From the NCBI RefSeq assembly GCF_036021035.1, contig NZ_CP107930.1, positions 2,666,001 to 2,730,000 of the forward strand: 64,000 bases of DNA, read 5' to 3'. Every line of letters starts with the position of its first letter. Position 1 is the stretch's first letter. The translations under genes and the position numbers were made by a program. Of this stretch, positions 1 to 64,000 are shown one piece after another. Under the pieces are notes generated by a model. That model searched no databases. It was not told the origin of the DNA and was given only the letters and a program-made list of their open reading frames with translations. The stretch is from Kineococcus sp. NBC_00420 (GTDB lineage Bacteria; Actinomycetota; Actinomycetes; Actinomycetales; Kineococcaceae).

Positions 1-429
1 GCGATCGCCGAGGCGGTGGCGATCCTGCAGGCCGCCCTGGCCCGGGACCGCCTGGGCGAGTTCCAGGCCCAGGCCGCCATCGCCGCCCTGCACGCCGACG
101 CGACGAGCACGGAGGCGACCGACTGGGTCCAGGTCGTGGAGTGGTACGACGAACTGCTGCGCCTCACCGACACCCCCGTCGTGCGGCTGAACCGGGCGGT
201 CGCGCTCGGGGAGGCCGACGGGCCGCGGGCCGGGTTGGCCGCCCTCGCCGAGGTCGACGCCGCGACCCCCCGCCACGCGGCCGTGGCGGCGTTCCTGCAC
301 GAACGCGACGGCGACCTCGCGGGCGCCGCGCGGCTCTACGCCCAGGCAGCGCTCGCGGCCGGGAACCTGGCCGAGCGCGAGCACCTGATCCGCCGGGCCG
401 CCCGGCTCAACGCTCGCCTCCGCGGCTGA
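1..429 (+). CDS. ECF-type RNA polymerase sigma factor with C-terminal DUF6596/TPR-like region (5' partial)
   Basis: This open frame runs in from the left edge and ends at a TGA, so only the carboxy-terminal part (about 142 residues) is visible. The residues match the helical carboxy-terminal half of the large ECF sigma factors that carry a DUF6596 region: a run reading VVRLNRAVALGEADG followed by AGLAALAEVD and a final ERAHLIRR-like helix (here EREHLIRRAARLNARL). The sigma2 and sigma4 domains would lie upstream, outside the window. In this family the extra region is thought to regulate the sigma factor in place of a separate anti-sigma factor. The end overlaps the convergent gene on the other strand by 23 bases. 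The family call is good; target genes cannot be inferred. Confidence 0.8.
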   Translation, partial: AIAEAVAILQAALARDRLGEFQAQAAIAALHADATSTEATDWVQVVEWYDELLRLTDTPVVRLNRAVALGEADGPRAGLAALAEVDAATPRHAAVAAFLHERDGDLAGAARLYAQAALAAGNLAEREHLIRRAARLNARLRG

Positions 430-883
430 GGGCCCGCGACACGTCGGCGACGTGGACGTCGACGAGCACCTGGTCCGCCTGCGGGGCCGCGTCGCCGAGG
501 ACCGTCCGGAGTCGTTGCAGCACAGCGCTTCGGACCTCGCGACCCAGCGACGGGAGGTGCACGCCGTAGCCGGCGGAGACGTCGACGACGACCGTCTCGA
601 GGTGCTGCGCCTCGTCGGTGGCGCAGCTGATCGCGAGCGCCGAGACCCCCGTCACCGCGTCGACGGCGGGCCGCAGCTGGGTGACGAGGACGTCGCCGCT
701 GAGCAGGAACTCGCTGAGCTCGTGGGCGCCGACGACGGGGTCGGCGGGGCGGAAGGCGCGACGGACGCGGTCGAGGACGGCGGCGCGCACGGCCACCCAG
801 CCCGTCTCGGTGTGGGCGCGCAGCGCGGCGGTCGCGAGGGCCAACGCCTCGTCACCAGATCGCGGTTCGCGGTTCACTGCCAT
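407..883 (-). CDS. Asp23/Gls24-like protein coupled to ECF sigma factor
   Basis: A protein of 158 residues. I chose the ATG at 881-883 because it overlaps the stop of the upstream sigma factor gene by 10 bases, an arrangement that implies translational coupling. The carboxy-terminal half (about residues 95-150) has the Asp23/Gls24 pattern: a hydrophobic strand (VVVDVSAGYGVHLPSL), an amphipathic helix (REVRSAVLQRLRTVLG) and a closing strand VDVHVADVS. The amino-terminal half is mostly helical and not recognised. Asp23 proteins usually sit at the membrane through AmaP. Its position directly behind an ECF sigma gene, and divergent from an Asp23/AmaP operon, suggests that it modulates the sigma factor or joins the same envelope complex. 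That role is inference; no zinc anti-sigma motif or membrane segment is present. Confidence 0.6.
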   Translation of the reverse strand: MAVNREPRSGDEALALATAALRAHTETGWVAVRAAVLDRVRRAFRPADPVVGAHELSEFLLSGDVLVTQLRPAVDAVTGVSALAISCATDEAQHLETVVVDVSAGYGVHLPSLGREVRSAVLQRLRTVLGDAAPQADQVLVDVHVADVSRALSRGGER

Positions 884-1446
884 CCCTCCAGGGTGCTCGC
901 CAACGCGGTGCGCGCTCGTTCGAGGAGACCACGGACCGCGGTGCTCGTCGTGCCGAGGACCTCCGCGATCTCCTCGTAGCTCAGTTCCTCGACCTCGCGC
1001 AGGATCCAGGCCGAGCGTTGTCGCGGGGGCAGCAGCTGCAGGGCCAGGTCGAGCGCCTCCCGCAGCGCGGCCGCCTCGCTGGTCCGGGCGGGGTCGGCGC
1101 GCAGGTCGCGGATCTGGTCGCGGACCTCGTCGAGCTCGACGTCGAGGACGAGGTCGTCGTTCTTGCGCCGGGAACGGCGGAACACCTCGTGGCGGCAGAT
1201 GGTGAACAGCCAGGTGCGCACGGAGGAGTCGCCGCGGAAGTTCTTCAGACCGCGCCAGGCCGCGAGGAAGGTCTCCTGGACGCAGTCGTCGCTCTGGCTG
1301 CGGTCGTCGAGGAGCCGTGCGGCGTAGCGGTAGAGGGAGGGGCCGTGGCGTTCGACGAGTTCGGCGAAGGCGTCGCGGTCGCCCATGGTGGCGAGCGCGG
1401 TGAGGGTCGCGTCGTCCCTGGTCCCGTCCGTGGATCCGTCGTGCAT
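874..1446 (-). CDS. ECF-family RNA polymerase sigma factor
   Basis: A 190-residue sigma-70 family protein of ECF size. Region 2 covers roughly residues 18-85, including YRYAARLLDD, the DDCVQETFLAAWRG segment that contacts core polymerase, and a region 2.4-like stretch SSVRTWLFTICRHEVFRR. Region 4 covers roughly 120-185, with LPPRQRSAWILREVEELSYEEIAEVLG and a recognition helix ending RARTALA. It starts at GTG or ATG near 1446 (ATG read on the minus strand as MHDGSTDG). It is transcribed away from the Asp23/AmaP operon and is followed, with a 10-base overlap, by an Asp23-like gene instead of a typical anti-sigma gene. The likely target is the divergent operon 174 bases away, but no convincing ECF -35/-10 pair could be fixed there. 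Confidence 0.9.
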   Translation of the reverse strand: MHDGSTDGTRDDATLTALATMGDRDAFAELVERHGPSLYRYAARLLDDRSQSDDCVQETFLAAWRGLKNFRGDSSVRTWLFTICRHEVFRRSRRKNDDLVLDVELDEVRDQIRDLRADPARTSEAAALREALDLALQLLPPRQRSAWILREVEELSYEEIAEVLGTTSTAVRGLLERARTALASTLEGWQ

Positions 1447-1620
1447 CGACCTGCCGACCCCCTGTTCCGTCCTGCCGCATCAGAGCACGGGCGGCGCTGG
1501 ACCACCCGTTGAAACCTGTGGTGCAGGTCACACTCAAGGTCGCGTGACGTTTCCCCGGCGGCTCCCTCTACCCCCTGTGAACGCGGCAACCACGCCGCGG
1601 GACGACACGAGGAGAAACCC

Positions 1621-2103
1621 ATGACCCAGACCGCCGACCAGAAGTCGACCATCACCTCCACCGGGGCGACCGCCACCTCCACCGCTCCCTCCAGCCTGGC
1701 CTCCGCGCACGGCGTGACGACCATCGCCGACACCGTGGTCTCGAAGATCGCCGGGCTCGCCGCAAAGGACGTCTCCGGTGTCCACGCCCTCGGTGGCGGC
1801 GCCGCCCGCGCCGTCGGTGCCCTGCGCGAGCGCATCCCCGGCAGCCGCACCAACCACTCCCAGGGCGTGTCCGTCGAGGTCGGCGAGCGTCAGGCCGCCG
1901 TCGACATCGAGCTGATCGCCGAGTACGGCGTCGCCATCGCCGACCTCGCGACCGCGGTGCGCCGCAACGTCATCAACTCCGTCGAGCGCATGACCGGGCT
2001 CGAGGTCACCGAGGTCAACCTCGAGGTCTCCGACGTGCACCTGCCCGACGAGGACGACGCCGAGGAGACCCCGGTGCGCACCACCACCACGCGCGTCCAG
2101 TGA
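1621..2103 (+). CDS. Asp23/Gls24 family envelope stress response protein
   Basis: A 160-residue protein with an ATG start preceded by a good Shine-Dalgarno sequence (cgaggag, 7 bases upstream). The Asp23 domain covers about residues 30-150: TTIADTVVSKIAGLAAKDVSGVHALGGG, then a strand pair VSVEVGERQAAVDIELIAEYG and a long helix DLATAVRRNVINSVERMTG followed by TEVNLEVSDVHLP. In Gram-positive bacteria Asp23 is an abundant protein held at the inner face of the membrane by AmaP and linked to cell wall or alkaline stress. The Ser/Thr-rich amino terminus (residues 1-28) looks unstructured. It is the first gene of a tightly packed operon of six, and its stop overlaps the next start by 3 bases. Confidence 0.9.
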   Translation: MTQTADQKSTITSTGATATSTAPSSLASAHGVTTIADTVVSKIAGLAAKDVSGVHALGGGAARAVGALRERIPGSRTNHSQGVSVEVGERQAAVDIELIAEYGVAIADLATAVRRNVINSVERMTGLEVTEVNLEVSDVHLPDEDDAEETPVRTTTTRVQ

Positions 2104-2408
2104 CACCCGCCGATCCCAGCGACGTCCCGGAACTGGCCGACGCCCTCGCGGCCGCTGTGCTCCAGGTCCCGGGCGTCGTCCGGCTGAACGCCGGAGCGCT
2201 CGGTGAGATCGGCACCTACCTGCCGGGTCGCCGCGTCGCCGGCATCCGGCTGGGCAGCACCGAGGCACCGACCGAGGTGCACGTCGTGCTCCAGCCGGAC
2301 GTGCCGCTCCGCACGGTCGCCCAGGCCGTGCACGTCGCCGCCGGTGAACTCCTCACCGCGGCGGGCGCCCGCCCCGAGGTCCGCGTCCACGTGGACGACC
2401 TCGCGTGA
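2100..2408 (+). CDS. Small Asp23-like protein
   Basis: A 102-residue protein with GTG start overlapping the previous stop (GTGA). It has a compact version of the Asp23 layout: helix ELADALAAAVLQVPGVVRL, two strands around VAGIRLGSTEAPTEVHVVLQPD, helix LRTVAQAVHVAAGELL and a final strand EVRVHVDDL. It is shorter than full Asp23 proteins and has no membrane segment. Its place between an Asp23 gene and a DUF2273 gene says that it belongs to the same envelope-stress assembly. Such small paralogues are common in actinobacterial Asp23 operons, but their separate function is not known. Confidence 0.7.
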   Translation: MTPADPSDVPELADALAAAVLQVPGVVRLNAGALGEIGTYLPGRRVAGIRLGSTEAPTEVHVVLQPDVPLRTVAQAVHVAAGELLTAAGARPEVRVHVDDLA

Positions 2409-2440
2409 AAACCTCTGAAACCCCCTCGAAGGGAACTGTC

Positions 2441-2617
2441 ATGTCCTCCTCCACCACGGGCCTGATCGCCGGCCTGCTGCTGGCCCTCATCGGCGCGACC
2501 GCCGGTTTCGGCTGGTTGCTGCTGGGCGTCCTGCTCGGTGCGATCGGTTACCTGATCGGTGCCCACCTGGAGGGGCGGGTCGACCTGACGTCGTTGCTGC
2601 CGGGCCGTCGTGGCTGA
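2441..2617 (+). CDS. DUF2273 small membrane protein
   Basis: I place the start at ATG 2441, preceded by gaaggga, giving 58 residues; an in-frame upstream ATG at 2405 would add 12 polar residues. Nearly the whole amino-terminal part is hydrophobic (GLIAGLLLALIGATAGFGWLLLG and VLLGAIGYLIG), consistent with two short membrane-spanning helices in a hairpin, followed by a basic tail ending GRRG. This is the DUF2273 pattern, a family found next to Asp23 and AmaP genes in Gram-positive bacteria. It overlaps the following gene by 8 bases. Function is unknown apart from this association. Confidence 0.75.
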   Translation: MSSSTTGLIAGLLLALIGATAGFGWLLLGVLLGAIGYLIGAHLEGRVDLTSLLPGRRG

Positions 2618-3020
2618 CACCCTCGCGCCGGAGCGCGTCGAAGCGGGTGAGCGGGGGCGTCTCGTCGTCTCCGAGCGCGCGGTGTCCCGCATCGTCGAGG
2701 CCGCGGCCGCCGTACCGGGCACGCGACGCACCTCGAGCGCGAACCCCCGCACCGCGGCGGCGGCCGTCTCCGGCGTCGTGGACAGCGTCCTCGGGCGCTC
2801 CTACCCCGACGTCGACTGCACCGTCGCCGGTCACCGGGCCCGGGTGAAGGTCGAGGTCGCCGCCGTGTGGCCGGTGCCCGCCCCGCAGGTCGCGGCCCGC
2901 GTCCAGGCGGCGGTCACCGAGGCCCTCGACCACTACGCCGGGATGACGGTCGACGACGTGTCGGTCGTCGTCGCCACCTACGTGACCGACCAGCCCGAGA
3001 CCACCAGGAGGGTGTTGTGA
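2610..3020 (+). CDS. Asp23/Gls24 family protein
   Basis: A 136-residue protein with GTG start that overlaps the DUF2273 gene. An Asp23-type domain is visible from about residue 20: VSERAVSRIVEAAAAVPGTRR, strands around YPDVDCTVAGHRARVKVEVAAVWP, helix VAARVQAAVTEALDHYAG and last strand VDDVSVVVATYV. It is the third Asp23-like product of the operon and differs in length and charge from the first, so the operon encodes several paralogues that could form hetero-oligomers at the membrane (inference). Its stop codon overlaps the GTG start of the next gene. Confidence 0.8.
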   Translation: MADTLAPERVEAGERGRLVVSERAVSRIVEAAAAVPGTRRTSSANPRTAAAAVSGVVDSVLGRSYPDVDCTVAGHRARVKVEVAAVWPVPAPQVAARVQAAVTEALDHYAGMTVDDVSVVVATYVTDQPETTRRVL

Positions 3021-3556
3021 GCAGCTCCGAACGCGCGGCCGCCGCGCGCACCGGCTCCGGTCGCATCGGCGCCGTGGGTCCCGTCCTGGCCGTGCTGCTG
3101 CTGGCGCTGGCCGTCGTGCTGGGCCGGGAGGCCGGGATCGGCCTGGGCTGGTTCGGCGGGGGCCGCTGGCTCCCGTCCCTCGCGAAGTCCCTGGACGGTC
3201 TCGCGCCGTCCGGCGCCCTCGTCGCGGTGTGCTGCGTCGCGATCGTGCTGGGCGCGTGGCTGGTGGTGACCGGGTTCGGTCGCCGCTCCCGCCGCGCGAT
3301 CTCGGTCGCCGGCGCGGCCGGGGTCCACCTCTCCACCCGTGACGTCGCCCGCCTCGCCTCCGGCGCCGCCCGTCGCTGCGACGGGGTGCTTGAGGCCAAG
3401 ACCACCGCGTCGCGCAAGATCGTGTCGGTCGCGGTGCAGGCCACGTCCGCGGACGTCCGCGAGGACGTCGCCCGGGCCGTGGCGGCCCAGCTCGCCCCCC
3501 TGTCCCGCGCTCCCCGCGTCCGGGTGCGGGTCAACGCACCGGAGGTGCTGTCGTGA
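3017..3556 (+). CDS. DUF6286 family membrane protein
   Basis: A 179-residue protein starting at GTG 3017, preceded by caggagg and overlapping the upstream stop by 3 bases. Two membrane helices are clear: about residues 19-37 (VGPVLAVLLLALAVVLG) and 66-86 (SGALVAVCCVAIVLGAWLVV). A basic linker GRRSRRAIS follows, then a cytoplasmic domain of about 85 residues with an Asp23-like strand-helix-strand layout (VSVAVQATSADVREDVARAV). DUF6286 proteins are regular members of actinobacterial Asp23/AmaP operons. It probably helps anchor the soluble Asp23 paralogues; this is inferred from layout and context. Confidence 0.75.
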   Translation: MSSSERAAAARTGSGRIGAVGPVLAVLLLALAVVLGREAGIGLGWFGGGRWLPSLAKSLDGLAPSGALVAVCCVAIVLGAWLVVTGFGRRSRRAISVAGAAGVHLSTRDVARLASGAARRCDGVLEAKTTASRKIVSVAVQATSADVREDVARAVAAQLAPLSRAPRVRVRVNAPEVLS

Positions 3557-4116
3557 AACGCGGAGTCCTCGCCCTGGACCGGACGCTCGCCGTCCTCCTC
3601 GGTCTCGTCCTGCTCGCCGGTGGGGTCGCCGGGTTGGCCTGGTGGACGGGTGACCTGCTGCCCGACACCACCCTCGACACCGGCTCGATCACCTCGGCGC
3701 TCGACGCCGGGTGGTTCCCCGCGGCCTGCGGGGCGGTCGCGGTCGTCCTCGCGCTGCTGGCGCTGTGGTGGCTGCTCGCGCACCTGCCGCAGCGCAGGAT
3801 CGGGGCGGTGCTGCTACCCGGTTCCGGTGGCCGGGGCACGTTCCAGGTCAACGGTGACGGTCCGACCCGGGCCGCCGCGCAGGTCCTCACGGGTGTTCCC
3901 GGGGTCCGCTCGGCCAGTGGCCGCCTCGTGCACGACCGCGGGAACCTCGTCGCGGAACTCTCGGCGACCGTCGAACCCCGCGCGGACCTCGGTGAGGTCG
4001 CCGCCGCTGCCGCGGAGATCCGTGGGCAGCTGCTCGAGGTCCTCGGCCGGCCCGACGTCGTGGGCCGGGTGCGCCTCAGCGTCGCCCGCGCCGACCGTGG
4101 GGCCCGCGTCGCCTGA
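3553..4116 (+). CDS. amaP: Alkaline shock response membrane anchor protein AmaP
   Basis: A 187-residue protein with GTG start inside the 4-base overlap with the DUF6286 gene. It has two membrane helices, about residues 10-32 (LAVLLGLVLLAGGVAGLAWW) and 55-77 (AACGAVAVVLALLALWWLLAHL), then a cytoplasmic domain to residue 187 with a strand-helix-strand pattern ending VGRVRLSVARADRG. AmaP anchors Asp23 to the membrane in staphylococci, and proteins with this arrangement close Asp23 operons in actinobacteria. It is the last gene of the operon; about 125 bases separate it from the next coding region. Confidence 0.75.
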   Translation: MKRGVLALDRTLAVLLGLVLLAGGVAGLAWWTGDLLPDTTLDTGSITSALDAGWFPAACGAVAVVLALLALWWLLAHLPQRRIGAVLLPGSGGRGTFQVNGDGPTRAAAQVLTGVPGVRSASGRLVHDRGNLVAELSATVEPRADLGEVAAAAAEIRGQLLEVLGRPDVVGRVRLSVARADRGARVA

Positions 4117-4243
4117 GCCCACCCGTGAGGGCTGTTCGGGGGGTGAGTGAGGGCCGTGCAGGTGACGGAGAGTCACAGGGCGGGGTCGTCCGGGTCTACT
4201 GGGACCGCGGGACGGCCCCGCCGCTGTGCGTGCTGGGGGTGTC

Positions 4244-5215
4244 GTGGCTCGTCGTCGCACGAGCGCGCTCGGGGTGGTCGGCGGTCTGCTGGTCGCCCTG
4301 ACCTGCGGGGGCGGCGGCACCGGTGAGATGACGGGACCCCTCAGCGGGCAGTCCCTGTACGCGGACCCGGACTCCTCGGCGCGGCGCCAGCTCGCGGCCT
4401 ACGAGGCCGAGGGCCGGACCGGGCTCGCCGAGCAGCTCCGGCCCCTCGCGCAGGAGCCCACGGCGACCTGGTTCACCGGCGACCCGCCCCGTGCGGCGGC
4501 GCAACGGCTGACGACGGCGGCCGCGGCGACGGGGAGCCTGCCCGTCCTCGTCGCCTACGACATCCCCGACCGGGACTGCGGGTCGCAGTCCGCCGGGGGT
4601 GCCGCCGACGGGGCGGCCTACCTCGACTGGATCCGCGAACTGGCCGCCGGGATCGGGGACCGGCCCGCCATCGTCGTCCTCGAGCCGGACGCGATCCCGC
4701 TCTCGATCACCGGGTGCCCCCACCTGGACCCGCGGGCGCGCTACGGCCTGCTGCGTCAGGCCGTCGAGGTCCTCACCGCCCTGCCGCAGACCCACGTCTA
4801 CCTCGACGCGGGGCACCCGGACTGGGTGCAGGACCTCCCGGTCCTGGCGGTGGCGTTGCAGGCCAGCGGGATCGACCGGGCCGCGGGCTTCTCGCTCAAC
4901 GTGTCGAACTTCGAGACCACCGCCGCGAACGTCGCCTACGGTCGCCGGTTGTCGAAGCTCTCGGGCGGCGCGCACTTCGTCGTCGACACCAGCCGCAACG
5001 GCTCCGGAGCCTCCGACACGGGCGACGAGTTCGCGTGGTGCAACCCCGCCGGGGCCACGATCGGGCGGGTTCCGAGCACCTCCACGGGCGAGCGTCTCGT
5101 CGACGCGTGGCTGTGGGTGAAGCGTCCCGGGGAGTCCGACGGCGCCTGCCGACCGGGTGAACCCGCAGCCGGGGAGTGGTGGCCGGAGTACGCCCTGGCG
5201 CTTTCAGCCGTGTAG
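4244..5215 (+). CDS. Secreted glycoside hydrolase family 6 (cellulase / 1,4-beta-glucanase)
   Basis: A protein of 323 residues from GTG 4244, which has a ggggg Shine-Dalgarno 7 bases upstream; an in-frame GTG at 4226 is also possible. The amino terminus (VARRRTSALGVVGGLLVALTC) is a signal peptide, so the enzyme is exported. The GH6 catalytic landmarks are all present: YDIPDRDC near residue 105 with Asp111, VLEPDAIP near 145 with the proton-donor Asp149, YLDAGHPDW near 186 with Asp188, VDTSRNG, EFAWCNP, and WVKRPGESDGAC near the end. GH6 enzymes are inverting endoglucanases or cellobiohydrolases acting on beta-1,4-glucan. No carbohydrate-binding module is attached. The length is normal for a bare catalytic domain. 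It stands alone between the AmaP operon and a tRNA gene. Confidence 0.92.
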   Translation: MARRRTSALGVVGGLLVALTCGGGGTGEMTGPLSGQSLYADPDSSARRQLAAYEAEGRTGLAEQLRPLAQEPTATWFTGDPPRAAAQRLTTAAAATGSLPVLVAYDIPDRDCGSQSAGGAADGAAYLDWIRELAAGIGDRPAIVVLEPDAIPLSITGCPHLDPRARYGLLRQAVEVLTALPQTHVYLDAGHPDWVQDLPVLAVALQASGIDRAAGFSLNVSNFETTAANVAYGRRLSKLSGGAHFVVDTSRNGSGASDTGDEFAWCNPAGATIGRVPSTSTGERLVDAWLWVKRPGESDGACRPGEPAAGEWWPEYALALSAV

Positions 5216-5232
5216 AGTCGGTGACGCACGTT

Positions 5233-5305
5233 GCGGACGTAGCGCAGTTGGTAGCGCATAACCTTGCCAAGGTTAGGGTCGCGAGTTCGAGTCTCGTCGT
5301 CCGCT
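5233..5305 (+). tRNA. tRNA-Gly (anticodon GCC)
   Basis: The acceptor stem GCGGACG (5233-5239) pairs fully with CGTCCGC (5298-5304) and T5305 is the discriminator. The anticodon arm is TAACC-TTGCCAA-GGTTA, giving anticodon GCC for glycine. The T arm is GCGAG-TTCGAGT-CTCGT, with the TTCGA loop core. No CCA is encoded. It lies 17 bases downstream of the cellulase stop. No integrase gene or duplicated 3' end was seen, so there is no sign that the gene serves as an attachment site. Confidence 0.96.
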
Positions 5306-5336
5306 CTCACGCAGCACAGCAGGTACGGTCCCTCTC

Positions 5337-5750
5337 ATGAGGGGCCGTTCTGCGTTATGGACCGCCTTCCGCGCCTGGCGGAACCTGCCGGTCAGCACCC
5401 TCGCCCTCCTGTGGGCCCGCGCGCACGGCGCGACGATCGCCCTCGGCGACGACCTGTTCGTCGAGTGCTCCGGGATGCCGCGCGGGAGCTACGGCCGGGG
5501 CGGGACGACGCTCGGCAACGTCTGGTTGCACGGCGGGCTGGGCGGGCCGCAGCGACGGCGCCACGAGCTCCGCCACGCCGACCAGTACGCGCTGCTCGGC
5601 ACCACCCCGTTCCTCGCCCTCTACGGCCTGAACGCGCTGGTGACCCGCAACCGCCCGCACCACAACGTCTTCGAACGCTGGGCGGGACTCGAGGACGGCG
5701 GCTACCGACACCCGCAGCGGACTCGGGACCGGGACCTCAGGACGGGATGA
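5337..5750 (+). CDS. Hypothetical protein with HExxH-like motif
   Basis: A 137-residue protein with ATG start just behind tRNA-Gly. I do not recognise a named family. The central region holds HGGLGGPQRRRHELRHADQYALLG, whose HELRH matches the HExxH zinc-binding signature of metallopeptidases, followed by a hydrophobic segment TTPFLALYGLNALV and then NRPHHNVFERWAGLEDGGY. A glycine-rich part SGMPRGSYGRGGTTLGN lies before it. Proteins of this type (short, one HExxH, no signal peptide) are scattered in actinobacteria. It could be a small membrane-associated metalloprotein. The gene overlaps the convergent phosphatase gene by 14 bases. Function is unassigned. Confidence 0.65.
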   Translation: MRGRSALWTAFRAWRNLPVSTLALLWARAHGATIALGDDLFVECSGMPRGSYGRGGTTLGNVWLHGGLGGPQRRRHELRHADQYALLGTTPFLALYGLNALVTRNRPHHNVFERWAGLEDGGYRHPQRTRDRDLRTG

Positions 5751-7797
5751 CGGCCTCGTCGAGGGGGTCCGGGCGGACCCGCACCGCCAGGACCGCGACG
5801 TCGTCCTCGGCGTGGCCGGCGACGTGTTCCAGCACGGCGTCGCAGATCTCGGCGGGCGAGCGGTCGGCGAACCCCGCGGCGGTCTCCGCGAGCCACTGCA
5901 GGCCGTCGTCGATCGAGGCGCCGCGGCGTTCCACGAGCCCGTCGGTGTAGAGCAGGACCGTCGCGCCCGGCGGGAGGCCGTGGACGTGGTCGGCCCGGAC
6001 GAACTCCGCCTCCAGGCCCAGCAGCAGGTCCGGCCGGGTCCGCAGGAGCTGGCTCGAACCGTCCGGCGAGACGACCAGCGGCGGGGGGTGGCCGGCGTTG
6101 GACCAGCGCAGCCGCCAGTCCTGCGACCCGTCGAGGGGTTCGATCGTGGCGAGCACGCCGGTCGCCAGCGCACCGACCCCGAGGTCGCGCATCGCCCGGT
6201 CCAGGGCGGCGAGCGCCGCGGCGGGCGAGACCTCCAGGGAGTAGCCGATGCCGCGCAGCAGGTTGCGGACCTGACCCATCGCGGCGGCGGCGTCCTGGTC
6301 GTGACCGGTGACGTCGCCGATGACCAGGCAGGTGGTGCCGGAGGCGGTGAGGAAGGCGTCGTGCCAGTCGCCACCGACCTGAGCGTGCTCGGCGGCGGGG
6401 AGGTAGCGGACGGCGATCTCGAGGTGCTGGGGCAGCGGCGCCGACGTCAACAGGCTGCGCTGCAACGTCTCCGCCAGGCTGCGGACGGCGGCGGCCGCCT
6501 TGCGTTCGGAGCGCAGCGCCCGGACCCGGTCCAGCGCCTGCGCGGTGGAGGCGGCGAGGGCGTTGAGGAGGTCGTCGTCCTCGGCGGTGAGGACGCGGTC
6601 CCGGCGCCAGGAGAGGCCGAGGGCGCCGACGACGCGGTCGGTCAGGCGCAGCGGCCAGGCGGCGCTCGTGCCGGGGCCGTCGTCGCGGACGACCGGTGCC
6701 CCGCCGAGGGCTCCCGCGAGCGCGGCGGCCGCGGGGTCGTCGACGTCGCCCAGGACCTGCAGGCTGCGGTCCTGGAGGACCCCGAGCACGATGCCGTCGG
6801 CCTCGAGCAGGCCGATCGCGCCGCGGCCGAGGACCTGCAGGACGTCGTGCTCGTCCTGGGCGTCGGGCATGGCCTGGGCGACGGCGACGAGACCGGCGAG
6901 GCGCCGGGCCTGCCACTGCTGCAGGTCCGCGCGGCGACGTTCGGCCTCGTAGGACGCGGCGGCGGACAGGGCGTCGCCCACGGTGGCGGCGACGAGGCGG
7001 AGGAAGTCGCGGTAGGTGGCGTCGAGGGCGATGTGGTCGCTGAGCACGGCCGCCAGGACCCCCTGGGACTCGCCCCCGAGGGCCGCCGGGATGCGGACCC
7101 AGGCGAGTCTCGGCGCACCCGGTTCGTCCTGCACGAGGACCTGGCGGGGGCTCAGCACGGACGGCGGGGGCGGCAACGTCGACTCGTGGCCGGGCAGCTG
7201 GAGGTCGACCGCCCGCAGGTCCGCGGGCAGCGTCGTCAGCACGTCCAGGGCGCGCTTCGCCAGTTCGAGCGGCGGCTGCAGCTCGGTGGCGAGGTCGCCG
7301 AGGCGGCTGAGGAGTTCGAGGCGACGGTGGTCCTGCACCTGTCGGGTGGTCTCCGCCGCGATGTCCACCACCCCGGCGATGGCCCCGCCGTCGTCGCGGA
7401 CCGGGGAGTAGGAGAACGTGAAGAACGTCTCCTCCAGGAACCCGCTGCGGTCCATCATCACCGGCATGTCGGTGAACCAGACGGCGTCCCCGGTCATCGC
7501 CCGGGCGAAGAGGGGTTCCAGCTCCGCCCAGGTCTCGGCGAAGACCTCGCGGACGGGGCGTCCCAGCGCGGGGTGCTTGCGGCCGATCGTGTCGGCGTAG
7601 ACCTGGTTGTAGAGCATCGTGAGGTCGGGGCCCCAGGCGATGAGGACCGGGAACCGCGTCTCGAGCGCCAGCTCGAGGGCTCGGCGAAGGGTGCGGGGCC
7701 ACTCGTCCGGCGTCCCCAGGGTCGTCGCGGACCAGTCGACGGCCTCGTAGGCCGACCGCAGGTCTGCCGCGGAGCCGAAGGGCAGACTGAACACCAC
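5737..7797 (-). CDS. PAS-GAF-SpoIIE (PP2C) serine phosphatase
   Basis: From the GTG at 7795-7797 the protein has 686 residues. About residues 45-150 form a PAS domain (FPVLIAWGPDLTMLYNQVYADTIG to VVDIAAETTRQV), 160-280 is a linker with a helical segment, about 290-440 is GAF-like, and 455-680 is a SpoIIE/RsbU-type PP2C phosphatase. The metal-binding acidic residues are in VGGDWHDAF, LVIGDVTGHD, WSNAGHPPPL, YTDGLVERR and EDDVAVLAVRV. Such phosphatases dephosphorylate anti-anti-sigma (STAS) proteins and so switch partner sigma factors, sensing signals through PAS and GAF. No STAS or anti-sigma gene is adjacent. The start is uncertain because no strong Shine-Dalgarno is visible. Confidence 0.88.
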   Translation of the reverse strand: MVFSLPFGSAADLRSAYEAVDWSATTLGTPDEWPRTLRRALELALETRFPVLIAWGPDLTMLYNQVYADTIGRKHPALGRPVREVFAETWAELEPLFARAMTGDAVWFTDMPVMMDRSGFLEETFFTFSYSPVRDDGGAIAGVVDIAAETTRQVQDHRRLELLSRLGDLATELQPPLELAKRALDVLTTLPADLRAVDLQLPGHESTLPPPPSVLSPRQVLVQDEPGAPRLAWVRIPAALGGESQGVLAAVLSDHIALDATYRDFLRLVAATVGDALSAAASYEAERRRADLQQWQARRLAGLVAVAQAMPDAQDEHDVLQVLGRGAIGLLEADGIVLGVLQDRSLQVLGDVDDPAAAALAGALGGAPVVRDDGPGTSAAWPLRLTDRVVGALGLSWRRDRVLTAEDDDLLNALAASTAQALDRVRALRSERKAAAAVRSLAETLQRSLLTSAPLPQHLEIAVRYLPAAEHAQVGGDWHDAFLTASGTTCLVIGDVTGHDQDAAAAMGQVRNLLRGIGYSLEVSPAAALAALDRAMRDLGVGALATGVLATIEPLDGSQDWRLRWSNAGHPPPLVVSPDGSSQLLRTRPDLLLGLEAEFVRADHVHGLPPGATVLLYTDGLVERRGASIDDGLQWLAETAAGFADRSPAEICDAVLEHVAGHAEDDVAVLAVRVRPDPLDEAVIPS

Positions 7798-7817
7798 CCT
7801 GGCAATGTAACGGCGAT

Positions 7818-8303
7818 CTAGGGCCCGGGTTCCCTCCCGAGCTTCGCCGGGCCGTGCTCGGCGTCGCGCAACCAGCGCGAGCCGCTGCCCTCGTCGCGGG
7901 CGGCGTCGTGGGGGTTGAACAAGGTGCAGCGGGTCAGCGAGAGGCACCCGCAGCCGATGCACCCGGTCAGCGACGTGCGCAGGGCCTGCAGCTCCCGGAT
8001 GCGGGCGTCGAGGAGCCGCTGCCAGACCTCCCCGACCCGCGACCACTCCCGGGCGGAGGGGGCCCGGTCGGACGGCAGGGTGTCGAGGGCCTCGCCGATG
8101 TCGGCCAGGGAGAGGCCGACGCGCTGTCCGGCGGCGATGACGGCGAGGCGCCGCAGGACGTGACGGGGGAAGCGGCGTCGCCCCCCGGCGTCGCGGACCG
8201 GGCTGAGCAGCCCGCGTTCCTCGTAGTAGCGCAACGCGGGGACGCTGAGTCCGGCGCGTTCGGCCACGGTGCCGATGCTCAGCAGGTCGTCTCGCACGCT
8301 CAC
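7818..8303 (-). CDS. soxR: Redox-sensitive transcriptional activator SoxR
   Basis: A MerR-family regulator of 161 residues from GTG 8303 (a second GTG at 8297 gives 159). The amino-terminal winged helix reads LLSIGTVAERAGLSVPALRYYEERGLLSP, followed by the dimerisation helix and the [2Fe-2S] cluster motif GCIGCGCLSLTRC near residue 118, with the C-x2-C-x-C-x5-C spacing diagnostic of SoxR. In actinobacteria SoxR responds to redox-cycling compounds and turns on a few detoxifying oxidoreductases instead of soxS. It is divergent from a VOC gene and the shared intergenic space holds a SoxR-type operator, so it very likely controls the neighbouring operon and perhaps itself. Confidence 0.95.
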   Translation of the reverse strand: MSVRDDLLSIGTVAERAGLSVPALRYYEERGLLSPVRDAGGRRRFPRHVLRRLAVIAAGQRVGLSLADIGEALDTLPSDRAPSAREWSRVGEVWQRLLDARIRELQALRTSLTGCIGCGCLSLTRCTLFNPHDAARDEGSGSRWLRDAEHGPAKLGREPGP

Positions 8304-8328
8304 CCGGGCAGCATCCGGCACGAGGGGG

Positions 8329-8359
8329 TTGACCTCAAGCTCGCTTGAGCTGGTGACGT
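8329..8359 (+). promoter_or_regulatory. SoxR-type promoter and operator
   Basis: A -35 hexamer TTGACC (8329-8334) and a -10-like TGACGT (8354-8359) are separated by 19 bases, the over-long spacer typical of SoxR/MerR-activated promoters. The spacer is filled by a near-perfect inverted repeat, CCTCAAG (8333-8339), four bases, CTTGAGC (8344-8350), which matches the known SoxR box. The expected transcription start falls at about 8366, on the GTG of the VOC gene, so the messenger appears leaderless. Confidence 0.85.
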
Positions 8360-8365
8360 GTCGGC

Positions 8366-9034
8366 GTGCGCATCGACCACGTGCAGTTCCCCGTGCCGGA
8401 CGTCTCCGCCGGCACCGCCTTCTTCCGCGACGTGCTGGGCCTGCCCGTCGACGGGGGGCTCGTCCAGGTCGGCCGGAGCCGGTTGCGGCTGGTTCCCGCC
8501 GCCGACGCGGTCCCCGCGACGCAGCACCTGGCGTTCTCGGTGCCGGGCGACGCGGGCCGCGCGGCGCACGACTGGCTGGCGCAGCGGGTGGAGCTCCTCG
8601 GCCACGACGGGCAGGACCTGTTCGAGGCGCCACCGTCCTGGGACGCCTGCTCCAGCTACTTCCTCGGCGCCGACGGGACCGTCCTGGAACTGATCGCGCG
8701 TCGGCGACGGCCGGAACGTCTCGGCGGCGACGACTTCGGGCCCGGGCACCTGCTGGCGATCAGCGAGGTGGGGATCCCGGTGGCGTCGGTGGCGGAGGCC
8801 CGGCGGCGACTGGCGCGCGAGGTGGGGGCGGCGCCGTTCGGGGGTCCGGGGTCGGAGACGTTCAGCGCCGTCGGCGACGACGACGGGCTGCTGGTGCTCG
8901 TCACGCCCGGTCGGGCCTGGTTCCCGACGCGGGACCACCTGGCCCGGCCGTCGCGACTGGTGGTGGACCTGTCCGGGACGCGGGGTCGCGGTGAGCTGGT
9001 GCTCGACGGCGGCACGCTCGTGCGGTATGATTGA
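8366..9034 (+). CDS. VOC (glyoxalase/bleomycin resistance) family protein
   Basis: A 222-residue protein with GTG start. The amino-terminal half is a VOC module: RIDHVQFPVPDVSAGTAFFRDVLGLPV, then LVQVGRSRLRLVPA, QHLAFSVPG and a closing FLGADGTVLELIARR. The second half (from about residue 125, LLAISEVGIPVASVAEARRRL) repeats the pattern more weakly and ends RGELVLDGGTLVRYD, so it is a tandem VOC protein. VOC enzymes are metal-dependent lyases, isomerases, dioxygenases or drug-binding proteins; the substrate cannot be read here. Control by SoxR and the following flavin monooxygenase suggest a role in disposing of a redox-active small molecule. The start is placed at the SoxR promoter's expected transcription start; no Shine-Dalgarno precedes it. 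Confidence 0.85.
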   Translation: MRIDHVQFPVPDVSAGTAFFRDVLGLPVDGGLVQVGRSRLRLVPAADAVPATQHLAFSVPGDAGRAAHDWLAQRVELLGHDGQDLFEAPPSWDACSSYFLGADGTVLELIARRRRPERLGGDDFGPGHLLAISEVGIPVASVAEARRRLAREVGAAPFGGPGSETFSAVGDDDGLLVLVTPGRAWFPTRDHLARPSRLVVDLSGTRGRGELVLDGGTLVRYD

Positions 9035-9064
9035 GCCTTCAAGCACTTTACCTGGAGGCAAGTC

Positions 9065-10105
9065 GTGGAGATCGGCGTCAGCGCGTTCGCGGAGACCACC
9101 GAGCACCCGGAGACGGGCGCCCTGCTCAGCCACGCGGAACGGCTGCGCGAGATCGTCGAGGAGATCGAGGTCGCCGACCAGGTCGGCCTCGACGTCTACG
9201 GCCTCGGCGAGCACCACCGTCCCGACTACGCCGCGTCCGCCCCCGCCGTCGTGCTGGCCGCGGCGGCCACCCGGACCACGCGGATCCGGCTCTCCAGCGC
9301 CGTCACCGTGCTGAGCTCCGAGGACCCCGTCCGGGTGTTCCAGCAGTTCGCGACCCTCGACGGGCTCTCGAACGGCCGCGCCGAGATCATGGCCGGCCGC
9401 GGGTCCTTCATCGAGTCGTTCCCGCTGTTCGGCTACGACCTCGAGGACTACGACGACCTCTACGCCGAGAAGCTCGACCTCCTGCTGAGGATCCGCGAGA
9501 ACCCCGAACGCGTGAACTGGTCCGGCGGGAGGTTCCGGGCCGACGTCCCCGGCCTCGGCGTGTACCCGCTACCCGTGCAGCAGCCGCTGCCGGTGTGGAT
9601 CGCGGTCGGCGGGAACCCGCAGTCCGTCGTGCGCGCGGGAACCCTCGGCCTGCCGCTGGCCATCGCCATCATCGGCGGGATGCCCGAGCAGTTCGCGCCG
9701 CTGGCCGACCTCTACCGCGAAGCGGGCGCCCGGGCCGGCCACGACCCGTCGACGCTGCGGATCGCGACCCACTCCCACGGGTTCGTGGCCCCGACGACGC
9801 AGCAGGCCACCGACGTGCACTTCAAGCCCTACCAGGCCGTCATGAACGGACTCGGCCGTGAGCGCGGCTGGAACCACTTCTCCCGCACCAGCTACGAGGC
9901 GGCCCGCAGCCGCCGTGGCGCCCTGCTCGTCGGGTCGCCGGAGGAGGTCGCGGAGAAGATCGTGAAGCAGCACGAACAGCTCGGGATCGACCGGTTCATG
10001 CTGCACGTCAGCGCCGGGACGATGCCGCACGCCGACGTCCTGCGGGCCATCGAACTGCTGGGCACCGAGGTCGCCCCCCTGGTCCGCAAGGCCCTCGCCC
10101 CCTGA
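9065..10105 (+). CDS. LLM-class flavin-dependent oxidoreductase (luciferase-like)
   Basis: A 346-residue protein with GTG start and a strong ggagg Shine-Dalgarno at 9053-9057. The bacterial luciferase-like TIM-barrel pattern is continuous: [82 protein letters not shown] (partly shown), [42 protein letters not shown] and [12 protein letters not shown]. Such enzymes use reduced flavin supplied by a reductase and oxygen to attack organic substrates. It lies 30 bases after the SoxR-controlled VOC gene and is probably co-transcribed, making a two-gene SoxR regulon. Substrate unknown. Confidence 0.92.
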
Positions 10106-10142
10106 CCCGTGATCCCGCTGGGAGACCCAGCGGGATCACGGG
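10106..10142. terminator. Perfect 17-bp hairpin terminator
   Basis: Two 17-base arms (10106-10122 and 10126-10142) pair without mismatch around a 3-base loop AGA, starting directly after the stop codon of the flavin monooxygenase gene. The next gene is convergent, so it can serve both strands. There is no T-run, as is usual in very GC-rich actinobacteria. Confidence 0.85.
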
Positions 10143-10161
10143 TGGGGTCGTGTCCACGAGG

Positions 10162-10443
10162 TCAGCGCTTGCGCACGACCAACCACACGGCCAGCGCAGT
10201 GACCACCACGATGCCGGCGATCAGCACACCGCTCTGCTGAGCGCCGGAGCCGGGGGCGCCGGCGCTGACCTCGTGGACCTTCGCCTTGACGTCCTCGACC
10301 TTGGCGCTCGCCTGCGCCTTCACGTCGGCCTTGGCCGCGAGCGCGTCCGCGGTGGAGGCCAGGCGGGCGCGGGTCTCGGCGATGTCGCGCTCGAGCCCCG
10401 CGCGGTCGGTCGGGACGGCACTGTTCGGGAGGCTGTCGCTCAT
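10162..10443 (-). CDS. DUF3618 domain membrane protein
   Basis: A 93-residue protein. Residues 12-50 (DRAGLERDIAETRARLASTADALAAKADVK) are the DUF3618 signature, a helical segment found in actinobacterial membrane-associated proteins. Residues 71-90 (SGVLIAGIVVVTALAVWLVV) form one membrane helix and the protein ends in RKR on the cytoplasmic side. The start overlaps the stop of the upstream holin-like gene by 4 bases, so the two are co-translated. Such pairs are common in actinobacteria and of unknown role, possibly envelope shaping. Confidence 0.8.
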   Translation of the reverse strand: MSDSLPNSAVPTDRAGLERDIAETRARLASTADALAAKADVKAQASAKVEDVKAKVHEVSAGAPGSGAQQSGVLIAGIVVVTALAVWLVVRKR

Positions 10444-10904
10444 CGCTGGAACCCTTCCTTCACGGCGTTGACGTCCTGCTTGACGCTGTCCACCGTCGCC
10501 TGCGGAAGCGCCGGGGTGACCTGCTGGAACTCCTTGCGGCCCACCAGGGCCAGGGCGCCGGCGACGAGGAACAGCACGACCCCGACGATCAGGGCCGCGA
10601 GCCAGGCGCTCACCACCATCGCCAGCGCCAGGATCGCGGTGGTCACGAGGGCACCGAAGCCGAAGAAGGCCAGCAGGCCCGCCCCCGAGAACATCCCGAG
10701 GCCGAGACCCGCCTTCTTGCCCTTCTCGGTCAGCTCGACCTTGGCGAGCGCGACCTCGTCACGGACGAGGTGGGACACCTGTTCGGTCAGCTGACCGATC
10801 AGCTGCCCGACGGTCTCGTCCGCGCGCGTCGGGGACTGGACCGGTCCCGGTCCGTGCGAGACGCTCAGGTCGTCGCTCCGGGTGGACCCCGTGGGTTGGC
10901 TCAT
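10440..10904 (-). CDS. Phage-holin-like family membrane protein (holin-X / DUF1469)
   Basis: A 154-residue protein with ATG start. After a polar amino terminus, residues 31-60 are an amphipathic helix (VGQLIGQLTEQVSHLVRDEVALAKVELTEKG, the family signature), then two membrane helices at about 64-90 (LGMFSGAGLLAFFGFGALVTTAIL) and 93-118 (MVVSAWLAALIVGVVLFLVAGALAL). The tail carries basic and Gln-rich residues. Despite the name, this family is a normal chromosomal membrane protein and is not evidence of a prophage. It forms an operon with the DUF3618 gene. Confidence 0.82.
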   Translation of the reverse strand: MSQPTGSTRSDDLSVSHGPGPVQSPTRADETVGQLIGQLTEQVSHLVRDEVALAKVELTEKGKKAGLGLGMFSGAGLLAFFGFGALVTTAILALAMVVSAWLAALIVGVVLFLVAGALALVGRKEFQQVTPALPQATVDSVKQDVNAVKEGFQR

Positions 10905-10947
10905 GCCCCATGACTACCCGTGTTCGGCCCGGACGACACCCCGAAGC

Positions 10948-12582
10948 TCACCGCATGTGCGGGTACACGTGGTCCGTCGGCGCCACGAACGTCTCCTTGA
11001 GGGCCCGCGGACTGGTCCAGCGCTGCAGGTTGAGGATCGAACCCGCCTTGTCGTTGGTGCCCGAGGCCCGGGAACCACCGAAGGGCTGCTGGCCGACGAC
11101 CGCGCCGGTCGGCTTGTCGTTGACGTAGAAGTTGCCCGCGGTGAAGCGCAGCGCCTCGGAGGCGTGGGCCACGGCGGCGCGGTCGGTCGCGATGACCGAA
11201 CCGGTCAACCCGTAGGGGGAACCCGCGTCGACCGTCCGCAGCGTCTCCTCCCAGGCCCCGGGGCGCGCGTCGTCGAACACGTGGACGGCGAGGACCGGAC
11301 CGAAGTACTCCGTGCAGAACGCGTCGTCGGTGGGGTCCTGCCCCAGGACGACGGTGGGGCGGACGAAGTAGCCCTCGGAGTCGTCGTAGGTCCCGCCGGC
11401 GGCGACGGTCAGGCCGGGTGTCGCCTTCGCGCGCTCGATCGCGGCGACGTTCTTCGCGTAGCTGCGGGCGTCGATGACGGCACCGCCGAAGTTCGAGAGG
11501 TCGCTGACGTCGCCGAAGCGCAGCGAGTCGACCTTGGCGAGGAACTCCTCCCCCATGACGTCCCAGACCGACTGCGGGACGAAGGCGCGGGACGCGGCGG
11601 AGCACTTCTGCCCCTGGTACTCGAAGGCGCCGAGCAGCATGGCGTTGGACAGGATCGCCGGGTCGGCCGAGGGGTGGGCGAGCACGAAGTCCTTGCCCCC
11701 GGTCTCACCGACGAGTCGCGGGTAGGTGCGGTAGTTCGCGATGTTCTCGCCCACCGCACGCCACAGGTGCTGGAACGTCGCCGTGGACCCCGTGAAGTGG
11801 ATCCCGGCGAGGTCGCGGTCCGCGAGGACGACCTCGGAGACGTCCCGGCCGTCACCGGTGAGCAGGTTGATCACCCCCGGGGGGAGTCCCGCGGCCTCCA
11901 GCAGCTTGAGCGTCCACCACGCCGAGAGCGTCTGCGTCGGGGAGGGTTTCCAGACGACGGTGTTGCCCATGAGCGCGGGGGCGGTCGGCAGGTTCCCCGC
12001 GATGGCGGTGAAGTTGAACGGGGTGATCGCGTAGACGAACCCCTCGAGCGGACGGTGGTCCATCCGGTTCCAGACGCCGGGGGAACTGACCGGCTGCTCC
12101 GCGAGCAGCCGGCGCCCGAAGGAGACGTTCCAGCGCCAGAAGTCGACGAGTTCGCAGGGCGCGTCGATCTCGGCCTGCTGCGCGGTCTTGGACTGCCCGA
12201 GCATCGTCGCGGCCGCGATCTTCTCGCGCCACGGACCGGAGAGCAGGTCGGCCGCGCGCAGGAACACCGCGGCGCGGTCGTCGTAGTCCATCGCGGCCCA
12301 CGCCGGACCGGCCGCCAGCGCCGCGTCCACCGCCTGCCGGGCCTGTTCCCTGGTGGCCGTCCCGAACGTCCCGAGGACGCTCGCGTGCCGGTGCGGCTGC
12401 ACGACGTCGACCTTCTCGCCGCCGCCGAGGACGGACTTCCCCCCGATGGTCTGGGTGAGTTCCACGGGGTTGCCCGCCTGCTCGGCGAGGGACTCCAGCA
12501 GCAGCTTCCGCTCGGGGCTGCCGGGGGCGTAGCCGTGGATCGGTTCGTTGCGGGGGGCGGGGACGTCGGTCACGGAGTGCAC
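10948..12582 (-). CDS. pruA: L-glutamate gamma-semialdehyde dehydrogenase (1-pyrroline-5-carboxylate dehydrogenase)
   Basis: A 544-residue aldehyde dehydrogenase of the P5C dehydrogenase subgroup. Landmarks are FNFTAIAGNLPTAPALMGN for cofactor binding, FTGSTATFQHLW, the general-base segment LVGETGGKDFVLAHPSAD with the catalytic Glu, and EYQGQKCSAASRAFVP with the catalytic Cys. Near the end is PFGGSRASGTNDKAG. It oxidises glutamate semialdehyde to glutamate with NAD, the second step of proline breakdown. It follows the proline dehydrogenase gene by 24 bases on the same strand, the usual monofunctional pair of actinobacteria. GTG 12573 is an alternative start. Confidence 0.96.
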   Translation of the reverse strand: MHSVTDVPAPRNEPIHGYAPGSPERKLLLESLAEQAGNPVELTQTIGGKSVLGGGEKVDVVQPHRHASVLGTFGTATREQARQAVDAALAAGPAWAAMDYDDRAAVFLRAADLLSGPWREKIAAATMLGQSKTAQQAEIDAPCELVDFWRWNVSFGRRLLAEQPVSSPGVWNRMDHRPLEGFVYAITPFNFTAIAGNLPTAPALMGNTVVWKPSPTQTLSAWWTLKLLEAAGLPPGVINLLTGDGRDVSEVVLADRDLAGIHFTGSTATFQHLWRAVGENIANYRTYPRLVGETGGKDFVLAHPSADPAILSNAMLLGAFEYQGQKCSAASRAFVPQSVWDVMGEEFLAKVDSLRFGDVSDLSNFGGAVIDARSYAKNVAAIERAKATPGLTVAAGGTYDDSEGYFVRPTVVLGQDPTDDAFCTEYFGPVLAVHVFDDARPGAWEETLRTVDAGSPYGLTGSVIATDRAAVAHASEALRFTAGNFYVNDKPTGAVVGQQPFGGSRASGTNDKAGSILNLQRWTSPRALKETFVAPTDHVYPHMR

Positions 12583-12606
12583 GTCTGGTTTCCTTCCGGG
12601 CCGGGG

Positions 12607-13527
12607 TCAGCCGGCGACGAGGGAGCGGGCGAAGAAGGCGAGGTTCGCGGGTCGTTCGGCGAGGCGACGGGAGAAGTAGCCGTACCAGTCGGTGCCGTAG
12701 GGCACGTAGACGCGGACGGTGTGCCCGGCCCGCGCGAGGCGGAGCTGCTCCCCGGACCGGATGCCGTAGAGCATCTGGAACTCGGCGGTCCCCTCGGGAC
12801 GGCCCCGCAGGAGCGACTCGGCGAGATTCACGAGGCGCAGGTCGTGGGTGGCGATCATCGGGTAGGCACCGCCGTCGAGCAGGACCTTCAGGGAGCGGAC
12901 GTAGGCCTTGTCGACGTCGGCCTTCGCCGGGTACGCGACCTCGGGGGGTTCGTTGTAGGCGCCCTTGACGAGGCGGACCCGGGAACCGGGCACGGCGAGG
13001 TCGCGGGCGTCGCCCTCGGTGCGGCGCAGCATGGCCTGCAGGACGCAGCCGGTGCGGGGGAAGTCCTGGCGCAGGGCGCGCACGGTCTCGAGGGTGTCGT
13101 CGACGCGGGTGTGGTCCTCCATGTCGACGGTGACGTCGACACCGTGGGCGCGGGCGAGCTCGGCGAGGGCGTGGGCCCGTTCGGTGGCCGCTCGCGGACC
13201 GGTCGGACCGAGGCCCTGACCGAGCGCGGAGAGCTTGATCGAGATCTCGTTGCCCGCGGCCAACCCCTCGGCCGCGAGGCGTTCGACGACGTCGCGGTAC
13301 CCCGCGACGGTCTCGTCGGCCTGGCTCGCCTCGGTGATGTCCTCCCCGAGGCGGTCGAGGCTGACGGCGATGCCGTCGCCGTGCAGGGCGCGCACCGCCG
13401 CGGTGGCGGCGGCGACGTCGTCACCGGCGATGAAGCGGGCGACGACGGGGCGGCTGAGGCTGCTGCCGGTCACCAGGGACCGCACGCCGCGGTTGCCGGC
13501 GACGCCGAGGAGGAGTTGTCCGAACAC
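12607..13527 (-). CDS. pruB: Proline dehydrogenase
   Basis: A 306-residue monofunctional FAD-linked proline dehydrogenase of normal length. It has the barrel motifs NEISIKLSALGQGL, VTVDMEDHTRVDDTL, LQAMLRRTEGD, RVRLVKGAYNEPPEVAYPAK and MIATHDLRLV, and the substrate-binding end VYVPYGTDWYGYFSRRLAERPAN. It oxidises proline to 1-pyrroline-5-carboxylate at the membrane, passing electrons to quinone. It is the first gene of the pair with pruA. A PucR-type regulator is transcribed divergently 74 bases away with a palindrome in between, pointing to proline-dependent control. Confidence 0.95.
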   Translation of the reverse strand: MFGQLLLGVAGNRGVRSLVTGSSLSRPVVARFIAGDDVAAATAAVRALHGDGIAVSLDRLGEDITEASQADETVAGYRDVVERLAAEGLAAGNEISIKLSALGQGLGPTGPRAATERAHALAELARAHGVDVTVDMEDHTRVDDTLETVRALRQDFPRTGCVLQAMLRRTEGDARDLAVPGSRVRLVKGAYNEPPEVAYPAKADVDKAYVRSLKVLLDGGAYPMIATHDLRLVNLAESLLRGRPEGTAEFQMLYGIRSGEQLRLARAGHTVRVYVPYGTDWYGYFSRRLAERPANLAFFARSLVAG

Positions 13528-13562
13528 ACCTCGACGCTAGGACCCCACGGGCTCCGGGGCCA

Positions 13563-13576
13563 CTGACGATCGTCAG
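13563..13576. promoter_or_regulatory. 14-bp palindrome, candidate operator for the proline genes
   Basis: CTGACGATCGTCAG is a perfect 14-base palindrome centred between the divergent starts of pruB and the PucR-family gene. Its position, 36 bases before pruB and 26 before the regulator, fits an operator for the regulator. This is inferred from symmetry and place only. Confidence 0.5.
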
Positions 13577-13601
13577 ACCTTCGACCGTTCTCGTCGTACA
13601 G

Positions 13602-14711
13602 GTGGATGATGGCCGGGTGAACCCGGCCGACCAGCTCCAGGACCTCGTCGACTCCGTCGCGGAGCAGACGGGGGCGCCGGTGACCCTGGAGGACCGGGAC
13701 CTGCTGCTGGTGGCCTCCTCCGGTCACGACGAGGTCATCGACGACGTGCGCCGCAGCTCGATCCTGCGCCGGCGCTCCGACCCGGTCGTGCAGCAGCTGT
13801 TCGCGGGCTTCGGCATCGCCCGGGCGACCGGGCCGCTGCGCATCCCGGGCGACCCCGACGCCGGGCGCCTCCCCCGGTGGTGCGTACCGGTGCGCTGGCG
13901 CGGCGTGACCTACGGCTACCTGTGGCTGCTGGACCCGCACGAACGGGTGCGGGCCACCCACCTGGAGCGGGTCCGGGACGCCCTCGACCTCGTCGCGGCG
14001 CACCTCGCGACCCGGGCCCGCGCCGCCGACCGCACCACGTGGGCCGTCGGGGAACTGCTGTCCAGCGACGCGGGCTCGCGGGCCCAGGCCGTGGAGGAGC
14101 TGCAGCGCGACGGGCTGCTGCCCCCGGTCGTGACCGTCGTGGCCCTCGCCCCCGCCGACGGCGGCCCGACCGGGACGGTCAACGGGTGGCTGCTGCCCCG
14201 CTCCGTGCTCGTGTCGGCGGTCGGGCACCGCGCGGCGCTGGTCGTCCCCGGAACGCTCGACGGGGCGGGGATCGCGGCGCGCGCGGCGGGCGCGCTGTCG
14301 TCCCAGCACCCCGCGGGGGTCGCCGTCGGGGTCTCCGGGATCGTCAACGCGACCCAGGCGCACACCGGGTGGCAGCAGGCCGACGCCGCGCTGCGCTCCG
14401 GGGGCGCTGGAGTGCGCGAGTGGGAACGGCTGGGGGCGTTGCGGCTCCACGCGCTCGCCGACCCGGTCGCGCTGTCCACCGTCGTGCGCGACGAACGGGC
14501 CGTGCGGTTGTTCGCCACCGAACCGGAGCTGGTGGAGACGGCCCGGACCTACCTCGACCTGGCCGGCAGCGCGCAGCGCACGGCCGCCGCGCTGTCGATC
14601 CACCGCCAGACCCTCTACCACCGGTTGCGGCGGATCGCGGCGGTCAGCGGGTACGACCTGGACGACGGGCGGGACCGGTTGGCGCTGCACCTGGCGCTGG
14701 TGCTCGGGTGA
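13602..14711 (+). CDS. PucR/CdaR-type helix-turn-helix regulator
   Basis: A 369-residue protein with GTG start (a second GTG lies at 13617). The carboxy terminus, about residues 300-368, is the PucR-type HTH: LVETARTYLDLAGSAQRTAAALSIHRQTLYHRLRRIAAVSGYDLDDGRDRL. The middle resembles the GGDEF-like/ligand segment seen in CdaR regulators, and residues 8-120 resemble the GAF-like input region (LLVASSGHDEVIDDVRRSSILRR). Homologues next to proline dehydrogenase genes act as PutR/PruC-type activators of proline use, so it most likely activates the divergent pruB-pruA pair. Confidence 0.88.
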   Translation: MDDGRVNPADQLQDLVDSVAEQTGAPVTLEDRDLLLVASSGHDEVIDDVRRSSILRRRSDPVVQQLFAGFGIARATGPLRIPGDPDAGRLPRWCVPVRWRGVTYGYLWLLDPHERVRATHLERVRDALDLVAAHLATRARAADRTTWAVGELLSSDAGSRAQAVEELQRDGLLPPVVTVVALAPADGGPTGTVNGWLLPRSVLVSAVGHRAALVVPGTLDGAGIAARAAGALSSQHPAGVAVGVSGIVNATQAHTGWQQADAALRSGGAGVREWERLGALRLHALADPVALSTVVRDERAVRLFATEPELVETARTYLDLAGSAQRTAAALSIHRQTLYHRLRRIAAVSGYDLDDGRDRLALHLALVLG

Positions 14712-14853
14712 GCGGTCGCGACGTCGCACCCACCGGTGTCACCACGTGGGTTGAGGTCTGGGTGCGCCGATCGTGGCGTCCTCACGACCGGTTCGTCCCA
14801 CCGACGGCTCACTCCACGACGGTGCCGGCGCGCTGCTCGGTTAGCGTGGAGGC

Positions 14854-14874
14854 GTGATCACGCTCCAGGGATAG
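14854..14874 (+). CDS. Candidate leader peptide MITLQG
   Basis: A 6-codon open frame, GTG-ATC-ACG-CTC-CAG-GGA-TAG. A -10-like TAGCGT lies at 14842-14847, so the GTG sits exactly where a transcript would start (7 bases later), giving a leaderless start; alternatively ggagg at 14848-14852 could act as Shine-Dalgarno. It lies 87 bases upstream of an MFS transporter gene and is followed at once by a strong hairpin. Whether it is translated is not known. Confidence 0.3.
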   Translation: MITLQG

Positions 14875-14903
14875 GTCGGGCTCGCCGCACGAGCCATCCG
14901 ACC
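14874..14903 (+). promoter_or_regulatory. Structured leader hairpin upstream of MFS gene
   Basis: GGTCGG (14874-14879) pairs with CCGACC (14898-14903) and GCTCG (14880-14884) with CGAGC (14890-14894), leaving a 5-base loop and a 3-base bulge CAT. The hairpin begins inside the stop codon of the candidate leader peptide. Further G/C-rich complementary segments (around 14915-14937) follow before the Shine-Dalgarno of the transporter. This fits an attenuator but matches no riboswitch class that I recognise. Confidence 0.4.
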
Positions 14904-14961
14904 CCCGTCGGGACGACCGGCCACGCCGGCGTTCCGGCCTGCCCTGAGGGAGATCTCCCCC

Positions 14962-16185
14962 GTGTCCCACCCCGAACGGGTGGCGGACCGTCGCACGCTC
15001 CTGGCCCTGCCCGGAGTGCCGCTGGTGTTCGTCGCCTCGAGTCTCGTCCGGCTGTCCTACGCCACCCTCGTCCTGTCCCTGCTGCTGACGGTCCAGACCG
15101 CCACCGGCTCCTACGCGGTGGCCGGCACCGCGCTCGGCGCGTACGGCGTCACCGGGTTCGCCATGCCGCTGAAGTCCCGGTTCCTCGACCGGCGCGGAGC
15201 CCGCCGGGTGCTCCCGTGGATGAGCGTCGGCTTCGCCGTGGCCGTGCTGTCGCTGACCCGCACGTCCTCACCGGTCCTGTGCTGCGCGGCCGCCGTCGCC
15301 GCGGGCGTGGCCGCCCCGCCCGTCGGGCCCACGGTCCGGGCCGCGTGGGCCCGGCTCACGCCCCGACCGCCCGCCCGGCAGCGGGCCTACGCCCTGGACG
15401 CCGTCGTGGAGTCGGCGCTGTTCGCCGTCGGTCCGGTGGTGGCCAGCGCGACGGCGGTGACCCTCGGACCGGCGGGGGCGCTCGCCGTCACCGCCGGGAC
15501 CCACGTGCTGGGGTCGATGCTGATGTCCCGTTCTCCCCTGCTGACCCGGGTCGCGGCGCCCGCTGCGACCACCGCCCGGCCGTCACGCACCCGGAACCTC
15601 CTGGGCCCGCTGACCCGGCCGGGGTACGCCGTCCTGCTGCTCTTCACGTTCGGCACCGGACTCGCGAACGACCCCCTCGAGGTCGCCGTCGTCGCACGCG
15701 GACAAGAAGGTTCCGCCGTGACCGCGGGGCTGCTGCTGGCGGTGCTGTCGATCTCGGCGGCGGTCTCCGGTCTCACGTGGGGTCACGTCGTCGGCCGCTG
15801 GTTCCCGCTGCGGCGGGCGGCGGACTGGACGGTGCTGGCCGTCCTGGCGACGGTGACCGCGCTCGCGGCAGTCGTCGCGGCCCTCGGGTCCGGGTCGGTG
15901 CTCCTCGTGGTGGCCCTGATCGTGGTGGGTTCCGCCGGCGCGCCCCTCGCGGTCGTCACCTACACCGCCGCCGACCGGTTGGGCGGGCAGGACGGTGGTT
16001 CGGAGGCGACGAGCTGGGTGAACGCCGCGACCAACCTCGGGGCGTCCCTCGGCACCGCGGGTGCGGGTCTCCTCGTGGAGTCCGGTGGGAGCGCGGACGC
16101 GTTCCGGGCGGCCGCCGTGGTCGCGGGGGTCGCCGGTGCGGGGGCCTGGGTACGCCGCGCACGGGAGCGTCGGCGCGGGGTTTGA
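14962..16185 (+). CDS. MFS transporter
   Basis: A 407-residue membrane protein with about 12 hydrophobic helices, starting at GTG 14962 behind a gggagat Shine-Dalgarno. The first half includes VPLVFVASSLVRLSYATLVLSLLLTV and the loop 2-3 motif GFAMPLKSRFLDRRGARRVLP, the MFS motif A region. The second half starts near RPGYAVLLLFTFGTGL after a cytoplasmic linker RPSRTRNLLGP. It belongs to the sugar/drug efflux-like MFS type but the substrate is unknown. The unusual structured leader upstream suggests control at the level of attenuation. The PHP-domain gene follows closely. Confidence 0.88.
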   Translation: MSHPERVADRRTLLALPGVPLVFVASSLVRLSYATLVLSLLLTVQTATGSYAVAGTALGAYGVTGFAMPLKSRFLDRRGARRVLPWMSVGFAVAVLSLTRTSSPVLCCAAAVAAGVAAPPVGPTVRAAWARLTPRPPARQRAYALDAVVESALFAVGPVVASATAVTLGPAGALAVTAGTHVLGSMLMSRSPLLTRVAAPAATTARPSRTRNLLGPLTRPGYAVLLLFTFGTGLANDPLEVAVVARGQEGSAVTAGLLLAVLSISAAVSGLTWGHVVGRWFPLRRAADWTVLAVLATVTALAAVVAALGSGSVLLVVALIVVGSAGAPLAVVTYTAADRLGGQDGGSEATSWVNAATNLGASLGTAGAGLLVESGGSADAFRAAAVVAGVAGAGAWVRRARERRRGV

Positions 16186-16216
16186 CACCGGCACCCACCG
16201 GGAGTCGGATGAGGAG

Positions 16217-17032
16217 GTGCTGCCCGCCGACGGTCACGTCCACAGCCAGTTCTCCTGGGACGCGCGGACGGTCGGGTCGATGTCGGCGACCTGCGCCCGC
16301 GCCGTCGAGATCGGGTTGCCGTCGCTCGCCTTCACCGAGCACGTCGACTTCACACCCTTCCGGGCCGGGTTCCTCGTGGACCAGCACCCCGACCTCGTCA
16401 CCGACGGGATCCTGCACGCGCCGCCCTTGGACGTCGACGGGTACCTCGCCGCGATCGAGGAGTGCCGGGCCCGGTTCCCCGACCTCACGATCCTCACCGG
16501 GATGGAGGTCGGGCAACCGCACCTGCACCGTGACGAGGTCGCCGGCCTGCTGCGCCGCGGTCGCTTCGACCGGGTCGTCGGCTCGCTGCACTGCCTGCCC
16601 GACGGGGACTCCCACGCCGAACCCTGGTTGCTGTTCGAGCACCGGGAGCCGGTCGAGGTGTTCCGCGAGTACCTCGCCGAGATCCCGCGGATGGTCGCGG
16701 GGTCGGACGCGTTCGCGACGTTCGCGCACATCGACTACCCGGTGCGCAGCTGGCCCGGGGCGTTCGACCCGCGGGAGTTCGAGGAGGGACTTCGGACTGC
16801 CCTGCGGTCCCTCGCCGCAGGGGGACGGGCCCTGGAACTCAACACGAGGTTGCCGCTGCACCGCACGATCCTGGGCTGGTGGCCGGAGGAGGGTGGGCGG
16901 CTGCTGACCTTCGGCAGCGACGCCCACGTCCCCGAGGCGGTCGGAACGGGTTTCGCCGCGGCCGCGGACGCCGCGGGGGCGGCCGGTTTCGTCCCGGCGT
17001 CGCGGATCGAGGACCCGTGGGTCCTGGGGTGA
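16217..17032 (+). CDS. PHP domain phosphoesterase (histidinol-phosphatase-like)
   Basis: From GTG 16217 the product is 271 residues. The PHP metal-binding motifs are clear: DGHVHSQFSWDAR at the start, FTEHVDFTPF, GMEVGQPHLH, VVGSLHCLPDG, FAHIDYPVR and FGSDAHVPEAVG near the end. This is the order seen in HisK-type histidinol-phosphate phosphatases, which give histidinol in histidine biosynthesis. Other his genes are absent nearby, so a different phosphoester substrate is possible. The start is uncertain: the frame is open upstream into the MFS gene, and no well-spaced Shine-Dalgarno is present. It overlaps the next gene by 4 bases. Confidence 0.82.
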   Translation: MLPADGHVHSQFSWDARTVGSMSATCARAVEIGLPSLAFTEHVDFTPFRAGFLVDQHPDLVTDGILHAPPLDVDGYLAAIEECRARFPDLTILTGMEVGQPHLHRDEVAGLLRRGRFDRVVGSLHCLPDGDSHAEPWLLFEHREPVEVFREYLAEIPRMVAGSDAFATFAHIDYPVRSWPGAFDPREFEEGLRTALRSLAAGGRALELNTRLPLHRTILGWWPEEGGRLLTFGSDAHVPEAVGTGFAAAADAAGAAGFVPASRIEDPWVLG

Positions 17033-17520
17033 CCCCGTGGTGGGAGGACGTGCACGGCGACCCGTGCCGGGAGTGCGGGACGTCCTGGGTCGTGCCGTTC
17101 GAGGTCGCCGTCGAGCACATCGCCGGAGTTCCGGAACGATTGGCGGAACTGCTCCCCCGCGCCGGGCCGCCGGCCGACGGGTGGTCGGCCACGGAGTACG
17201 TCGTGCACACCGCCGACACGTTGCGCTCGTGGGCCGAACGCCTGGCGGCCGCCCTCGCGGGGGACGCGCGGGTCCCTGCGGGGCACGACGCCGACGACCT
17301 CGCGCGGGCCCGCCGGTACGGGTCCTTCGACGCGGGCGCCGCGCTGTGGACGGTGCGGCGGGCGACCGCCGACTGGTGCGACGTGGTCGTCGCGGCGCAG
17401 GCCGCCGGAGTTCTCGTCCGCCACGCCTCGCGGGGTTCCCTCACCGCGCACGACGTCGCGCTGCGGAACCGGCACGGCGTCCTGCACCACGTCCGGGACG
17501 TGGAGGCGCTCGTCCGCTGA
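17029..17520 (+). CDS. DinB-fold-like protein of unknown function
   Basis: A 163-residue protein whose GTG start overlaps the PHP gene stop (GTGA). Helical segments FEVAVEHIAGVPERLAELLPRAG, WSATEYVVHTADTLRSWAERLAAALAG and FDAGAALWTVRRATADWCDVVVAA suggest the four-helix DinB/maleylpyruvate-isomerase-like fold, with His in VVHTAD and in LTAHDVALRNRHGVLHHVRDVEAL as possible metal ligands. The amino terminus carries CRECG. Many such proteins in actinobacteria are thiol transferases that use mycothiol, but this one is not identifiable further. It forms a pair with the phosphoesterase gene. Confidence 0.6.
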   Translation: MTPWWEDVHGDPCRECGTSWVVPFEVAVEHIAGVPERLAELLPRAGPPADGWSATEYVVHTADTLRSWAERLAAALAGDARVPAGHDADDLARARRYGSFDAGAALWTVRRATADWCDVVVAAQAAGVLVRHASRGSLTAHDVALRNRHGVLHHVRDVEALVR

Positions 17521-17522
17521 GG

Positions 17523-18023
17523 TCAGCGTTCCCGGACCAGCACGAGGACCTCCCGGAGCCCGCCGCCGATCTCGTGCCGGGTCCTCCCCTCCCGGCGGAA
17601 CCCGACCCGTTCCGCCACTCGGATCGACGCGGAGTTCCAGGGTTCGACGTGGGCGAGCAGTCGGCGAGCCGCGGGGAGGTTCCCCGCGAACTCCACGAGC
17701 AGCGCCAACGCCTCGGTCGCCACTCCCCGTCCACGGGCCGAGGGGACCACCCCGTACCCGACGGTGAAGACCCCGGGGGAATCCGTGAACCACAGTCCGG
17801 CCGAGCCGAGGGCCCGGTCGGAGGAGACGTCCGCGATCGCGAACGACCACCCGATCCCCTCGGCCAGCCGCCCCTGCTGGCGCTCGACCCACGCCCGGGC
17901 CTGCGCCTCGTCGGCGTTCGCGGGCAACGAACCGGTCAGCGGGACGTAGGGGTCGCTCGAGAGTTCCACCGCCATCGCGGCGTCGTCGAGGCGGAACCCG
18001 CGCAGGACGACCCCGGGGTCCAC
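17523..18023 (-). CDS. GNAT family N-acetyltransferase
   Basis: A 166-residue protein with GTG start at 18023. It has the RimJ/RimL-like GNAT layout: VVLRGFRLDDAAMAVELSSDP at the start, FAIADVSSDRALGSAGLWF, the acetyl-CoA loop GYGVVPSARGRGVATEALALLVEFA, and ARRLLAHVEPWNSASIRVAERVGFRREG. It would acetylate an amine on a small molecule or protein amino terminus; the substrate is unknown. It lies 4 bases after the PAS-GAF-PP2C gene on the same strand and is probably read from that gene's transcript. Its end nearly touches the convergent DinB-like gene. Confidence 0.88.
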   Translation of the reverse strand: MDPGVVLRGFRLDDAAMAVELSSDPYVPLTGSLPANADEAQARAWVERQQGRLAEGIGWSFAIADVSSDRALGSAGLWFTDSPGVFTVGYGVVPSARGRGVATEALALLVEFAGNLPAARRLLAHVEPWNSASIRVAERVGFRREGRTRHEIGGGLREVLVLVRER

Positions 18024-18027
18024 GCGG

Positions 18028-20022
18028 TCAGCGGATCCGGACGGCGACGAGGGCGACGTCGTCCTCGGGGTGGGCGGGGAGCAGTTCGCGCAGCAGCACG
18101 TCGCACAGCTCCTCCAGACCCAGGTCGACGTGACGGGAGACCGCTTCGAGGAGGCGGGCGGTGCCGACCTCGACGGACTGGTCGCGGCGTTCGACGAGGC
18201 CGTCGGTGTGGAACAGGATCGTGTCGCCGCTGCGGAGCAGGAGTTCACCGTCGTGGCGGGCGGTGGCGGGGTCGATGCCGAGCAGCAGGTCGGGGCCGTC
18301 GCGGCCGTCGGCGACGACGAGGGGCACCACGACGCCACCGGCGCGCAGCATCACGGGGCTGGGGTGACCGGCGCTGGAGAACTCCAGGAACACCCCGTCG
18401 CGTCGGGGTTCGAGCCGTCCGACGAGGGCCGTGGCCAGGGTTTCGACCCCGAGGCCCTCGATCGCCGCGTCCAGCCGCGAGAGCAGCCCGGACGGTCCGT
18501 CGGGAGCCGCGAAGGCGATGCCGCGCAACAGGTTGCGCAACTGGCCCATCGCGGCGGCGGCCCCGATGTCGTGGCCGACGACGTCCCCGATGACCAACGT
18601 CGTCGCCCCGTCGGGTTGGGGGAACGCGTCGTACCAGTCGCCGCCGACCTGCGCGGCCTGGGCGGCGGGCAGGTAGCGGACGGCGGTCTGCCAGTGCGGG
18701 GACTGCGCGGGCGGGGTGAGGAGGTCCCGTTGCAGGCCTTCGGCGATGCGCTGCTGCTGACCGTAGAGACGGGCGTTGTCCAGGGCCAGCGCCGCGCGTT
18801 CGGCGACCCCGGAGGCCGTGGCGACGTCCTCGGAGTCGAAACCCCGTCGCTGCCGGCCCCGGGCGAGGGTGACCAGGCCGACGGTCCGGCCGCGGGCCCG
18901 CAACGGCAGCACGATCGCCGACCGCGGGTCCAGCGCCCGGGCGTGGTCCTGCGCCTCACCGGGGCCGAGGACGGCGCAGATCGCGTCGACCGCGGGTTCG
19001 GGCAGCACCACGGGGCGGCCGCTGCGGATGGCGTCCTGCACGTAGGACGTGCCCTCGGCACCGCGCAGCGACCGCAACCGGGTGCGCGCGTAGTCCTCGA
19101 TGAGCCCCTGCCGGGCGGGGTCGACGTGCTGGGTCCCGACGTCGCGCAGCTCACCGTTCTCGTCGACGAGGGTGACGATGCACCAGTCCCCCAGCACCGG
19201 GACGAGGACCCCGGAGAGCCGCGCGACGGCCGTCTCCGCGTCCAGCGTCCCGGACAGGTGCGCACCGACGCCGGCGAGGAGCTGCACCTGCAGCGCAGCG
19301 CGTTCCGCGGCCTCCTCGGCGGCACGACGGGCCGCGGCGGGCAGCAGCAGGACGCTGGTCCCGGCCCCGTCGGGCCAGGCGCGCAGCTCGCACCACACGG
19401 CCAGCGGGTCGGGGTGCAGGAGCTCCAGGCTCGCGGAGTTCCCCGTGCGCGCGACCTCGAGGAGGACGGCGTCGAGTTGGGAACCGGCCGAGAGCGGGAA
19501 GACGTCCCCGAAGTTCCGCCCGAGCAGTTCCGAGCGCGGTCGCCCGATCAGCCGTTCGGCCTCGGCGTTGAGGTGGCGCAGGACGCGGTCGCCGTCGAGG
19601 GCGTAGTAGGCGGCGGGCAGGGACTCGAGGGCGCTCGCGAGACCGAGGACGTGGTCGCGGGTGGTGTCGTAGGCGACACCGAGCAACCGTTGCGGGACAC
19701 CACCCTCGACCAGGACGCGCGCGCGGACCCCCATCCAGCCGAGGCTCCCGTCGCGACGACGGAACCGGAACTCGTGGTGGAGCGGCTCACCGGTGCGCAC
19801 GGCGGTGGTGACGGCGTCGCGGAACTCGACGAGGTCGCCGGCGACGACGACGTCCTGCAGCCGGGCCTCGTAGCCCCGGGCCGTGGTGTCCTCGGGGTGC
19901 TCGAACAACGCGGCGAGGGCGTCGTCGGCCACGAGCCGGGCCGCGCCGAGGTCGTACTCGAACGACGCGACTCCCGCGGCCTCCATGGCCAGGTCGAGAC
20001 GGACGCGGGTCGGGTCCAGCAC
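18028..20022 (-). CDS. PAS-PAS-GAF-SpoIIE (PP2C) serine phosphatase
   Basis: A 664-residue protein with GTG start behind gggaggt. PAS-like regions lie at about 10-125 (ending RLLGVAYDTTRDHVLG) and 130-230 (LESLPAAYYALDGDRVLRHLNAEAERLIGRPRSELLG), a GAF domain at about 255-415 (FDSEDVATASGVAERAALALDNARLY) and the PP2C phosphatase at 430-664. Metal-binding motifs are VGGDWYDAF, LVIGDVVGHD, FSSAGHPSPV, HTDGLVERR and EDDVALVAVRI. It is a second RsbU-type signalling phosphatase with the same plan as the one at 5.7-7.8 kb, again without a neighbouring anti-sigma or STAS gene, so both probably act on partners encoded elsewhere. Confidence 0.92.
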   Translation of the reverse strand: MLDPTRVRLDLAMEAAGVASFEYDLGAARLVADDALAALFEHPEDTTARGYEARLQDVVVAGDLVEFRDAVTTAVRTGEPLHHEFRFRRRDGSLGWMGVRARVLVEGGVPQRLLGVAYDTTRDHVLGLASALESLPAAYYALDGDRVLRHLNAEAERLIGRPRSELLGRNFGDVFPLSAGSQLDAVLLEVARTGNSASLELLHPDPLAVWCELRAWPDGAGTSVLLLPAAARRAAEEAAERAALQVQLLAGVGAHLSGTLDAETAVARLSGVLVPVLGDWCIVTLVDENGELRDVGTQHVDPARQGLIEDYARTRLRSLRGAEGTSYVQDAIRSGRPVVLPEPAVDAICAVLGPGEAQDHARALDPRSAIVLPLRARGRTVGLVTLARGRQRRGFDSEDVATASGVAERAALALDNARLYGQQQRIAEGLQRDLLTPPAQSPHWQTAVRYLPAAQAAQVGGDWYDAFPQPDGATTLVIGDVVGHDIGAAAAMGQLRNLLRGIAFAAPDGPSGLLSRLDAAIEGLGVETLATALVGRLEPRRDGVFLEFSSAGHPSPVMLRAGGVVVPLVVADGRDGPDLLLGIDPATARHDGELLLRSGDTILFHTDGLVERRDQSVEVGTARLLEAVSRHVDLGLEELCDVLLRELLPAHPEDDVALVAVRIR

Positions 20023-20094
20023 GGGCGTCGTACCTCCCTCACGGTTCGCGTGACCTGCCGACTGTACTGGCCGGACGGGCTCCTCCCGGGGTCC

Positions 20095-20538
20095 TCACGC
20101 GGACCCGGGCTCCTCGCCCAGCGCCTCCTCGACCCGCCGGAGCAGCTGCAGCAGCGAACGGCGGTCCGGGGGTTCGAGGACCGCGAAGGCCCGGGCCGCG
20201 CTGTCCCGCGAGCGCCGGCCCAGCTCCTCGAGGACCCCGGTGCCCGCGGGGGTCAGTTCCAGCAGCAGCGAGCGACGGTTCCCGGGGTCGGTGGCGCGGC
20301 GCAGCAGGCCGGCCTCCTCGAGCGGGTCGACGAGGTCGGTGAGCGAACGCGGCGCGATGTGCAGGCGGGCGGCGACCTCGCCCATCCGGGGCGGGGTGGC
20401 GCAGCGGCCGACGACGCGCAGGACCCGGCCCTGGGCGGGGGTGATGGCGAGGTCCTCGACGTCGCCGTGGCTGCGTCGGCGCAGGCGCCACTGCACGGAG
20501 CGCAGCGTCTCGAGGAGTTCGCCGTCCAGGTCGTCCAC
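20095..20538 (-). CDS. MarR family transcriptional regulator
   Basis: A 147-residue winged-helix protein with GTG start. The HTH region reads ITPAQGRVLRVVGRCATPPRMGEVAARLHIAPRSLTDLVDPLEEAGLLRRATDPGNRRSLLLELTPAG, which contains the MarR wing motif DPGNRRS. MarR proteins usually repress a divergent exporter and let go when they bind a drug. Here an ABC exporter gene starts 71 bases away on the other strand, with repeated sequence elements over a promoter between them, so autoregulation and control of the exporter are likely. Confidence 0.92.
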   Translation of the reverse strand: MDDLDGELLETLRSVQWRLRRRSHGDVEDLAITPAQGRVLRVVGRCATPPRMGEVAARLHIAPRSLTDLVDPLEEAGLLRRATDPGNRRSLLLELTPAGTGVLEELGRRSRDSAARAFAVLEPPDRRSLLQLLRRVEEALGEEPGSA

Positions 20539-20539
20539 G

Positions 20540-20591
20540 TCGACACCCTACCGGATCGTGAGGTAGCCTCATCGTGAGGTATCCACACGAT
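20540..20591 (+). promoter_or_regulatory. Promoter and MarR-type operator of the ABC exporter gene
   Basis: A -35 TCGACA (20540-20545) and -10 TAGCCT (20564-20569) are 18 bases apart and point to the ABC gene. ATCGTGAGGTA occurs twice in direct repeat (20555-20565 and 20571-20581). Inverted repeats are TGAGG-3-CCTCA (20559-20571) and ATCGTG-9-CACGAT (20571-20591). They cover the -10 and the transcription start, as expected for a repressor site. Confidence 0.6.
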
Positions 20592-20609
20592 CTGTTTGGA
20601 GGTGGGCCC

Positions 20610-22430
20610 GTGCGCGGAGATCCCAACCGCGATCCCTTCCGGCCCGGCAAGGCCGACACGTCCGACCCGGGCCGCCCCCAGCGCGACGAGGTGCGCCGGG
20701 TCCTGCGGCTCTTCCACCCGCACCGCCGGACGCTGGCCGTCGTCGGCGTTCTCATCGTCTTCTCCGCCGTCACCGGCGTCGCGTCACCGTTCCTCATCCG
20801 CGAGGTCGTCGACGTCGCCCTGCCGGACGGGAACCTGCACCTGCTGGCCTGGCTCGCGGCCGGGCTCATCGGCATCGTCGCGGTCAGCACCGCGCTCGAC
20901 GTCGTGCAGGGACTGCTCACCACCCGGGTCGGGCAGGCCGTCATGCACGGTCTGCGGACCGCGCTCTACACGCACCTGCAGCGCATGTCGCTGGGGTTCT
21001 TCGCCCGCACCCGCACCGGTGAGGTCCAGTCGCGCATCGCCAACGACATCGGCGCGATGCAGACCGTCGTCACCTCCACGGGCGCGGACCTCGTCCAGAA
21101 CCTCGCGACCGTCGTCGTCACCGTCGTCGCGATGCTCGCGCTGGACTGGCGGCTCGCGCTGTTCTCGTTCTGCGTGCTGCCCTTCTCGGTGTGGCTGAAC
21201 CGCCGCGTCGGTCGGTTGCGCCGACGCATCACGGCCCGACGCCAGCGCCAGCTCGCGGAGATGTCGGCCACCGTCGAGGAGACGTTGTCGATCTCCGGGA
21301 TCCTGCTGACCCGCACGACCGGGCGCACCCCCGAGGTCGTCGAACGGTTCACCCGGCAGTCCGACGAGGTCGCCGCCCTCGAGGTGGGGTCGGAGATGGC
21401 CGGCCGCTGGCAGTGGTCGCTCATCACCCTGACCATGGCGGCCGTCCCCGCCCTCACCTACCTCCTCGGCGGCTGGATCCGGGGAACGGGCACGGCCCTG
21501 AGCATCGGGACCCTCGTCGCCCTCGTCACGTTGCAGGGGCAGCTGTTCCGGCCGCTGGGGGCGCTGCTGCGGATCGTCGTGCGCCTGCACGCCTCGATGG
21601 CGTTGTTCGCGCGGGTCTTCGAGTACCTGGACACCCCGCCCGAGGTCGTCGAACGTCCCGACGCCGTCGCCCTCGAGGACCCCCGCGGGCACGTGCGGTT
21701 CTCCGACGTCACCTTCGCCTACCCCGGCGCCGAGACCGACACCGTGACCGGGATCGACCTGGACGTGCCGGCGGGTTCCTCGCTGGCCGTCGTCGGCGCG
21801 ACCGGTTCGGGGAAGACGACGCTCGGGTACCTGCTGTCGCGGTTGTACGACGTCGGCTCCGGCGCGGTGACGATCGACGGTCACGACGTCCGGGAACTCA
21901 CCGCGCGCTCGCTGTCCGACACCGTCGGCGTCGTCACCCAGGAGACGTTCCTGCTGCACGCCAGCGTCGCCGACAACCTGCGCTTCGCGAAGCCCGACGC
22001 GACCGACGACGAGCTGCGGAACGCGGCCCGGATCGCCCAGGTCGACGACGTCATCAGCGCGCTGCCGCAGGGCTACGACACCGTCGTGGGGGAACGGGGG
22101 TACCGGTTCTCCGGTGGTGAGAAGCAGCGGATCGCGCTGGCCCGCACCGTGTTGCGCGACCCACCGGTGCTGCTGCTGGACGAGGCGACGTCCGCGCTGG
22201 ACACCCGGACCGAGCGGGCGATGGCCGCCGCGCTGGAGCGGTTGTCGAGCGGACGCACCACCGTGACGATCGCGCACCGGCTCTCGACCGTCCGCGACGC
22301 GGACCAGATCGTGGTCCTCGACCACGGCCGCATCGTCGAACGCGGGAAGCACGCGGACCTGCTCGCCGCGGGTGGGCGCTACGCCGAACTCGTCGCCGCC
22401 GACGAGGCGCGCGCGGAACTGGTCCAGTAG
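20610..22430 (+). CDS. ABC transporter, fused permease and ATP-binding subunit (multidrug/lipid exporter type)
   Basis: From GTG 20610, which has ggaggt 7 bases upstream, the protein has 606 residues; an in-frame GTG at 20574 lies inside the operator region and is less likely. The first 340 residues hold six membrane helices and the exporter segment GQAVMHGLRTALYTHLQRMSLGFFARTRTGEVQSRI. The nucleotide-binding domain follows: Walker A GATGSGKTTLGYLL near residue 395, Q-loop VTQETFLLHASV, signature FSGGEKQRIALAR, Walker B VLLLDEATSALD and switch IAHRLSTVRDAD. It is a half-size type IV exporter that would act as a dimer. Its substrate is probably a toxic hydrophobic compound, given the MarR neighbour. 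Confidence 0.94.
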   Translation: MRGDPNRDPFRPGKADTSDPGRPQRDEVRRVLRLFHPHRRTLAVVGVLIVFSAVTGVASPFLIREVVDVALPDGNLHLLAWLAAGLIGIVAVSTALDVVQGLLTTRVGQAVMHGLRTALYTHLQRMSLGFFARTRTGEVQSRIANDIGAMQTVVTSTGADLVQNLATVVVTVVAMLALDWRLALFSFCVLPFSVWLNRRVGRLRRRITARRQRQLAEMSATVEETLSISGILLTRTTGRTPEVVERFTRQSDEVAALEVGSEMAGRWQWSLITLTMAAVPALTYLLGGWIRGTGTALSIGTLVALVTLQGQLFRPLGALLRIVVRLHASMALFARVFEYLDTPPEVVERPDAVALEDPRGHVRFSDVTFAYPGAETDTVTGIDLDVPAGSSLAVVGATGSGKTTLGYLLSRLYDVGSGAVTIDGHDVRELTARSLSDTVGVVTQETFLLHASVADNLRFAKPDATDDELRNAARIAQVDDVISALPQGYDTVVGERGYRFSGGEKQRIALARTVLRDPPVLLLDEATSALDTRTERAMAAALERLSSGRTTVTIAHRLSTVRDADQIVVLDHGRIVERGKHADLLAAGGRYAELVAADEARAELVQ

Positions 22431-22438
22431 GAGGTGCC

Positions 22439-22458
22439 CCGGGGAGCGGTCTCCCCGG
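22439..22458 (+). terminator. Hairpin terminator after ABC gene
   Basis: CCGGGGAG (22439-22446) pairs with CTCCCCGG (22451-22458) around the loop CGGT, 8 bases after the ABC gene stop. Confidence 0.6.
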
Positions 22459-22580
22459 CTCCGCGCCGCCCTCGTCGAGGGTGCGCACGACGCGACGTGC
22501 AGGAAGACGTGGCAGGAAATCGACCGGACACGGCGTTCCTGCCCCTCCTCCCCGCCGGCGCCGTCCACCACGCTGACCTC

Positions 22581-23279
22581 GTGACCTCCCCCACCCCGCG
22601 ACCCGCACCCGACCTCCCGGCCACCTCGGCCGCTGGTGCCCACGCAGCGATCCGCGTGGGCATCGTGCTCTTCGACGAGGTGGAGGTGCTGGACGCCTGC
22701 GGCCCCTTCGAGGTGTTCGGCGTCGCCAACCGCCTCGCCGCCCGCGCCGGGCGACCCGCCCCCTTCGAGCTGGCCCTCATCGCCACCGGAAGGCGTGTCG
22801 ACGCGCCTCCGGGAGCACGGGCCCGCGGGGGGCTGCGACTGGGCGCCGACCACCACCTCGACGACGCCCCCACCTGTGACGTGGTCCTGGTCCCCGGCGG
22901 CGTGGTGGACGACGCGGCCCGGGACCGGGAGCTGCTGGCGTGGCTGCAGCGCAGCCGCAGCCACGCCCGCGTGATCGCTTCCGTGTGCACCGGCGCCTTC
23001 GTCCTCGCGGCCGCGGGCCTGCTCGACCACCGCCCCGTCACCACCCACTGGGAGGACGTCGACGACCTGCGCGCCCGCTGGCCCCACCTGCACGTGCGGG
23101 ACGACGTGCGCTTCGTCGACCACGGCGACCTGGCCACCAGCGCCGGCATCAGCGCCGCCCTCGACCTCGCCCTGCACCTGGTGGCCCGACTCGCCGGTCA
23201 CGACCTGGCCGTGGCCACCGCACGCCAGATGGACTACGCCTGGCGCCGGGACCCGGACGAGACCAGCGCCTCGGCGTGA
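22581..23279 (+). CDS. DJ-1/PfpI family protein (GATase1-like)
   Basis: From GTG 22581 the product is 232 residues; GTG 22658 is an alternative. The DJ-1/PfpI fold is clear: RVGIVLFDEVEVLDACGPFEVFGVANRL, VDVVLVPGG-like CDVVLVPGGVVDDAARD, the nucleophile elbow IASVCTGAFVLAAAGLLDHRPVTTHW with its Cys, and DHGDLATSAGISAALDLALHLV. This is the sequence type of the GlxA-like regulators' amino-terminal domain, but the carboxy-terminal AraC HTH is absent. Related enzymes include isonitrile hydratase. The 150 bases upstream hold only a terminator and no other gene. Confidence 0.88.
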   Translation: MTSPTPRPAPDLPATSAAGAHAAIRVGIVLFDEVEVLDACGPFEVFGVANRLAARAGRPAPFELALIATGRRVDAPPGARARGGLRLGADHHLDDAPTCDVVLVPGGVVDDAARDRELLAWLQRSRSHARVIASVCTGAFVLAAAGLLDHRPVTTHWEDVDDLRARWPHLHVRDDVRFVDHGDLATSAGISAALDLALHLVARLAGHDLAVATARQMDYAWRRDPDETSASA

Positions 23280-23284
23280 ACGCA

Positions 23285-23330
23285 CCGGGCACGGCGACGC
23301 CGGACCCGCGTTCGGCGTCGCCGTGCCCGG
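23285..23330. terminator. Perfect 18-bp bidirectional hairpin terminator
   Basis: Arms 23285-23302 and 23313-23330 pair perfectly over 18 bases with a 10-base loop. It fills the space between the convergent DJ-1 and diguanylate cyclase genes, 5 bases after one stop and 1 base after the other, so it can stop transcription from both sides. Confidence 0.88.
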
Positions 23331-23331
23331 A

Positions 23332-24564
23332 TCAGGAGGTGGGGCGCTTGGCCGCCGCGACGGCGTCCTCGGCCCGCTGCAACAACGAACGCACGCCGGT
23401 GTCGAAGGGTGAGCGGCACTCCAGCGGCGTGGCGCGCACGACGGCGACGGTGACGCCGACGTCGGGGTCGTCGCCGCGTCGACCGCGGGTGGGCAGCGGA
23501 GTGGGCGGGGTCCAGCCGGTGACCGCACGGGCGAGGCGGGCGGCCTCCTCCTCGTCGAGGCCGGGGAGCACGACGGCGAACTCGTCCGCGCCGAGGCGGC
23601 CGGCCGTCGCGCTCGGCGGCAGCGCGGCGCGCAGGTGCGCGGCGAAGGCGATGAGGACGGCGTCGCCGGTGGCCAGGCCGTAGGAGTCGTTGACGGCGCG
23701 GAAGCCGTCGAGGTCCGTGGCGAGCACCCAGACCGGCTCGTCGTTCTCGGCGGCGGCGGTGAGGGCCGCGGCGAGACGTTCCTGCAGCAGGCTGCGGGCG
23801 GCGACGCCGGTGAGCGAGTCGCGGTGGGTGGCCTTCGCGATCTGCGAGGCCCGGTCCCGCAGGGCCCGGGTCGCGGCGCGCAACGACTGCTCGAGCTCGC
23901 GGACCGGGGTGATGTCGCGGCTGACGAGGATCGCGCCGACGTAGCCGCCGCCGGGATCGAGGACGGCGGTCGCCGCGCTGTCGACGACGATCTCGCGGCC
24001 GCCGTGGGTCGTGAGCTGCACCTCCACGCCGTACCAGGGTTCCCCCGCGACGAGGGCCGTCCGCATCGCGTCGAGGTCACCGGGGTTCCCCACGCTGCGC
24101 GCGAGGCTGCGGGCCGAACGACCGGTCGCGTCGTGGGCCGTGACCCCGTAGAGCTTCTCGGCACCCTTGTTCAGGGACAGGACGAGACCTTCGGCGTCGA
24201 TGGTGACGATCGCGTCGCTGACGTGCTCCAGCAGCCCCTCCAGGAGGCGACGGCTGACGACCCCGGCGTCGCCCGTCGAGACGCGCAGCGCGGTGTGGCG
24301 GACCTCGTCGACGTCCCAGGTGACGACGGCCCCGTGGACGAGCCGGCCGAGGGAGTCGTGCAGCTCGACGGGACCGGTGCTCGGGGGGACCTGCCCGAGG
24401 ACGTCGAGCACGGGAGTGCCGAGGACCTCGCCCGCGGTGCGACCGAAGACGTTCTCGGCGGCCGTGTTCCAGCCGACGAGGAGTCCGTCGCGGTCGAGCG
24501 ACCAGGTGGGGTCCGGGAAGCGGTCGAGGAAGCGGCTCGCCACGTCCCGCTGCTCGAGCTGCAC
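23332..24564 (-). CDS. PAS-PAS-GGDEF protein (diguanylate cyclase-like, GADEF variant)
   Basis: A 410-residue cytoplasmic protein. PAS domains lie at about 8-105 (FPDPTWSLDRDGLLVGWNTAAENVFG) and 110-230 (LEHVSDAIVTIDAEGLVLSLNKGAEKLYG, ending GAILVSRDITPVRELEQ). A GGDEF domain spans about 245-405: DSLTGVAARSLLQERL, WVLATDLDGFRAVNDSYGLATGDAVL and GRLGADEFAVVLPG. The active-site loop reads GADEF where GGDEF or GGEEF is usual; the metal-binding Asp and Glu remain, but the first Gly pair is altered, and the usual GH of the substrate site is GL. Activity for cyclic di-GMP synthesis is therefore uncertain. No inhibitory RxxD site is clear. Confidence 0.88.
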   Translation of the reverse strand: MQLEQRDVASRFLDRFPDPTWSLDRDGLLVGWNTAAENVFGRTAGEVLGTPVLDVLGQVPPSTGPVELHDSLGRLVHGAVVTWDVDEVRHTALRVSTGDAGVVSRRLLEGLLEHVSDAIVTIDAEGLVLSLNKGAEKLYGVTAHDATGRSARSLARSVGNPGDLDAMRTALVAGEPWYGVEVQLTTHGGREIVVDSAATAVLDPGGGYVGAILVSRDITPVRELEQSLRAATRALRDRASQIAKATHRDSLTGVAARSLLQERLAAALTAAAENDEPVWVLATDLDGFRAVNDSYGLATGDAVLIAFAAHLRAALPPSATAGRLGADEFAVVLPGLDEEEAARLARAVTGWTPPTPLPTRGRRGDDPDVGVTVAVVRATPLECRSPFDTGVRSLLQRAEDAVAAAKRPTS

Positions 24565-24663
24565 CGCGTCGCCCCCTCGTGGAGTCCGTCCGTGGCCCCG
24601 AGGGGCCCTACCCCTGGAACTTCGGCGGCGGTGCGATGCGGCGCGAGGGGCTGAACGGGTGGC

Positions 24664-25236
24664 TCAGGCCCCGCCGTCGGCGTGTTGGCTGGACTCGACG
24701 AGCTGCTGGACGCGGGCGACGACGTCGTCGAGGTCGGGGGTGGGGATGCCCATCGAGGAGGAGGCCCAGAGGCCGTCGCCGATGCACTGCACGAGGCGCG
24801 CGAGCACGCGGTCGCCGCCGACCTGGACCTCGATGAGCTCGCGCCAGGCCTCGTTGATCGCCGCGTAGGCCGAGACCGTGCGGGTGTCGCCCTCCTGGGC
24901 CAGCCGCATGGTGGCGATGATCACCCGGCTCAGCGGGTCCACCACCTCGTCGCCCTGCAGGCCCTCGGTGGCGGAGGTGCGCACGTAGTAGACGGCGGGT
25001 CCCTCGGGGGCGGTGCGCATCTGCTCGAGGTCCTCGGCGGCCAGCTTCCGGAGCCGCTCCAGCAGACCGTCGACGAGGGCGTCCTTGGACCCGAAGTGGT
25101 AGAGCAGCCCGCCCTTGGAGACGCCGGCCGCGGCGGCGACGGCCTCCAGCGTGGCCGAGCGGGCACCGCTGCCGACGACGATCTCGGCGAAGGCGTCGAC
25201 GAGGCGGTCGCGCGTCGCGGCGGGGTCACGGGCCAT
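24664..25236 (-). CDS. TetR family transcriptional repressor
   Basis: A 190-residue protein from ATG 25236. The HTH is ATRDRLVDAFAEIVVGSGARSATLEAVAAAAGVSKGGLLYHFGSKDALVDGLLERL, typical of TetR. The carboxy-terminal helical ligand domain has LYLRTS-like YYVRTSATEGLQGDE and AYAAINEAWRELIEVQVGGDRV. It is divergent from a DHA2-type MFS exporter with 78 bases between, and a perfect 24-base palindrome covers the exporter promoter, so it most likely represses that exporter and itself until it binds an exported compound. Confidence 0.93.
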   Translation of the reverse strand: MARDPAATRDRLVDAFAEIVVGSGARSATLEAVAAAAGVSKGGLLYHFGSKDALVDGLLERLRKLAAEDLEQMRTAPEGPAVYYVRTSATEGLQGDEVVDPLSRVIIATMRLAQEGDTRTVSAYAAINEAWRELIEVQVGGDRVLARLVQCIGDGLWASSSMGIPTPDLDDVVARVQQLVESSQHADGGA

Positions 25237-25255
25237 TCGGAGCAGGGTAAACGAC

Positions 25256-25284
25256 TTTGCACTGTACCGTCCGGACGGTACAGT
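25256..25284 (+). promoter_or_regulatory. Exporter promoter overlapped by a perfect 24-bp TetR operator
   Basis: A perfect palindrome occupies 25261-25284 (half site ACTGTACCGTCC and its mirror). A -35-like TTTGCA (25256-25261) and -10 TACAGT (25279-25284) are exactly 17 bases apart, so the operator fills the spacer and the -10. Binding by the divergent TetR protein would block polymerase. Confidence 0.85.
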
Positions 25285-25314
25285 AGAAGGACCATCGACT
25301 CGAGGAACGAGAGC

Positions 25315-26898
25315 ATGACCCCGCCCACCCAGCACTCCGCACGCCGTCCCGCCGAGCTCCCGGTGGACCCGGGCGTGCCCGCGACGACGCGGCGGCAGTG
25401 GGCGGCGCTCGCGGTGCTGGTCCTGCCCGTGCTGCTGATCTCGATCGACATGACCGTGCTGAGCTTCGCGCTGCCGGCCATCAGCGAGGCGATGGCCCCG
25501 ACCGGCACCCAGCTGCTCTGGATCGTCGACGGCTACTCGCTGGCGATCGCGGGTCTGCTCGTCACGATGGGCACGCTCGGTGACCGCTACGGCGCGCGGC
25601 GGATGCTGCTCATCGGTGGCGCCGGGTTCGGCGTCGTCTCCTTCGTCGCGGCCTTCGCGGACACCGCGACGGCCCTCATCGCGGCCCGGATCGCCCTCGG
25701 CGTCTTCGGCGCGACGCTCATGCCGTCGACGTTGTCGCTGCTGCGCAGCACCTTCACCGACCGCGAGCAGCGCCGGACGGCCTTCGCCGTGTGGGCCGGC
25801 GGGTTCGCCGCCGGTGGCGCGCTGGGCCCGATCGTCGGCGGCTGGCTGCTGGAGCACTTCTGGTGGGGTTCGGTCTTCCTGCTCAACGTGCCGTTCATGG
25901 TCGCGCTGCTGGTGCTCGTGCCGCTGCTCGTCCGCGAGCGCCCCACGGCCGCCACGCACGGCCGGATCGACGTGCTGAGCGTGGTCGTCTCGATCCTGGC
26001 GCTGACCGCGCTGGTCTACGGGATCAAGACCCTCGCCGAGCACGGCGTCCAGACGACCCCGGTCGCGACGATCGCCCTGGGCGTCGGGTTGGGCGTGGTG
26101 TTCGTGCGCCGGCAGCTGACGCTGGCGGACCCGTTGCTGGACGTCGACCTGTTCCGGTTGCCGGTCTTCCGCAGCTCGGTGCTGGCCAACCTCATGAGCA
26201 TCTGCGGGATGACGGGGATGCTGTTCGCGGTCTCGCAGTACCTGCAGCTGGTCCTGGGGCTGCGGCCGCTGACCGCGGGGTTGCTGCTGCTGCCGGGTGC
26301 CGTGGTGACCTTCGGGTCGGGGCTGCTCGCGGCGCGGTTGGCCCGTCGCCTGCGCCTCGACCTGCTCATCGCGACCGGTCTGCTGCTGGGGACGCTCGGC
26401 TACGTGATCATGGCGTTCCTGGGGTCGGGATCCGGTTCGGGTGCGGCGCTGCAGCTCGCCGTCGCGTTCGTGGTGCTCTGCGCGGGGGCGGGTCTGGCCG
26501 AGACGCTGACCAACGACGCGATCCTCTCCGCGGCGCCCGCGGAACGTTCCGGTGCGGCGTCGGCGATCTCGGAGACGGCCTACGAGGTCGGTGCGGTGCT
26601 CGGGACGACGGTGCTGGGCAGCGTGCTGAACTCGGTCTACCGCAGCCGGATCGAGGTGCCTGCGAGCGCGTCCGCGGAGCAGGTGTCCGCCGCGCGGGAG
26701 ACCCTCGGCGGGGCGGTCGAGGTGTCGGCGGCCCTGCCCGACGGGTCGGTGCTGCTGGACTCGGCGCGGACGGCGTTCGCCCACGGTCTGGACGCGACGG
26801 CGGTGGCCGGGGCTCTGCTCACCGCGGGTGCCGCGTTGGTGGTGTGGCGTTCGCTGCGGCCGCGCGCGCACGCCGAGGTCCCCACCCTCACGCGCTGA
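25315..26898 (+). CDS. DHA2-type MFS multidrug exporter
   Basis: From ATG 25315, behind gaggaacgag, the protein has 527 residues and about 14 hydrophobic helices, the DHA2 (drug:H+ antiporter, 14 TM) layout. Landmarks are LLISIDMTVLSFALPAISEAMAPTG in helix 1, motif A GTLGDRYGARRMLLIG after helix 2, motif C-like GGFAAGGALGPIVGGWLLEHFWWGSVFLLNVP in helix 5, and the late NDAILSAAPAERSGAASAISETAYEVGAVLGTTVLGS. This is the QacA/SmvA/EmrB-like group that expels cations and dyes. Control by the divergent TetR protein is supported by the operator. The substrate cannot be inferred. Confidence 0.94.
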   Translation: MTPPTQHSARRPAELPVDPGVPATTRRQWAALAVLVLPVLLISIDMTVLSFALPAISEAMAPTGTQLLWIVDGYSLAIAGLLVTMGTLGDRYGARRMLLIGGAGFGVVSFVAAFADTATALIAARIALGVFGATLMPSTLSLLRSTFTDREQRRTAFAVWAGGFAAGGALGPIVGGWLLEHFWWGSVFLLNVPFMVALLVLVPLLVRERPTAATHGRIDVLSVVVSILALTALVYGIKTLAEHGVQTTPVATIALGVGLGVVFVRRQLTLADPLLDVDLFRLPVFRSSVLANLMSICGMTGMLFAVSQYLQLVLGLRPLTAGLLLLPGAVVTFGSGLLAARLARRLRLDLLIATGLLLGTLGYVIMAFLGSGSGSGAALQLAVAFVVLCAGAGLAETLTNDAILSAAPAERSGAASAISETAYEVGAVLGTTVLGSVLNSVYRSRIEVPASASAEQVSAARETLGGAVEVSAALPDGSVLLDSARTAFAHGLDATAVAGALLTAGAALVVWRSLRPRAHAEVPTLTR

Positions 26899-26943
26899 GT
26901 CCTCGGGATGTCGGCGCGACGACCCCGTCCTACCGTCGGGACC

Positions 26944-27369
26944 ATGCCGAAGACGACGCGATCGGGCAAGCCCGTCGAGAGCGAGTTGCCGAGCACGCTG
27001 CAGCGCTCGGACCAGAAGGCCAAGGACACGTTCGCCCAGGCCCACGACTCCGCCGAGGAGCAGTACCACGACGGCGCCCGGGCCAACCGGGTCGCGTGGG
27101 GTGCGGTCAAGCACACCCACGAGAAGGTCGGGGACCACTGGCAGACCAAGGAGGACGGCCGGAAGGGCCCGTCGGACCCGCAGTCCGAGGGGAACGTCGA
27201 CACCCACCGACGCTCCTCGGGCGGGGTCGACGAGCACGCGACGAAGGAGCACCTGCTGGGGATCGCCCGCGAGCTCGACGTCCGCGGGCGGTCGTCGATG
27301 ACGAAGGCCGAACTGGTGCAGGCGGTCCGGAAGGCCAACGACGCGGCGACGGCGAAGGCGCGGGACTGA
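26944..27369 (+). CDS. ChaB family protein with Rho-N/SAP-like tail
   Basis: A 141-residue protein from ATG 26944. The ChaB region covers about residues 14-65: LPSTLQRSDQKAKDTFAQAHDSAEEQYHDGARANRVAWGAVKHTHEKVGDHW. Residues 95-135 (ATKEHLLGIARELDVRGRSSMTKAELVQAVRKAN) form a small helical domain like the Rho amino-terminal or SAP fold, which binds nucleic acid. ChaB was named as a regulator of the ChaA cation exporter in enteric bacteria, but in actinobacteria it is a stand-alone charged protein of uncertain role. It lies 45 bases after the MFS gene. Confidence 0.85.
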   Translation: MPKTTRSGKPVESELPSTLQRSDQKAKDTFAQAHDSAEEQYHDGARANRVAWGAVKHTHEKVGDHWQTKEDGRKGPSDPQSEGNVDTHRRSSGGVDEHATKEHLLGIARELDVRGRSSMTKAELVQAVRKANDAATAKARD

Positions 27370-27393
27370 CCTCAGCCGGTCAGGATCCCGAGG

Positions 27394-27978
27394 TCAGGTG
27401 CGGCGCAGCAACGGGGCCGCGCACCGGCGGTGGGCCGCCTCGACCTCGTCGAGCTGCGCCTGGGCACGGTCGGCCAACCCGCGGACGGGGTGGGTCCAGT
27501 CGGCCCGATCGTCGGCGACGAGCTCACCGAGCAGGCGGGCGGCGACGGCACGCCGGTGCAGGCTGCCGAGCACGTCCTCCAGGGCGAGCAGACCTTCGAC
27601 GACCGACTCGCGGGTCGGGTGGGTGGGGATGACGCTCGCCACCCGGTCGACGGCGGGGACGCGCTGCAGCAGGGGGCTGAGGCGGCCCGCGTAGGCGGAG
27701 AGCCAGCTGAAGCCGACGACGGCCCAGTCGGTCGAGGCACCGAGGCGCCGCATGGCGGTGCGCAGGGCGGCGCGGTCGGCGGCCACGTCACGGCGTACCC
27801 GGAGCAGGGTCGTGCGCTCGGCGATGAGCGCGTCGGAGGCGGCGGCGCGACGCAGCTGCTCGGCGACGCCGGTCACGGCGGCGAGCTGTTCGTTGAGGTA
27901 GGCGCGCAGCGCCGGATCGGCGGGACCCTGGGCCGATCGGCGACCCGCCAGCAGGGCGACGGAGGGGATCTGCAGCAC
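27394..27978 (-). CDS. Hypothetical protein, all-helical
   Basis: A 194-residue protein with GTG start that I do not recognise. It is Ala-, Arg- and Leu-rich and predicted helical throughout: LRAYLNEQLAAVTGVAEQLRRAAASDALIAERTTLLRVRRDV, RESVVEGLLALEDVLGSLHRRAVAARLLGEL, and the final DRAQAQLDEVEAAHRRCAAPLLRR. It has no signal peptide or long membrane segment. Coding is supported by its GC3 pattern and by a start close to a divergent VOC gene 18 bases away. An 8-base hairpin at 27366-27397 overlaps its end and the stop of the convergent ChaB gene and may be a terminator. Confidence 0.6.
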   Translation of the reverse strand: MLQIPSVALLAGRRSAQGPADPALRAYLNEQLAAVTGVAEQLRRAAASDALIAERTTLLRVRRDVAADRAALRTAMRRLGASTDWAVVGFSWLSAYAGRLSPLLQRVPAVDRVASVIPTHPTRESVVEGLLALEDVLGSLHRRAVAARLLGELVADDRADWTHPVRGLADRAQAQLDEVEAAHRRCAAPLLRRT

Positions 27979-27996
27979 AGGAGGACGCTAACCCCC

Positions 27997-28605
27997 ATGG
28001 AGTTCCTGCGCGCCCTCCCGGTATTGCCCGTGCACGACCTCGATGCCGAGATCGCCTTCTACGAGGCCCTGATGTTCCACGTGCAACACCGCGAGGACGA
28101 CTTCGTCGCCCTGCAGCGCGATGCGGTGCTGTTCGGCCTGCGCTCCGTCGAGGTGGCGGTCCCGCCGCCGGGCCTGTCCTGGCAGCTCGAGGTGGACGAC
28201 GTCACGGCCGTGCTGGCGCTGGCCCTGGAGGCGGGGCTGGTCGTGGCCGAGGAACCCCAGCGACGTGGCGGCGAGTGGACGCTGCGGCTGCAGACCCCCG
28301 CTGGCTACGAGCTCGTCCTGGAGGGGCCGGCCGGCTCGCTGCTGGAACCGGACGTCCGCGCCCTGGCGCTGGCCCTCCCGGAGGTCGTCGAACTGGTCGA
28401 CTCCACGGGGCGGACGGAGTTCCGCCGCGCCGGCGGGGCCTGGCTGGTGCGGTTGTCGGCGGGCGTCGCCGAGGTCCACGTGCAGGGGGTGACACGCGTC
28501 GAGCTGGCGACGGCGAGCGCCGACCACGTCGAGGAACTGCTGCGCTCGGCGTGGGAGGAGAACAGTCCCGCGCCGGTCGACCTGGGGCCCCTGAGAACGG
28601 AGTGA
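27997..28605 (+). CDS. VOC family protein (bleomycin resistance-like)
   Basis: A 202-residue protein from ATG 27997. The amino-terminal VOC module reads ALPVLPVHDLDAEIAFYEALMFHVQHREDDFVALQRDAVLFGLRS, with LQLEVDDV-like WQLEVDDVTAVLALALEAGLVVAEEPQRRGGEWTLRLQTPAGYELVLEGPA closing the first half. Residues 125-195 form a second, divergent part with VHVQGVTRVELATASADHVEELLRSAWEE. This plan is typical of bleomycin-binding or dioxygenase-like proteins; the substrate is unknown. Codons for MFHVQH contain a parS-like sequence at 28073-28088. Confidence 0.8.
   Translation: MEFLRALPVLPVHDLDAEIAFYEALMFHVQHREDDFVALQRDAVLFGLRSVEVAVPPPGLSWQLEVDDVTAVLALALEAGLVVAEEPQRRGGEWTLRLQTPAGYELVLEGPAGSLLEPDVRALALALPEVVELVDSTGRTEFRRAGGAWLVRLSAGVAEVHVQGVTRVELATASADHVEELLRSAWEENSPAPVDLGPLRTE
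28073..28088. other. parS-like sequence inside VOC gene
   Basis: TGTTCCACGTGCAACA differs from the parS consensus TGTTTCACGTGAAACA at two of 16 positions. It lies in the coding sequence of the VOC gene, about 26 kb from the parS cluster. It could be a weak ParB site or chance. Confidence 0.35.
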
Positions 28606-28724
28606 CGGTTGTGACTCAGCGTGGCTCCGACCGGCGGTGACCTGCGACGTTCGGGTCGAGTGGGCCCTCGATGTGACGTAGCGTGCTGAGTCGGTTACAC
28701 ATTCGCACACAGCTGGGGGATCGC

Positions 28725-29381
28725 ATGGACGGCGCGCAGGGCGGCATGCTCATGACCGAAGGACCGGCGGTGGACACCACGGTCACGCTCATGCCCACGA
28801 CGACGACGTCCGGTGCCGCGGCCGTCTGGCACACCGGCACCGTGCGCTCCTGGACGGCGGGAGCCGCCGGCCTCGTCATCACCAGCCACGTCAGCGCGAC
28901 CCCCGACACCGTCGAAGCCCTCGACGGCCAGCGCGTCTGGGTCAGCACCGACGCCGGCGACTCCGGCTCCGTCACCCCCCACGCCGTCTTCCAGGCCGTC
29001 GCCCAGGCCCACCGCGACGACGAACTCGCCCTCACCGGCGTCATGCTGCTCGCCTCCGAGACCCGACGAGGCGCCGTCCGCGCCCCCGCCTCCGTCCCCG
29101 CGCACCTGACGATGGCCGAAGGCGTCGCCGACGTCCGCACCATCGACTACTCCCGCACCGGCATGCGCATCGAAGGCGCGATGGACATGCCCGCCCACAC
29201 CGACGTCGACGTCTCCCTGGAACTCGGCGACGGGTTCGAGGTGCACGCCCGCGGCGAGGTGCTGCGCGTGGACGAGGAGTCCGGCGAGGCCGTGGTGCGC
29301 TTCGTCGAGCTCGAGGAGGGCGCGGCGCAGGCGCTCGAACGCAGCGTGCTGAGCGAGCTGGCCAAGCAGTCGCGCAGCTGA
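28725..29381 (+). CDS. PilZ domain protein (cyclic di-GMP effector candidate)
   Basis: A 218-residue protein from ATG 28725 behind a ggggga Shine-Dalgarno; a GTG at 28683 would add 14 residues. The first 110 residues form a beta-rich domain like the YcgR amino-terminal region (VWHTGTVRSWTAGAAGLVITSHV, LDGQRVWVSTD). The PilZ domain follows at about 120-205 with both ligand motifs: RRGAVR (RxxxR) and DYSRTG (D/NxSxxG), then MDMPAHTDVDVSLELGDGFEVHARGEVLRVDEESGEAVVRFVELEE. It should bind cyclic di-GMP, and the GGDEF proteins in the window are possible suppliers. No flagellar or cellulose synthase genes are nearby, so its output is unknown. Confidence 0.82.
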   Translation: MDGAQGGMLMTEGPAVDTTVTLMPTTTTSGAAAVWHTGTVRSWTAGAAGLVITSHVSATPDTVEALDGQRVWVSTDAGDSGSVTPHAVFQAVAQAHRDDELALTGVMLLASETRRGAVRAPASVPAHLTMAEGVADVRTIDYSRTGMRIEGAMDMPAHTDVDVSLELGDGFEVHARGEVLRVDEESGEAVVRFVELEEGAAQALERSVLSELAKQSRS

Positions 29382-29391
29382 GTCACCCCGC

Positions 29392-29424
29392 AGCGCCCGT
29401 CGGTCCCCCGGACCGGCGGGCGCT
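29392..29424 (+). terminator. 14-bp hairpin terminator after PilZ gene
   Basis: Arms 29392-29405 and 29411-29424 pair over 14 bases with one G-T pair and the loop CCCCG, 11 bases after the PilZ stop. Confidence 0.75.
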
Positions 29425-29504
29425 TCCGCGTCCCCGGGCGTCGGCCTGACAACCTTTCCCCCTGCTGCGGCGTCGGGGCAGTGTGATCAGGGACGAACAG
29501 GGCG

Positions 29505-30026
29505 GTGGACGTGCACCACGAACGTGACGACGCCTTCACCGCGTGGGCCCGGGGTGCCGTTCCGCAGCTGGAACGCATCGCCCAGCTGCTCGCCGGGGAC
29601 GCGCACGCCGGTCAGGACCTCGTGCAGGACGTCCTGGAACGGATGTACCCGCGGTGGGGCCGCATCGACGACCCGGACGCCTACGCCCGGCGGTCCCTCA
29701 CCCACGCCGTCACCTCCCGGTGGCGCTACCGCGCGCGTCGTCCCGAGGCGGCGTGGGACACCGACCGCGACGTGGCCGACGCCCGATCGGGGACAGCGAC
29801 CGTGGAGCACCGCCTCGACCTGCTGGCCGCGCTGGCGCAACTGCCCGCCCGCCAACGGGCCGTCGTCGTCCTGCGCTACCTCGAGGACCGCACCGAGCAC
29901 GACGTCGCCGACCTCCTCGACGTCAGCGTGGGCACGGTCAAGAGCCAGACCGCGCGGGCCCTGACCCGGCTCCGGTCGGCCGGACTGCTGGAGCCCGCCA
30001 CCCTCAACCCCGGGAGCACGCGATGA
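29505..30026 (+). CDS. SigE-family ECF RNA polymerase sigma factor
   Basis: A 173-residue ECF sigma factor with GTG start. Region 2 is FTAWARGAVPQLERIAQLLAGDAHAGQDLVQDVLERMYPRWGRIDDPDAYARRSLTHAVTSRWR, and region 4 is LPARQRAVVVLRYLEDRTEHDVADLLDVSVGTVKSQTARALTRLR. This is the SigE-like actinobacterial group that is usually paired with a membrane protein encoded downstream. Here the stop overlaps the start of such a gene by 4 bases (ATGA). The trigger is not known; a cell-envelope signal is the usual expectation for this arrangement. Confidence 0.92.
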   Translation: MDVHHERDDAFTAWARGAVPQLERIAQLLAGDAHAGQDLVQDVLERMYPRWGRIDDPDAYARRSLTHAVTSRWRYRARRPEAAWDTDRDVADARSGTATVEHRLDLLAALAQLPARQRAVVVLRYLEDRTEHDVADLLDVSVGTVKSQTARALTRLRSAGLLEPATLNPGSTR

Positions 30027-30826
30027 ACCAGGACCTGCTGGACCCGGACGCGTTCCGGGCCTCGCTCCGCGCCGCCGCCGGGCCGTCGTCGCCGCCCGAC
30101 GACCTCATCGACCGGGCGCGCGCCGGGGCGCAGCGCCGCAGTCGTCGCCGGCGCCGGGGCGTGCTCGCCGGTGGGGTCGCGGCCGTCGTCGTCGCCGCGG
30201 GCGCGGTCCTCGCCACGTCGCCGCCCCCGCTCGACCCCGCGCCCAGCACCCGACCGACGACCCCGGCCCTCACCCCGGAGGAACGGCAGCAGCGGGCCCA
30301 AAGCGCGTACGACAGCGCGGTCGCCGCCGTGCTGCCGGGGTTCGGCGGCGCGGTCGCCCCGGCGGTCTGGGGGGACGGCAACGGACCGACGAACGGGTGG
30401 CAGGCGTCCTTCCTGGACGACATCGCGACCCCGACGACACGACTCGACCTGGAGGTGACCTCGTCGCGCGACGTTCCTCCCGGCCTGTTCCCCACCTGCG
30501 CCAGCACGGACCACGACCGCGGCCTGAGTATCGACTCCTGCTCCACGCAGCGGCTCGCGGACGGAACCCGCGTCGACAGCGGGGTCCTCACGAGCACCGT
30601 CTGGGTCGGGACCGACGGCAAGAACGACGACCACCAGGTGAGCGTCGTCTCGCCGTTCGCCACGGCCACGAGCCCGAGCGGCACTCGCGTCTCCGCGGCC
30701 GGATCCAAAGACGCCTCGATCGACACCCTCACCCTCGGGACGACGCTGTCCCCGGGCTCCCCGGTGACGGTGGAGTCGTTGCGGGCGTTGGTCTCCGACC
30801 CGCGGCTGCTGCACCTGGAGGACTGA
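30023..30826 (+). CDS. Single-pass membrane protein paired with SigE-family sigma factor (possible anti-sigma factor)
   Basis: A 267-residue protein, ATG start in the overlap with the sigma gene. Residues 1-43 are cytoplasmic and end in a strongly basic run (RRSRRRRRG); 45-66 form one membrane helix (VLAGGVAAVVVAAGAVLATS); the rest (Pro/Thr-rich linker, then about 180 residues) should be outside the cell and includes two Cys in FPTCAST and IDSCSTQ that may form a disulfide. There is no HxxxCxxC zinc motif of classical anti-sigma factors. Position and topology suggest a sensor that holds the sigma factor at the membrane, but this is inference. Confidence 0.7.
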   Translation: MNQDLLDPDAFRASLRAAAGPSSPPDDLIDRARAGAQRRSRRRRRGVLAGGVAAVVVAAGAVLATSPPPLDPAPSTRPTTPALTPEERQQRAQSAYDSAVAAVLPGFGGAVAPAVWGDGNGPTNGWQASFLDDIATPTTRLDLEVTSSRDVPPGLFPTCASTDHDRGLSIDSCSTQRLADGTRVDSGVLTSTVWVGTDGKNDDHQVSVVSPFATATSPSGTRVSAAGSKDASIDTLTLGTTLSPGSPVTVESLRALVSDPRLLHLED

Positions 30827-30846
30827 GGGCCGGGCATCCTGGTGCC

Positions 30847-31539
30847 GTGAGCGACGTCGCCCCCGCGCCCCCCGACCGTCCGGCGGTCGTCCGGCAAGGC
30901 CTCTCCGTCGCCCTCGCGACCGGGCTCTACGGCGTCAGCTTCGGGGCCCTCAGCGTCACCAGCGGACTGAGCGTGCTGCAGACCTGCCTGCTCTCGCTGC
31001 TGCTGTTCAGCGGCGGGTCGCAGTTCGCGCTCGTCGGGGTGCTCGGGGGTGGCGGCAGCGTCGGGGCGGCGGTCGCGGCGTCGTCACTGCTGGGGCTGCG
31101 CAACGCGCTGTACGGGTTGCAGCTCAACCCGACGCTGCGACCGCGCGGCTGGCAGCGGATCGTCGTGCCCCAGCTGACGATCGACGAGTCCACGGCGGTC
31201 GCCGTCGCGCAGACTGCCCCCGCGCTGCGGCGGGTCGGTTTCTGGGTGACCGGGCTCGGCGTCTACGTCGGGTGGAACGTCATGACCCTCGTCGGTGCCC
31301 TGGCCGGCAACGCCCTCGGGGATCCGAAGCGCTTCGGCCTGGACGCGGCCGCGTCGGCGGCGTTCGCCGGGCTGCTCTGGCCGCGGCTGCGCGCGCGGGA
31401 ACCCGTCGCGATCGCCGTCGTGGGCGCCCTGCTCACCACCGCGCTCGTCCCCGTCGTCCCGCCGGGGCTGCCGGTGATCGCGGCGGCGCTCGCGGGTTCC
31501 GTGCTCGCGTGGTGCTGGCGCGGGAAGGCTGCCGCGTGA
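30847..31539 (+). CDS. azlC: AzlC family branched-chain amino acid exporter subunit
   Basis: A 230-residue membrane protein with GTG start. It has the AzlC/YgaZ pattern: RQGLSVALATGLYGVSFGALSVTSGLSVLQTCLLSLLLFSGGSQFALVGVLGGGGSVGAAV at the start, then LRNALYGLQLNPTLRPRGWQRIVVPQLTIDESTAVA with the conserved family segment, and further hydrophobic helices. AzlC works with the small AzlD subunit to export branched-chain amino acids or analogues. The azlD gene overlaps its stop by 4 bases, so the two form one transport unit. Confidence 0.9.
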   Translation: MSDVAPAPPDRPAVVRQGLSVALATGLYGVSFGALSVTSGLSVLQTCLLSLLLFSGGSQFALVGVLGGGGSVGAAVAASSLLGLRNALYGLQLNPTLRPRGWQRIVVPQLTIDESTAVAVAQTAPALRRVGFWVTGLGVYVGWNVMTLVGALAGNALGDPKRFGLDAAASAAFAGLLWPRLRAREPVAIAVVGALLTTALVPVVPPGLPVIAAALAGSVLAWCWRGKAAA

Positions 31540-31847
31540 GCGTCTGGGTGGCCGTGCTCGCGGCCGCGGCGATCGCGTTCGCCGCCAAGTTCGCCGGCTA
31601 CGTCGTGCCGCCGGCGGTCCTCGAGGAACCCCGCGTGCGTCGGGTCACGGGGGTGCTGCCCGCCGCGTTGCTGGCCTCGCTCGTCGTGCTGCAGACGTTC
31701 ACGACCGGACCGCACCTCGTCCTCGACGCCCGGGCCGCGGGGCTCGCCGTCGCGGTGGTCGCCCTGGTCTGCCGGGCGCCGTTCATCGTCGTCGTGGTGC
31801 TCGCCGCCGTGACCGCGGCGGGGTTGCGCGCCCTCGGGTGGGGCTGA
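31536..31847 (+). CDS. azlD: AzlD family small exporter subunit
   Basis: A 103-residue membrane protein whose GTG start overlaps the azlC stop (GTGA). It has four hydrophobic segments and the AzlD features WVAVLAAAAIAFAAKFAGYVVPPAVLEEPRVRRVTGVLPAALLASLVVLQTF and a late LVCRAPFIVVVVLAAVTAAGLRAL. It is the partner of AzlC. Length is normal for the family. Confidence 0.88.
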   Translation: MSVWVAVLAAAAIAFAAKFAGYVVPPAVLEEPRVRRVTGVLPAALLASLVVLQTFTTGPHLVLDARAAGLAVAVVALVCRAPFIVVVVLAAVTAAGLRALGWG

Positions 31848-31875
31848 TCCGGGTGCGGCCTGGGATGGTCGGGGG

Positions 31876-32535
31876 GTGAACGACAGCGAAGCCATCGAGC
31901 TCTACTACGACGACTTCGCCCCGCACTACGTGCCGGGCTGGCGGTCGCTGGAGCACTACGGCCCGCTCGTCGCGGACTTCCTGCTGCGTGAGGTGACGCC
32001 GGAGTGCCGCGTCCTCGACGTCGGCTGCGGGCCGGGGCAGCTGACCCGCGACCTCGCCCCCGACGTCCACGTCACGGGTACCGACCTCTCCCCCGGCATG
32101 CTCGCGGAGGCGAACCTCGGCCGGCCCGACGGTCGCTACGAGCAGCACGACTTCCACGACCCCTTGCCCGGTTCCTGGGGACGCTTCGACGTCGTCGTCG
32201 CCGTGGGCTGCCTGGAGTTCTGCCGCGACCTGCCGGGGACGTTGGGCAACCTCGCCGACGTGTGCGCGCCCGGGGCGCGGGTGCTGGTCGGGATCGTCGA
32301 GGACCGCACCACGCCGGGCAGTTCGCGGCGCGCGTTCTCCGAGGACGGGCTGCCCGGGATCGACATGCACGCCTACGACGCCACCGCGCAGCTCGCGGCG
32401 ATCACCGCGGCGGGGTTGTCGCCGTGGTCGTACCGGTTCGTGCCGGCCTGGCGCCACGACGAGTACTCCTACGTCGTGCGCTACGGGTTGTGGGAGCTGC
32501 GCGCGGACGGGACCGGAGCACTGAGGGTGTCGTAG
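31876..32535 (+). CDS. SAM-dependent class I methyltransferase
   Basis: A 219-residue protein with GTG start. Motif I is VLDVGCGPGQLTRDLAPD near residue 45, followed by the acidic post-I strand VTGTDLSPGMLAEAN, motif II FDVVVAVGCLEFCRDLPGTLGNLADVCAPGARVLVGI. The amino terminus YYDDFAPHYVPGWRSLEHYGPLVADFLL resembles small-molecule methyltransferases. The substrate is not known. Its last 55 bases overlap the end of the convergent GGDEF gene, an unusually long antisense overlap. Confidence 0.85.
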   Translation: MNDSEAIELYYDDFAPHYVPGWRSLEHYGPLVADFLLREVTPECRVLDVGCGPGQLTRDLAPDVHVTGTDLSPGMLAEANLGRPDGRYEQHDFHDPLPGSWGRFDVVVAVGCLEFCRDLPGTLGNLADVCAPGARVLVGIVEDRTTPGSSRRAFSEDGLPGIDMHAYDATAQLAAITAAGLSPWSYRFVPAWRHDEYSYVVRYGLWELRADGTGALRVS

Positions 32536-33527
32536 TCGACGAGGCGTCCCTTGCCGGCCCGCTTGGCCGCGTACATCGCGGCGTCGGCGCGACCCAGGAA
32601 CTCCTTGGCGTCGAGGGTGGGTGCCTGCCCCGGGAGGTGCGCCAGCCCGACGCTGACCCCGACGGTGATCGCCGTGCCGGCGATCTCGTGCCGGCCGGCC
32701 AGCACCGCCTCGGCCCGCTTCGACACCTCGCCCACGCTGAGCCCGCTCTCGACCAGCAGGGCGAACTCGTCACCGCCCAACCGGGCCAGGGTGTTCCCCG
32801 GCTGGATGATCGGCTGCCAGTGCTGCGCCAGCGCCACCAGCACCTCGTCGCCCGCGGCGTGGCCGAGGGTGTCGTTGACGCTCTTGAAGTCGTCGAGGTC
32901 GAAGAGCAGGACGGTCAGGGCCCGGCCGGTGCTGCGGTGCAGGTCCAGGGCGTGCTCGAGCCGGTCGGCGAACACCGCCCGCGTCGCCAACCCGGTCAGG
33001 TGGTCGCGGGTGGCGAGGCGACGCAGTTCGGCCTCGCGCGCGAAGGCCCGTTCGCGCAGCTTCTCGGCGACCAGGATCTGACCGAGCAGGGCCGCCAGCA
33101 GGTCCAGCAACGGCTGCAGTCCCCGTACGGTGGCCGGGTCGAGCTCTTGCGGGTGGAAGCCGCAGACGGTTCCGAAGACCTCGACGTCGGTGCGGATCGC
33201 CGCGCCCACGTAGGCGCGGACGCCCCACTCCCGGACCGCGGGCCGGTCCGCGTAGGCGGGCACGAGGAGGGTCGCCCCGGTGGAACCGGCCTCTCCCTGC
33301 GTCATCGCCTCGCACAGCGACCCCCGCCAGGGGACCCGGTCACCGTTGACCGAACCGTGGAGGTGGTCGCGGACCTCGAGGAGGACCTGTTCCTCCCCGT
33401 CGCGACGGGTGACCGCCCACATCCCCAGCGGGAGCTGCGCCTCGAGGTGCTCCAGCACCCGGGACGCGGCCTCGGCGAAGGAGAGCAGGGTCGAGGAGGC
33501 CTCCTCACCCACCGCGGTGCACGTCAT
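32481..33527 (-). CDS. GAF-GGDEF diguanylate cyclase
   Basis: A 348-residue protein from ATG 33527. Residues about 15-165 form a GAF-like sensor (LCEAMTQGEAGSTGATLLVPAYADRPAVREWGVRAYVGAAI, VFGTVCGFHPQELD), and a helix links to the GGDEF domain at about 180-335. That domain is intact: RDHLTGLATRAVFADRLEHAL, VLLFDLDDFKSVNDTLGHAAGDEVLVALA and ARLGGDEFALLVE. It should make cyclic di-GMP in response to a ligand or redox state sensed by GAF. No RxxD inhibitory site precedes the active site. A PilZ protein 4 kb away could be one target. Confidence 0.92.
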   Translation of the reverse strand: MTCTAVGEEASSTLLSFAEAASRVLEHLEAQLPLGMWAVTRRDGEEQVLLEVRDHLHGSVNGDRVPWRGSLCEAMTQGEAGSTGATLLVPAYADRPAVREWGVRAYVGAAIRTDVEVFGTVCGFHPQELDPATVRGLQPLLDLLAALLGQILVAEKLRERAFAREAELRRLATRDHLTGLATRAVFADRLEHALDLHRSTGRALTVLLFDLDDFKSVNDTLGHAAGDEVLVALAQHWQPIIQPGNTLARLGGDEFALLVESGLSVGEVSKRAEAVLAGRHEIAGTAITVGVSVGLAHLPGQAPTLDAKEFLGRADAAMYAAKRAGKGRLVDYDTLSAPVPSARSSHNP

Positions 33528-33554
33528 GGGATCTCTTCGACCGGCCGGGGCCCT

Positions 33555-34679
33555 TCATTGAGCCGAGTCCACCCGAGTGCTGCGCGTGAGGGTGAACTTC
33601 GGGGTGCGGGCGACCTGGCGGGTCGGTCCGACGACGCGCTCGAGCTCTCCGCGGTAGGTGAGGTGGGAGTTCCAGACCGTCAACAACGTGCCACCGGGCG
33701 CGAGCACGCGGGCCGCCGCCCGGAACACCTTCGAGGCGATCGCCGCGTGGACCGTCGCGCCCGCGTGGAAGGGCGGGTTCAGCAGCACCAGGTCGACGCT
33801 GGCGTCGGGGATGCACGCACCGGCGTCGTCACGGGTGACGGTGACGGCGACGCCGTTGGCCGCGGCCGTCAGCTCGGCGCTGGCGACGGCGTCCGCGGAC
33901 TCGTCGGTGGCGAGGACCCGGGCCGCGGGGAACGCCCGGGCGGCCGCGGCGGCGAGGAGTCCGGTACCGCAGCCGAGGTCGAGGACGGTGCCGGGATCCG
34001 ACCGGGCCACGACGTGGAGGTGCTCCAGCAGCACCCGGGTCCCGATGTCGATGCCGGCGCCCGCGAACGCCCCGCCCACCGCGCAGGCCCAGAGCCCGAC
34101 GTCGTCGTGGTGGACCCGGCGGGGCGCGGCCTCGGCGACGTCGGCGCGGGGCCCGGACGCACGCAGCACCCGGGCCTTCTGCCGGCCGAGGCTCGCGTCC
34201 ACCTCGGTGAACGCGTACCCGAGGACGTCGTTCATCCCGCGCGTCATGTGCTTGACCCGACCACCCGCGAACACGCGGACGTCCGGGGCGGCGTGCCGGG
34301 CGATGAGCCGTGCGGTGGCGTCGAGGGCTTCGAGGCTGCGCGGCAGCTTCACCAGCACCACGCCCGCGCCGGCCACCAGCGCGGCGTTCGGCACGGGGTG
34401 GGAGCGGAACCCGTCCAGGCCGAGGGTCGCGGCGTTCGCGGCGAGCGCGAGCTCCCCCGACAGCCGGTCCTGGTGGACGCGGACCCGCGCCGGGTGGTGG
34501 CCCGCGAGCGCCCCCAGGGTGATGGCCCCGTAGTCGTCGCCGATCACCGCGACGTCGGCGCCCGCGAGCGCCGGGGCGGCCTCGTCGAGCAGGAGCCGGT
34601 CCGCCGCGTCGACCGCGACGAGTTCGGGCGCCTCGATGTCGGGCCGGCGCCGGAGGACGTCGAAGACGGGTGGGATCAC
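33555..34679 (-). CDS. RsmC/RlmG-like 23S/16S rRNA guanine methyltransferase
   Basis: From GTG 34679 the protein has 374 residues. The amino-terminal half (VIPPVFDVLRRRPDIEAPELVAVDAADRLLLDEAA) is a decayed methyltransferase-like domain, as in RsmC and RlmG. The catalytic half has motif I TVLDLGCGTGLLAAAAARAFP, ATDESADAVASAELTAAANG and the catalytic motif IV VLLNPPFHAGATVH, with NPPFH typical of N2-guanine methyltransferases. It would methylate one guanine of ribosomal RNA; which one cannot be decided. It follows the TetR gene by 4 bases and may be read with it. Confidence 0.88.
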   Translation of the reverse strand: MIPPVFDVLRRRPDIEAPELVAVDAADRLLLDEAAPALAGADVAVIGDDYGAITLGALAGHHPARVRVHQDRLSGELALAANAATLGLDGFRSHPVPNAALVAGAGVVLVKLPRSLEALDATARLIARHAAPDVRVFAGGRVKHMTRGMNDVLGYAFTEVDASLGRQKARVLRASGPRADVAEAAPRRVHHDDVGLWACAVGGAFAGAGIDIGTRVLLEHLHVVARSDPGTVLDLGCGTGLLAAAAARAFPAARVLATDESADAVASAELTAAANGVAVTVTRDDAGACIPDASVDLVLLNPPFHAGATVHAAIASKVFRAAARVLAPGGTLLTVWNSHLTYRGELERVVGPTRQVARTPKFTLTRSTRVDSAQ

Positions 34680-34683
34680 CGCG

Positions 34684-35253
34684 TCACGATAGTGGCCAGC
34701 GTTCCAGCAGGTCGTCGAGCAGACGCGAGGTGCGGTCGGGGCCCATGCGGCCGTCCTCGGCGATGCCGGCGACGGCCAGGCCGTCGAGGACCGCGAGCAG
34801 GTGCGCAGCGGCGTCGTCGTCGGCGGGGGTGACGGCGGCCGCGCCGGGGCGACGGGCGGCGAGCAGGGCGGCGAAGACCGCCTGCAGGGCCGCCCACTCA
34901 CGGCTGTGCAGGGCGGCGATCTCGGGGTCGACGGCGGCGCGGGCGACGAAGGCCAGCCACACCCGGGCCTCGTCGCGGCGCCGGTCGTCCAGGGGGAGCA
35001 GCTGCCGGGCCAGGGTGCGCAGGCGCTCCGTCGGGTCCGCGTCGGCGGCGGCGGTCTCGAGACGGGCCCGGACGCGTCGGCCGACGAGTTCCACCGCGGC
35101 GACCAGGAGCTGCTGCTTCGTCCCGTAGTGGTGCTGGACGGAGCCGGGGCTGACGCCGGCGCGCGCCGCCACCGTGCGCACGCTGACGGCTTCGACCCCG
35201 CCGGCGGCGACCAGGTCGAGCGCGGCGAGCGCGATGGCCTCTCGTGCGGACAC
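34684..35253 (-). CDS. TetR family transcriptional regulator
   Basis: A 189-residue protein with GTG start behind ggaggggg. The HTH is SAREAIALAALDLVAAGGVEAVSVRTVAARAGVSPGSVQHHYGTKQQLLVAAVELV, and the rest is the helical ligand domain (RVWLAFVARAAVDPEIAALH, LLAVLDGLAVAGIAEDGRMG). It is divergent from a CPBP membrane protease gene. The space between holds two related operator-like repeats, so this protein probably represses both genes. Confidence 0.92.
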   Translation of the reverse strand: MSAREAIALAALDLVAAGGVEAVSVRTVAARAGVSPGSVQHHYGTKQQLLVAAVELVGRRVRARLETAAADADPTERLRTLARQLLPLDDRRRDEARVWLAFVARAAVDPEIAALHSREWAALQAVFAALLAARRPGAAAVTPADDDAAAHLLAVLDGLAVAGIAEDGRMGPDRTSRLLDDLLERWPLS

Positions 35254-35297
35254 CCGTCCCCCTCCGTCCGATCCGTCAGGCCGACACCTTGCGCCCG

Positions 35298-35348
35298 GTA
35301 CGACCGTATCGTCACCATGGCTCCATGCTCCGATACAGTCGTATCGTC
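35298..35348. promoter_or_regulatory. Twin TetR-type operators at the CPBP gene start
   Basis: CGTATCGTC occurs at 35305-35313 and again at 35340-35348, each completing an inverted repeat: TACG-2-CGTA at 35299-35308 and the perfect CGATAC-4-GTATCG at 35330-35345. The first copy lies upstream of the CPBP start and carries a -10-like TATCGT (35307-35312); the second lies within its first codons. The divergent TetR protein is the expected ligand. Confidence 0.6.
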
Positions 35349-36185
35349 CGTGGTCGTCGGTCCGTGCCCGCGTGGTCGGCGCCGGTCAGCTGGGCCGTGT
35401 TCGTCCTGGCCCTCGGTCTCGCCGGTGTCGCCGCCGCCGCAGCCGAGGTCGGGACCGGCGAGGGGTGGTTCGTGCGGGCGGCCCCGGCCCTCACGACGCT
35501 GCTGGTCGCCGTCCCCCTGCTGCTGGTGGTGCACCGTCGCCGGCGCACGGTGCTGGCCCTGCGGAACCCCCGTCAGGCGGTGGTCGGCGCAGGCGTCGTC
35601 CTCACGTCCGCCGTCGCGGTCTTCGGGGTGGGTGCGGCCGCCGGCGCCACCCGCGTCAGCGGGGTCGACGCCTCCGTGCTGGTGACCTTCCTGGTGCTCA
35701 ACACACTGGCCGCGCTGGCCCTGGAGGCGGTGCCGGAGGAGCTGGCGTTCCGGGGCGGGGTGTTCGGGGCACTGGCGTCCCGGGTGCCGACCCTGCCGGC
35801 CGCCGCCGCGACCACGGCCCTCTTCGTGCTGGCGCCGGCCGCGTCGATCTCCCTCACGTGGGCGGTGGGCTCCGCCCTGGGCCTGCCGGTGCCGCCCCCG
35901 ACCTTCGCGCCGGGCGGGCAGGACCCGGTGGCCTACGCGGTGCTGCTCGCCGTCTTCGGGTCGATGCTCGTGCTGGCCCGGCTGGCGACGGGATCGGTGT
36001 GGGCCTGCGTCGCCGCGCACCTGACGTTCCTGACCGTCAACCGCACCGTGTTCCCCAGCGCGTCCTTCCGCACCGGGGTCGACGTCGCCGTCGCTCCCGG
36101 GGCCGAGCTCCTCGTCCTGGTCTACCTGGGCCTGGCGACGGCCGGGTTCGCCGTCCTGGCCCGGCGACACCGGACCGGGCGCTGA
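35325..36185 (+). CDS. CPBP family intramembrane metalloprotease
   Basis: A 286-residue membrane protein from ATG 35325; GTG 35364 is a plausible later start because the second operator copy lies over the first codons. About eight hydrophobic segments are visible. The CPBP (Abi) motif 1 is EAVPEELAFRG near residue 140, with the paired Glu and Arg of EExxxR, and ACVAAHLTFLTVNR near residue 228 supplies the second-motif His and Asn. These proteins are prenyl protease homologues (Rce1-like) that act on membrane peptides; the substrate is unknown. Control by the adjacent TetR protein is likely. Confidence 0.88.
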   Translation: MLRYSRIVRGRRSVPAWSAPVSWAVFVLALGLAGVAAAAAEVGTGEGWFVRAAPALTTLLVAVPLLLVVHRRRRTVLALRNPRQAVVGAGVVLTSAVAVFGVGAAAGATRVSGVDASVLVTFLVLNTLAALALEAVPEELAFRGGVFGALASRVPTLPAAAATTALFVLAPAASISLTWAVGSALGLPVPPPTFAPGGQDPVAYAVLLAVFGSMLVLARLATGSVWACVAAHLTFLTVNRTVFPSASFRTGVDVAVAPGAELLVLVYLGLATAGFAVLARRHRTGR

Positions 36186-36192
36186 CCGGGGT

Positions 36193-37719
36193 TCAGGACC
36201 CGGCGGACTCCGGCTGCTCGGCCCACCACGCGCGCAGCTCCTGCTCTGCGACCTCGGGCCCCAGCGGGCCGCGGTCCATCCGCAGCCCCAGCAGGTGCTG
36301 GTAGGCGCGGCCGACGACGCGGGAGGGTCCGATCCCGAGCAGCGCCATGATCTGGGTGCCGTCGAGGTCGGGACGGATCGAGTCGAGCTCCTCCTGCTCC
36401 CGCAGGCGGGCGATCCGGGTCTCGAGGTCGTCGTAGGCGTCGGAGAGCCGCTTGGCCTTGCGGGCGTTGCGGGTCGTGCAGTCGCTGCGGGTCAGCCGGT
36501 GCAGGCGCGGCAGCAGCGGGCCAGCGTCGGTGACGTAGCGGCGGACGGCGGAGTCCGTCCACTCCCCGTCGCCGTAGCCGTGGAAGCGCAGGTGCAGCTC
36601 GGTGAGGCGGGCGACGCTCTTGATGGTGTCGTTGTCGAAGCGCAGGGCCTTCAACCGCTTCGCCACCAGCTTGGCGCCGACGACCTCGTGGTGGTGGAAG
36701 CTCACGCCGCCGCCCTCCTCGAACCGGCGGGTGCGGGGCTTGCCGATGTCGTGCAGCAGCGCGGACAGCCGCAGCAGCAGGTCCGGGCCCGGCACCTCGT
36801 CGTCGGGGCCGGAGCCCTCCAGGGCGATCGCCTGCTCGAGCACGGTCAGGGAGTGCTCGTAGACGTCCTTGTGCCGGTGGTGCTCGTCGATCTCCAGCTG
36901 CAGCGCCGGCAGTTCCGGCAGCACCCGCTCGGCCAGGCCGGTGTCCACCAGCAGCCGCAGACCCGCCACCGGGTCGACCGCGAGCAGCATCTTCTCCAGC
37001 TCCACCCGCACGCGTTCGGCCGAGACGATGGTGATCCGCTCGGCCATCGCCGTCATCGCGGTCACGACGTCGGGCGCGACCCGCATCTTCAGCTGGGCCG
37101 CGAACCGGGCCGCGCGCATCATCCGCAGCGGGTCGTCGGAGAAGGACCGCTCGGCCGTCCCGGGGGTGCGCAGGACGCCCGCGGCGAGGTCGGTGAGACC
37201 GTCGTGCGGGTCGGCGAAGTCCAGCGACGGCAGCCGCATCGCCATCGCGTTGACGGTGAAGTCGCGCCGCGACAGGTCCCCGACGAGGTCGTCACCGTAG
37301 GCGACCTCGGGTTTGCGGGAGTCGACGTCGTAGCTCTCGGAGCGGTACGTCGTCACCTCGACCACGACGTCCTTCTTGCGCGCGCCGATCGTGCCGAAGT
37401 CGCGGCCGATCTCCCAGTGCGCGTCACCCCAGGCCTTCAGCAGCCGGACGGTGTCGTCGGGGCGGGCGTCGGTGGTGAAGTCGAGGTCGGCGGAGCGGCG
37501 CCCCAGGAAGGCGTCGCGGACCGGCCCGCCGACGAGGGACAGCTCGAACCCGGCCCGCTCGAAGACGCGGCCGAGGTCGACCAGCAACGGCATGACCGGT
37601 TCCAGCGCGGTGATCGCGCGCGTCCTGGCCTGCTCCATCGCCTGCTCGAGGGCGGTCTTCGGATCCGTCGGGGCGCTTCGAGCGAGCGGGTCTGGCAGCA
37701 CGGGGTGCAAGCCTGCCAC
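36193..37719 (-). CDS. cca: CCA tRNA nucleotidyltransferase
   Basis: A 508-residue protein with GTG start. The nucleotidyltransferase head has FELSLVGGPVRDAFLGRRSADLDFTTDARP near residue 60, with the metal-binding Asp pair DLDF, then RRDFTVNAMAMRLPS and the RNA-binding DPLRMMRAARFAAQ. An HD domain follows: YEHSLTVLEQAI and LLRLSALLHDIGKPRTRRF. It adds or repairs the CCA end of tRNA. Actinobacterial enzymes of this HD-containing type are found in this exact place, divergent from a Nudix gene near the origin of replication. The length is usual. Confidence 0.94.
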   Translation of the reverse strand: MAGLHPVLPDPLARSAPTDPKTALEQAMEQARTRAITALEPVMPLLVDLGRVFERAGFELSLVGGPVRDAFLGRRSADLDFTTDARPDDTVRLLKAWGDAHWEIGRDFGTIGARKKDVVVEVTTYRSESYDVDSRKPEVAYGDDLVGDLSRRDFTVNAMAMRLPSLDFADPHDGLTDLAAGVLRTPGTAERSFSDDPLRMMRAARFAAQLKMRVAPDVVTAMTAMAERITIVSAERVRVELEKMLLAVDPVAGLRLLVDTGLAERVLPELPALQLEIDEHHRHKDVYEHSLTVLEQAIALEGSGPDDEVPGPDLLLRLSALLHDIGKPRTRRFEEGGGVSFHHHEVVGAKLVAKRLKALRFDNDTIKSVARLTELHLRFHGYGDGEWTDSAVRRYVTDAGPLLPRLHRLTRSDCTTRNARKAKRLSDAYDDLETRIARLREQEELDSIRPDLDGTQIMALLGIGPSRVVGRAYQHLLGLRMDRGPLGPEVAEQELRAWWAEQPESAGS

Positions 37720-37762
37720 GTCTACGCCCGAAGCCGTGCGCGCTGCTGGCTAGAGTGAGCCG

Positions 37763-38239
37763 ATGGTCAAGCCTGCCCGGGAGCCGCGTCGCCGGCTGCC
37801 CACCGTGCAGGAGACGTCCTCGGGTGGGCTCGTCGTCGACCTCTCGACCGGGGTCCCGCGGGCCGCGGTGATCTGCCGGCTCAACCGCGCGGGGCGCCAG
37901 GAGTGGTGCCTGCCCAAGGGTCACCTCGAAGGCGAGGAGACCCTCGAAGAGGCCGCGGTGCGCGAGATCGAGGAGGAGACCGGGATCCGCGGCGAGATCG
38001 TCGAGGACCTCGGCAGCATCGACTACTGGTTCTCAGCCGACGGCCGTCGCATCCACAAGGTCGTGCACCTGTTCCTGCTCAAGGCGACCGGCGGCACCCT
38101 GACCGTGGAGAACGACCCGGACGCCGAGGCCATCGACGTCGAGTGGATCGCGTTCAGCGACCTCGACGCACGGCTCGCCTTCCCCAACGAGCGTCGGGCC
38201 GCCCTCGCCGCGACCGCACTGCTGGGCGAACTGGCGTGA
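37763..38239 (+). CDS. Nudix hydrolase
   Basis: A 158-residue protein from ATG 37763. The Nudix box is complete: GHLEGEETLEEAAVREIEEETGI near residue 53 (G-x5-E-x7-RE-U-x-EE-x-GU). Strands before and after (SGGLVVDL, AVICRLNRAGRQEWCLPK, HLFLLKATGG) complete the fold. It would hydrolyse a nucleoside diphosphate derivative. This gene is conserved between cca and the DUF6049/murJ genes in actinobacteria. A TAGAGT hexamer at 37751-37756 ends 6 bases before the ATG, so the transcript may be leaderless, though no -35 is convincing. Confidence 0.93.
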   Translation: MVKPAREPRRRLPTVQETSSGGLVVDLSTGVPRAAVICRLNRAGRQEWCLPKGHLEGEETLEEAAVREIEEETGIRGEIVEDLGSIDYWFSADGRRIHKVVHLFLLKATGGTLTVENDPDAEAIDVEWIAFSDLDARLAFPNERRAALAATALLGELA

Positions 38240-38246
38240 CCACCGC

Positions 38247-40409
38247 ATGAGCGGGAACGGCCCGAGCCGGCGGCAGCTGCTCGCCGGTCTCGCGGGCGGT
38301 GGTGCCCTGCTCGCCGCCGCCGCCCCGGCGCGGGCCAGCACCGCGAAACCCACCCCGGAGGACACGGCGGAGACCACCGCGAGCACCCTGCCGGCGCGCG
38401 TCGTCCTGCTGGAGGTCACCCCGTCGGCCTACTCCGCGGCCGATCCCGCCCGCTCGACGATCCTCGTGCGGGCCCGGGTGGAGAACACCGGGAGCGACGC
38501 CCTGACCGGTCTGACGGCCCGGCTCGTCGCGCAGCGCTCGCCGTCGGTGGCCCGTTCCGCCCTCGACGGCTGGGCCCGCGCGTCGGAGCGCACGTCCATC
38601 ACCCGCTCCTCGGCGAGCTCCGAGGACGTCACCGTCGGCACCGGTGACCTCGCCGTCGACGAGAGCGCCGAGGTCGAGCTGACCCTGCCGGCGGCCGCGC
38701 TGGGCAACGGGGTGGGGGCGCACCTCGCGGCCGTCGAGGTCTCCGACAAGAGCGGCAAGGTCGGCGGTGCCCGCACGTTCCTGGTCTCCGCCCCGCAGGG
38801 CGTCACGCCGACGCCGTTGACGCTGCTGCTGCCGCTGGTCGCCGGCCGTGACGGCTCGGCGAGCGGGCTCGCGAGCGCCGTCGAGGGCCGCCTCGCGCCG
38901 CTGGTCAGCGCCAGCGCCGACCCCCGGGTCGCGTGGGCGCTCGACCCGGCCCTGCTCGCCGCGGCCGCGAACGTCACGACGGCGGGGACGAGCGGTCAGC
39001 CGACCGCCTCGAGCACCCCGCAACCCACCGTGGACGAGAGCCGGACCGTCTCGGTCTGGCTGGCCGACCTGCGGGCCGCCGCGACCGGCCGCGTCGTCGT
39101 CGCCCTGCCCTACGGCGACCCGGACCTCGCCGCCCTGGACCGCTCCGAGGACGGGCCCGACCTGCTGGGACGCTGCGTCGCCGCCGGGGCCGGGGCCTTC
39201 GACGACCTCGGCGCGGTCGTGGTCCGCGACGTCGCCTGGCCCGCCGACGAGGCCGCCGACGACGACCTGCTGGCGCTCGCGCTGGGGGTCGGGGCCTCCA
39301 CCGTCGTCCTGGACGACGCCTGCCTCCCGCCCGACGTGGACCTCACCTACACCCCGGCGGGGCGGGCGAGCGTGACGGTGCTCGACTCCGTCGTCGAGGC
39401 GGTGGTGGCGGACCGGACGATGTCGTCGGTGCTCGCGGACTCCGTGGACGCCGACCAGGTGGTGCTCGTGCGGCAGCGGCTCATCGCCGAGGCCGCGACG
39501 ACGACGTTGCAGCGCCCGAGCGACGCGCGCGGTCAGCTGCTGGTGGCCCCGCGCAGCTTCAACCCCGTCGCCGGGGCGATCGAGGCGCTCGTCGCCGACG
39601 TGGAGGCGTCGGGGTGGGCGAGCTGGCAGTCGCTGACCGACCTCATCGCCACCGACCCCGGACCGGGGTCGCGCTCCGGCCCGGAGATCGCGACGGCCAC
39701 CGCCCGCGCCGCGCTGCCCGCCCGCCACGTCGCCGACGTCGAGTCGGCCCTCACCGAGGTCGACGACTTCTCCAGCGCCCTGCAGACCACGGACGGCCGG
39801 CCCGACGCGGGGCTGCTGACCCAGCAACGGGCCGCGTTGCTGCTGCTGGGGGCGTCCTGGCGGGGGCACACCGATGAGCTCCCCGCCGCGCGCGAGACGC
39901 TGGAACGGACGGTCGCCTCCCTCACGACGGGCATCAGCATCGCCGGCGGCAGCGTCCGCAACCTGGCCGCCGAACGCAGCGAGCTGCCGATCACGCTGGT
40001 CAACGAGCTGGACGTCCCGGTGCAGGTGGACCTCGTGCTGACGCCCCGCAGCCCGCGGGTCCAGCTCGACGCGGTGCCCCGTCAGACCGTCCCCGCCCGC
40101 AGCCAGCAGCGCGTCGGGGTGCCGGTGCGCGCGCTGGCCAACGGCAGCGTCGTCGTCGAGGCGCAGCTGCGGACCCCCGCCGGCAGCGCGATCGGGGCGC
40201 CCGTCGCGGTGGACCTCAACGTCCGCGCCGACGTGGAGAACTGGATCAGCGGGGTCGTCGGCGGGGGCGCGGCCGCGCTGCTCGTGCTCGGGGTGGTCCG
40301 CGCTGTGAAGAAGGGCCGGCGGCGCGTCGACGAGGCCGAGCACGCCGACGTGACCCCCGCCCCCGCCCACCAGGACGAGGACGAGTCAGCGCCGACCGGG
40401 CAGGGGTAG
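38247..40409 (+). CDS. DUF6049 family secreted membrane-anchored protein
   Basis: A 720-residue protein starting 8 bases after the Nudix stop. Residues 1-32 (SRRQLLAGLAGGGALLAAAAPARA) form a signal peptide with a twin Arg that resembles a Tat signal. A large extracellular region follows with immunoglobulin-like beta segments at both ends (ILVRARVENTGSDALTGL and ITLVNELDVPVQVDLVLTPRSP), and the carboxy terminus has one membrane helix (WISGVVGGGAAALLVLGVVRAV) and a basic tail. DUF6049 proteins are encoded next to murJ across actinobacteria and are thought to work with it in cell wall assembly. Here the end overlaps the convergent murJ gene by 24 bases. Confidence 0.85.
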   Translation: MSGNGPSRRQLLAGLAGGGALLAAAAPARASTAKPTPEDTAETTASTLPARVVLLEVTPSAYSAADPARSTILVRARVENTGSDALTGLTARLVAQRSPSVARSALDGWARASERTSITRSSASSEDVTVGTGDLAVDESAEVELTLPAAALGNGVGAHLAAVEVSDKSGKVGGARTFLVSAPQGVTPTPLTLLLPLVAGRDGSASGLASAVEGRLAPLVSASADPRVAWALDPALLAAAANVTTAGTSGQPTASSTPQPTVDESRTVSVWLADLRAAATGRVVVALPYGDPDLAALDRSEDGPDLLGRCVAAGAGAFDDLGAVVVRDVAWPADEAADDDLLALALGVGASTVVLDDACLPPDVDLTYTPAGRASVTVLDSVVEAVVADRTMSSVLADSVDADQVVLVRQRLIAEAATTTLQRPSDARGQLLVAPRSFNPVAGAIEALVADVEASGWASWQSLTDLIATDPGPGSRSGPEIATATARAALPARHVADVESALTEVDDFSSALQTTDGRPDAGLLTQQRAALLLLGASWRGHTDELPAARETLERTVASLTTGISIAGGSVRNLAAERSELPITLVNELDVPVQVDLVLTPRSPRVQLDAVPRQTVPARSQQRVGVPVRALANGSVVVEAQLRTPAGSAIGAPVAVDLNVRADVENWISGVVGGGAAALLVLGVVRAVKKGRRRVDEAEHADVTPAPAHQDEDESAPTGQG

Positions 40410-42104
40410 CCGCCGCAGCAGCGGCGCGACCAGGTCCTCGAGCTCGCGGACCCGCATCACCCGGCTGAGGGCGACGAAGACGGCCAGGACGACGACCCCA
40501 CCGACGAGGACGACGGCGATGTTGGGCAGCCGGCCGTCCACCGGCCCGACGAACCAGGTGCCGGCGAAGCCGATCCCGCCCGCGACGACCGTGATGACGA
40601 GGACGCGCACCCCCGTGCGGAGCAGCAGGTACCCGTCGATCCCGTGCCCGTCGAGGTGGTTCAGCCGACGCCGCAGCAGGACCAGTCCGACGACCCCCGC
40701 GATCACATTGGCGACGCTCATGGTCACGCCGACGCCGACGACCGTCCACTGCGCGGGGACCGCGAGCCAGCAGACCAGGTTGCCCAGAGCGGTCACGACG
40801 GCGTTGACGGTGGCGACGACGAAGGGCGTCTTCGCGTCCTCGTAGGCGTAGAACACGCGACTGACCAGGTAGTTCACGCTGAACGGGACGAGGCCCAACG
40901 ACATCGCGACGAGCACCTGCCCGATCGGCCGGCCCCCGGCGAACATCGCCGATCCCAGGGCCGGTCCGAGGGCGACGAACCCGGCCGTGGCCAGGGCCCC
41001 CGTCACCGTGACCGTGCGGGCACCGGAGGAGAAGTCCCGGCGCACGGCGGCGACGTTCCCGACGGCGGCCGCGGTGCTGATCCGGGTGAACAGGGCGGTG
41101 ACGAGCGACACCGCGACGAGCGAGTGCGGCAGCATGAAGAGCAGGTAGGCGTAGGTGTACGAGGCACCGGTCGCCCCGTCGATCCCGGCCTTCGTCAGCT
41201 CCTGCCCGGCGTTGTTCGACGTGTTGGTGGTGAAGAAGAAGACGAGCTGGCCGACCACCACGGCGGCGAACGTCCAGCCCGCGACGCGGCCGGCGCTGCG
41301 CAGGCCGAAGCCACGGAAGCCCCAACGCGGTCGGTAGTGGAAACCGGCGCGACGCAACGGCCAGAAGAGCACGAGGGCCTGGGCGACGATGCCGAGCGTC
41401 GCCGTTCCCGCGAGCAGGGCGATCATCCACGGTTCCCACTGGTCGGCGCGCAGCTCACCGGCGTTCGGGACCATGACCATGAAGACGACGAGCCCGGCGA
41501 TCGCGACGACGTTGTTCAGCACCGGCGCCCACATGAACGGCCCGAAGCTGCCCTTGGCGTTCAGCACCTGCCCGAGCACGGTGTACAGGCCGTAGAAGAA
41601 GACCTGCGGGAGGCACCAGAAGGCCATGGCCGCGGTGAGCGTGAGCCACTCCGGCGGGAAGGTCGTGGCGTAGGCGTGCACGACCAGCGGTGCGGCCAGG
41701 GTCACGGCCACCGTCGCCACTGCCATGATCACGAGGGCGAGCGTCACCAGTCGGTCGACGTACTCCTTGCCGCCGTCGGGTGCCTTCAGCGCCCGGACGA
41801 TCTGCGGGACGAGGACCGCGTTCAGGACGCCCCCGGCCAGCAGCATGTAGAAGAGGTTCGGGGCCTTGTTGGCGACGTCGAACGTCTGGGCGCCGATCTG
41901 CGTCGTGGTGCCGATGGCGGCACCCTGGACGACGCTGCGACCGAACCCGAGCAACCGCGACACCAGCGTCCCGCTCGCCATCAGCGCGCTCGACCGGGCG
42001 AGGGAGTCCCTCGCCGCGGGCTCGTCCGGCGTGGCCGTCGTCTGGTCCTGCGGTGCACTCACACCGACGATGGTGGCGGATCGGTGCGCCAACCGGGTCA
42101 TCAC
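40386..42104 (-). CDS. murJ: Lipid II flippase MurJ (MviN)
   Basis: A 572-residue membrane protein of the MOP superfamily with about 14 helices. Landmarks are MASGTLVSRLLGFGRSVVQGAAIG near the start, FDVANKAPNLFYMLLAGGVLNAVLVPQIVRAL, YGLYTVLGQVLNAKGSFGPFMWAPVLNNVVAI and SLGLVPFSVNYLVSRVFYAYEDAKTPFVVATVNAVV. It flips lipid II for peptidoglycan synthesis. It ends in a short cytoplasmic tail without the pseudokinase that is fused in mycobacteria; a separate pseudokinase gene is present at 44.3 kb. The start could be anywhere between 42104 and the GTG at 42062. It is on the opposite strand from its usual partners, which is unusual. Confidence 0.93.
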   Translation of the reverse strand: MMTRLAHRSATIVGVSAPQDQTTATPDEPAARDSLARSSALMASGTLVSRLLGFGRSVVQGAAIGTTTQIGAQTFDVANKAPNLFYMLLAGGVLNAVLVPQIVRALKAPDGGKEYVDRLVTLALVIMAVATVAVTLAAPLVVHAYATTFPPEWLTLTAAMAFWCLPQVFFYGLYTVLGQVLNAKGSFGPFMWAPVLNNVVAIAGLVVFMVMVPNAGELRADQWEPWMIALLAGTATLGIVAQALVLFWPLRRAGFHYRPRWGFRGFGLRSAGRVAGWTFAAVVVGQLVFFFTTNTSNNAGQELTKAGIDGATGASYTYAYLLFMLPHSLVAVSLVTALFTRISTAAAVGNVAAVRRDFSSGARTVTVTGALATAGFVALGPALGSAMFAGGRPIGQVLVAMSLGLVPFSVNYLVSRVFYAYEDAKTPFVVATVNAVVTALGNLVCWLAVPAQWTVVGVGVTMSVANVIAGVVGLVLLRRRLNHLDGHGIDGYLLLRTGVRVLVITVVAGGIGFAGTWFVGPVDGRLPNIAVVLVGGVVVLAVFVALSRVMRVRELEDLVAPLLRRLPLPGRR

Positions 42105-42154
42105 TCCCCCGTCGCGTCAAGGTCTTCACACGCGGTGACGACTCAGAACAGGTG

Positions 42155-43306
42155 ATGAGCGTCAGGCGGGTCGTGTCGACGGGTGTGCTGACGCTCGCCC
42201 TCTTCGCACCGCTCAGCTCCGCGGGCCTGGCGCACGCGGACCCGGCGCTCGCGCCGCGCAGCCAGACCCTCAAGACCCAGGCCGACGCGTTGCGCGCCCA
42301 GGTCGAGGCCCTGCAGCTGCAGCAGTCCATCGCCACCGAGGCCTACGACACCGCCGTCGAGGACACCACCACCGCCATCTCGGAAGAGGTCCGGGCGCAG
42401 TCGGCGCTCGACGCCGCCACCGGAGACAGCGCCACCGCCACGCAGGACGCGACGCGCCGGGTCCGCTCCCTCTACATGAGCGGCGGCTCCGCGTCCCTGA
42501 CCGGCGGCATCAGCCGGGTCCTCTCGAGCGGCGACCTGGACGACGTCGACGCCACCGCCCGGGGCGCGCTCCTCGCCCGCAGCGTCGTCGCCGACGACAC
42601 CACCACCGTCACCGCCGCCGCGACGGCCCGCGCCGGCGCGGCCGCCGCCGAGGCACACCTGCAGCAGGTCCGCGTCGCGAAGACCACCGCCCAGGCGGCC
42701 GCGAAGACGGCGGAGGAGCAGGTCACCACCGCTCTCGCCCAACAGCGGACGCTGCTGGCGGCGGCCGACACCGCGGTGGCGCAGGCCGTCGCGGACGAGG
42801 AGGAGCAGGCCCGCCAGGCCGCGCTCGCCGCGGCCGCCCAGCAGGCCGCCGCGGCGGGGGTCGCGGACGCGAAGGCCAGGGACGCCTCCTCCGTCGCGGA
42901 CACTTCGTCGGTCGCGGACGCCGTCGCGGGCGCCTCGAGCACGGCCTCGGCGGCGATCGCCGCGGCCTGGACCCGCGAGGGCATGTCCTACGTGTGGGGG
43001 GCGACCGGTCCGACGACGTTCGACTGCTCGGGCCTCACGCAGTGGGCCTACGCCCAGGCCGGGGTCTCCATCCCCCGGACGTCGCGTCAGCAGTACGCGG
43101 GCCTCCCTAAGGTGCCGATGAACCAGTTGCAGCCCGGTGACCTGGTCTTCTACGCCAACGGCAGCGACCCGTCGAGCATCCACCACGTCGCGCTGTACCT
43201 CGGCGACGGCAAGGTCCTGCACGCCCCGCACACCGGCGACGTCGTCCGCGAGGCGGGCGTCGCGATGTCCGGCCTCTTCGGCGCCGTCCGCCCCTCGGCC
43301 GCCTGA
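42155..43306 (+). CDS. Secreted NlpC/P60 peptidoglycan endopeptidase
   Basis: From ATG 42155 (GTG 42152 is adjacent) the protein has 383 residues. Residues 1-29 are a signal peptide (VVSTGVLTLALFAPLSSAGLAHA). Residues 35-270 form a long Ala-rich coiled coil (QTLKTQADALRAQVEALQLQQSIA, EEEQARQAALAAAAQQAAAA), as in RipA-like hydrolases. The catalytic NlpC/P60 domain is the last 115 residues, with Cys in TTFDCSGLTQWAYAQAG, His in SIHHVALYLGDG and a third polar residue near LHAPHTGD. It should cut peptide stems in the wall, with the coiled coil acting as autoinhibitory or FtsEX-like docking region. It is divergent from murJ, 50 bases away. Confidence 0.92.
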   Translation: MSVRRVVSTGVLTLALFAPLSSAGLAHADPALAPRSQTLKTQADALRAQVEALQLQQSIATEAYDTAVEDTTTAISEEVRAQSALDAATGDSATATQDATRRVRSLYMSGGSASLTGGISRVLSSGDLDDVDATARGALLARSVVADDTTTVTAAATARAGAAAAEAHLQQVRVAKTTAQAAAKTAEEQVTTALAQQRTLLAAADTAVAQAVADEEEQARQAALAAAAQQAAAAGVADAKARDASSVADTSSVADAVAGASSTASAAIAAAWTREGMSYVWGATGPTTFDCSGLTQWAYAQAGVSIPRTSRQQYAGLPKVPMNQLQPGDLVFYANGSDPSSIHHVALYLGDGKVLHAPHTGDVVREAGVAMSGLFGAVRPSAA

Positions 43307-43307
43307 C

Positions 43308-44249
43308 TCAGCGGGACGCGAGGACGGCGAGGGTCACGCTCGCGACGTCCTCGACGACCGCGGCCTGCCAGTCCGGGACGAACTCGCCGGCCCAGGACCG
43401 CCAGGACGCTCCCGCGATCGACCCGGTGAGGGCACCGAACGCCCCGGCGAGCACGGGCAGCGCCACCCGCCGGTGCTCACGACGGGCCAGCGCCACGGCG
43501 CCCCCGACGCCGGAGGCGATCCGGGCGGGCAGCCCCGCGGCGGACAGCCGGCTCGGGGTGGCGGGCTGCTTGTCCTGGTAGAGCTCGAACCCGAGCCCGG
43601 CGAGGGCGAGGACCTTCGCGGGCGACGACGACCCCGTCAGCGCGGGTCCGGCGAACCCGAGCGAACTACGTCCGCCGGTGGCCACCCCGAGCAGGGCCGA
43701 ACGCGCCACGAGACCGGCGGAGGCCTTCGCGGGCCGGTCCACGACGACCGTCGAGCCCCGGCGGACACCCGGGTCGACCAGATGCAGCGTGGAGTGCGCG
43801 GCGACCCCGAACGCGAGGTGCGGTACGGCGTCGGAGACCCAGTCCTGCGGGGTCCACTCCCGCAGGTCCGTGACCCCGAGGGCGGCGGCGGGCAGGTCGG
43901 TGGCGGCCATCGCGGCGGCCCCGGTGACCACCGCGCCGACCCCGCGGGGCAGTCGCAGCCCCGCCGCGCGGACGGTCCCGACGAGCGCCCCGACGCCCAG
44001 CCCGGCGACCGTGCCGGACAACGCCCCGAGTGCGGTGAGCCGGTTGCCGCGCTGGGCTGCGGACCCCCCGACGGGCAGGTGGATCCGCTCGGCGAGCGCC
44101 TCGACGGTGTCCGCCGGCATGGTGCTGGCCTCACGTCCCCGCCAGGCCATGTCGGCGTAGGTGACGGCGTTCAGGACCGCGGTGCCCACGGCACCGGCGG
44201 CGAGTCCACCGAGGAGGCCACGGGAGGTTCGGCTGGAGTTCACGGTCAC
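43308..44249 (-). CDS. Hypothetical Gly/Ala-rich membrane protein
   Basis: A 313-residue protein with GTG start that I do not recognise. Several Gly- and Ala-rich hydrophobic stretches could span or coat the membrane: SRGLLGGLAAGAVGTAVLNAVTYADMAW, GALSGTVAGLGVGALVGTV, GVGAVVTGAAAMAATDLPAAALG, AFGVAAHSTLHL and LAGAFGALTGSIAGAS. The family of similar proteins in actinobacteria is annotated only as hypothetical. It ends 1 base from the convergent NlpC/P60 stop and lies between murJ and the MurJ-associated pseudokinase, but its role in wall synthesis is only a guess from place. Confidence 0.65.
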   Translation of the reverse strand: MTVNSSRTSRGLLGGLAAGAVGTAVLNAVTYADMAWRGREASTMPADTVEALAERIHLPVGGSAAQRGNRLTALGALSGTVAGLGVGALVGTVRAAGLRLPRGVGAVVTGAAAMAATDLPAAALGVTDLREWTPQDWVSDAVPHLAFGVAAHSTLHLVDPGVRRGSTVVVDRPAKASAGLVARSALLGVATGGRSSLGFAGPALTGSSSPAKVLALAGLGFELYQDKQPATPSRLSAAGLPARIASGVGGAVALARREHRRVALPVLAGAFGALTGSIAGASWRSWAGEFVPDWQAAVVEDVASVTLAVLASR

Positions 44250-44311
44250 ATGCTCGGTCCCGGGACGCCGGTCCGCGCGCCCGGACCGTCCCGTACCGAT
44301 CGCGCCCTAGC

Positions 44312-45982
44312 ATGGTGCCCGGGACCGCGCACGCGGCCTCGCGATCACGCACGGGTCACCGGGGGGTACGTCTGGACGGGGTAGGCCGCAACGCGGGCGA
44401 CGAGCTCGTGGCCGACCGCTACGCCCTGGACCGGGAGCTGTCGGTCGCCACCGAGCTGGGGACGCGGGAGTTCCGCGGTCGTGACCTGACGCTGGACCGG
44501 CCCGTCCGCGTCCGCACGCTGCCCGCCGGCGACACCCGGGCCGAGGAGTTCCTCGACGCCGCCCGCCGCGCCGCCATGATCACCGATCCGCGCATCCCCC
44601 GCATCCTCGACGCGGGCACCGACCTGACCGCCGCCGACGGCACCGCCACGGTCTTCGTCGTCGAGGAGTTCGTCGAGGGGCGCTCCATGAGCGACCTGCT
44701 GCGGTCCGGTCCGATGAAGCCCGCCGCCGTCCGCGCCCTCGTCGGCGAGGTCGCGTCCGCGCTCGACGTCGCCGCCCGCCGGGGACTGCACCACACCCGC
44801 CTCACCCCCGACGACGTCGTCCTCGGCCCCGACGGGGTCGTGCGGGTCCGCGGGGTGGGGATCGAGGCGGCCCTCGAGATCGACCCGCCCGCGCTCTCCC
44901 CGGCCCGCGCGGCGGTGCTGGCCAACCGCGCCGACGCCGTCGCGCTCGTCGCGCTCGTCTACGCCGGACTCGTCGCGCGCTGGCCCGCGCTGGAGGCGCT
45001 GGCCCCGCACGCCGGCCTCCCGCAGTCGCCGACCGCCGACGGTGAACCGTTGCCGCCCAAGGACATCCGCCCCGACGTCCCGAACGACCTGGACACCCTG
45101 TGCAGCGTCACGTTCGGCCCGCACGAGGACGGTCCGCGCGACCCCGCGGAGCTCGCCCTGCAGCTCGCACCGTGGACGATGGCGCCCTGGGAGGAGACCC
45201 TGCGCCGGATGCGCGGCGAGGCCGCGACCAAGGAGTTCCGGGGTCGGCTGAAGAACCGCGACGAGGTGGTCCCCGAGGAGGAGCCGCCCGTCCCGTTCAC
45301 CCGCCCGCACACCACCGCCCGGCCCCCGCGCGACGACTCCCGCCTGGTGCTGGCCATCGTCGGCGCGGTGATCGTCGTCGGGCTGGTGCTCGCGCTGTGG
45401 CAGTTGAGCCGGATCGCCGTGCCCGACATCCCGACCAGTGCCGCCAGCACCCCCGCCGCGACGACCTCGGCGCCCGCCGCGACGAGCGCCCCCGCGGTCT
45501 CGCCCAGTGCCGCCGCCCCGCCGCCGGTGACGCCGATCGTGCTGCCCGTGGCCTCCATCGCCGCCCTCGACCCACAGGGCGGCGGGGAGTCCTCGGCGAC
45601 GGCTCCGCGGGCGATCGACGGCGACCCGGCGACGGCGTGGGAGAGCCAGCGCTACAACTCCGCGACGTTCGCCGGTCTCAAGGACGGCATGGGCCTCGTG
45701 CTCGACCTGGGCGTCGAGGCCGACGTCAGCCAGGTCCAGCTCACCGACGGCGGTGACGGCGGGTCGGTCTCGTTGCTGACGGCCCCCGGCCCGGCCCTCG
45801 ACGGCTCCACCCCCGTCGCGAGCGCCCCGGCCGGCGGGGCGCAGACGCTGACCCCCGCGCAGCCGGTCCGCAGCCGCTACCTCGTCGTCTGGTTTACCCA
45901 GCTCCCGACGACCGACGGCGTCTTCCGGGCCCGCGTGGCCGAGATCGCCGTCACGGGGACGATCCCCACCCCGGCGCCGTGA
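44312..45982 (+). CDS. Membrane pseudokinase with extracellular discoidin-like domain (MviN-associated)
   Basis: Up to 556 residues from ATG 44312; the start is uncertain (a TAGCAT hexamer overlaps that ATG), but it must precede ELVADRYALDREL near 44400. Residues 35-285 follow a protein kinase fold (FVVEEFVEGRSMSDLLRSG) yet lack catalytic residues: the VAIK lysine position reads VRVRTL, the HRD loop reads HHTRLTPDDVVL, and no DFG is seen. A membrane helix lies at about 343-367 (LVLAIVGAVIVVGLVLALW), followed by a Ser/Ala/Pro linker and a discoidin-like domain (AIDGDPATAWESQRYN, GMGLVLDLGVEADVSQVQLTDGG). The mycobacterial MviN has the same intracellular pseudokinase that binds the FHA protein FhaA. 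It overlaps sigM by 4 bases. Confidence 0.85.
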   Translation: MVPGTAHAASRSRTGHRGVRLDGVGRNAGDELVADRYALDRELSVATELGTREFRGRDLTLDRPVRVRTLPAGDTRAEEFLDAARRAAMITDPRIPRILDAGTDLTAADGTATVFVVEEFVEGRSMSDLLRSGPMKPAAVRALVGEVASALDVAARRGLHHTRLTPDDVVLGPDGVVRVRGVGIEAALEIDPPALSPARAAVLANRADAVALVALVYAGLVARWPALEALAPHAGLPQSPTADGEPLPPKDIRPDVPNDLDTLCSVTFGPHEDGPRDPAELALQLAPWTMAPWEETLRRMRGEAATKEFRGRLKNRDEVVPEEEPPVPFTRPHTTARPPRDDSRLVLAIVGAVIVVGLVLALWQLSRIAVPDIPTSAASTPAATTSAPAATSAPAVSPSAAAPPPVTPIVLPVASIAALDPQGGGESSATAPRAIDGDPATAWESQRYNSATFAGLKDGMGLVLDLGVEADVSQVQLTDGGDGGSVSLLTAPGPALDGSTPVASAPAGGAQTLTPAQPVRSRYLVVWFTQLPTTDGVFRARVAEIAVTGTIPTPAP

Positions 45983-46575
45983 CCCCCGCGGGAACCGGTG
46001 CGCCGGTGGACCCGCGCACCGACGCGGAGCTCCTCGCCGCGCACGTCGCGGGCGACCCGGAGGCCTTCGGCGAGGTCGTCCGCCGGCACCGTGACCGGCT
46101 GTGGGCCGTGGCGCTGCGCACGACGGGCGACCGCGAGGAGGCCGCCGACGCCGTCCAGGACGCCCTCGTCTCGGCCCTGCGCGCGGCCGACCGGTTCCGC
46201 GGGGACTCCGCCGTCACGACGTGGCTGCACCGGATCGTCGTCAACGCCTGCCTCGACCGGGCCCGGCGCAGGGCCGTGCGCCCGACCCGTCCCCTCGAGG
46301 AGGAGGTCGGTCCCGGCGGGGACGAGAGCGCCCGCACCGGGGCGGCGCTGGCCGTCGTCCAGGACGCGACCCCGCACGTCGAGGCCGGGCTCGACGTCAC
46401 CCGCGCCCTCGCCCGCCTCCCCGAGGCCCAACGGGCGGCCCTGGTGCTCGTCGACATGTACGACGTCCCGGTCGCCGAGGCCGCCGAGATCCTCGGCGTC
46501 GCGGTGGGCACGGTGAAGTCGCGGTGCTCGCGCGGACGGGTGACCCTGGCCGAGCTCCTCGGCGATCGCGTATGA
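45979..46575 (+). CDS. sigM: ECF sigma factor SigM
   Basis: A 198-residue ECF sigma factor with GTG start overlapping the pseudokinase stop. Region 2 is DAELLAAHVAGDPEAFGEVVRRHRDRLWAVALRTTGDREEAADAVQDALVSALRAADRFRGDSAVTTWLHRIVVNACLDRARRR; region 4 is LPEAQRAALVLVDMYDVPVAEAAEILGVAVGTVKSRCSRGRVTLAELL. The name is based on sequence type and on the conserved actinobacterial order pseudokinase-sigM-anti-sigma-trxB-trxA. In related bacteria SigM responds to oxidative or envelope stress. A SigM-type promoter lies just downstream, before the next gene. Confidence 0.92.
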   Translation: MTPAGTGAPVDPRTDAELLAAHVAGDPEAFGEVVRRHRDRLWAVALRTTGDREEAADAVQDALVSALRAADRFRGDSAVTTWLHRIVVNACLDRARRRAVRPTRPLEEEVGPGGDESARTGAALAVVQDATPHVEAGLDVTRALARLPEAQRAALVLVDMYDVPVAEAAEILGVAVGTVKSRCSRGRVTLAELLGDRV

Positions 46576-46581
46576 GCGCGG

Positions 46582-46608
46582 GGAACCGTTGAACGTCGCA
46601 CGACGTCA
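46582..46608 (+). promoter_or_regulatory. Candidate SigM-type promoter before the anti-sigma-like gene
   Basis: GGAAC (46582-46586), 17 bases, then CGTCA (46604-46608) matches the mycobacterial SigM promoter pattern GGAAC-N16/18-CGTCR. It starts 6 bases after the sigM stop and 40 bases before the start of the next gene, so the gene could be induced by SigM itself. Confidence 0.55.
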
Positions 46609-46647
46609 CACCCCTGGTCGAGTTCGGGAGACGGGAGGAGGTCCGCG

Positions 46648-47412
46648 GTGAGCGAGGAGTTCGAGGAGAGCACCGAGGACGAGGTGCTGAGCCCCCAGGA
46701 GCAACGGGTCCGTGACCGGTTGCGCGGAGCGGCCGACCTCGGTCCGATGCCCGACGACGTCGTGGCCCGCGTCGACGCGGCGCTCGCGGCCGCGCGCACC
46801 GAGACCCCCGTCGCCTCGCTGGCCGCCCGTCGGCGCCCGTCGCGGTTGCCACGACTGCTGGCCGCGGCGGCCGCGGTCGTGGTCGTCGGGGGCGGCGGCT
46901 TCTGGCTCTCGCAGGACCACTCGCTGTCCGGGGCGTCCTCCTCGACGGCCGCCGGTGGTGGCTCGGTGGCGATGGGTGAGTCCGTGCCGCCGTCGGCGAA
47001 GGTCCTGCTCAGCGGCAAGGACTACACCGACGCCACCGCCGTCCAGGACCTCGCCGAGGACACCCTCGACGAGGGCGCCCCCACCGGGGGTTCCGCGCCC
47101 GACGCGACCCCGGGCCTGGGCACGAAGGACGAAGGCCGCACCACCCTGATGGCGCCGCAGGACACGGAGTCCGCGACGAGCGACCCGGCGCAACGCCCGG
47201 CTGCCGAGAAGGCTCTGGCCTGCACGAAGAGCCTCGGGGTCGACCCGGACTCCGTCCTCGCCGTCGAGATCGCGACCTGGCGCACCACACCGGCCGCTCT
47301 CGTCGTCCACACCACCACCGACGGGGCCGAGGTCGTCGTCGTGGCCCTCGACTGCGTCCCCGGAGACCCCGCCTACAGCCGGGTCGACGTGCCCCTCCCG
47401 AACGGCTCCTGA
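46648..47412 (+). CDS. Membrane anti-sigma-like protein downstream of sigM
   Basis: A 254-residue protein with GTG start behind a strong gggaggagg. The amino terminus is acidic and cytoplasmic (EEFEESTEDEVLSPQEQRVRDRLRGAADLGPMPDDVVARVDAALAAARTE), one membrane helix lies at about 69-86 (LPRLLAAAAAVVVVGGGGFWL), and the rest (about 165 residues) should be outside. Two Cys are present (LACTKSLG and ALDCVPG). The usual zinc motif of ZAS anti-sigma factors is missing, as in many SigM partners. Position after sigM and the putative SigM promoter support a role as SigM antagonist; direct proof is lacking. Confidence 0.75.
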   Translation: MSEEFEESTEDEVLSPQEQRVRDRLRGAADLGPMPDDVVARVDAALAAARTETPVASLAARRRPSRLPRLLAAAAAVVVVGGGGFWLSQDHSLSGASSSTAAGGGSVAMGESVPPSAKVLLSGKDYTDATAVQDLAEDTLDEGAPTGGSAPDATPGLGTKDEGRTTLMAPQDTESATSDPAQRPAAEKALACTKSLGVDPDSVLAVEIATWRTTPAALVVHTTTDGAEVVVVALDCVPGDPAYSRVDVPLPNGS

Positions 47413-47436
47413 ACGTGGTGTGAGGGTTCGGCGCCG

Positions 47437-47462
47437 GGAACAGCGCACCCCTACGATCGGTT
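47437..47462 (+). promoter_or_regulatory. SigR/SigH-type promoter of trxB
   Basis: GGAAC (47437-47441), 18 bases, then GTT (47460-47462) matches the thiol-stress ECF promoter pattern GGAAT/C-N18-19-GTT used by Streptomyces SigR and mycobacterial SigH. It lies 69 bases before the trxB start, and trxBA is a known target of these sigma factors. Confidence 0.7.
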
Positions 47463-47531
47463 GAAGAAGCAGCAACGCCGGAGCCCCGTGACCGCGGGGT
47501 CGGCACCGATCGAGGAAGCAGGTCCGCACAG

Positions 47532-48572
47532 GTGAGCGACGCCACCACGAACGAGATCCGCGAAGTCATCGTCGTGGGTTCGGGCCCCTCGGGCTACACC
47601 GCGGCGCTCTACGCCGCCCGTGCGGAACTGCGGCCGCTGGTCTTCGAAGGATCGGTGACGGCCGGCGGTGCGCTGATGAACACCACCGAGGTCGAGAACT
47701 TCCCGGGCTTCCCGGAAGGGATCATGGGCCCGGACCTGATGGACAACATGCGCCAGCAGGCCGAGAGGTTCGGCGCCGAGCTGATCACCGACGACATCGT
47801 CGACGTCCGCCTCGAGGGTGACGTCAAGGAGGTCGTCACCGGCTCCGGTGAGACCTACCGCGCCCACGCGGTGATCCTCGCGCTCGGTTCGGCCTACCGT
47901 CAGCTCGGTCTCCCGGACGAGAAGCGGCTGTCCGGTCGTGGCGTGAGCTGGTGCGCCACCTGTGACGGCTTCTTCTTCCGCGAGCAGGACATCGTCGTCG
48001 TCGGCGGCGGGGACTCCGCGGTCGAGGAGGCGACGTTCCTCACCCGTTTCGCCCGCACCGTGACGATCGTGCACCGACGGGACGAGCTCCGCGCCTCGCG
48101 CATCATGGCGAAGCGCGCCGAGGACAACCCGAAGATCAAGTTCGTCTGGAACTCCGCCGTCACCGGCATCCTGGGCGAGAACAAGGTCGAGGGCCTCACG
48201 GTGCAGGACACCGTGACCGGTGAGACGAGCGAGATCGCGGCGACCGCGCTCTTCATCGCCATCGGCCACGAACCGCGCACCGACCTCGTCAAGGGGCAGG
48301 TCGACCTGGACGAGAACGGGTTCATCCTCGTCGAGGGTCGCAGCACCCGCACGAACCTCCCCGGCGTCTTCGCCGCCGGTGACGTCGTCGACCACGAGTA
48401 CATGCAGGCCATCACCGCCGCCGGCATGGGGTGCTCCGCCGCCCTGGACGCCGAGAAGTTCCTCGCCGCCCGCGGTGACGTCGCGCAGGACGAGCAGCCC
48501 CCGCGCGAGGAGACCCGGACGCCCGACGTCGCGGACTCCGACACCGTCGACCGCCCGCAGCCGCGGGTCTGA
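47532..48572 (+). CDS. trxB: Thioredoxin reductase (NADPH)
   Basis: A 346-residue FAD/NADPH enzyme with GTG start. The FAD site is [30 protein letters not shown], the redox-active disulfide is [11 protein letters not shown] (CATC) near residue 138, the NADPH site is [21 protein letters not shown] with [10 protein letters not shown], and the end has [35 protein letters not shown] tail of about 30 polar residues extends beyond the usual end. It reduces thioredoxin, encoded 27 bases downstream. A thiol-stress sigma promoter lies upstream. Confidence 0.97.
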
Positions 48573-48598
48573 CCCCCACCCACATCAGGAGAACGACC

Positions 48599-48922
48599 AT
48601 GAGCACCACCCACGTCACGGACGACACGTTCGACGCCGAGGTCCTGCAGTCCGACAAGCCCGTCCTCGTCGACTTCTGGGCGCCCTGGTGCGGCCCGTGC
48701 CGTCAGGTCGCCCCGATCCTCGAGGAGATCGCCGCCGAGAACGCGGACAAGATCACCGTGGTGAAGGTCAACACCGACGAGAACCCGAAGATCGCCGCGA
48801 AGTACGGCGTCACGTCGATCCCGACGCTGAACGTCTACTCCGGTGGTGAGGTCGTCAAGACGATCATCGGCGCGCGGCCCAAGCCCGTGCTGCTGAAGGA
48901 GCTCGACGACTTCGTCGGCTGA
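48599..48922 (+). CDS. trxA: Thioredoxin
   Basis: A 107-residue classical thioredoxin from ATG 48599 with caggag upstream. The active site is [24 protein letters not shown] (CGPC, residues 32-35), followed by [31 protein letters not shown] with the cis-Pro. It reduces protein disulfides using electrons from TrxB and is co-transcribed with it. Confidence 0.98.
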
Positions 48923-48934
48923 TCCCGTTCGCGG

Positions 48935-48968
48935 AGAGCGCCGGTCCCCTCGTGGGGGCCGGCGCTCT
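48935..48968. terminator. Terminator after trxA
   Basis: AGAGCGCCGG and its complement CCGGCGCTCT (ends at 48935 and 48968) enclose a further T/CCCC-GGGGG pairing and a TCGT loop, giving a 15-bp stem. It ends 5 bases before the stop of the convergent acetyltransferase gene, so it can serve both strands. Confidence 0.85.
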
Positions 48969-48972
48969 GCTG

Positions 48973-49623
48973 TCAGGGGTGGGCTACCCCGGTGAGGGTC
49001 TGGACCCGGATGCTGCCGAGCAGCCGCTCGAGCGCCGCCTCGACGTCCTCGCGCCAGCTCAGCGCCGTCTTCAGCTCCAGCCGCAACCGCGGGTAGCGGT
49101 GGTGGGGACGCACCACGGTGAACCCGACCGACTCCAGCAGGTGCGCGGGGAGCACGCAGGGGTCGCCGTGGTCGTGCGGGGACTCCTCGCTGCCGTCACC
49201 GCCGACGGCCGCCGCCGCCCCGCCGAACGCCTCGACGGCCTTCACCCCGCGTTGGGTGAGGTCCTTGGCCGCGCCCTGCAGCAGCATCCGGGCCAGCCCT
49301 TCGCCCCGGAAGGCCGGTTCGATCCAGCCCGTCGTCAGCAGGACGCTGTCACCGCTGACCGGCGAGGTGGGGAAACCCGTCGAGCGGGGTGAGTAGACCG
49401 GCGGGGCGTACATGACGAACCCGGCCGCCTGGTCGTCGACGTAGACGAGCCGGCCGCACGGACCCCACTGCAGCAGGACGCTGGAGATCCAGGCCTCCTT
49501 CTCGAAGTCCGGGTACCCCGCCGCGGCGGCCCGCTGGGCGGCTCCGGCGTCGAGTTCCCAGAAGACGCACTGCCGCGACTGCTTGGGCAGGTCGGCCAGC
49601 GTGTCGAGCGTCAACGGCGCCAT
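48973..49623 (-). CDS. GNAT family N-acetyltransferase
   Basis: From ATG 49623 the protein has 216 residues; the frame is open further upstream but that part is polar and unlike the family. It has TLDTLADLPKQSRQCVFWELD at the start, the hydrophobic strand LVYVDDQAAGFVMYAPPVY, and the acetyl-CoA loop GWIEPAFRGEGLARMLLQGAAKDLTQRGVKAVEAFGG, then a Cys in HGDPCVLPAHLLESVGFTVVRPHHRYPRLRLEL. Genes of this type sit convergent to trxA in many actinobacteria. The substrate is not known. Confidence 0.85.
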   Translation of the reverse strand: MAPLTLDTLADLPKQSRQCVFWELDAGAAQRAAAAGYPDFEKEAWISSVLLQWGPCGRLVYVDDQAAGFVMYAPPVYSPRSTGFPTSPVSGDSVLLTTGWIEPAFRGEGLARMLLQGAAKDLTQRGVKAVEAFGGAAAAVGGDGSEESPHDHGDPCVLPAHLLESVGFTVVRPHHRYPRLRLELKTALSWREDVEAALERLLGSIRVQTLTGVAHP

Positions 49624-49776
49624 CCGACGACCCACCGGCGTCAGCCTCCCCAGTCCCGCTCGGCGTCTCGACGACGCGTCCGCGTTGCGTCCACGCGTCG
49701 AACGCATCCTAGGTGGCAGTCTCGGAGAGTGCGACGAGCACTCGTCCACTCAGCACCCGTGTCCCAGGAGGCCGTC

Positions 49777-51138
49777 ATGAGCCAGCACCGCCCGCCCTCG
49801 AGTCCCGGTGACGCGTCCCCCGCGTCGGCGGCGGCCGGGGCCGGAACTGGGGCTGGCCGGAGGTTGGACCGTTGGCGGTCCGCCTACGCCGAACGGACCG
49901 CGTCGATGACGGCGTCGGAGATCCGGGCGCTGTTCGCCGTGGCGAACCGGCCCGAGGTCGTCTCGCTCGCCGGCGGCATGCCCTACCTGCCCGCGCTCCC
50001 CCTCGACGCCATCGCCGAGATCTCCGCGCGGTTGATCTCCCAGAAGGGAGCCGTGGCCCTGCAGTACGGCTCCGGTCAGGGTGAGGAGGTGCTGCGCGAG
50101 CAGATCGTCGAGGTCATGCGCCCCCAGGGCATCGACGCCCACCCCGACGACATCGTCGTGACGACCGGGTCCCAGCAGGCCCTCGACCTCGTGTCCCGGA
50201 TCTTCCTCGACCCGGGTGACGTGGTCCTCGCGGAGGCGCCCAGCTACGTCGGTGCCCTCGGGGTGTTCCGCAGCTACCAGGCGCAGGTCGTGCACGTGCC
50301 CCTCGACCACGACGGGCTGCAGCCCGCGGCGCTGGAGGAGGCGCTCGTGCGCCTCCGGGCCGAGGGGAAGCGGGTGAAGTTCCTCTACACGGTGCCGAAC
50401 CACCACAACCCGGCGGGCGTGACGCTCTCGTTGGAACGGCGGCGGGAGGTCCTGGCCATCGCCCGACGCCACGAGCTGCTGATCCTCGAGGACGACCCGT
50501 ACGCGCTGCTGGGCTTCGACGGCGACCCGCTGCCCGCGCTCCGCTCGATGGACCCCGAGCACGTCGTGCACCTGGGGTCCTTCTCCAAGACGTTCGCGCC
50601 GGGCTACCGCGTGGGGTGGGCCGTCGCGCCGCACGCCGTGCGGGAGAAGCTCGTGCTGGCCTCGGAGTCGGCGATCCTCTGCCCGACCTCCTTCGGCCAG
50701 TTCGCGATCGCCGAGTACCTGTCGAGCTACGACTGGATGGGCCAGGTCAAGGTCTTCCGCGAGCTCTACCGCGAGCGGCGCGACGCCATGCTGGACGCCC
50801 TCGCCACGCACCTCCCCCGAGCGACGTGGACGCACCCCGTCGGCGGGTTCTACGTGTGGATGACGTTGCCCGACGGTCTCGACGCGAAGGCGATGCTGCC
50901 GCGCGCCGTCACCGGCCGCGTCGCCTACGTCCCCGGCGGCGCCTTCTACGCCGACGGGAGCGGTAGCCGGTCGGTGCGGTTGTCGTACTGCTTCCCGCCG
51001 GCCGAACGGATCCGTGAGGGTGTCCGCCGCCTCGCCGCCGTCGTGCAGGACGAACTGGACGTGGCCGAGACCTTCGGCCCCGTCACCCCGCGCGCCGGTC
51101 GAGCCGGCCACGACAACCCCGGACCGGAGCTGGCATGA
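49777..51138 (+). CDS. PLP-dependent aminotransferase (class I/II)
   Basis: From ATG 49777, behind caggagg, the protein has 453 residues. After a Ser/Ala-rich amino terminus (residues 1-30) the fold type I aminotransferase follows: VVSLAGGMPYLPALPLDAIAEI, LQYGSGQGEEVLREQIVEVM, VVTTGSQQALDLVSRIFLDPGDVVLAEAPSY, TVPNHHNPAGVTLS, ILEDDPYALLGFDG and the PLP-binding lysine in HLGSFSKTFAPGYRVGW. It resembles 2-aminoadipate or valine-pyruvate-type aminotransferases (the LysN/MocR-like group, without a DNA-binding domain). Its stop overlaps the start of a Ddl-like gene by 4 bases, suggesting a shared pathway around D-amino acids or peptides. Confidence 0.9.
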   Translation: MSQHRPPSSPGDASPASAAAGAGTGAGRRLDRWRSAYAERTASMTASEIRALFAVANRPEVVSLAGGMPYLPALPLDAIAEISARLISQKGAVALQYGSGQGEEVLREQIVEVMRPQGIDAHPDDIVVTTGSQQALDLVSRIFLDPGDVVLAEAPSYVGALGVFRSYQAQVVHVPLDHDGLQPAALEEALVRLRAEGKRVKFLYTVPNHHNPAGVTLSLERRREVLAIARRHELLILEDDPYALLGFDGDPLPALRSMDPEHVVHLGSFSKTFAPGYRVGWAVAPHAVREKLVLASESAILCPTSFGQFAIAEYLSSYDWMGQVKVFRELYRERRDAMLDALATHLPRATWTHPVGGFYVWMTLPDGLDAKAMLPRAVTGRVAYVPGGAFYADGSGSRSVRLSYCFPPAERIREGVRRLAAVVQDELDVAETFGPVTPRAGRAGHDNPGPELA

Positions 51139-52082
51139 CCCGCGACCTGCACGTCGCCGTCCTCGCGGGCGGTCTCTCCCACGAACGGGACGTCTCCCTG
51201 CGCTCCGGTCGCCGGGTCGCGGACGCGTTGCGCTCCTCCGGCTGCGAGGTGACGATCCTCGACGCGGACGCGCACCTGCTGCCGACGTTGGCCGCCCAAC
51301 GACCCGACGTCGTGTGGCCCGTGCTGCACGGGGCGATCGGGGAGGACGGCGCGCTGCGCGACGTCCTGGAACTCCTCGGGCTCACCTACGTCGGCGCCCG
51401 CCCGGGGGCCTGTCGACTGGCCTGGGACAAACCCATCGCCCAGAGCATCGTCGCGGCGGCGGGGATCAGGGTCCCCCCCTCGATCGCGCTGCCGCACGCC
51501 ACCTTCCGCGACCTCGGAGCCCAGCCCGTCCTGGCCGCAGCCGCCGATTGGGCGGGCTTCCCGCTCGTGGTGAAGCCGAGCCGGGGAGGCTCGGCGCTGG
51601 GGGTCGCCGTCGTCGGGGAACCGCGGGACCTCGCCCGCGCCGTCGTGGACTCGTTCGCCTACGGCGACACCGCCCTGGTCCAGCAGCACGTCCCGGGGGT
51701 GGAGGTGGCCGTCTCCGTCGTCGAGATCGACGGGGAGGTCCAGGTCCTGCCCGCCGTCGAGATCGTCGCCGACGGCGGCTCCTACGACTACGCGGCCCGC
51801 TACACCGCCGGGGCCACCGAGTTCTTCGCACCGGCCCGGTTGTCCGCCGACGACGCCGAACGGCTGGCCGGGACGGCTCGTGGCGCGCACGAGGCGCTGG
51901 GACTGCGCCACCTGTCCCGCATCGACTTCATCGTCACCGACTCCGGTGATCCGGTGTTCCTCGAGGCGAACGCCGCACCGGGGATGACCGAGACGTCGTT
52001 GCTGCCGCAGGCCGTGGAGGCCGCGGGGCTGGAACTCGACTCCGTCTACCGCTCCATCGTGGAGAGCGCGCTCCGGAGCTGA
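51135..52082 (+). CDS. D-alanine--D-alanine ligase-like ATP-grasp protein
   Basis: A 315-residue protein, ATG start overlapping the aminotransferase stop (ATGA). Ddl motifs are present in order: VAVLAGGLSHERDVSLRSG, VVWPVLHGAIGEDGALRDVLELLGLTYVGA, LAWDKPIAQSIV, FPLVVKPSRGGSALGVAVV, VQVLPAVEIVADGGSYDYAARY, and the metal-binding end DPVFLEANAAPGMTETSLLPQAVEAAG. It would join two D-alanines or related amino acids with ATP. Since a standard ddl usually lies elsewhere in actinobacterial genomes, this origin-proximal copy may be a paralogue; that cannot be decided from this window. Confidence 0.85.
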   Translation: MTRDLHVAVLAGGLSHERDVSLRSGRRVADALRSSGCEVTILDADAHLLPTLAAQRPDVVWPVLHGAIGEDGALRDVLELLGLTYVGARPGACRLAWDKPIAQSIVAAAGIRVPPSIALPHATFRDLGAQPVLAAAADWAGFPLVVKPSRGGSALGVAVVGEPRDLARAVVDSFAYGDTALVQQHVPGVEVAVSVVEIDGEVQVLPAVEIVADGGSYDYAARYTAGATEFFAPARLSADDAERLAGTARGAHEALGLRHLSRIDFIVTDSGDPVFLEANAAPGMTETSLLPQAVEAAGLELDSVYRSIVESALRS

Positions 52083-52096
52083 CCTGCGGACGTGCT

Positions 52097-52139
52097 ACGG
52101 GCGGCGCGTCGGGTGGGGGGTCACCGGCGCGCCGCCCGT
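52097..52139. terminator. 12-bp hairpin terminator between convergent genes
   Basis: ACGGGCGGCGCG (52097-52108) pairs with CGCGCCGCCCGT (52128-52139) across a 19-base loop. It lies between the stops of the Ddl-like gene and parB. Confidence 0.75.
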
Positions 52140-52141
52140 GC

Positions 52142-53305
52142 TCAGGGGGTGGGTGTGGCGTCGAGCAGGCGGAGGATCCGATCGAGGTCCTCCAGGCCGG
52201 CGAAGTCCACCGTCATGCGCCCTCGGGTGCGTCCCATGCTGATCTTCACCCGGGTGTCGAGCCGGTCCGCCAACGTGGAGGCACGGTCGTCCAGCTCCGG
52301 CTGCGCCTGCGCGGGGTTGCGGCGTCGCGGCTCGTGGTCCGCGTCCCCGAGGGAGATGATCTCCTCCACGGCGCGCACCGAGAGACCTTCGGCGACGACC
52401 CGCTGGGCGAGACGTTCCATCGCCGCGCCGTCCTCGAGCGACAGCAGCGCACGAGCGTGGCCGGCGGAGATGACGTTCGCCGCCACCCGGCGCTGCACCA
52501 GCGGCGGCAACTTCATGAGACGCAGCGTGTTGCTGATCTGCGGACGTGAGCGGCCGATGCGCGAGGCGAGTTCCTCGTGCGTGCAGCCGAAGTCCTCGAG
52601 CAGCTGCTGGTACGCCGCCGCCTCTTCGAGCGGGTTCAGCTGGCTGCGGTGCAGGTTCTCCAGCAGCGCGTCACGGAGCAGATCGTCGTCGGCGGTGTCG
52701 CGGATGATCGCCGGGATGGTCTCCAGGCCGGCCTCGGTCGCGGCTCGCCACCGACGCTCACCCATGACCAGCTCGAAGCGCGGGGTGCCGTCCTCCGCCG
52801 GGTCCGAGGACCGGACGACGATGGGCTGCAGCACCCCGATCTCGCGGATGGAGTGCACGAGTTCGGCGAGTTCGTCCTCGTCGAACACCGTGCGGGGCTG
52901 ACGGGAGTTCGGCACGATCGCGGTGACGGGGACCTCGGCGAAGCGCGCCCCGGGCACGTCGACCAGGCCATCGTCGGTCGCGGCGTCGGTCGTGGTGGGC
53001 TCGACCTCGACCTCCGGGGTGATCTCCGGCTCCAGGGGGGCCTCTGCGGGCGCCTCCTCGGTCGTGACGACTGCGAGGTCGCCGATGCGTTCCTCGTGGC
53101 TCTCCGGCGCGTCAGGCGTCTCGTCGACCGTCGCGTCGGTCTCGTCGGAGCGTTGGTCGAAGAAGAGGTCGACCGGACGTCCCCCGGTGCGCATCGCCGG
53201 GGGCAGCGTGGCGGTTCCCATGCCGACCCGGCTCGAGGTCGTCGGTCCACCGCTGGGGATCAGGGCACCGAGTCCCCGGCCGAGTCCACGTCGCTTGTCG
53301 CTCAC
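52142..53305 (-). CDS. parB: Chromosome partitioning protein ParB
   Basis: A 387-residue protein. Residues 115-225 hold the ParB/Srx CTP-binding domain with [42 protein letters not shown] and the GERR box in [16 protein letters not shown]. The HTH region follows: [63 protein letters not shown]. The end (about 340-387) is the dimerisation domain. The first 110 residues are acidic and disordered and include the usual actinobacterial start [14 protein letters not shown]. It loads on parS sites as a clamp and forms the segregation complex. It overlaps parA by 4 bases; the parS cluster is about 1 kb upstream. Confidence 0.97.
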
Positions 53306-54645
53306 GCTCCACCTTCCTTCGACGCGAACCCACGTCGCGTCCCCGTTCCATCACTCCACCGCGCCCACGGGTCCGCCACAGCGGGCGGCGCTCCCACGGC
53401 AGCATCCCCTGCAGGCGCGACCGTTTCGTGGACGCCACGCTGGGCGATCTCACGCGCCGCCTCGAGGTAGGCCAGGGCACCGGAGGATGACGGGTCGTAC
53501 GCCATCACCGTCTGACCGTGGCTCGGTGCCTCCGAGATCCGCACCGAGCGGGGGACGAGAGACCTCAGGACCTGCTGCCCGAAGTGCTGACGAACCTCGT
53601 CCACGACCTGGGCGGCCAGCCGCGTGCGACCGTCGTACATGGTCAGCAGGATCGTGGTGACCTCGAGGTCCGGGTTCAGGTGCTCCTGGATCAGCTCGAT
53701 GTTCGCCAGGAGCTGGCTCAGCCCTTCGAGTGCGTAGTACTCGCACTGGATGGGAATGAGGACCTCCGGGGCCGCGACGAAGGCGTTGATGGTCAGCAGG
53801 CCCAGGCTCGGCGGACAGTCGATGAGGACGTAGTCGATGCGCCGCTCCCCGGCCTTCTCCAAGGCTTTCAGGTACTTGGCGAGCGCACGCTGCAGACGCA
53901 TCTCACGAGCGACCATGGAGACCAGCTCGATCTCAGCACCGGCGAGGTCGACCGTCGCTGGCGCGCACCAGAGGTCGGGAGCCTCGTCGCAGCGCTGAAC
54001 GACGTCGGCCAGGGGTTTGCCCTCGACCAGGACCTCGTACACGCCGGGCACGTCCTGGTGGTGGTCGATCCCCAAGGCCGTCGAGGCGTTTCCCTGCGGG
54101 TCGAGGTCGAGGACGAGGACCTTCAGCCCCGCCGCCGCCAGCGCCGAAGCGATGTTGACCGCGGTCGTCGTCTTGCCGACGCCGCCCTTCTGGTTCGCGA
54201 TCGTCATGACACGGGTTTCCGTCGGCAGCGGGAAGCGCTCCGACACCGTCGCGCGCCGTGTTTCACGTGGAACCGGGGGGAGCTCCTCTTCGGCGGCCTC
54301 GAGCTCGTCGACCTCATCGGGCGACGGAAAGGTCTCCACCGACGTCAGGATGGGCGGAGCAATGGGCGTTTCACGTGAAACGTCCACCAACTCTGAGTGC
54401 GGCTCGGTTTCACGTGAAACGGGCACTACCGGCTCAACGGCGACGAGCAGGGTTTCACGCGGAACATCGACATCGACGGTGTCGACGTGCACCTCGGTTT
54501 CACGTGAAACGTCGACAGCCTGAGGCTCATCGAGCATCAGGGCGGAGACCGAGAACCACCCCAGGTGCCCCGAGCCGTTCGACGCCGGCCGCGAGCTGCT
54601 GAACCAGCCGAGCTGTGCCACTCCTCGTCCCTCTCCCTCACTCAT
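53302..54645 (-). CDS. parA: Chromosome partitioning ATPase ParA with parS-encoded N-terminal extension
   Basis: A 447-residue protein from ATG 54645, whose start overlaps the rsmG stop (ATGA); ATG 54537 is an alternative. The ATPase domain begins near residue 145: [26 protein letters not shown] with the deviant Walker A, then [56 protein letters not shown] and [24 protein letters not shown]. ParA pulls the ParB-parS complex along the nucleoid. The first 145 residues are an acidic extension carrying the pentapeptide V-S/P-R-E-T five times (residues 46, 61, 76, 89, 125). Each repeat is the translation of a parS site, so the extension appears shaped by DNA function. Confidence 0.96.
54259..54274. 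other. parS site A (two mismatches)
   Basis: TGTTTCACGTGGAACC differs from the 16-base parS consensus at two positions. On the minus strand it encodes VPRET (ParA residues 125-129). Confidence 0.8.
54367..54382. other. parS site B (perfect 14-base core)
   Basis: GTTTCACGTGAAAC at 54368-54381 is a perfect parS core. It encodes VSRET at ParA residues 89-93. Confidence 0.92.
54406..54421. other. parS site C (perfect 14-base core)
   Basis: GTTTCACGTGAAAC at 54407-54420 is a perfect parS core. It encodes VSRET at ParA residues 76-80, 39 bases from site B. Confidence 0.92.
54451..54466. other. parS site D (degenerate)
   Basis: GTTTCACGCGGAAC at 54452-54465 matches the 14-base core at 12 positions. 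It encodes VPRET at ParA residues 61-65, 45 bases from site C. Confidence 0.65.
54496..54511. other. parS site E (perfect 14-base core)
   Basis: GTTTCACGTGAAAC at 54497-54510 is a perfect parS core. It encodes VSRET at ParA residues 46-50, 45 bases from site D. Confidence 0.92.
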
Positions 54646-55418
54646 CGACGGTTGCCCTTGCCGGGGCGGCGCTTCGCCACGGCCGGTGCGCCCGGTGCCG
54701 GTGCAGCGCGCAGCCGACCGTGCCCCCGGGCCACCCGCACCACGGTCGTCCCCGTGCCGTCGTCGGGTCCGACGCTCAGTACCTCGGGAGCCGTCGTGAT
54801 GCCCATCTGCTGCAGGGTCGCAGCTGCGGCGGCGATCTCCTCGGAGGCGCTCCGGCCCTTGATGGCGATGAGGTGCCCACCGGTCACGACGAGCGGCAGC
54901 GCCCAGCCGTAGAGGGTCTTGAGCGGAGCGACGGCTCGAGCCGTGACGACCGCAGCGGAGAACTCACCCCGCACGTCCTCAGCGCGACCCCGCGCGACCG
55001 CGACCTGGTCTCGCAGGTCCAGTTCGGCGATCGCCTCGCGGAGGAAGGTGTAGCGCCGTTCCAGCGGCTCGACGAGGCGGATGTGGAGGTCCGGCCGGGC
55101 GAGAGCGAGCGGGATGCCTGGCAGACCTGCACCGGAGCCGATGTCGATGACCGACGACCCCTCGTCGATGACTTCACTGAGGTAAGCACAATTGAGGATG
55201 TGCCGGTCCCAGAGCCGCGGGACTTCACGCGGGCCGATCAACCCCCGCTCGACACCGGCCGTCGCAAGGAGCTCGCGGTAGGCGGCGGCGCGATCGGCGC
55301 GGTCCCCGAAGACGCGTGACACCGCCTCGGTCGGGACCTCGGAGGAACTCTCGGAAACGACGGAGGGCGGTGGCGTTTCACGTGAAACACCACCGCCCTC
55401 AGGCACCTCATCAGACAC
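54642..55418 (-). CDS. rsmG: 16S rRNA (guanine527-N7)-methyltransferase RsmG
   Basis: A 258-residue protein with GTG start. After a polar extension of about 35 residues, which includes VSRET at residues 11-15 encoded by a parS site, the GidB/RsmG fold follows: AAAYRELLATAGVERGLIGPREVPRLWDRHILNCAYLSEVI, the SAM motif SSVIDIGSGAGLPGIPLALARPD, VEPLERRYTFLREAIAEL and VVTARAVAPLKTLYGWALPLV. It methylates N7 of G527 in 16S rRNA; loss gives low-level streptomycin resistance in many bacteria. It lies between jag and parA, the conserved order at the origin. Confidence 0.95.
   Translation of the reverse strand: MSDEVPEGGGVSRETPPPSVVSESSSEVPTEAVSRVFGDRADRAAAYRELLATAGVERGLIGPREVPRLWDRHILNCAYLSEVIDEGSSVIDIGSGAGLPGIPLALARPDLHIRLVEPLERRYTFLREAIAELDLRDQVAVARGRAEDVRGEFSAAVVTARAVAPLKTLYGWALPLVVTGGHLIAIKGRSASEEIAAAAATLQQMGITTAPEVLSVGPDDGTGTTVVRVARGHGRLRAAPAPGAPAVAKRRPGKGNRR
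55374..55389. other. parS site F (perfect core, inside rsmG)
   Basis: CGTTTCACGTGAAACA contains the perfect core at 55375-55388 and differs from the 16-base consensus at one position. It encodes VSRET at RsmG residues 11-15, about 0.9 kb from the parA sites. Confidence 0.92.
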
Positions 55419-55453
55419 CCCGTCACCCTATCGGCTGACGGGAGCCTGCCTGT

Positions 55454-56050
55454 TCAGTCGTCGTCGCCCTGTGGACCACTCTCGATGACGGTGGGGAGCA
55501 CCACGACGCGACGACGGGGCTCTTCACCTTCGGACTCGCTGAGCAGACCGGCCGCGGCCACGGCGTCGTGCACGACCTTGCGCTCGAACGCGGGCATGGG
55601 TTCGAGGCGTTCGGCCGAGCCGCTGGCGCGGACCCGGGCGACGACCTCACCGGCGAGGCGCACCAGAGCGCCGCGCTTGGTGAGGCGGTGCCCGGCGACG
55701 TCGAGCATGAGCCGTGTGCGGTCTCCGGTCTGAGCCTGGACGGCCAGGCGGGTGAGCTCCTGCAGCGCCTCGAGGACGTCGCCGCTCGCACCGACCAGCT
55801 TTTCGAGGGCGGGTGTACCGGCCTCGTCCGCGACGATCGCGACCGACGCACGGCCGTTCTCGATGTCGATGTCGATGTCACCGTCGAGGTCGGTGATGTC
55901 CAGGAGCTCTTCGAGGTAGTCGGCGGCGATGTCGCCTTCCTCCTCGAGTCGCGACTTGGCCGATCCGCGCTTCGGAGTCTCTTCCGTCGCGGCGGCGGCC
56001 TCGGTCTCTGCCACCGAGGTCTCCTCGACCGCGTCCGTCGTGCCGTTCAC
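55454..56050 (-). CDS. jag: Jag/KhpB family RNA-binding protein (KH-R3H)
   Basis: A 198-residue protein with GTG start. The first 55 residues are acidic and disordered. A KH domain covers about 60-130 (DYLEELLDITDLDGDIDIDIENGRASVAIVADEAGTPALEKLVGASGDVLEALQELTRLAVQ) and an R3H domain about 130-190 (LAGEVVARVRASGSAERLEPMPAFERKVVHDAVA, with the R-x3-H core replaced as usual by ERKVVH). It binds RNA and in Gram-positive bacteria affects cell elongation and division. The amino-terminal Jag domain of firmicute homologues is missing, as is normal in actinobacteria. It sits between yidC and rsmG. Confidence 0.92.
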   Translation of the reverse strand: MNGTTDAVEETSVAETEAAAATEETPKRGSAKSRLEEEGDIAADYLEELLDITDLDGDIDIDIENGRASVAIVADEAGTPALEKLVGASGDVLEALQELTRLAVQAQTGDRTRLMLDVAGHRLTKRGALVRLAGEVVARVRASGSAERLEPMPAFERKVVHDAVAAAGLLSESEGEEPRRRVVVLPTVIESGPQGDDD

Positions 56051-56091
56051 AGGTCCTCCTGGGTCTCGCTGTGCAGCTGGTTCTGAGGTGT

Positions 56092-57108
56092 TCAGCGGTT
56101 CGGGCCCTGGCTGGAGCGCGGACCGCCGGGACGGCGCTGCTCACGGCTGTCACCGCGCTTGGGCTGCTGACGCTGCCGGCGGGCCGGGGCGTTGGTGGTG
56201 TGCTCGGCGGTCACACCGGTGCCGGACGGGCCCGACGTGTCGGTCGTGAGGACCTGACCGCGGCGAGCGGCACGACGAGCCTTGCGCTCCTCGAGCTCCT
56301 TCTCGGCCAGCGAGCCCGGGTTGGGCATGCGCCGGATCACGAAGAACTGCTGCCCCATGGACCAGATGTTCGTGGTGAGCCAGTACAGGAGGACACCGAT
56401 CGGGAAGTTGACGCCGGAGACGGCGAAGATGATCGGCAACACGTAGAGCATCAGCTTCTGCTGCTGCGCGAAGGGGTTGCCCTCCATCGATGCCGACGAC
56501 GTGTTCTTCGCCATCAGCTGGCGCTGGGTGATGAACTGCGACGCCGACATGAGGATGATCATCACTGCGGTGAGGACGATCGTGTTCCACTCGTGCGTCG
56601 CCCACGACTTCATGAAGATGTCGGAGAGCTGAGAGCCGAAGATCGTCGCGTTGTCGGCCTGCTCCACCAGAGTGGCGTTCAAGGGGCCGATCGACTTGCC
56701 CTGGCCGATGCCGTTGAGCGTGTGGAACAGCGCCAGGAAGATCGGGGACTGCAGCAGGATCGGCAGGCAGCTCGCCATCGGGTTCGTCCCCGACTCGCGG
56801 TAGAGCGCCATCATCTCCTGCTGCATGGCCTGGCGGGACGCAGGATCGTTCTTGCCCTTGTACTTGGCCTGGATCTTGCGCATCTCGGGCTGGATGACCT
56901 GCATCCCCCGCATGGCCTTGATCTGCTTCACGAAGAGCGGGATCAGCAGGATGCGGATGACGACCACGAGGCCCACGATCGACAGCGACCACGCCGCACC
57001 GCCGGCGGGGTTGAACCCGATGGCCGTGAACAGGTCGTGGAAGCGCACCATGATCCACGCCACCACCCATTGGATGGGATGGAGCAGCTGGTAGAAGAAA
57101 TCGATCAT
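56092..57108 (-). CDS. yidC: Membrane protein insertase YidC
   Basis: A 338-residue membrane protein from ATG 57108. Five hydrophobic segments are visible, beginning LSIVGLVVVIRILLIPLFVKQIKAMRGMQVIQPEMRKIQAKYKGKNDPASRQAMQQEMMALYRESGTNP, which has the YidC hydrophilic-groove Arg in VVIRILLIPL, then CLPILLQSPIFLALFHTLNGIG and late helices around LYVLPIIFAVSGVNFPIGVLLYWLTTNIWSMGQQ. The tail is basic with many Arg and Gln and probably contacts the ribosome. It inserts and folds membrane proteins together with SecYEG. It lies directly downstream of yidD. Confidence 0.96.
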   Translation of the reverse strand: MIDFFYQLLHPIQWVVAWIMVRFHDLFTAIGFNPAGGAAWSLSIVGLVVVIRILLIPLFVKQIKAMRGMQVIQPEMRKIQAKYKGKNDPASRQAMQQEMMALYRESGTNPMASCLPILLQSPIFLALFHTLNGIGQGKSIGPLNATLVEQADNATIFGSQLSDIFMKSWATHEWNTIVLTAVMIILMSASQFITQRQLMAKNTSSASMEGNPFAQQQKLMLYVLPIIFAVSGVNFPIGVLLYWLTTNIWSMGQQFFVIRRMPNPGSLAEKELEERKARRAARRGQVLTTDTSGPSGTGVTAEHTTNAPARRQRQQPKRGDSREQRRPGGPRSSQGPNR

Positions 57109-57139
57109 CGTGCGGCTTGTCCTCTCACAGGGGTCGGGC

Positions 57140-57415
57140 TCACGGGGCCTTCACCCGCGAGTGGCCCTTCGGCGGAACGGGGTCCACCCCACCAGGGTTC
57201 CACGGGTGGCAGCGGAGGAGTCGTCGGACGGCGAGCCAAGTCCCGACGAGAGCACCTCGGGTGCGCAACGCCTCGACGGCGTAGGCGGAACACGAGGGGT
57301 AGAAGCGGCACGTGGGGCCCAGGACGGGCGAGACGAGCAGCTGGTAGATGCGCACCAGCCCGACCAGCAGCGATGCCGGCCAGCGCAACGGGTGCCACCA
57401 GTGTCGGTCAGGCAC
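57140..57415 (-). CDS. yidD: Membrane protein insertion efficiency factor YidD
   Basis: A 91-residue protein with GTG start at 57415 that overlaps the end of rnpA by 8 bases. The family core is [63 protein letters not shown], with three conserved Cys. It is an amphipathic protein bound to the inner membrane that assists YidC-dependent insertion. The order rpmH-rnpA-yidD-yidC is strongly conserved. Confidence 0.95.
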
Positions 57416-57773
57416 GAGCCGTCGCCTCGACCGGGAGGAGACCCAGCCGGCGCAGGCCCTTGTCCACGTCGGCGGCGAGCTCGGCCGAGGTGGCGTCGCC
57501 GGCCGCGGGGAGCGCCCGCACGACCAGCAGACCGCCCTCGGGGGGCAGGACGACCAGTCGGGCGGACGCCAGGTGCCGCAGCCGGCGTTGCGTGCGGTGC
57601 CGGACGACGGAGTTGCCCACGGCCTTGGACACGACGAAGCCCACCCGCGTGGGGTGGGCTCGGTCGGTCGCCGTCCAGTGCAGGACCAGACGACGGGTTC
57701 CGGCACGCGTGCCGTGCTTCAGGGCGACGGTGAAGTCGTCCTTGAGGCGAAGGCGGTGCTCCGCTGACAGCAC
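57408..57773 (-). CDS. rnpA: Ribonuclease P protein component
   Basis: A 121-residue protein when started at GTG 57773, 20 bases downstream of rpmH; a longer frame would run back through rpmH and is rejected. It begins [24 protein letters not shown] and has the conserved RNA-binding segment [26 protein letters not shown], in which the usual RNR core reads RHRTQRR. It is the protein subunit of RNase P, which matures the 5' ends of tRNA. Confidence 0.93.
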
Positions 57774-57792
57774 GCGGGCTGGGGGAACGGCG

Positions 57793-57930
57793 TCAGGCGG
57801 AGATCTGCGCGCGGCCCTTGGTGCGACGCGCCGAGAGGATGGCGCGGCCGGCACGGGTCCGCATGCGAAGACGGAAACCGTGCACCTTGGCGCGACGACG
57901 GTTGTTCGGCTGGAAGGTGCGCTTGCTCAC
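57793..57930 (-). CDS. rpmH: 50S ribosomal protein L34
   Basis: A 45-residue basic protein with GTG start: [44 protein letters not shown] (full family length). L34 sits in the large ribosomal subunit. It is the first gene of the minus-strand operon that runs to parB, with a clear promoter about 115 bases upstream. Confidence 0.98.
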
Positions 57931-58044
57931 GTCAGTACTCCAAGACTCGGGCGGGACTCGTGCGGGCGGGCCCCGCCGTACTGCCGGACCGTGGACCCGG
58001 GACGAACCCGGGGACGGGCGGCGATGCGGAGCGCAATCTCCAGC

Positions 58045-58074
58045 AGGGTACGGTCCCGAACCGACTGCGGTCAA
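58045..58074 (-). promoter_or_regulatory. rpmH operon promoter
   Basis: Read on the minus strand, -35 TTGACC (58074-58069) and -10 TACCCT (58050-58045) are 18 bases apart. Transcription would start near 58038 and leave a leader of about 108 bases before rpmH. Confidence 0.7.
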
Positions 58075-58288
58075 AGCGCGCAGGGTCTGCCCGGCGACGA
58101 CGGCGCGACCGCCGTCCACAGGACGCGCGAGCGGGCCCTCCGGGGGACGCCGGGAAGGTACCGTTCCCGTCAGGTCCGGCGGGAGACGACCCGCCGAGAC
58201 CGCGGTCCTCGACAGGCGCCGCTCCAGGCCCCGCTCGACGGGGACGGGCGTGGCAGTGGCGGCCGGACGTCGTCGGGGAGGACGCCAC

Positions 58289-58317
58289 TTGAACAGTGGC
58301 CGTCGCGTTGTTACGGT
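58289..58317 (+). promoter_or_regulatory. dnaA promoter
   Basis: TTGAAC (58289-58294) and TACGGT (58312-58317) are exactly 17 bases apart, a good housekeeping promoter. Transcription would start near 58324, giving a leader of about 133 bases that contains DnaA-box-like sequences. Confidence 0.7.
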
Positions 58318-58384
58318 CCCGCTCGACGTACCGACGCCCGCACCGCTCGAGGTGCTGCGACGGACATCTCGTGTGCCCCGACCG

Positions 58385-58416
58385 TCTTCCACAGCTGTGG
58401 ACAGGGTTGTGGACGA
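58385..58416. promoter_or_regulatory. DnaA-box cluster in the dnaA leader
   Basis: Within 32 bases there are a TCTTCCACA (58385-58393), a TGTGGACAG (58396-58404) and a TGTGGACGA (58408-58416), each close to the actinobacterial DnaA box TTGTCCACA or its complement. They lie between the dnaA promoter and start, as expected for autoregulation. The rest of the 526-base rpmH-dnaA gap shows only the two promoters and no gene. Confidence 0.6.
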
Positions 58417-58456
58417 GACCCGTCCGACGGATCCGGTACGACGGGAGAGGGCTCGA

Positions 58457-60031
58457 GTGGAGACCGACAGCGGGGACTTCCCCAGCGTCTGGGAACGTGC
58501 CATCGCCCAACTGGACGACGGCGTCACTCAGCACCAGCGGGCGTTCGTGCGCCTGACCCGACCCCTCGGCCTGCTCGACGGGACAGCTCTGCTCGCCGTG
58601 CCGAACGACCTCACCAAGGACGTCATCGAGCAGAAGGTCCGCGAACCGCTGACCCGCGCCCTCTCGGAGGTCTACGGCTCGGCGATCCGTCTCGCGGTCA
58701 CGGTGGACCCCTCGATCGGGCAGATGCTCACCCCGGAACGCACCGGCGAGCTCGTCGACGGTCTCGACGGGGTTCCCAGCGTGGAGCGCGAACGGGTCTC
58801 GGCCCTGCGCGGCATCGATGGTGAAGGTGATCCCGGTCGGTACTCCCGCACCGACGAGCGTCACCTGAGCGCCGTCGAGGAGGATTCCCCGCTCGACGAT
58901 TCCGACCCCGACCTGCTGTTCACCGGCTACAAGGTCGACCGGGGCGCCGGAACGGGCCGCCAGGCCCCGCGGAACCGTTCCACGACGAAGATCGAGAACG
59001 CCCGGCTGAATCCAAAGTACATCTTCGAGACCTTCGTCATCGGCGCCAGCAACCGTTTCGCGCACGCGGCCGCGGTGGCCGTCGCCGAAGCCCCGGCGAA
59101 GGCTTACAACCCGTTGTTCATCTACGGGGAGTCCGGGCTGGGAAAGACGCACCTGCTGCACGCCATCGGGCACTACGCCCAGAACCTCTACCCCGGTGTG
59201 CAGGTCCGGTACGTGAACTCCGAGGAATTCACCAACGACTTCATCAACTCGATCCGCGACGACAAGGCCCAGGCGTTCCAGCGCCGGCACCGCGACGTCG
59301 ACGTCCTCCTCATCGACGACATCCAGTTCCTGTCGAACAAGGTCCAGACGCAGGAAGAGTTCTTCCACACGTTCAACACGCTGCACAACGCGAGCAAACA
59401 GGTCGTCATCACCTCCGACCTGCCGCCGAAGCAGTTGTCCGGCTTCGAGGAACGCATGCGGAGCCGTTTCGAGTGGGGCCTCATCACCGACGTCCAGCCC
59501 CCGGACCTGGAAACGCGCATCGCCATCCTCCGCAAGAAGGCCATTGGGGAACGCCTCGAGGTGCCCGACGACGTGAACGAGTACATCGCGTCGAAGATCT
59601 CCTCGAACATCCGTGAGCTCGAGGGCGCGCTCATCCGCGTGACGGCGTTCGCCAGCCTGAACCGGCAGCCCGTCGACATGCAGTTGGCCGAGATCGTGCT
59701 GCGCGACCTCATCCCCAACGACGAGAGCCCCGAGATCACGGCCGCCGCGATCATGGGCCAGACGGCGTCGTACTTCAGCATCACGTTGGAGGACCTCTGC
59801 GGGACGTCCCGTTCGCGGACCCTCGTCACCGCCCGCCAGATCGCGATGTACCTCTGCCGCGAGCTGACCGAGCTGTCGCTGCCGAAGATCGGTCAGCACT
59901 TCGGCGGCCGCGACCACACGACGGTCATGCACGCCGAACGCAAGATCAAGCAGCAGATGGCCGAGCGGCGCAGCACCTACAACCAGGTCACCGAGCTCAC
60001 CAACCGCATCAAGAAGCAAGCGGGCGCCTGA
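58457..60031 (+). CDS. dnaA: Chromosomal replication initiator DnaA
   Basis: A 524-residue protein from GTG 58457, with gagagg 6 bases upstream. Domain I is [31 protein letters not shown], domain II is a variable linker to about residue 185, domain III is the AAA+ ATPase with [21 protein letters not shown], Walker [16 protein letters not shown], Walker [13 protein letters not shown], and domain IV binds DnaA boxes with the signature [56 protein letters not shown]. It opens oriC, which lies directly downstream. Confidence 0.98.
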
Positions 60032-60090
60032 CCCGACGCTGAGCCCCGACGACAACAGGTCCGGGGTCGGCAACGCAGAGACGTGACCGC

Positions 60091-60132
60091 CCCGGTCGTG
60101 CCGGATCCAGCGTGGGATCCGGTACGACCGGG
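60091..60132 (+). terminator. 18-bp hairpin terminator after dnaA
   Basis: Arms 60091-60108 and 60115-60132 pair over 18 bases with a single G-T pair and the loop AGCGTG, 60 bases after the dnaA stop. A second hairpin with 10-base arms follows at 60172-60181 and 60194-60203. Together they isolate oriC from dnaA transcription. Confidence 0.8.
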
Positions 60133-60394
60133 CACACGTCGTGGTGGTCGCACTGCCACTCCTCCTGACGCCCGCGGGGGCGCCTCCGACTCAGCCCCCG
60201 CGGCGAAGCCCATGACGTCTCCCGCGGCCTCCTGACGCCGCCGTTCAGGCCGTCGGCGCCCGAGCCGTCCCGCCGTGTGCTGACGCGTGCCCGGCGCCGG
60301 CCGTCGAGCCGTCCTGGGCGGGCGACCGCTCGAGGTCGCCGACGTCCCTCACCCCTGACGAAGAGTCGGTCCGGGCGCCGTCAGACCTCGTCGG

Positions 60395-60725
60395 AAAAGT
60401 TCTCCACAGTTGTCCACATGCTGGGGACAGGGTTGTGGACAGAGAAGCCCACACCCGTGGACAACCCGGTGGACGAGAGGTGGATCCAGCAGGGACAACC
60501 TGGGGACAGCGGTGGACAGACCGCCTCGGGAACGCGTACCTGTGGATGACCCGGTTCGCTCGTCCCCATGCCGTCCACACCCCCCGAGAGGGGGTCAAAA
60601 GGACTCTGACCTGCGACGACGCCGAGTTGTCCACAGGGTCCACAAGGGTTACGACTACGACTGATCTATCCATGGTGAATCCCGTCAGCCCACGTCCAGT
60701 GTGGACAGGTTGTGGGGAAAGGCGG
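60395..60725. other. oriC: Replication origin oriC (DnaA-box cluster)
   Basis: The dnaA-dnaN gap of 943 bases has no gene. Its middle holds many DnaA boxes: perfect TTGTCCACA at 60410-60418 and 60627-60635; one-mismatch forms TTCTCCACA (60400-60408), TGTGGACAG (60434-60442 and 60700-60708) and CGTGGACAA (60456-60464); and weaker ones such as GGTGGACAG (60511-60519) and GGGTCCACA (60637-60645). Boxes face both ways. The least GC-rich stretch, about 60645-60680, directly follows the second perfect box and is the best place for unwinding. After the cluster, a TAGAAG hexamer near 60832 may belong to the dnaN promoter. Confidence 0.92.
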
Positions 60726-60974
60726 CCTGGAGGAAGACTGAAGGGCCCGGAGGCCTGACCCTGTTCGAACAAGGTGTGGGGTACCCCTCGGCACGTTGAT
60801 CACGCAGCGTGACCTCGAGGTGAGGGTCTTCTAGAAGTCTGGGATGACGGATCTCCCCGACCCTGTGGAGGCGCGTGCACCGGCGTCGGCGGTCTCCACT
60901 ACTGTCGGAAGCCGCTCGTCCTGCTCCCTGCCGGACGGGGGACGCGACAGAGGTTCGAGAGAAGGCGGTGCCCG

Positions 60975-62102
60975 GTGGAGTTGCAGGTCGAGCGCGACGT
61001 GCTGGCCGACGCCGTCGCGTGGGCAGCCAGGGCCTTGCCCTCCCGGCCTCCTGTGCCCGTCCTGGCCGGTGTCCTCCTCGAGGCCACGGACGAGGGCTCC
61101 CTGAAGCTGTCGACCTTCGACTACGAGGTGTCCGCCCGGGTCGAGCTGCCGGCCGACGTCCGCACAGCCGGGCGCGTCCTGGTCTCCGGACGACTGCTGG
61201 CCGACATCTCGCGCAGCCTCCCGAACCGTCCGGTCACCCTCACCACCGAGGGCTCCAAGGTCGTCGTGACCTGCGGGGCGAGCCGCTTCACCCTGCTGAC
61301 CATGACGGTCGACGAGTACCCCGCCCTGCCGTCGCTGCCGGGTTCCTCCGGTGAAGTGCCGGGAGCCGAGTTCGTCGAGGCCGTGGCGCAGGTGACCGTG
61401 GCGGCCAGCCGGGACGAGACCCTGCCGATCCTCACCGGGGTCCGGATGGAGATCGAGGGCGACCGGCTCACGCTGCTGGCCACCGACCGCTACCGCCTCG
61501 CGGTGCGCGAACTGCGCTGGAACCCGAGCAGCCCCGACATGTCCGCCGTGGCCCTGGTCCGGGCCCGAACGCTGTCCGACGTCGCCCGTTCGCTGGGCTC
61601 CACGAGTTCGCTGACGATGGCCATGGCCGACGGCAAGAGTGACCTCATCGGCTTCCAGGCCGGCGGTCGCTACTCGACCTCGCTGCTCGTCGACGGTGAG
61701 TACCCGAAGGTCCGGGCGCTGTTCCCGGCCGAATCGTCCACCCACGCGGTCGTCTCCACCGCCGCCCTGACGGAGGCCGTCAAGCGCGTGGCCCTCGTCG
61801 CGGAGCGCAACACGCCCGTACGGTTGCGCTTCGAGGACGGCGTGCTCTCCTTGGAAGCGGGCCAGGGCGAGGACGCACAGGCGACGGAGGCCCTCGAGGC
61901 CGCGCTCGTCGGTGAATCGATCGCCATCGCCTTCAACCCGCAGTTCCTGCTCGACGGCCTCGGGGCACTCGGTGCCCCGTTCGCCCGACTGTCGTTCACC
62001 CAGTCGACCCGCCCGGCGGTCCTCACCGGCCAGGCGGACCTCGAAGGGGACGACGACGACACCTACCGGTACCTGCTCATGCCGGTCCGGCTCGCCGGCT
62101 GA
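60975..62102 (+). CDS. dnaN: DNA polymerase III beta sliding clamp
   Basis: A 375-residue protein with GTG start. It has three similar clamp domains: ELQVERDVLADAVAWAARALPSRPPVPVLAGVLLEA at the start, the second beginning near residue 128 (FVEAVAQVTVAASRDETLPILTGVRMEI) and the third near 255 (AALTEAVKRVALVAERNTPVRLRFEDG), ending in the conserved YRYLLMPVRL. It encircles DNA and holds replicative and repair polymerases. It lies downstream of oriC in the usual order before gnd and recF. Confidence 0.98.
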   Translation: MELQVERDVLADAVAWAARALPSRPPVPVLAGVLLEATDEGSLKLSTFDYEVSARVELPADVRTAGRVLVSGRLLADISRSLPNRPVTLTTEGSKVVVTCGASRFTLLTMTVDEYPALPSLPGSSGEVPGAEFVEAVAQVTVAASRDETLPILTGVRMEIEGDRLTLLATDRYRLAVRELRWNPSSPDMSAVALVRARTLSDVARSLGSTSSLTMAMADGKSDLIGFQAGGRYSTSLLVDGEYPKVRALFPAESSTHAVVSTAALTEAVKRVALVAERNTPVRLRFEDGVLSLEAGQGEDAQATEALEAALVGESIAIAFNPQFLLDGLGALGAPFARLSFTQSTRPAVLTGQADLEGDDDDTYRYLLMPVRLAG

Positions 62103-62161
62103 GCCCGGTCAGTCCACATGAGCCCGGTGTGAAGGCCGGGCACGAGAAGGGAACGTCTGGC

Positions 62162-63076
62162 ATGCACATCGGTCTCGTCGGTCTCGGCAAGATGGGCGGG
62201 AACATGCGTTCCCGTCTGCGCGACAAGGGCATCGAGGTCACCGGGTACGACCCGAACCCCGACGTCACCGACGTCGCGAGCCTCGCGGCCCTGGTCGAGG
62301 CGCTGCCCTCGCCGCGCGTCATCTGGGTGATGGTCCCCTCGGGCAAGATCACCCGCGACACCGTCGCCAACCTGGCTCCGCTGCTCAAGGACGGTGACCT
62401 GGTCATCGACGGCGGCAACTCGAAGTGGACCGACGACGAGATCAACGCCAAGCTCCTCGCCGAGCGCGGTACCGGCTACCTCGACTGCGGCGTCTCCGGC
62501 GGCGTGTGGGGCAAGGACAACGGCTACGGCCTCATGGCCGGTGGCGCCAAGGGCCACGTCGACCTCGCGATGCCGATCTTCGACGCGCTGCGTCCCGAGG
62601 GTCCGCGCGAGGAGGGCTTCGTCCACGCCGGCGGCGTCGGGGCGGGCCACTACTCGAAGATGGTTCACAACGGCATCGAGTACGGCCTGATGCACGCCTA
62701 CGCCGAGGGTTACGAGCTCCTCGAGGCGAAGGGGATCATCCACGACGTCCCGGCCGTCTTCAAGGCGTGGACCCGGGGCACCGTCGTCCGCTCCTGGCTG
62801 CTGGACCTCATGGTCCGCGCCCTGGAGGAGGACCCCAAGCTGGACAACATCCGCGGCTACGCCCAGGACTCCGGTGAGGGCCGCTGGACCCTGGAACAGG
62901 CGATCGAGAACGCCGTCCCGATGCCGGTCCTCGCGGCCGCGCTCTTCGCGCGCTTCTCCTCGCGCCAGGAGGACTCGCCCTCGATCAAGGCCGTCGCCGC
63001 CCTGCGCAACCAGTTCGGCGGGCACGCAGTGACGCAGGCCGGGCCCTCCTCGGGCACGGGCTCCGTGAACGACTGA
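62162..63076 (+). CDS. gnd: 6-phosphogluconate dehydrogenase, decarboxylating (short form)
   Basis: A 304-residue protein from ATG 62162 behind gagaaggg. The NAD(P) site is [18 protein letters not shown]; catalytic parts are [34 protein letters not shown], and [28 protein letters not shown] with the active-site Lys and Asn. The end has [26 protein letters not shown]. It oxidises and decarboxylates 6-phosphogluconate to ribulose 5-phosphate. The short form without the long carboxy-terminal helix bundle is typical here, and the place between dnaN and recF is conserved in actinobacteria. Confidence 0.96.
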
Positions 63077-63083
63077 CCCTCGC

Positions 63084-64000
63084 GTGCACGTCGCGCACCT
63101 CTCGCTCGTCGACTACCGCTCCTACCCGAGCCTCGAACTGGACCTGCGCCCCGGCACGACGACCTTCGTCGGGCTGAACGGGCAGGGCAAGACCAACCTG
63201 GTCGAGGCCATCGGGTACGTCGCGACGTTGGACAGCCACCGGGTCTCCGGTGACGCGCCCCTCGTCCGGCAGGGAGCGGAGCGTGCCGTCGTCCGCGCTC
63301 AGCTGGAGCGCGGCGGTCGGCGGGCGCTGGTCGAGCTGGAGATCACGCCGGGCAAGGCGAACCGGGCCCGCCTCAACGGCAACCCGGTCCGCCGGACCCG
63401 CGACGTGCTCGGCGTGCTGCGCACCGTCCTCTTCGCCCCCGAGGACCTCGCCCTCGTGAAGGGCGACCCCGGCGAGCGGCGTCGCTACCTCGACGAGCTG
63501 CTGGTCACCCGCTGGCCGCGGGTCGCCGGGGTGCGGGCCGACTACGACCGCATCCTGCGGCAGCGGACGGCGTTGCTGAAGTCCGCCGGCGCGGCCATGC
63601 GCTCGGGTCGGGCGGACACCCACACCCTCGACGTCTGGGACGAGCACCTGGCGACGACGGGGGCGGAGCTGCTGTCGGCCCGCCTGGCGCTGCTGGCCGA
63701 CCTGCGTGCACCCGCCGACTCCGCCTACCGCTCGGTGAGCGGGGGACAGGGCGACCTGGAGCTGGGGTACCGCTCGGCGCTGCCGCTGCTGGCGGAGGGG
63801 GTCGCCACGACCCCGGGCGGGGAGGTGCCGACGCGCGAGGAGCTGCGCGAGGGCCTGCTGGCCTCGATGGTCGAGAACCGCAAGGCCGAGCTCGACCGCG
63901 GGGTCTGCCTCGTCGGCCCGCAGCGCGACGACCTGGTGCTGACCCTCGGCGGGATGCCGGCCAAGGGCTACGCCAGTCACGGCGAGAGCTGGTCGGTGGC
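63084..64000 (+). CDS. recF: DNA replication and repair protein RecF (3' partial)
   Basis: The frame starts at GTG 63084, 7 bases after gnd, and runs open to the right edge (305 codons seen, no stop). It begins [20 protein letters not shown], with Walker [28 protein letters not shown] at residues 27-52, then [39 protein letters not shown]. The visible end [29 protein letters not shown] leads into the signature region. RecF loads RecA at gaps through RecOR. Its carboxy-terminal part lies outside the window. Confidence 0.97.

Follow-up and report, generated by a model that had tools for sequence, protein, structure and literature searches.

What controls an asp23 operon that lies divergent from a gene for an ECF sigma factor, and what an Asp23-related protein might do when it is encoded together with that sigma factor, are the questions raised by the beginning of the 64,000-nucleotide stretch of Kineococcus sp. 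NBC_00420 DNA analysed here (the window). The partner protein is called Rsa, a name coined here for the Asp23-like protein encoded with an ECF sigma factor. The genes concerned are the following:

407-877, minus strand: Rsa, with an N-terminal helical hairpin and an Asp23-like domain; probable GTG start at 877, stop at 407-409
874-1446, minus strand: ECF sigma factor (sigma2 + sigma4), from Pfam, NCBIfam and a PDB sequence search
1621-2103, plus strand: AspA, Asp23-family protein and first gene of the operon (PF03780, 104 bits)
2100-2408, plus strand: small, weakly Asp23-like protein (PF03780, 13 bits, below cut-off)
2405-2617, plus strand: small membrane protein, DUF2273-like (24.2 bits, cut-off 25.4)
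2610-3020, plus strand: AspB, second Asp23-family protein (PF03780, 32.8 bits)
3017-3556, plus strand: DUF6286-like membrane protein (34.9 bits, cut-off 35)
3553-4116, plus strand: AmaP-like membrane protein (NF033218, 38 bits, cut-off 55)

A first-pass annotation had described an ECF gene with an Asp23-like partner, divergent from an asp23/AmaP-like operon, and this observation was confirmed as a whole. On balance, the unit probably acts as the switch of an Asp23 envelope-stress regulon in actinobacteria, with the ECF factor driving expression, Rsa acting as its anti-sigma factor and Crp tuning the output.

The 190-residue sigma factor contains sigma2 and sigma4 as its sole domains (Pfam Sigma70_r2, 68 bits at residues 30-96; Sigma70_r4_2, 59 bits at residues 129-182), which places it among the ECF factors, and the PDB sequence search returned ECF chains. 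Its coupling to rsa was borne out; the 10-base overlap first assigned requires an alternative reading of rsa (407-883, minus strand) from an upstream ATG at 883, whereas the family pattern favours the GTG at 877 and a 4-base GTGA overlap. The survey of other genomes that had been proposed found the pair to be conserved, with an ECF gene directly upstream of rsa in 59 of 61 distinct Rsa loci, the 4-base overlap in 51 and a divergent asp23 gene in 52, in a count that excludes Rsa rows below 45 bits and seven short own-genome loci (L001-L004, L006-L008) repeating others. A second gene order, in which the asp23 operon, the ECF gene and an Rsa-like gene follow one another on a single strand, is present in six other loci (L243, L244, L245, L247, L248, L257), and the ECF-Rsa-asp23 unit occurs in up to five copies in one genome. 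Counting against the proposed switch, the Rsa-like genes of the one-strand order score 26-39 bits, no better than ordinary Asp23 proteins, and orphan rsa genes without an ECF gene occur at L023 and L044.

Genes cotranscribed with ECF genes most often encode anti-sigma factors, and the Asp23-like protein occupies this usual anti-sigma gene position, as the first-pass annotation had it. No recognisable anti-sigma domain was found in Rsa with Pfam or NCBIfam, which counts against the switch. Zinc anti-sigma (ZAS) factors carry an HxxxCxxC motif; this is not present in Rsa, and the protein of the window has a single cysteine. Against the Pfam Asp23 family (PF03780) Rsa scores 16.1 bits, under the cut-off of 28, and thus lies outside the family in the strict sense; its relatedness to Asp23 in a wider sense is seen in profile similarity across the conserved C-terminal half (hhalign of the Rsa profile against the AspA family profile: 94% probability, E 1.5e-7, 69 columns). 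The AF2 model (pLDDT 86) places N-terminal helices at residues 8-21 and 24-41 ahead of an alpha/beta domain, and model and hhalign agree on the previously proposed make-up of a helical half joined to a predicted Asp23-like domain. Foldseek with this model gave no match at E <= 0.001. By VIA-align, residues 43-151 match widely occurring alpha/beta folds, e.g., MamM C-terminal domains (Z 9.5); the hairpin was barely probed there, and nothing therefore follows for it. No chain of the Asp23 family turned up in PDB sequence searches, in which E values reached 0.42 and 0.24 at best; the match at E 0.24 covers residues 8-40, is to Gp4, a chain of 46 residues, and was taken as chance.

Within the favoured switch, Rsa would be the anti-sigma factor of its co-encoded ECF factor, with the helical hairpin as the probable sigma-binding part and the Asp23-like domain as the probable sensor or docking part. 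The best-surviving alternative, possible if rather unlikely, is that Rsa is a positive partner or adaptor that aids ECF action or brings the ECF factor to the Asp23/AmaP layer. Gene overlap and strict pairing suit any stoichiometric partner, and the adaptor role also gains from the lack of a recognisable anti-sigma domain and from the orphan Rsa copies, one of which (L023) lies beside the conserved promoter described below; the usual anti-sigma role of genes cotranscribed with ECF genes speaks against it. So does a prediction already in print, by which the soluble Asp23-family proteins adjoining ECF286 and ECF292 are anti-sigma factors (Casas-Pastor et al. 2021, as described in PMC8999054). 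The Kineococcus pair resembles these groups, as PMC8999054 describes them, in that the ECF gene adjoins a gene for a soluble Asp23-related protein, and may belong to one of them; Rsa itself is Asp23-related yet under the Pfam Asp23 cut-off. It likewise resembles SigH-RshA, described in the same source as an ECF factor with a soluble zinc anti-sigma factor, in encoding a soluble partner with the sigma factor, and differs in that Rsa is without the zinc motif and has an Asp23-like half. No experiments on an ECF-Asp23 pair came up in the literature searched. Should Rsa prove to be an anti-sigma factor, its basis would be a structural stress protein and not the usual anti-sigma domains.

The divergent operon had been described as encoding three Asp23-like proteins, two membrane proteins and AmaP, a fair account in which four of the six calls fall below curated cut-offs; the last product is called AmaP-like only because its NF033218 score misses the equivalog cut-off. 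The 2100-2408 product is predicted as an alpha/beta fold by AF2 (pLDDT 81) and matches Rsa at 90% and AspA at only 11% by hhalign. In S. aureus, the asp23/amaP operon is controlled by SigB. According to the account in PMC6954212, that operon functions in envelope homeostasis, and AmaP is the membrane anchor of Asp23, which can form filaments. The Kineococcus operon is similar in combining an Asp23 protein and an AmaP-type membrane protein, and unlike it in having a linked ECF pair, several Asp23-like proteins, a DUF6286-like protein and a Crp-type site. The model first proposed for the locus, in which Rsa tethers the sigma factor to an Asp23/AmaP membrane scaffold and releases it upon scaffold damage, accords with the membrane-held Asp23 of S. 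aureus and with the Asp23-like domain in Rsa, but is unlikely; against it, the fifth pair of the window's genome (L182) has no asp23 gene in the 14 kb that surround it. That Rsa senses the state of the scaffold is speculative. In a fuller and quite doubtful version, Rsa would be a paralogue of Asp23 that has become an anti-sigma factor, co-assembling with Asp23 and reporting scaffold occupancy, such that scaffold loss would release the ECF factor for renewed scaffold production and Crp would gate the response by carbon state; if true, actinobacteria would have an ECF/Crp-run counterpart to the Firmicutes SigB-asp23-csbD response.

As for the ECF factor of the favoured switch, it would guide RNA polymerase to a non-housekeeping promoter of the adjoining asp23 operon (CGTGACG ... 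nTCTCAC, or CGTC in relatives). The relevant elements lie between the two transcription units:

1517-1532, no strand assigned: Crp-type palindrome TGTGGTGCAGGTCACA, a predicted operator with one mismatch to TGTGA-N6-TCACA
1543-1549, plus strand: asp23 promoter, -35-like element CGTGACG, present 9-10 bases from the palindrome with at most one mismatch in 45 of 52 loci
1564-1572, plus strand: -10-like element CCCTCTACC, nTCTCAC-like in the family and CGTC in relatives

The conserved layout consists of CGTGACG, some 14-15 bases and then an nTCTCAC-like element, and TANNNT is found in none of 50 such promoters. A wider form of this sigma-type motif, chosen after the sequences had been inspected, lies upstream of asp23 in 25 of 30 cases with a linked ECF gene versus 4 of 15 lacking one (2.7 and 1.0 expected from shuffles; p 5e-4 by Fisher's test, a value that overstates independence because the genomes are related), and the stricter version that came first gives 14 of 30 versus 1 of 15. 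The promoter thus goes with linked ECF genes, and we infer from these sequences that the ECF factor recognises it. The -35/-10 pair is kept without the palindrome in eight ECF-linked operons (L169, L175, L177, L181, L193, L194, L199, L204). Scores above the 99% shuffle level were obtained on the asp23-directed strand in 50 of 52 divergent loci, with a score trained on 50 of these loci, and on the ECF-directed strand in none of the 52, so autoregulation of the ECF gene through an asp23-type promoter seems unlikely in divergent loci.

The consensus of Crp-type operators is TGTGA-N6-TCACA. Of the 52 divergent loci, 51 have a palindrome with at most one mismatch to it ahead of the promoter, against 0.5% of shuffles for each locus. 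CGTGACG usually starts 9-10 bases past the palindrome, and the window's genome encodes a Crp homologue that has an RETV helix. Since this site stands at a fixed distance in many genera, promoter output is probably Crp-tuned, and Crp would add input at the asp23 promoter in those genera. Although the palindrome, the Crp homologue and the recurrence of this architecture upstream of an alanine dehydrogenase-like gene in certain genomes would suit an asp23 operon that Crp activates from a weak housekeeping promoter, with the ECF pair linked by descent and controlling something else, this is improbable given the missing TANNNT (50 of 50), a -35/-10 pair that outlasts the palindrome in eight ECF-linked operons and is mostly missing without a linked ECF gene, and an ECF-asp23 link maintained in two gene orders.

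Pair conservation, gene overlap, the promoter, its link to ECF genes and the Asp23-like half of Rsa are all evident at the sequence level. Together, conservation of the pair, the promoter-ECF association and the palindrome suggest that the ECF factor most likely drives the asp23 regulon, that Rsa most likely restrains it, a weaker proposal than promoter recognition, and that Crp probably contributes. Pair conservation, the anti-sigma position and an ECF-associated promoter therefore stand from the first interpretation, and the idea of a self-contained module is contradicted by the palindrome and by promoter copies before unlinked genes. Relative to the description in PMC8999054, the shared promoter and its likely other targets appear to be new here. 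The compact ECF-Rsa-asp23 unit makes the function of Asp23 proteins and the sensing of their state directly testable, with the sharply defined promoter as a reporter and the ECF-Rsa pair as a binding assay.

The same ECF promoter would serve other asp23 operons of the genome and a few further genes; sites resembling it lie upstream of unlinked asp23 operons, as well as of a csbD and an aquaporin gene. The exact Crp+CGTGA(C/G)G pattern occurs in 23 of 39 Rsa-positive genomes versus 17 of 357 further genomes from the order, and its reversed control in none; the window's own genome has no exact copy, and its sites carry mismatches. Counting against the switch, 10 of 25 scanned exact-pattern sites have no asp23 or ECF-Rsa neighbour, and the pattern also precedes genes that are not obviously regulon members, e.g., alanine dehydrogenase-like genes (L296, L299). 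With csbD, aquaporin and small regulators as its candidate members, the regulon may have a role in osmotic or general envelope stress.

The ECF sigma factor gene overlaps a gene for an Asp23-like protein, here termed Rsa, and the pair diverges from an operon beginning with the Asp23-family gene aspA in a host genome consisting of one contig of 5.43 Mb. The genes and the promoter elements between them are as follows.

407-877, minus strand: rsa, the coupled gene after the ECF gene
874-1446, minus strand: ECF sigma factor gene
1517-1532: Crp-type palindrome, matching TGTGA-N6-TCACA
1543-1549: -35-like element, CGTGACG
1564-1572: -10-like element
1621-4116, plus strand: asp23/AmaP-like operon of six genes

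The first-pass annotation gave the operon three Asp23-like proteins, two membrane proteins and AmaP; six such genes are present, with two clear Asp23-family products, a weak third, DUF2273-like and DUF6286-like membrane proteins and a product that is AmaP-like only. The overlap of the ECF and rsa genes likewise stands, but its supposed 10-base extent, from ATG 883, is probably wrong as a start for rsa because the common family pattern is GTGA/ATGA, mostly with a GGAGG-like ribosome site upstream, inside the sigma gene.

Surveyed across genomes, the proposed gene pair is conserved. Among 61 distinct Rsa genes of at least 45 bits, taken from 140 loci, 59 have an ECF match directly upstream, 51 the exact 4-base overlap and 52 a divergent asp23 gene within the compared stretch. 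The ECF genes of L083 and L100 look frame-broken, and none lies beside Rsa at the remaining two loci, L023 and L044; the orphan rsa at L023 has a Crp-plus-promoter site some 100 bases away, directed at a gene of asp23-operon type. All five Rsa genes of the host genome are preceded by an ECF gene and four have an asp23 operon opposite; a sixth match (E 0.125) was taken as chance. By profile, Rsa occurs in 10 of 11 Kineococcus genomes and in at least 39 of 396 from the order, three of these at just 41-42 bits; profile matches at E <= 0.001 lie in at least 76 of 396 genomes across the phylum. The order and phylum counts are lower bounds, with up to nine candidates scored per genome. Among the phylum-wide candidates scored, the 50-bit level is passed outside the host genome by G358 (82 bits) and G419 (51 bits) only; the remaining matches, at about 36 bits or below, are at the level of ordinary Asp23 proteins. 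Among 23 Rsa loci, the named hosts belong to Kineococcus, Quadrisphaera, Cellulomonas, Oerskovia, Georgenia, Isoptericola, Krasilnikoviella and, in one case, Actinoplanes. At another six loci (L243, L244, L245, L247, L248, L257) the asp23 operon, the ECF gene and an Rsa-like gene follow one another on one strand; the last is so called by position alone because it scores just 26-39 bits.

As a single sequence, Rsa matches Pfam Asp23 at 16.1 bits only, and its profile matches the AspA profile at 94% (E 1.5e-7). The AlphaFold2 model (57 sequences; pLDDT 86, pTM 0.73) places helices at 8-21 and 24-41 before a beta-beta-helix-beta-beta-helix-beta fold, bearing out the earlier description of an Asp23-like domain with an added helical half. 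The conserved motifs LRxHTxxGW and RPSAPVRG, within and immediately after the helical hairpin, are missing from the AspA consensus. The Rsa of the window has one cysteine and therefore no zinc anti-sigma motif. Judged from sequence, Rsa is most likely the anti-sigma factor that would restrain its ECF partner, and the ECF factor would very probably drive the asp23 regulon. Tethering at an AmaP platform, as suggested earlier, is an attractive hypothesis by analogy, because S. aureus Asp23 is membrane-held by AmaP and forms filaments (PMC6954212).

The divergent regions share a composite promoter. A palindrome no more than one mismatch away from TGTGA-N6-TCACA lies in 51 of 52 regions (33 exact), a level reached by 0.5% of dinucleotide shuffles per locus, and CGTGACG with at most one mismatch starts 9 or 10 bases past the palindrome in 45 of 52. 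Alignment of 50 regions gave the -10-like element n[TA]C[TC][CA]AC, placed 14 or 15 bases after CGTGACG in 46; TANNNT was found 8-24 bases past CGTGACG in none of the 50. The host genome encodes a Crp-like protein with an RETVNK helix; judged by the Crp consensus, this protein may bind the window palindrome.

Promoter and ECF linkage were compared for 59 asp23 genes. Of 119 genomes searched 47 had matches, and 44 of these supplied the genes, a sample without G031, G107, G108 and several asp23 genes of the 52-locus set; 30 genes were assigned by hand as linked to an ECF gene, including L181, which is divided between two reading frames. Complete with its palindrome (<=3 mismatches), the composite precedes 11 of the 12 operons whose linked genes are an ECF and an Rsa of at least 45 bits, most of which overlap the promoter discovery set, 2 of 9 linked to ECF without such an Rsa, and 5 of 24 others, four of those five with an ECF gene downstream; in Rsa-positive genomes it precedes 6 of 9 unlinked AspA-type operons and 0 of 5 diverged paralogues. 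A wider motif defined after inspecting the sequences (GTGA(C/G)G-like and CGTC/CTC-like boxes, no palindrome required, <=320 bases upstream) was found at 25/30 linked genes, 6/14 unlinked genes with the pair elsewhere and 4/15 unlinked genes in Rsa-negative genomes, against shuffle expectations of 2.7, 1.2 and 1.0; a stricter motif gave 14/30, 5/14 and 1/15. Excluding the 12 operons, the wider motif remains at 17 of 18 linked genes. Eight linked operons that lack the palindrome retain the -35/-10 pair, in most cases with CGTC, the usual ECF -10 sequence, so palindrome and pair are separable and it is the pair that accompanies the ECF factor. TTACGGTGTAA-like palindromes, perhaps a TetR-type operator, lie upstream of 8/29 unlinked (L012, L161, L164, L179, L212-L215) versus 0/30 linked asp23 genes.

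Allowing three mismatches, the composite has 85 matches in 11 Kineococcus genomes versus 30 in the reversed control, and 12 versus 6 in the host genome. Eight host sites have at most two mismatches: four at asp23 operons, one opposite the fifth ECF-Rsa pair, one before a 79-residue protein (L183) and two unexplained. Composite sites also lie before unlinked asp23 operons (L287, L288, L290, L292), an aquaporin gene (L288; MIP 185 bits), csbD (L289; 60.8 bits) and a LuxR-like protein gene (L291; GerE 19.3 bits, below cut-off). By eye, the 79-residue protein, without Pfam match, is similar to the LuxR-like protein, and a small basic protein beside csbD resembles the one opposite the fifth pair (L182), for which Pfam gave no match. 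As csbD and asp23 are both SigB targets in Firmicutes, the candidate regulon suggests a general-stress flavour.

Across the order, 40 of 396 genomes contain the exact Crp-plus-CGTGA(C/G)G pattern, with 50 copies in all and none for the reversed control among the matches listed; the host genome lacks it because its sites carry mismatches. By hand count it is present in 23/39 Rsa-positive versus 17/357 other genomes (odds ratio 29, p 1.4e-16, uncorrected for kinship). Fifteen of 25 exact-pattern loci scanned lie at asp23 or ECF-Rsa genes; the other ten precede genes, named from sequence, that include alanine dehydrogenase-like (L296, L299) and cation-efflux-like (L295) ones. The Crp-plus-CGTGACG sites of L294, L295, L296 and L299, in genomes of one genus (g25), have GTCGTAC at the expected -10 position. 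At L310 it is the ECF gene and the Rsa-like gene that the composite promoter points towards, and feedback may exist at this locus. The idea of an ECF and Asp23-like pair is already known from a review that gives soluble Asp23 proteins neighbouring ECF286 and ECF292 as predicted anti-sigma factors (PMC8999054); no prior description of the promoter, the separable Crp input or the regulon was found in the literature searched, a scope excluding the original ECF classification paper.

Elsewhere in the window, 1-429 holds the C-terminal portion of a sigma-like gene that extends beyond the window (L013, 8838-10430) and faces rsa. Its product ends in a TPR-like stretch (TPR_7, E 0.018) and resembles TPR-tailed ECF42 factors. 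A tRNA-Gly (gcc) gene lies at 5233-5306, and a long minus-strand ORF at 5737-8046 looks like a PAS/GAF-PP2C phosphatase of RsbU type.
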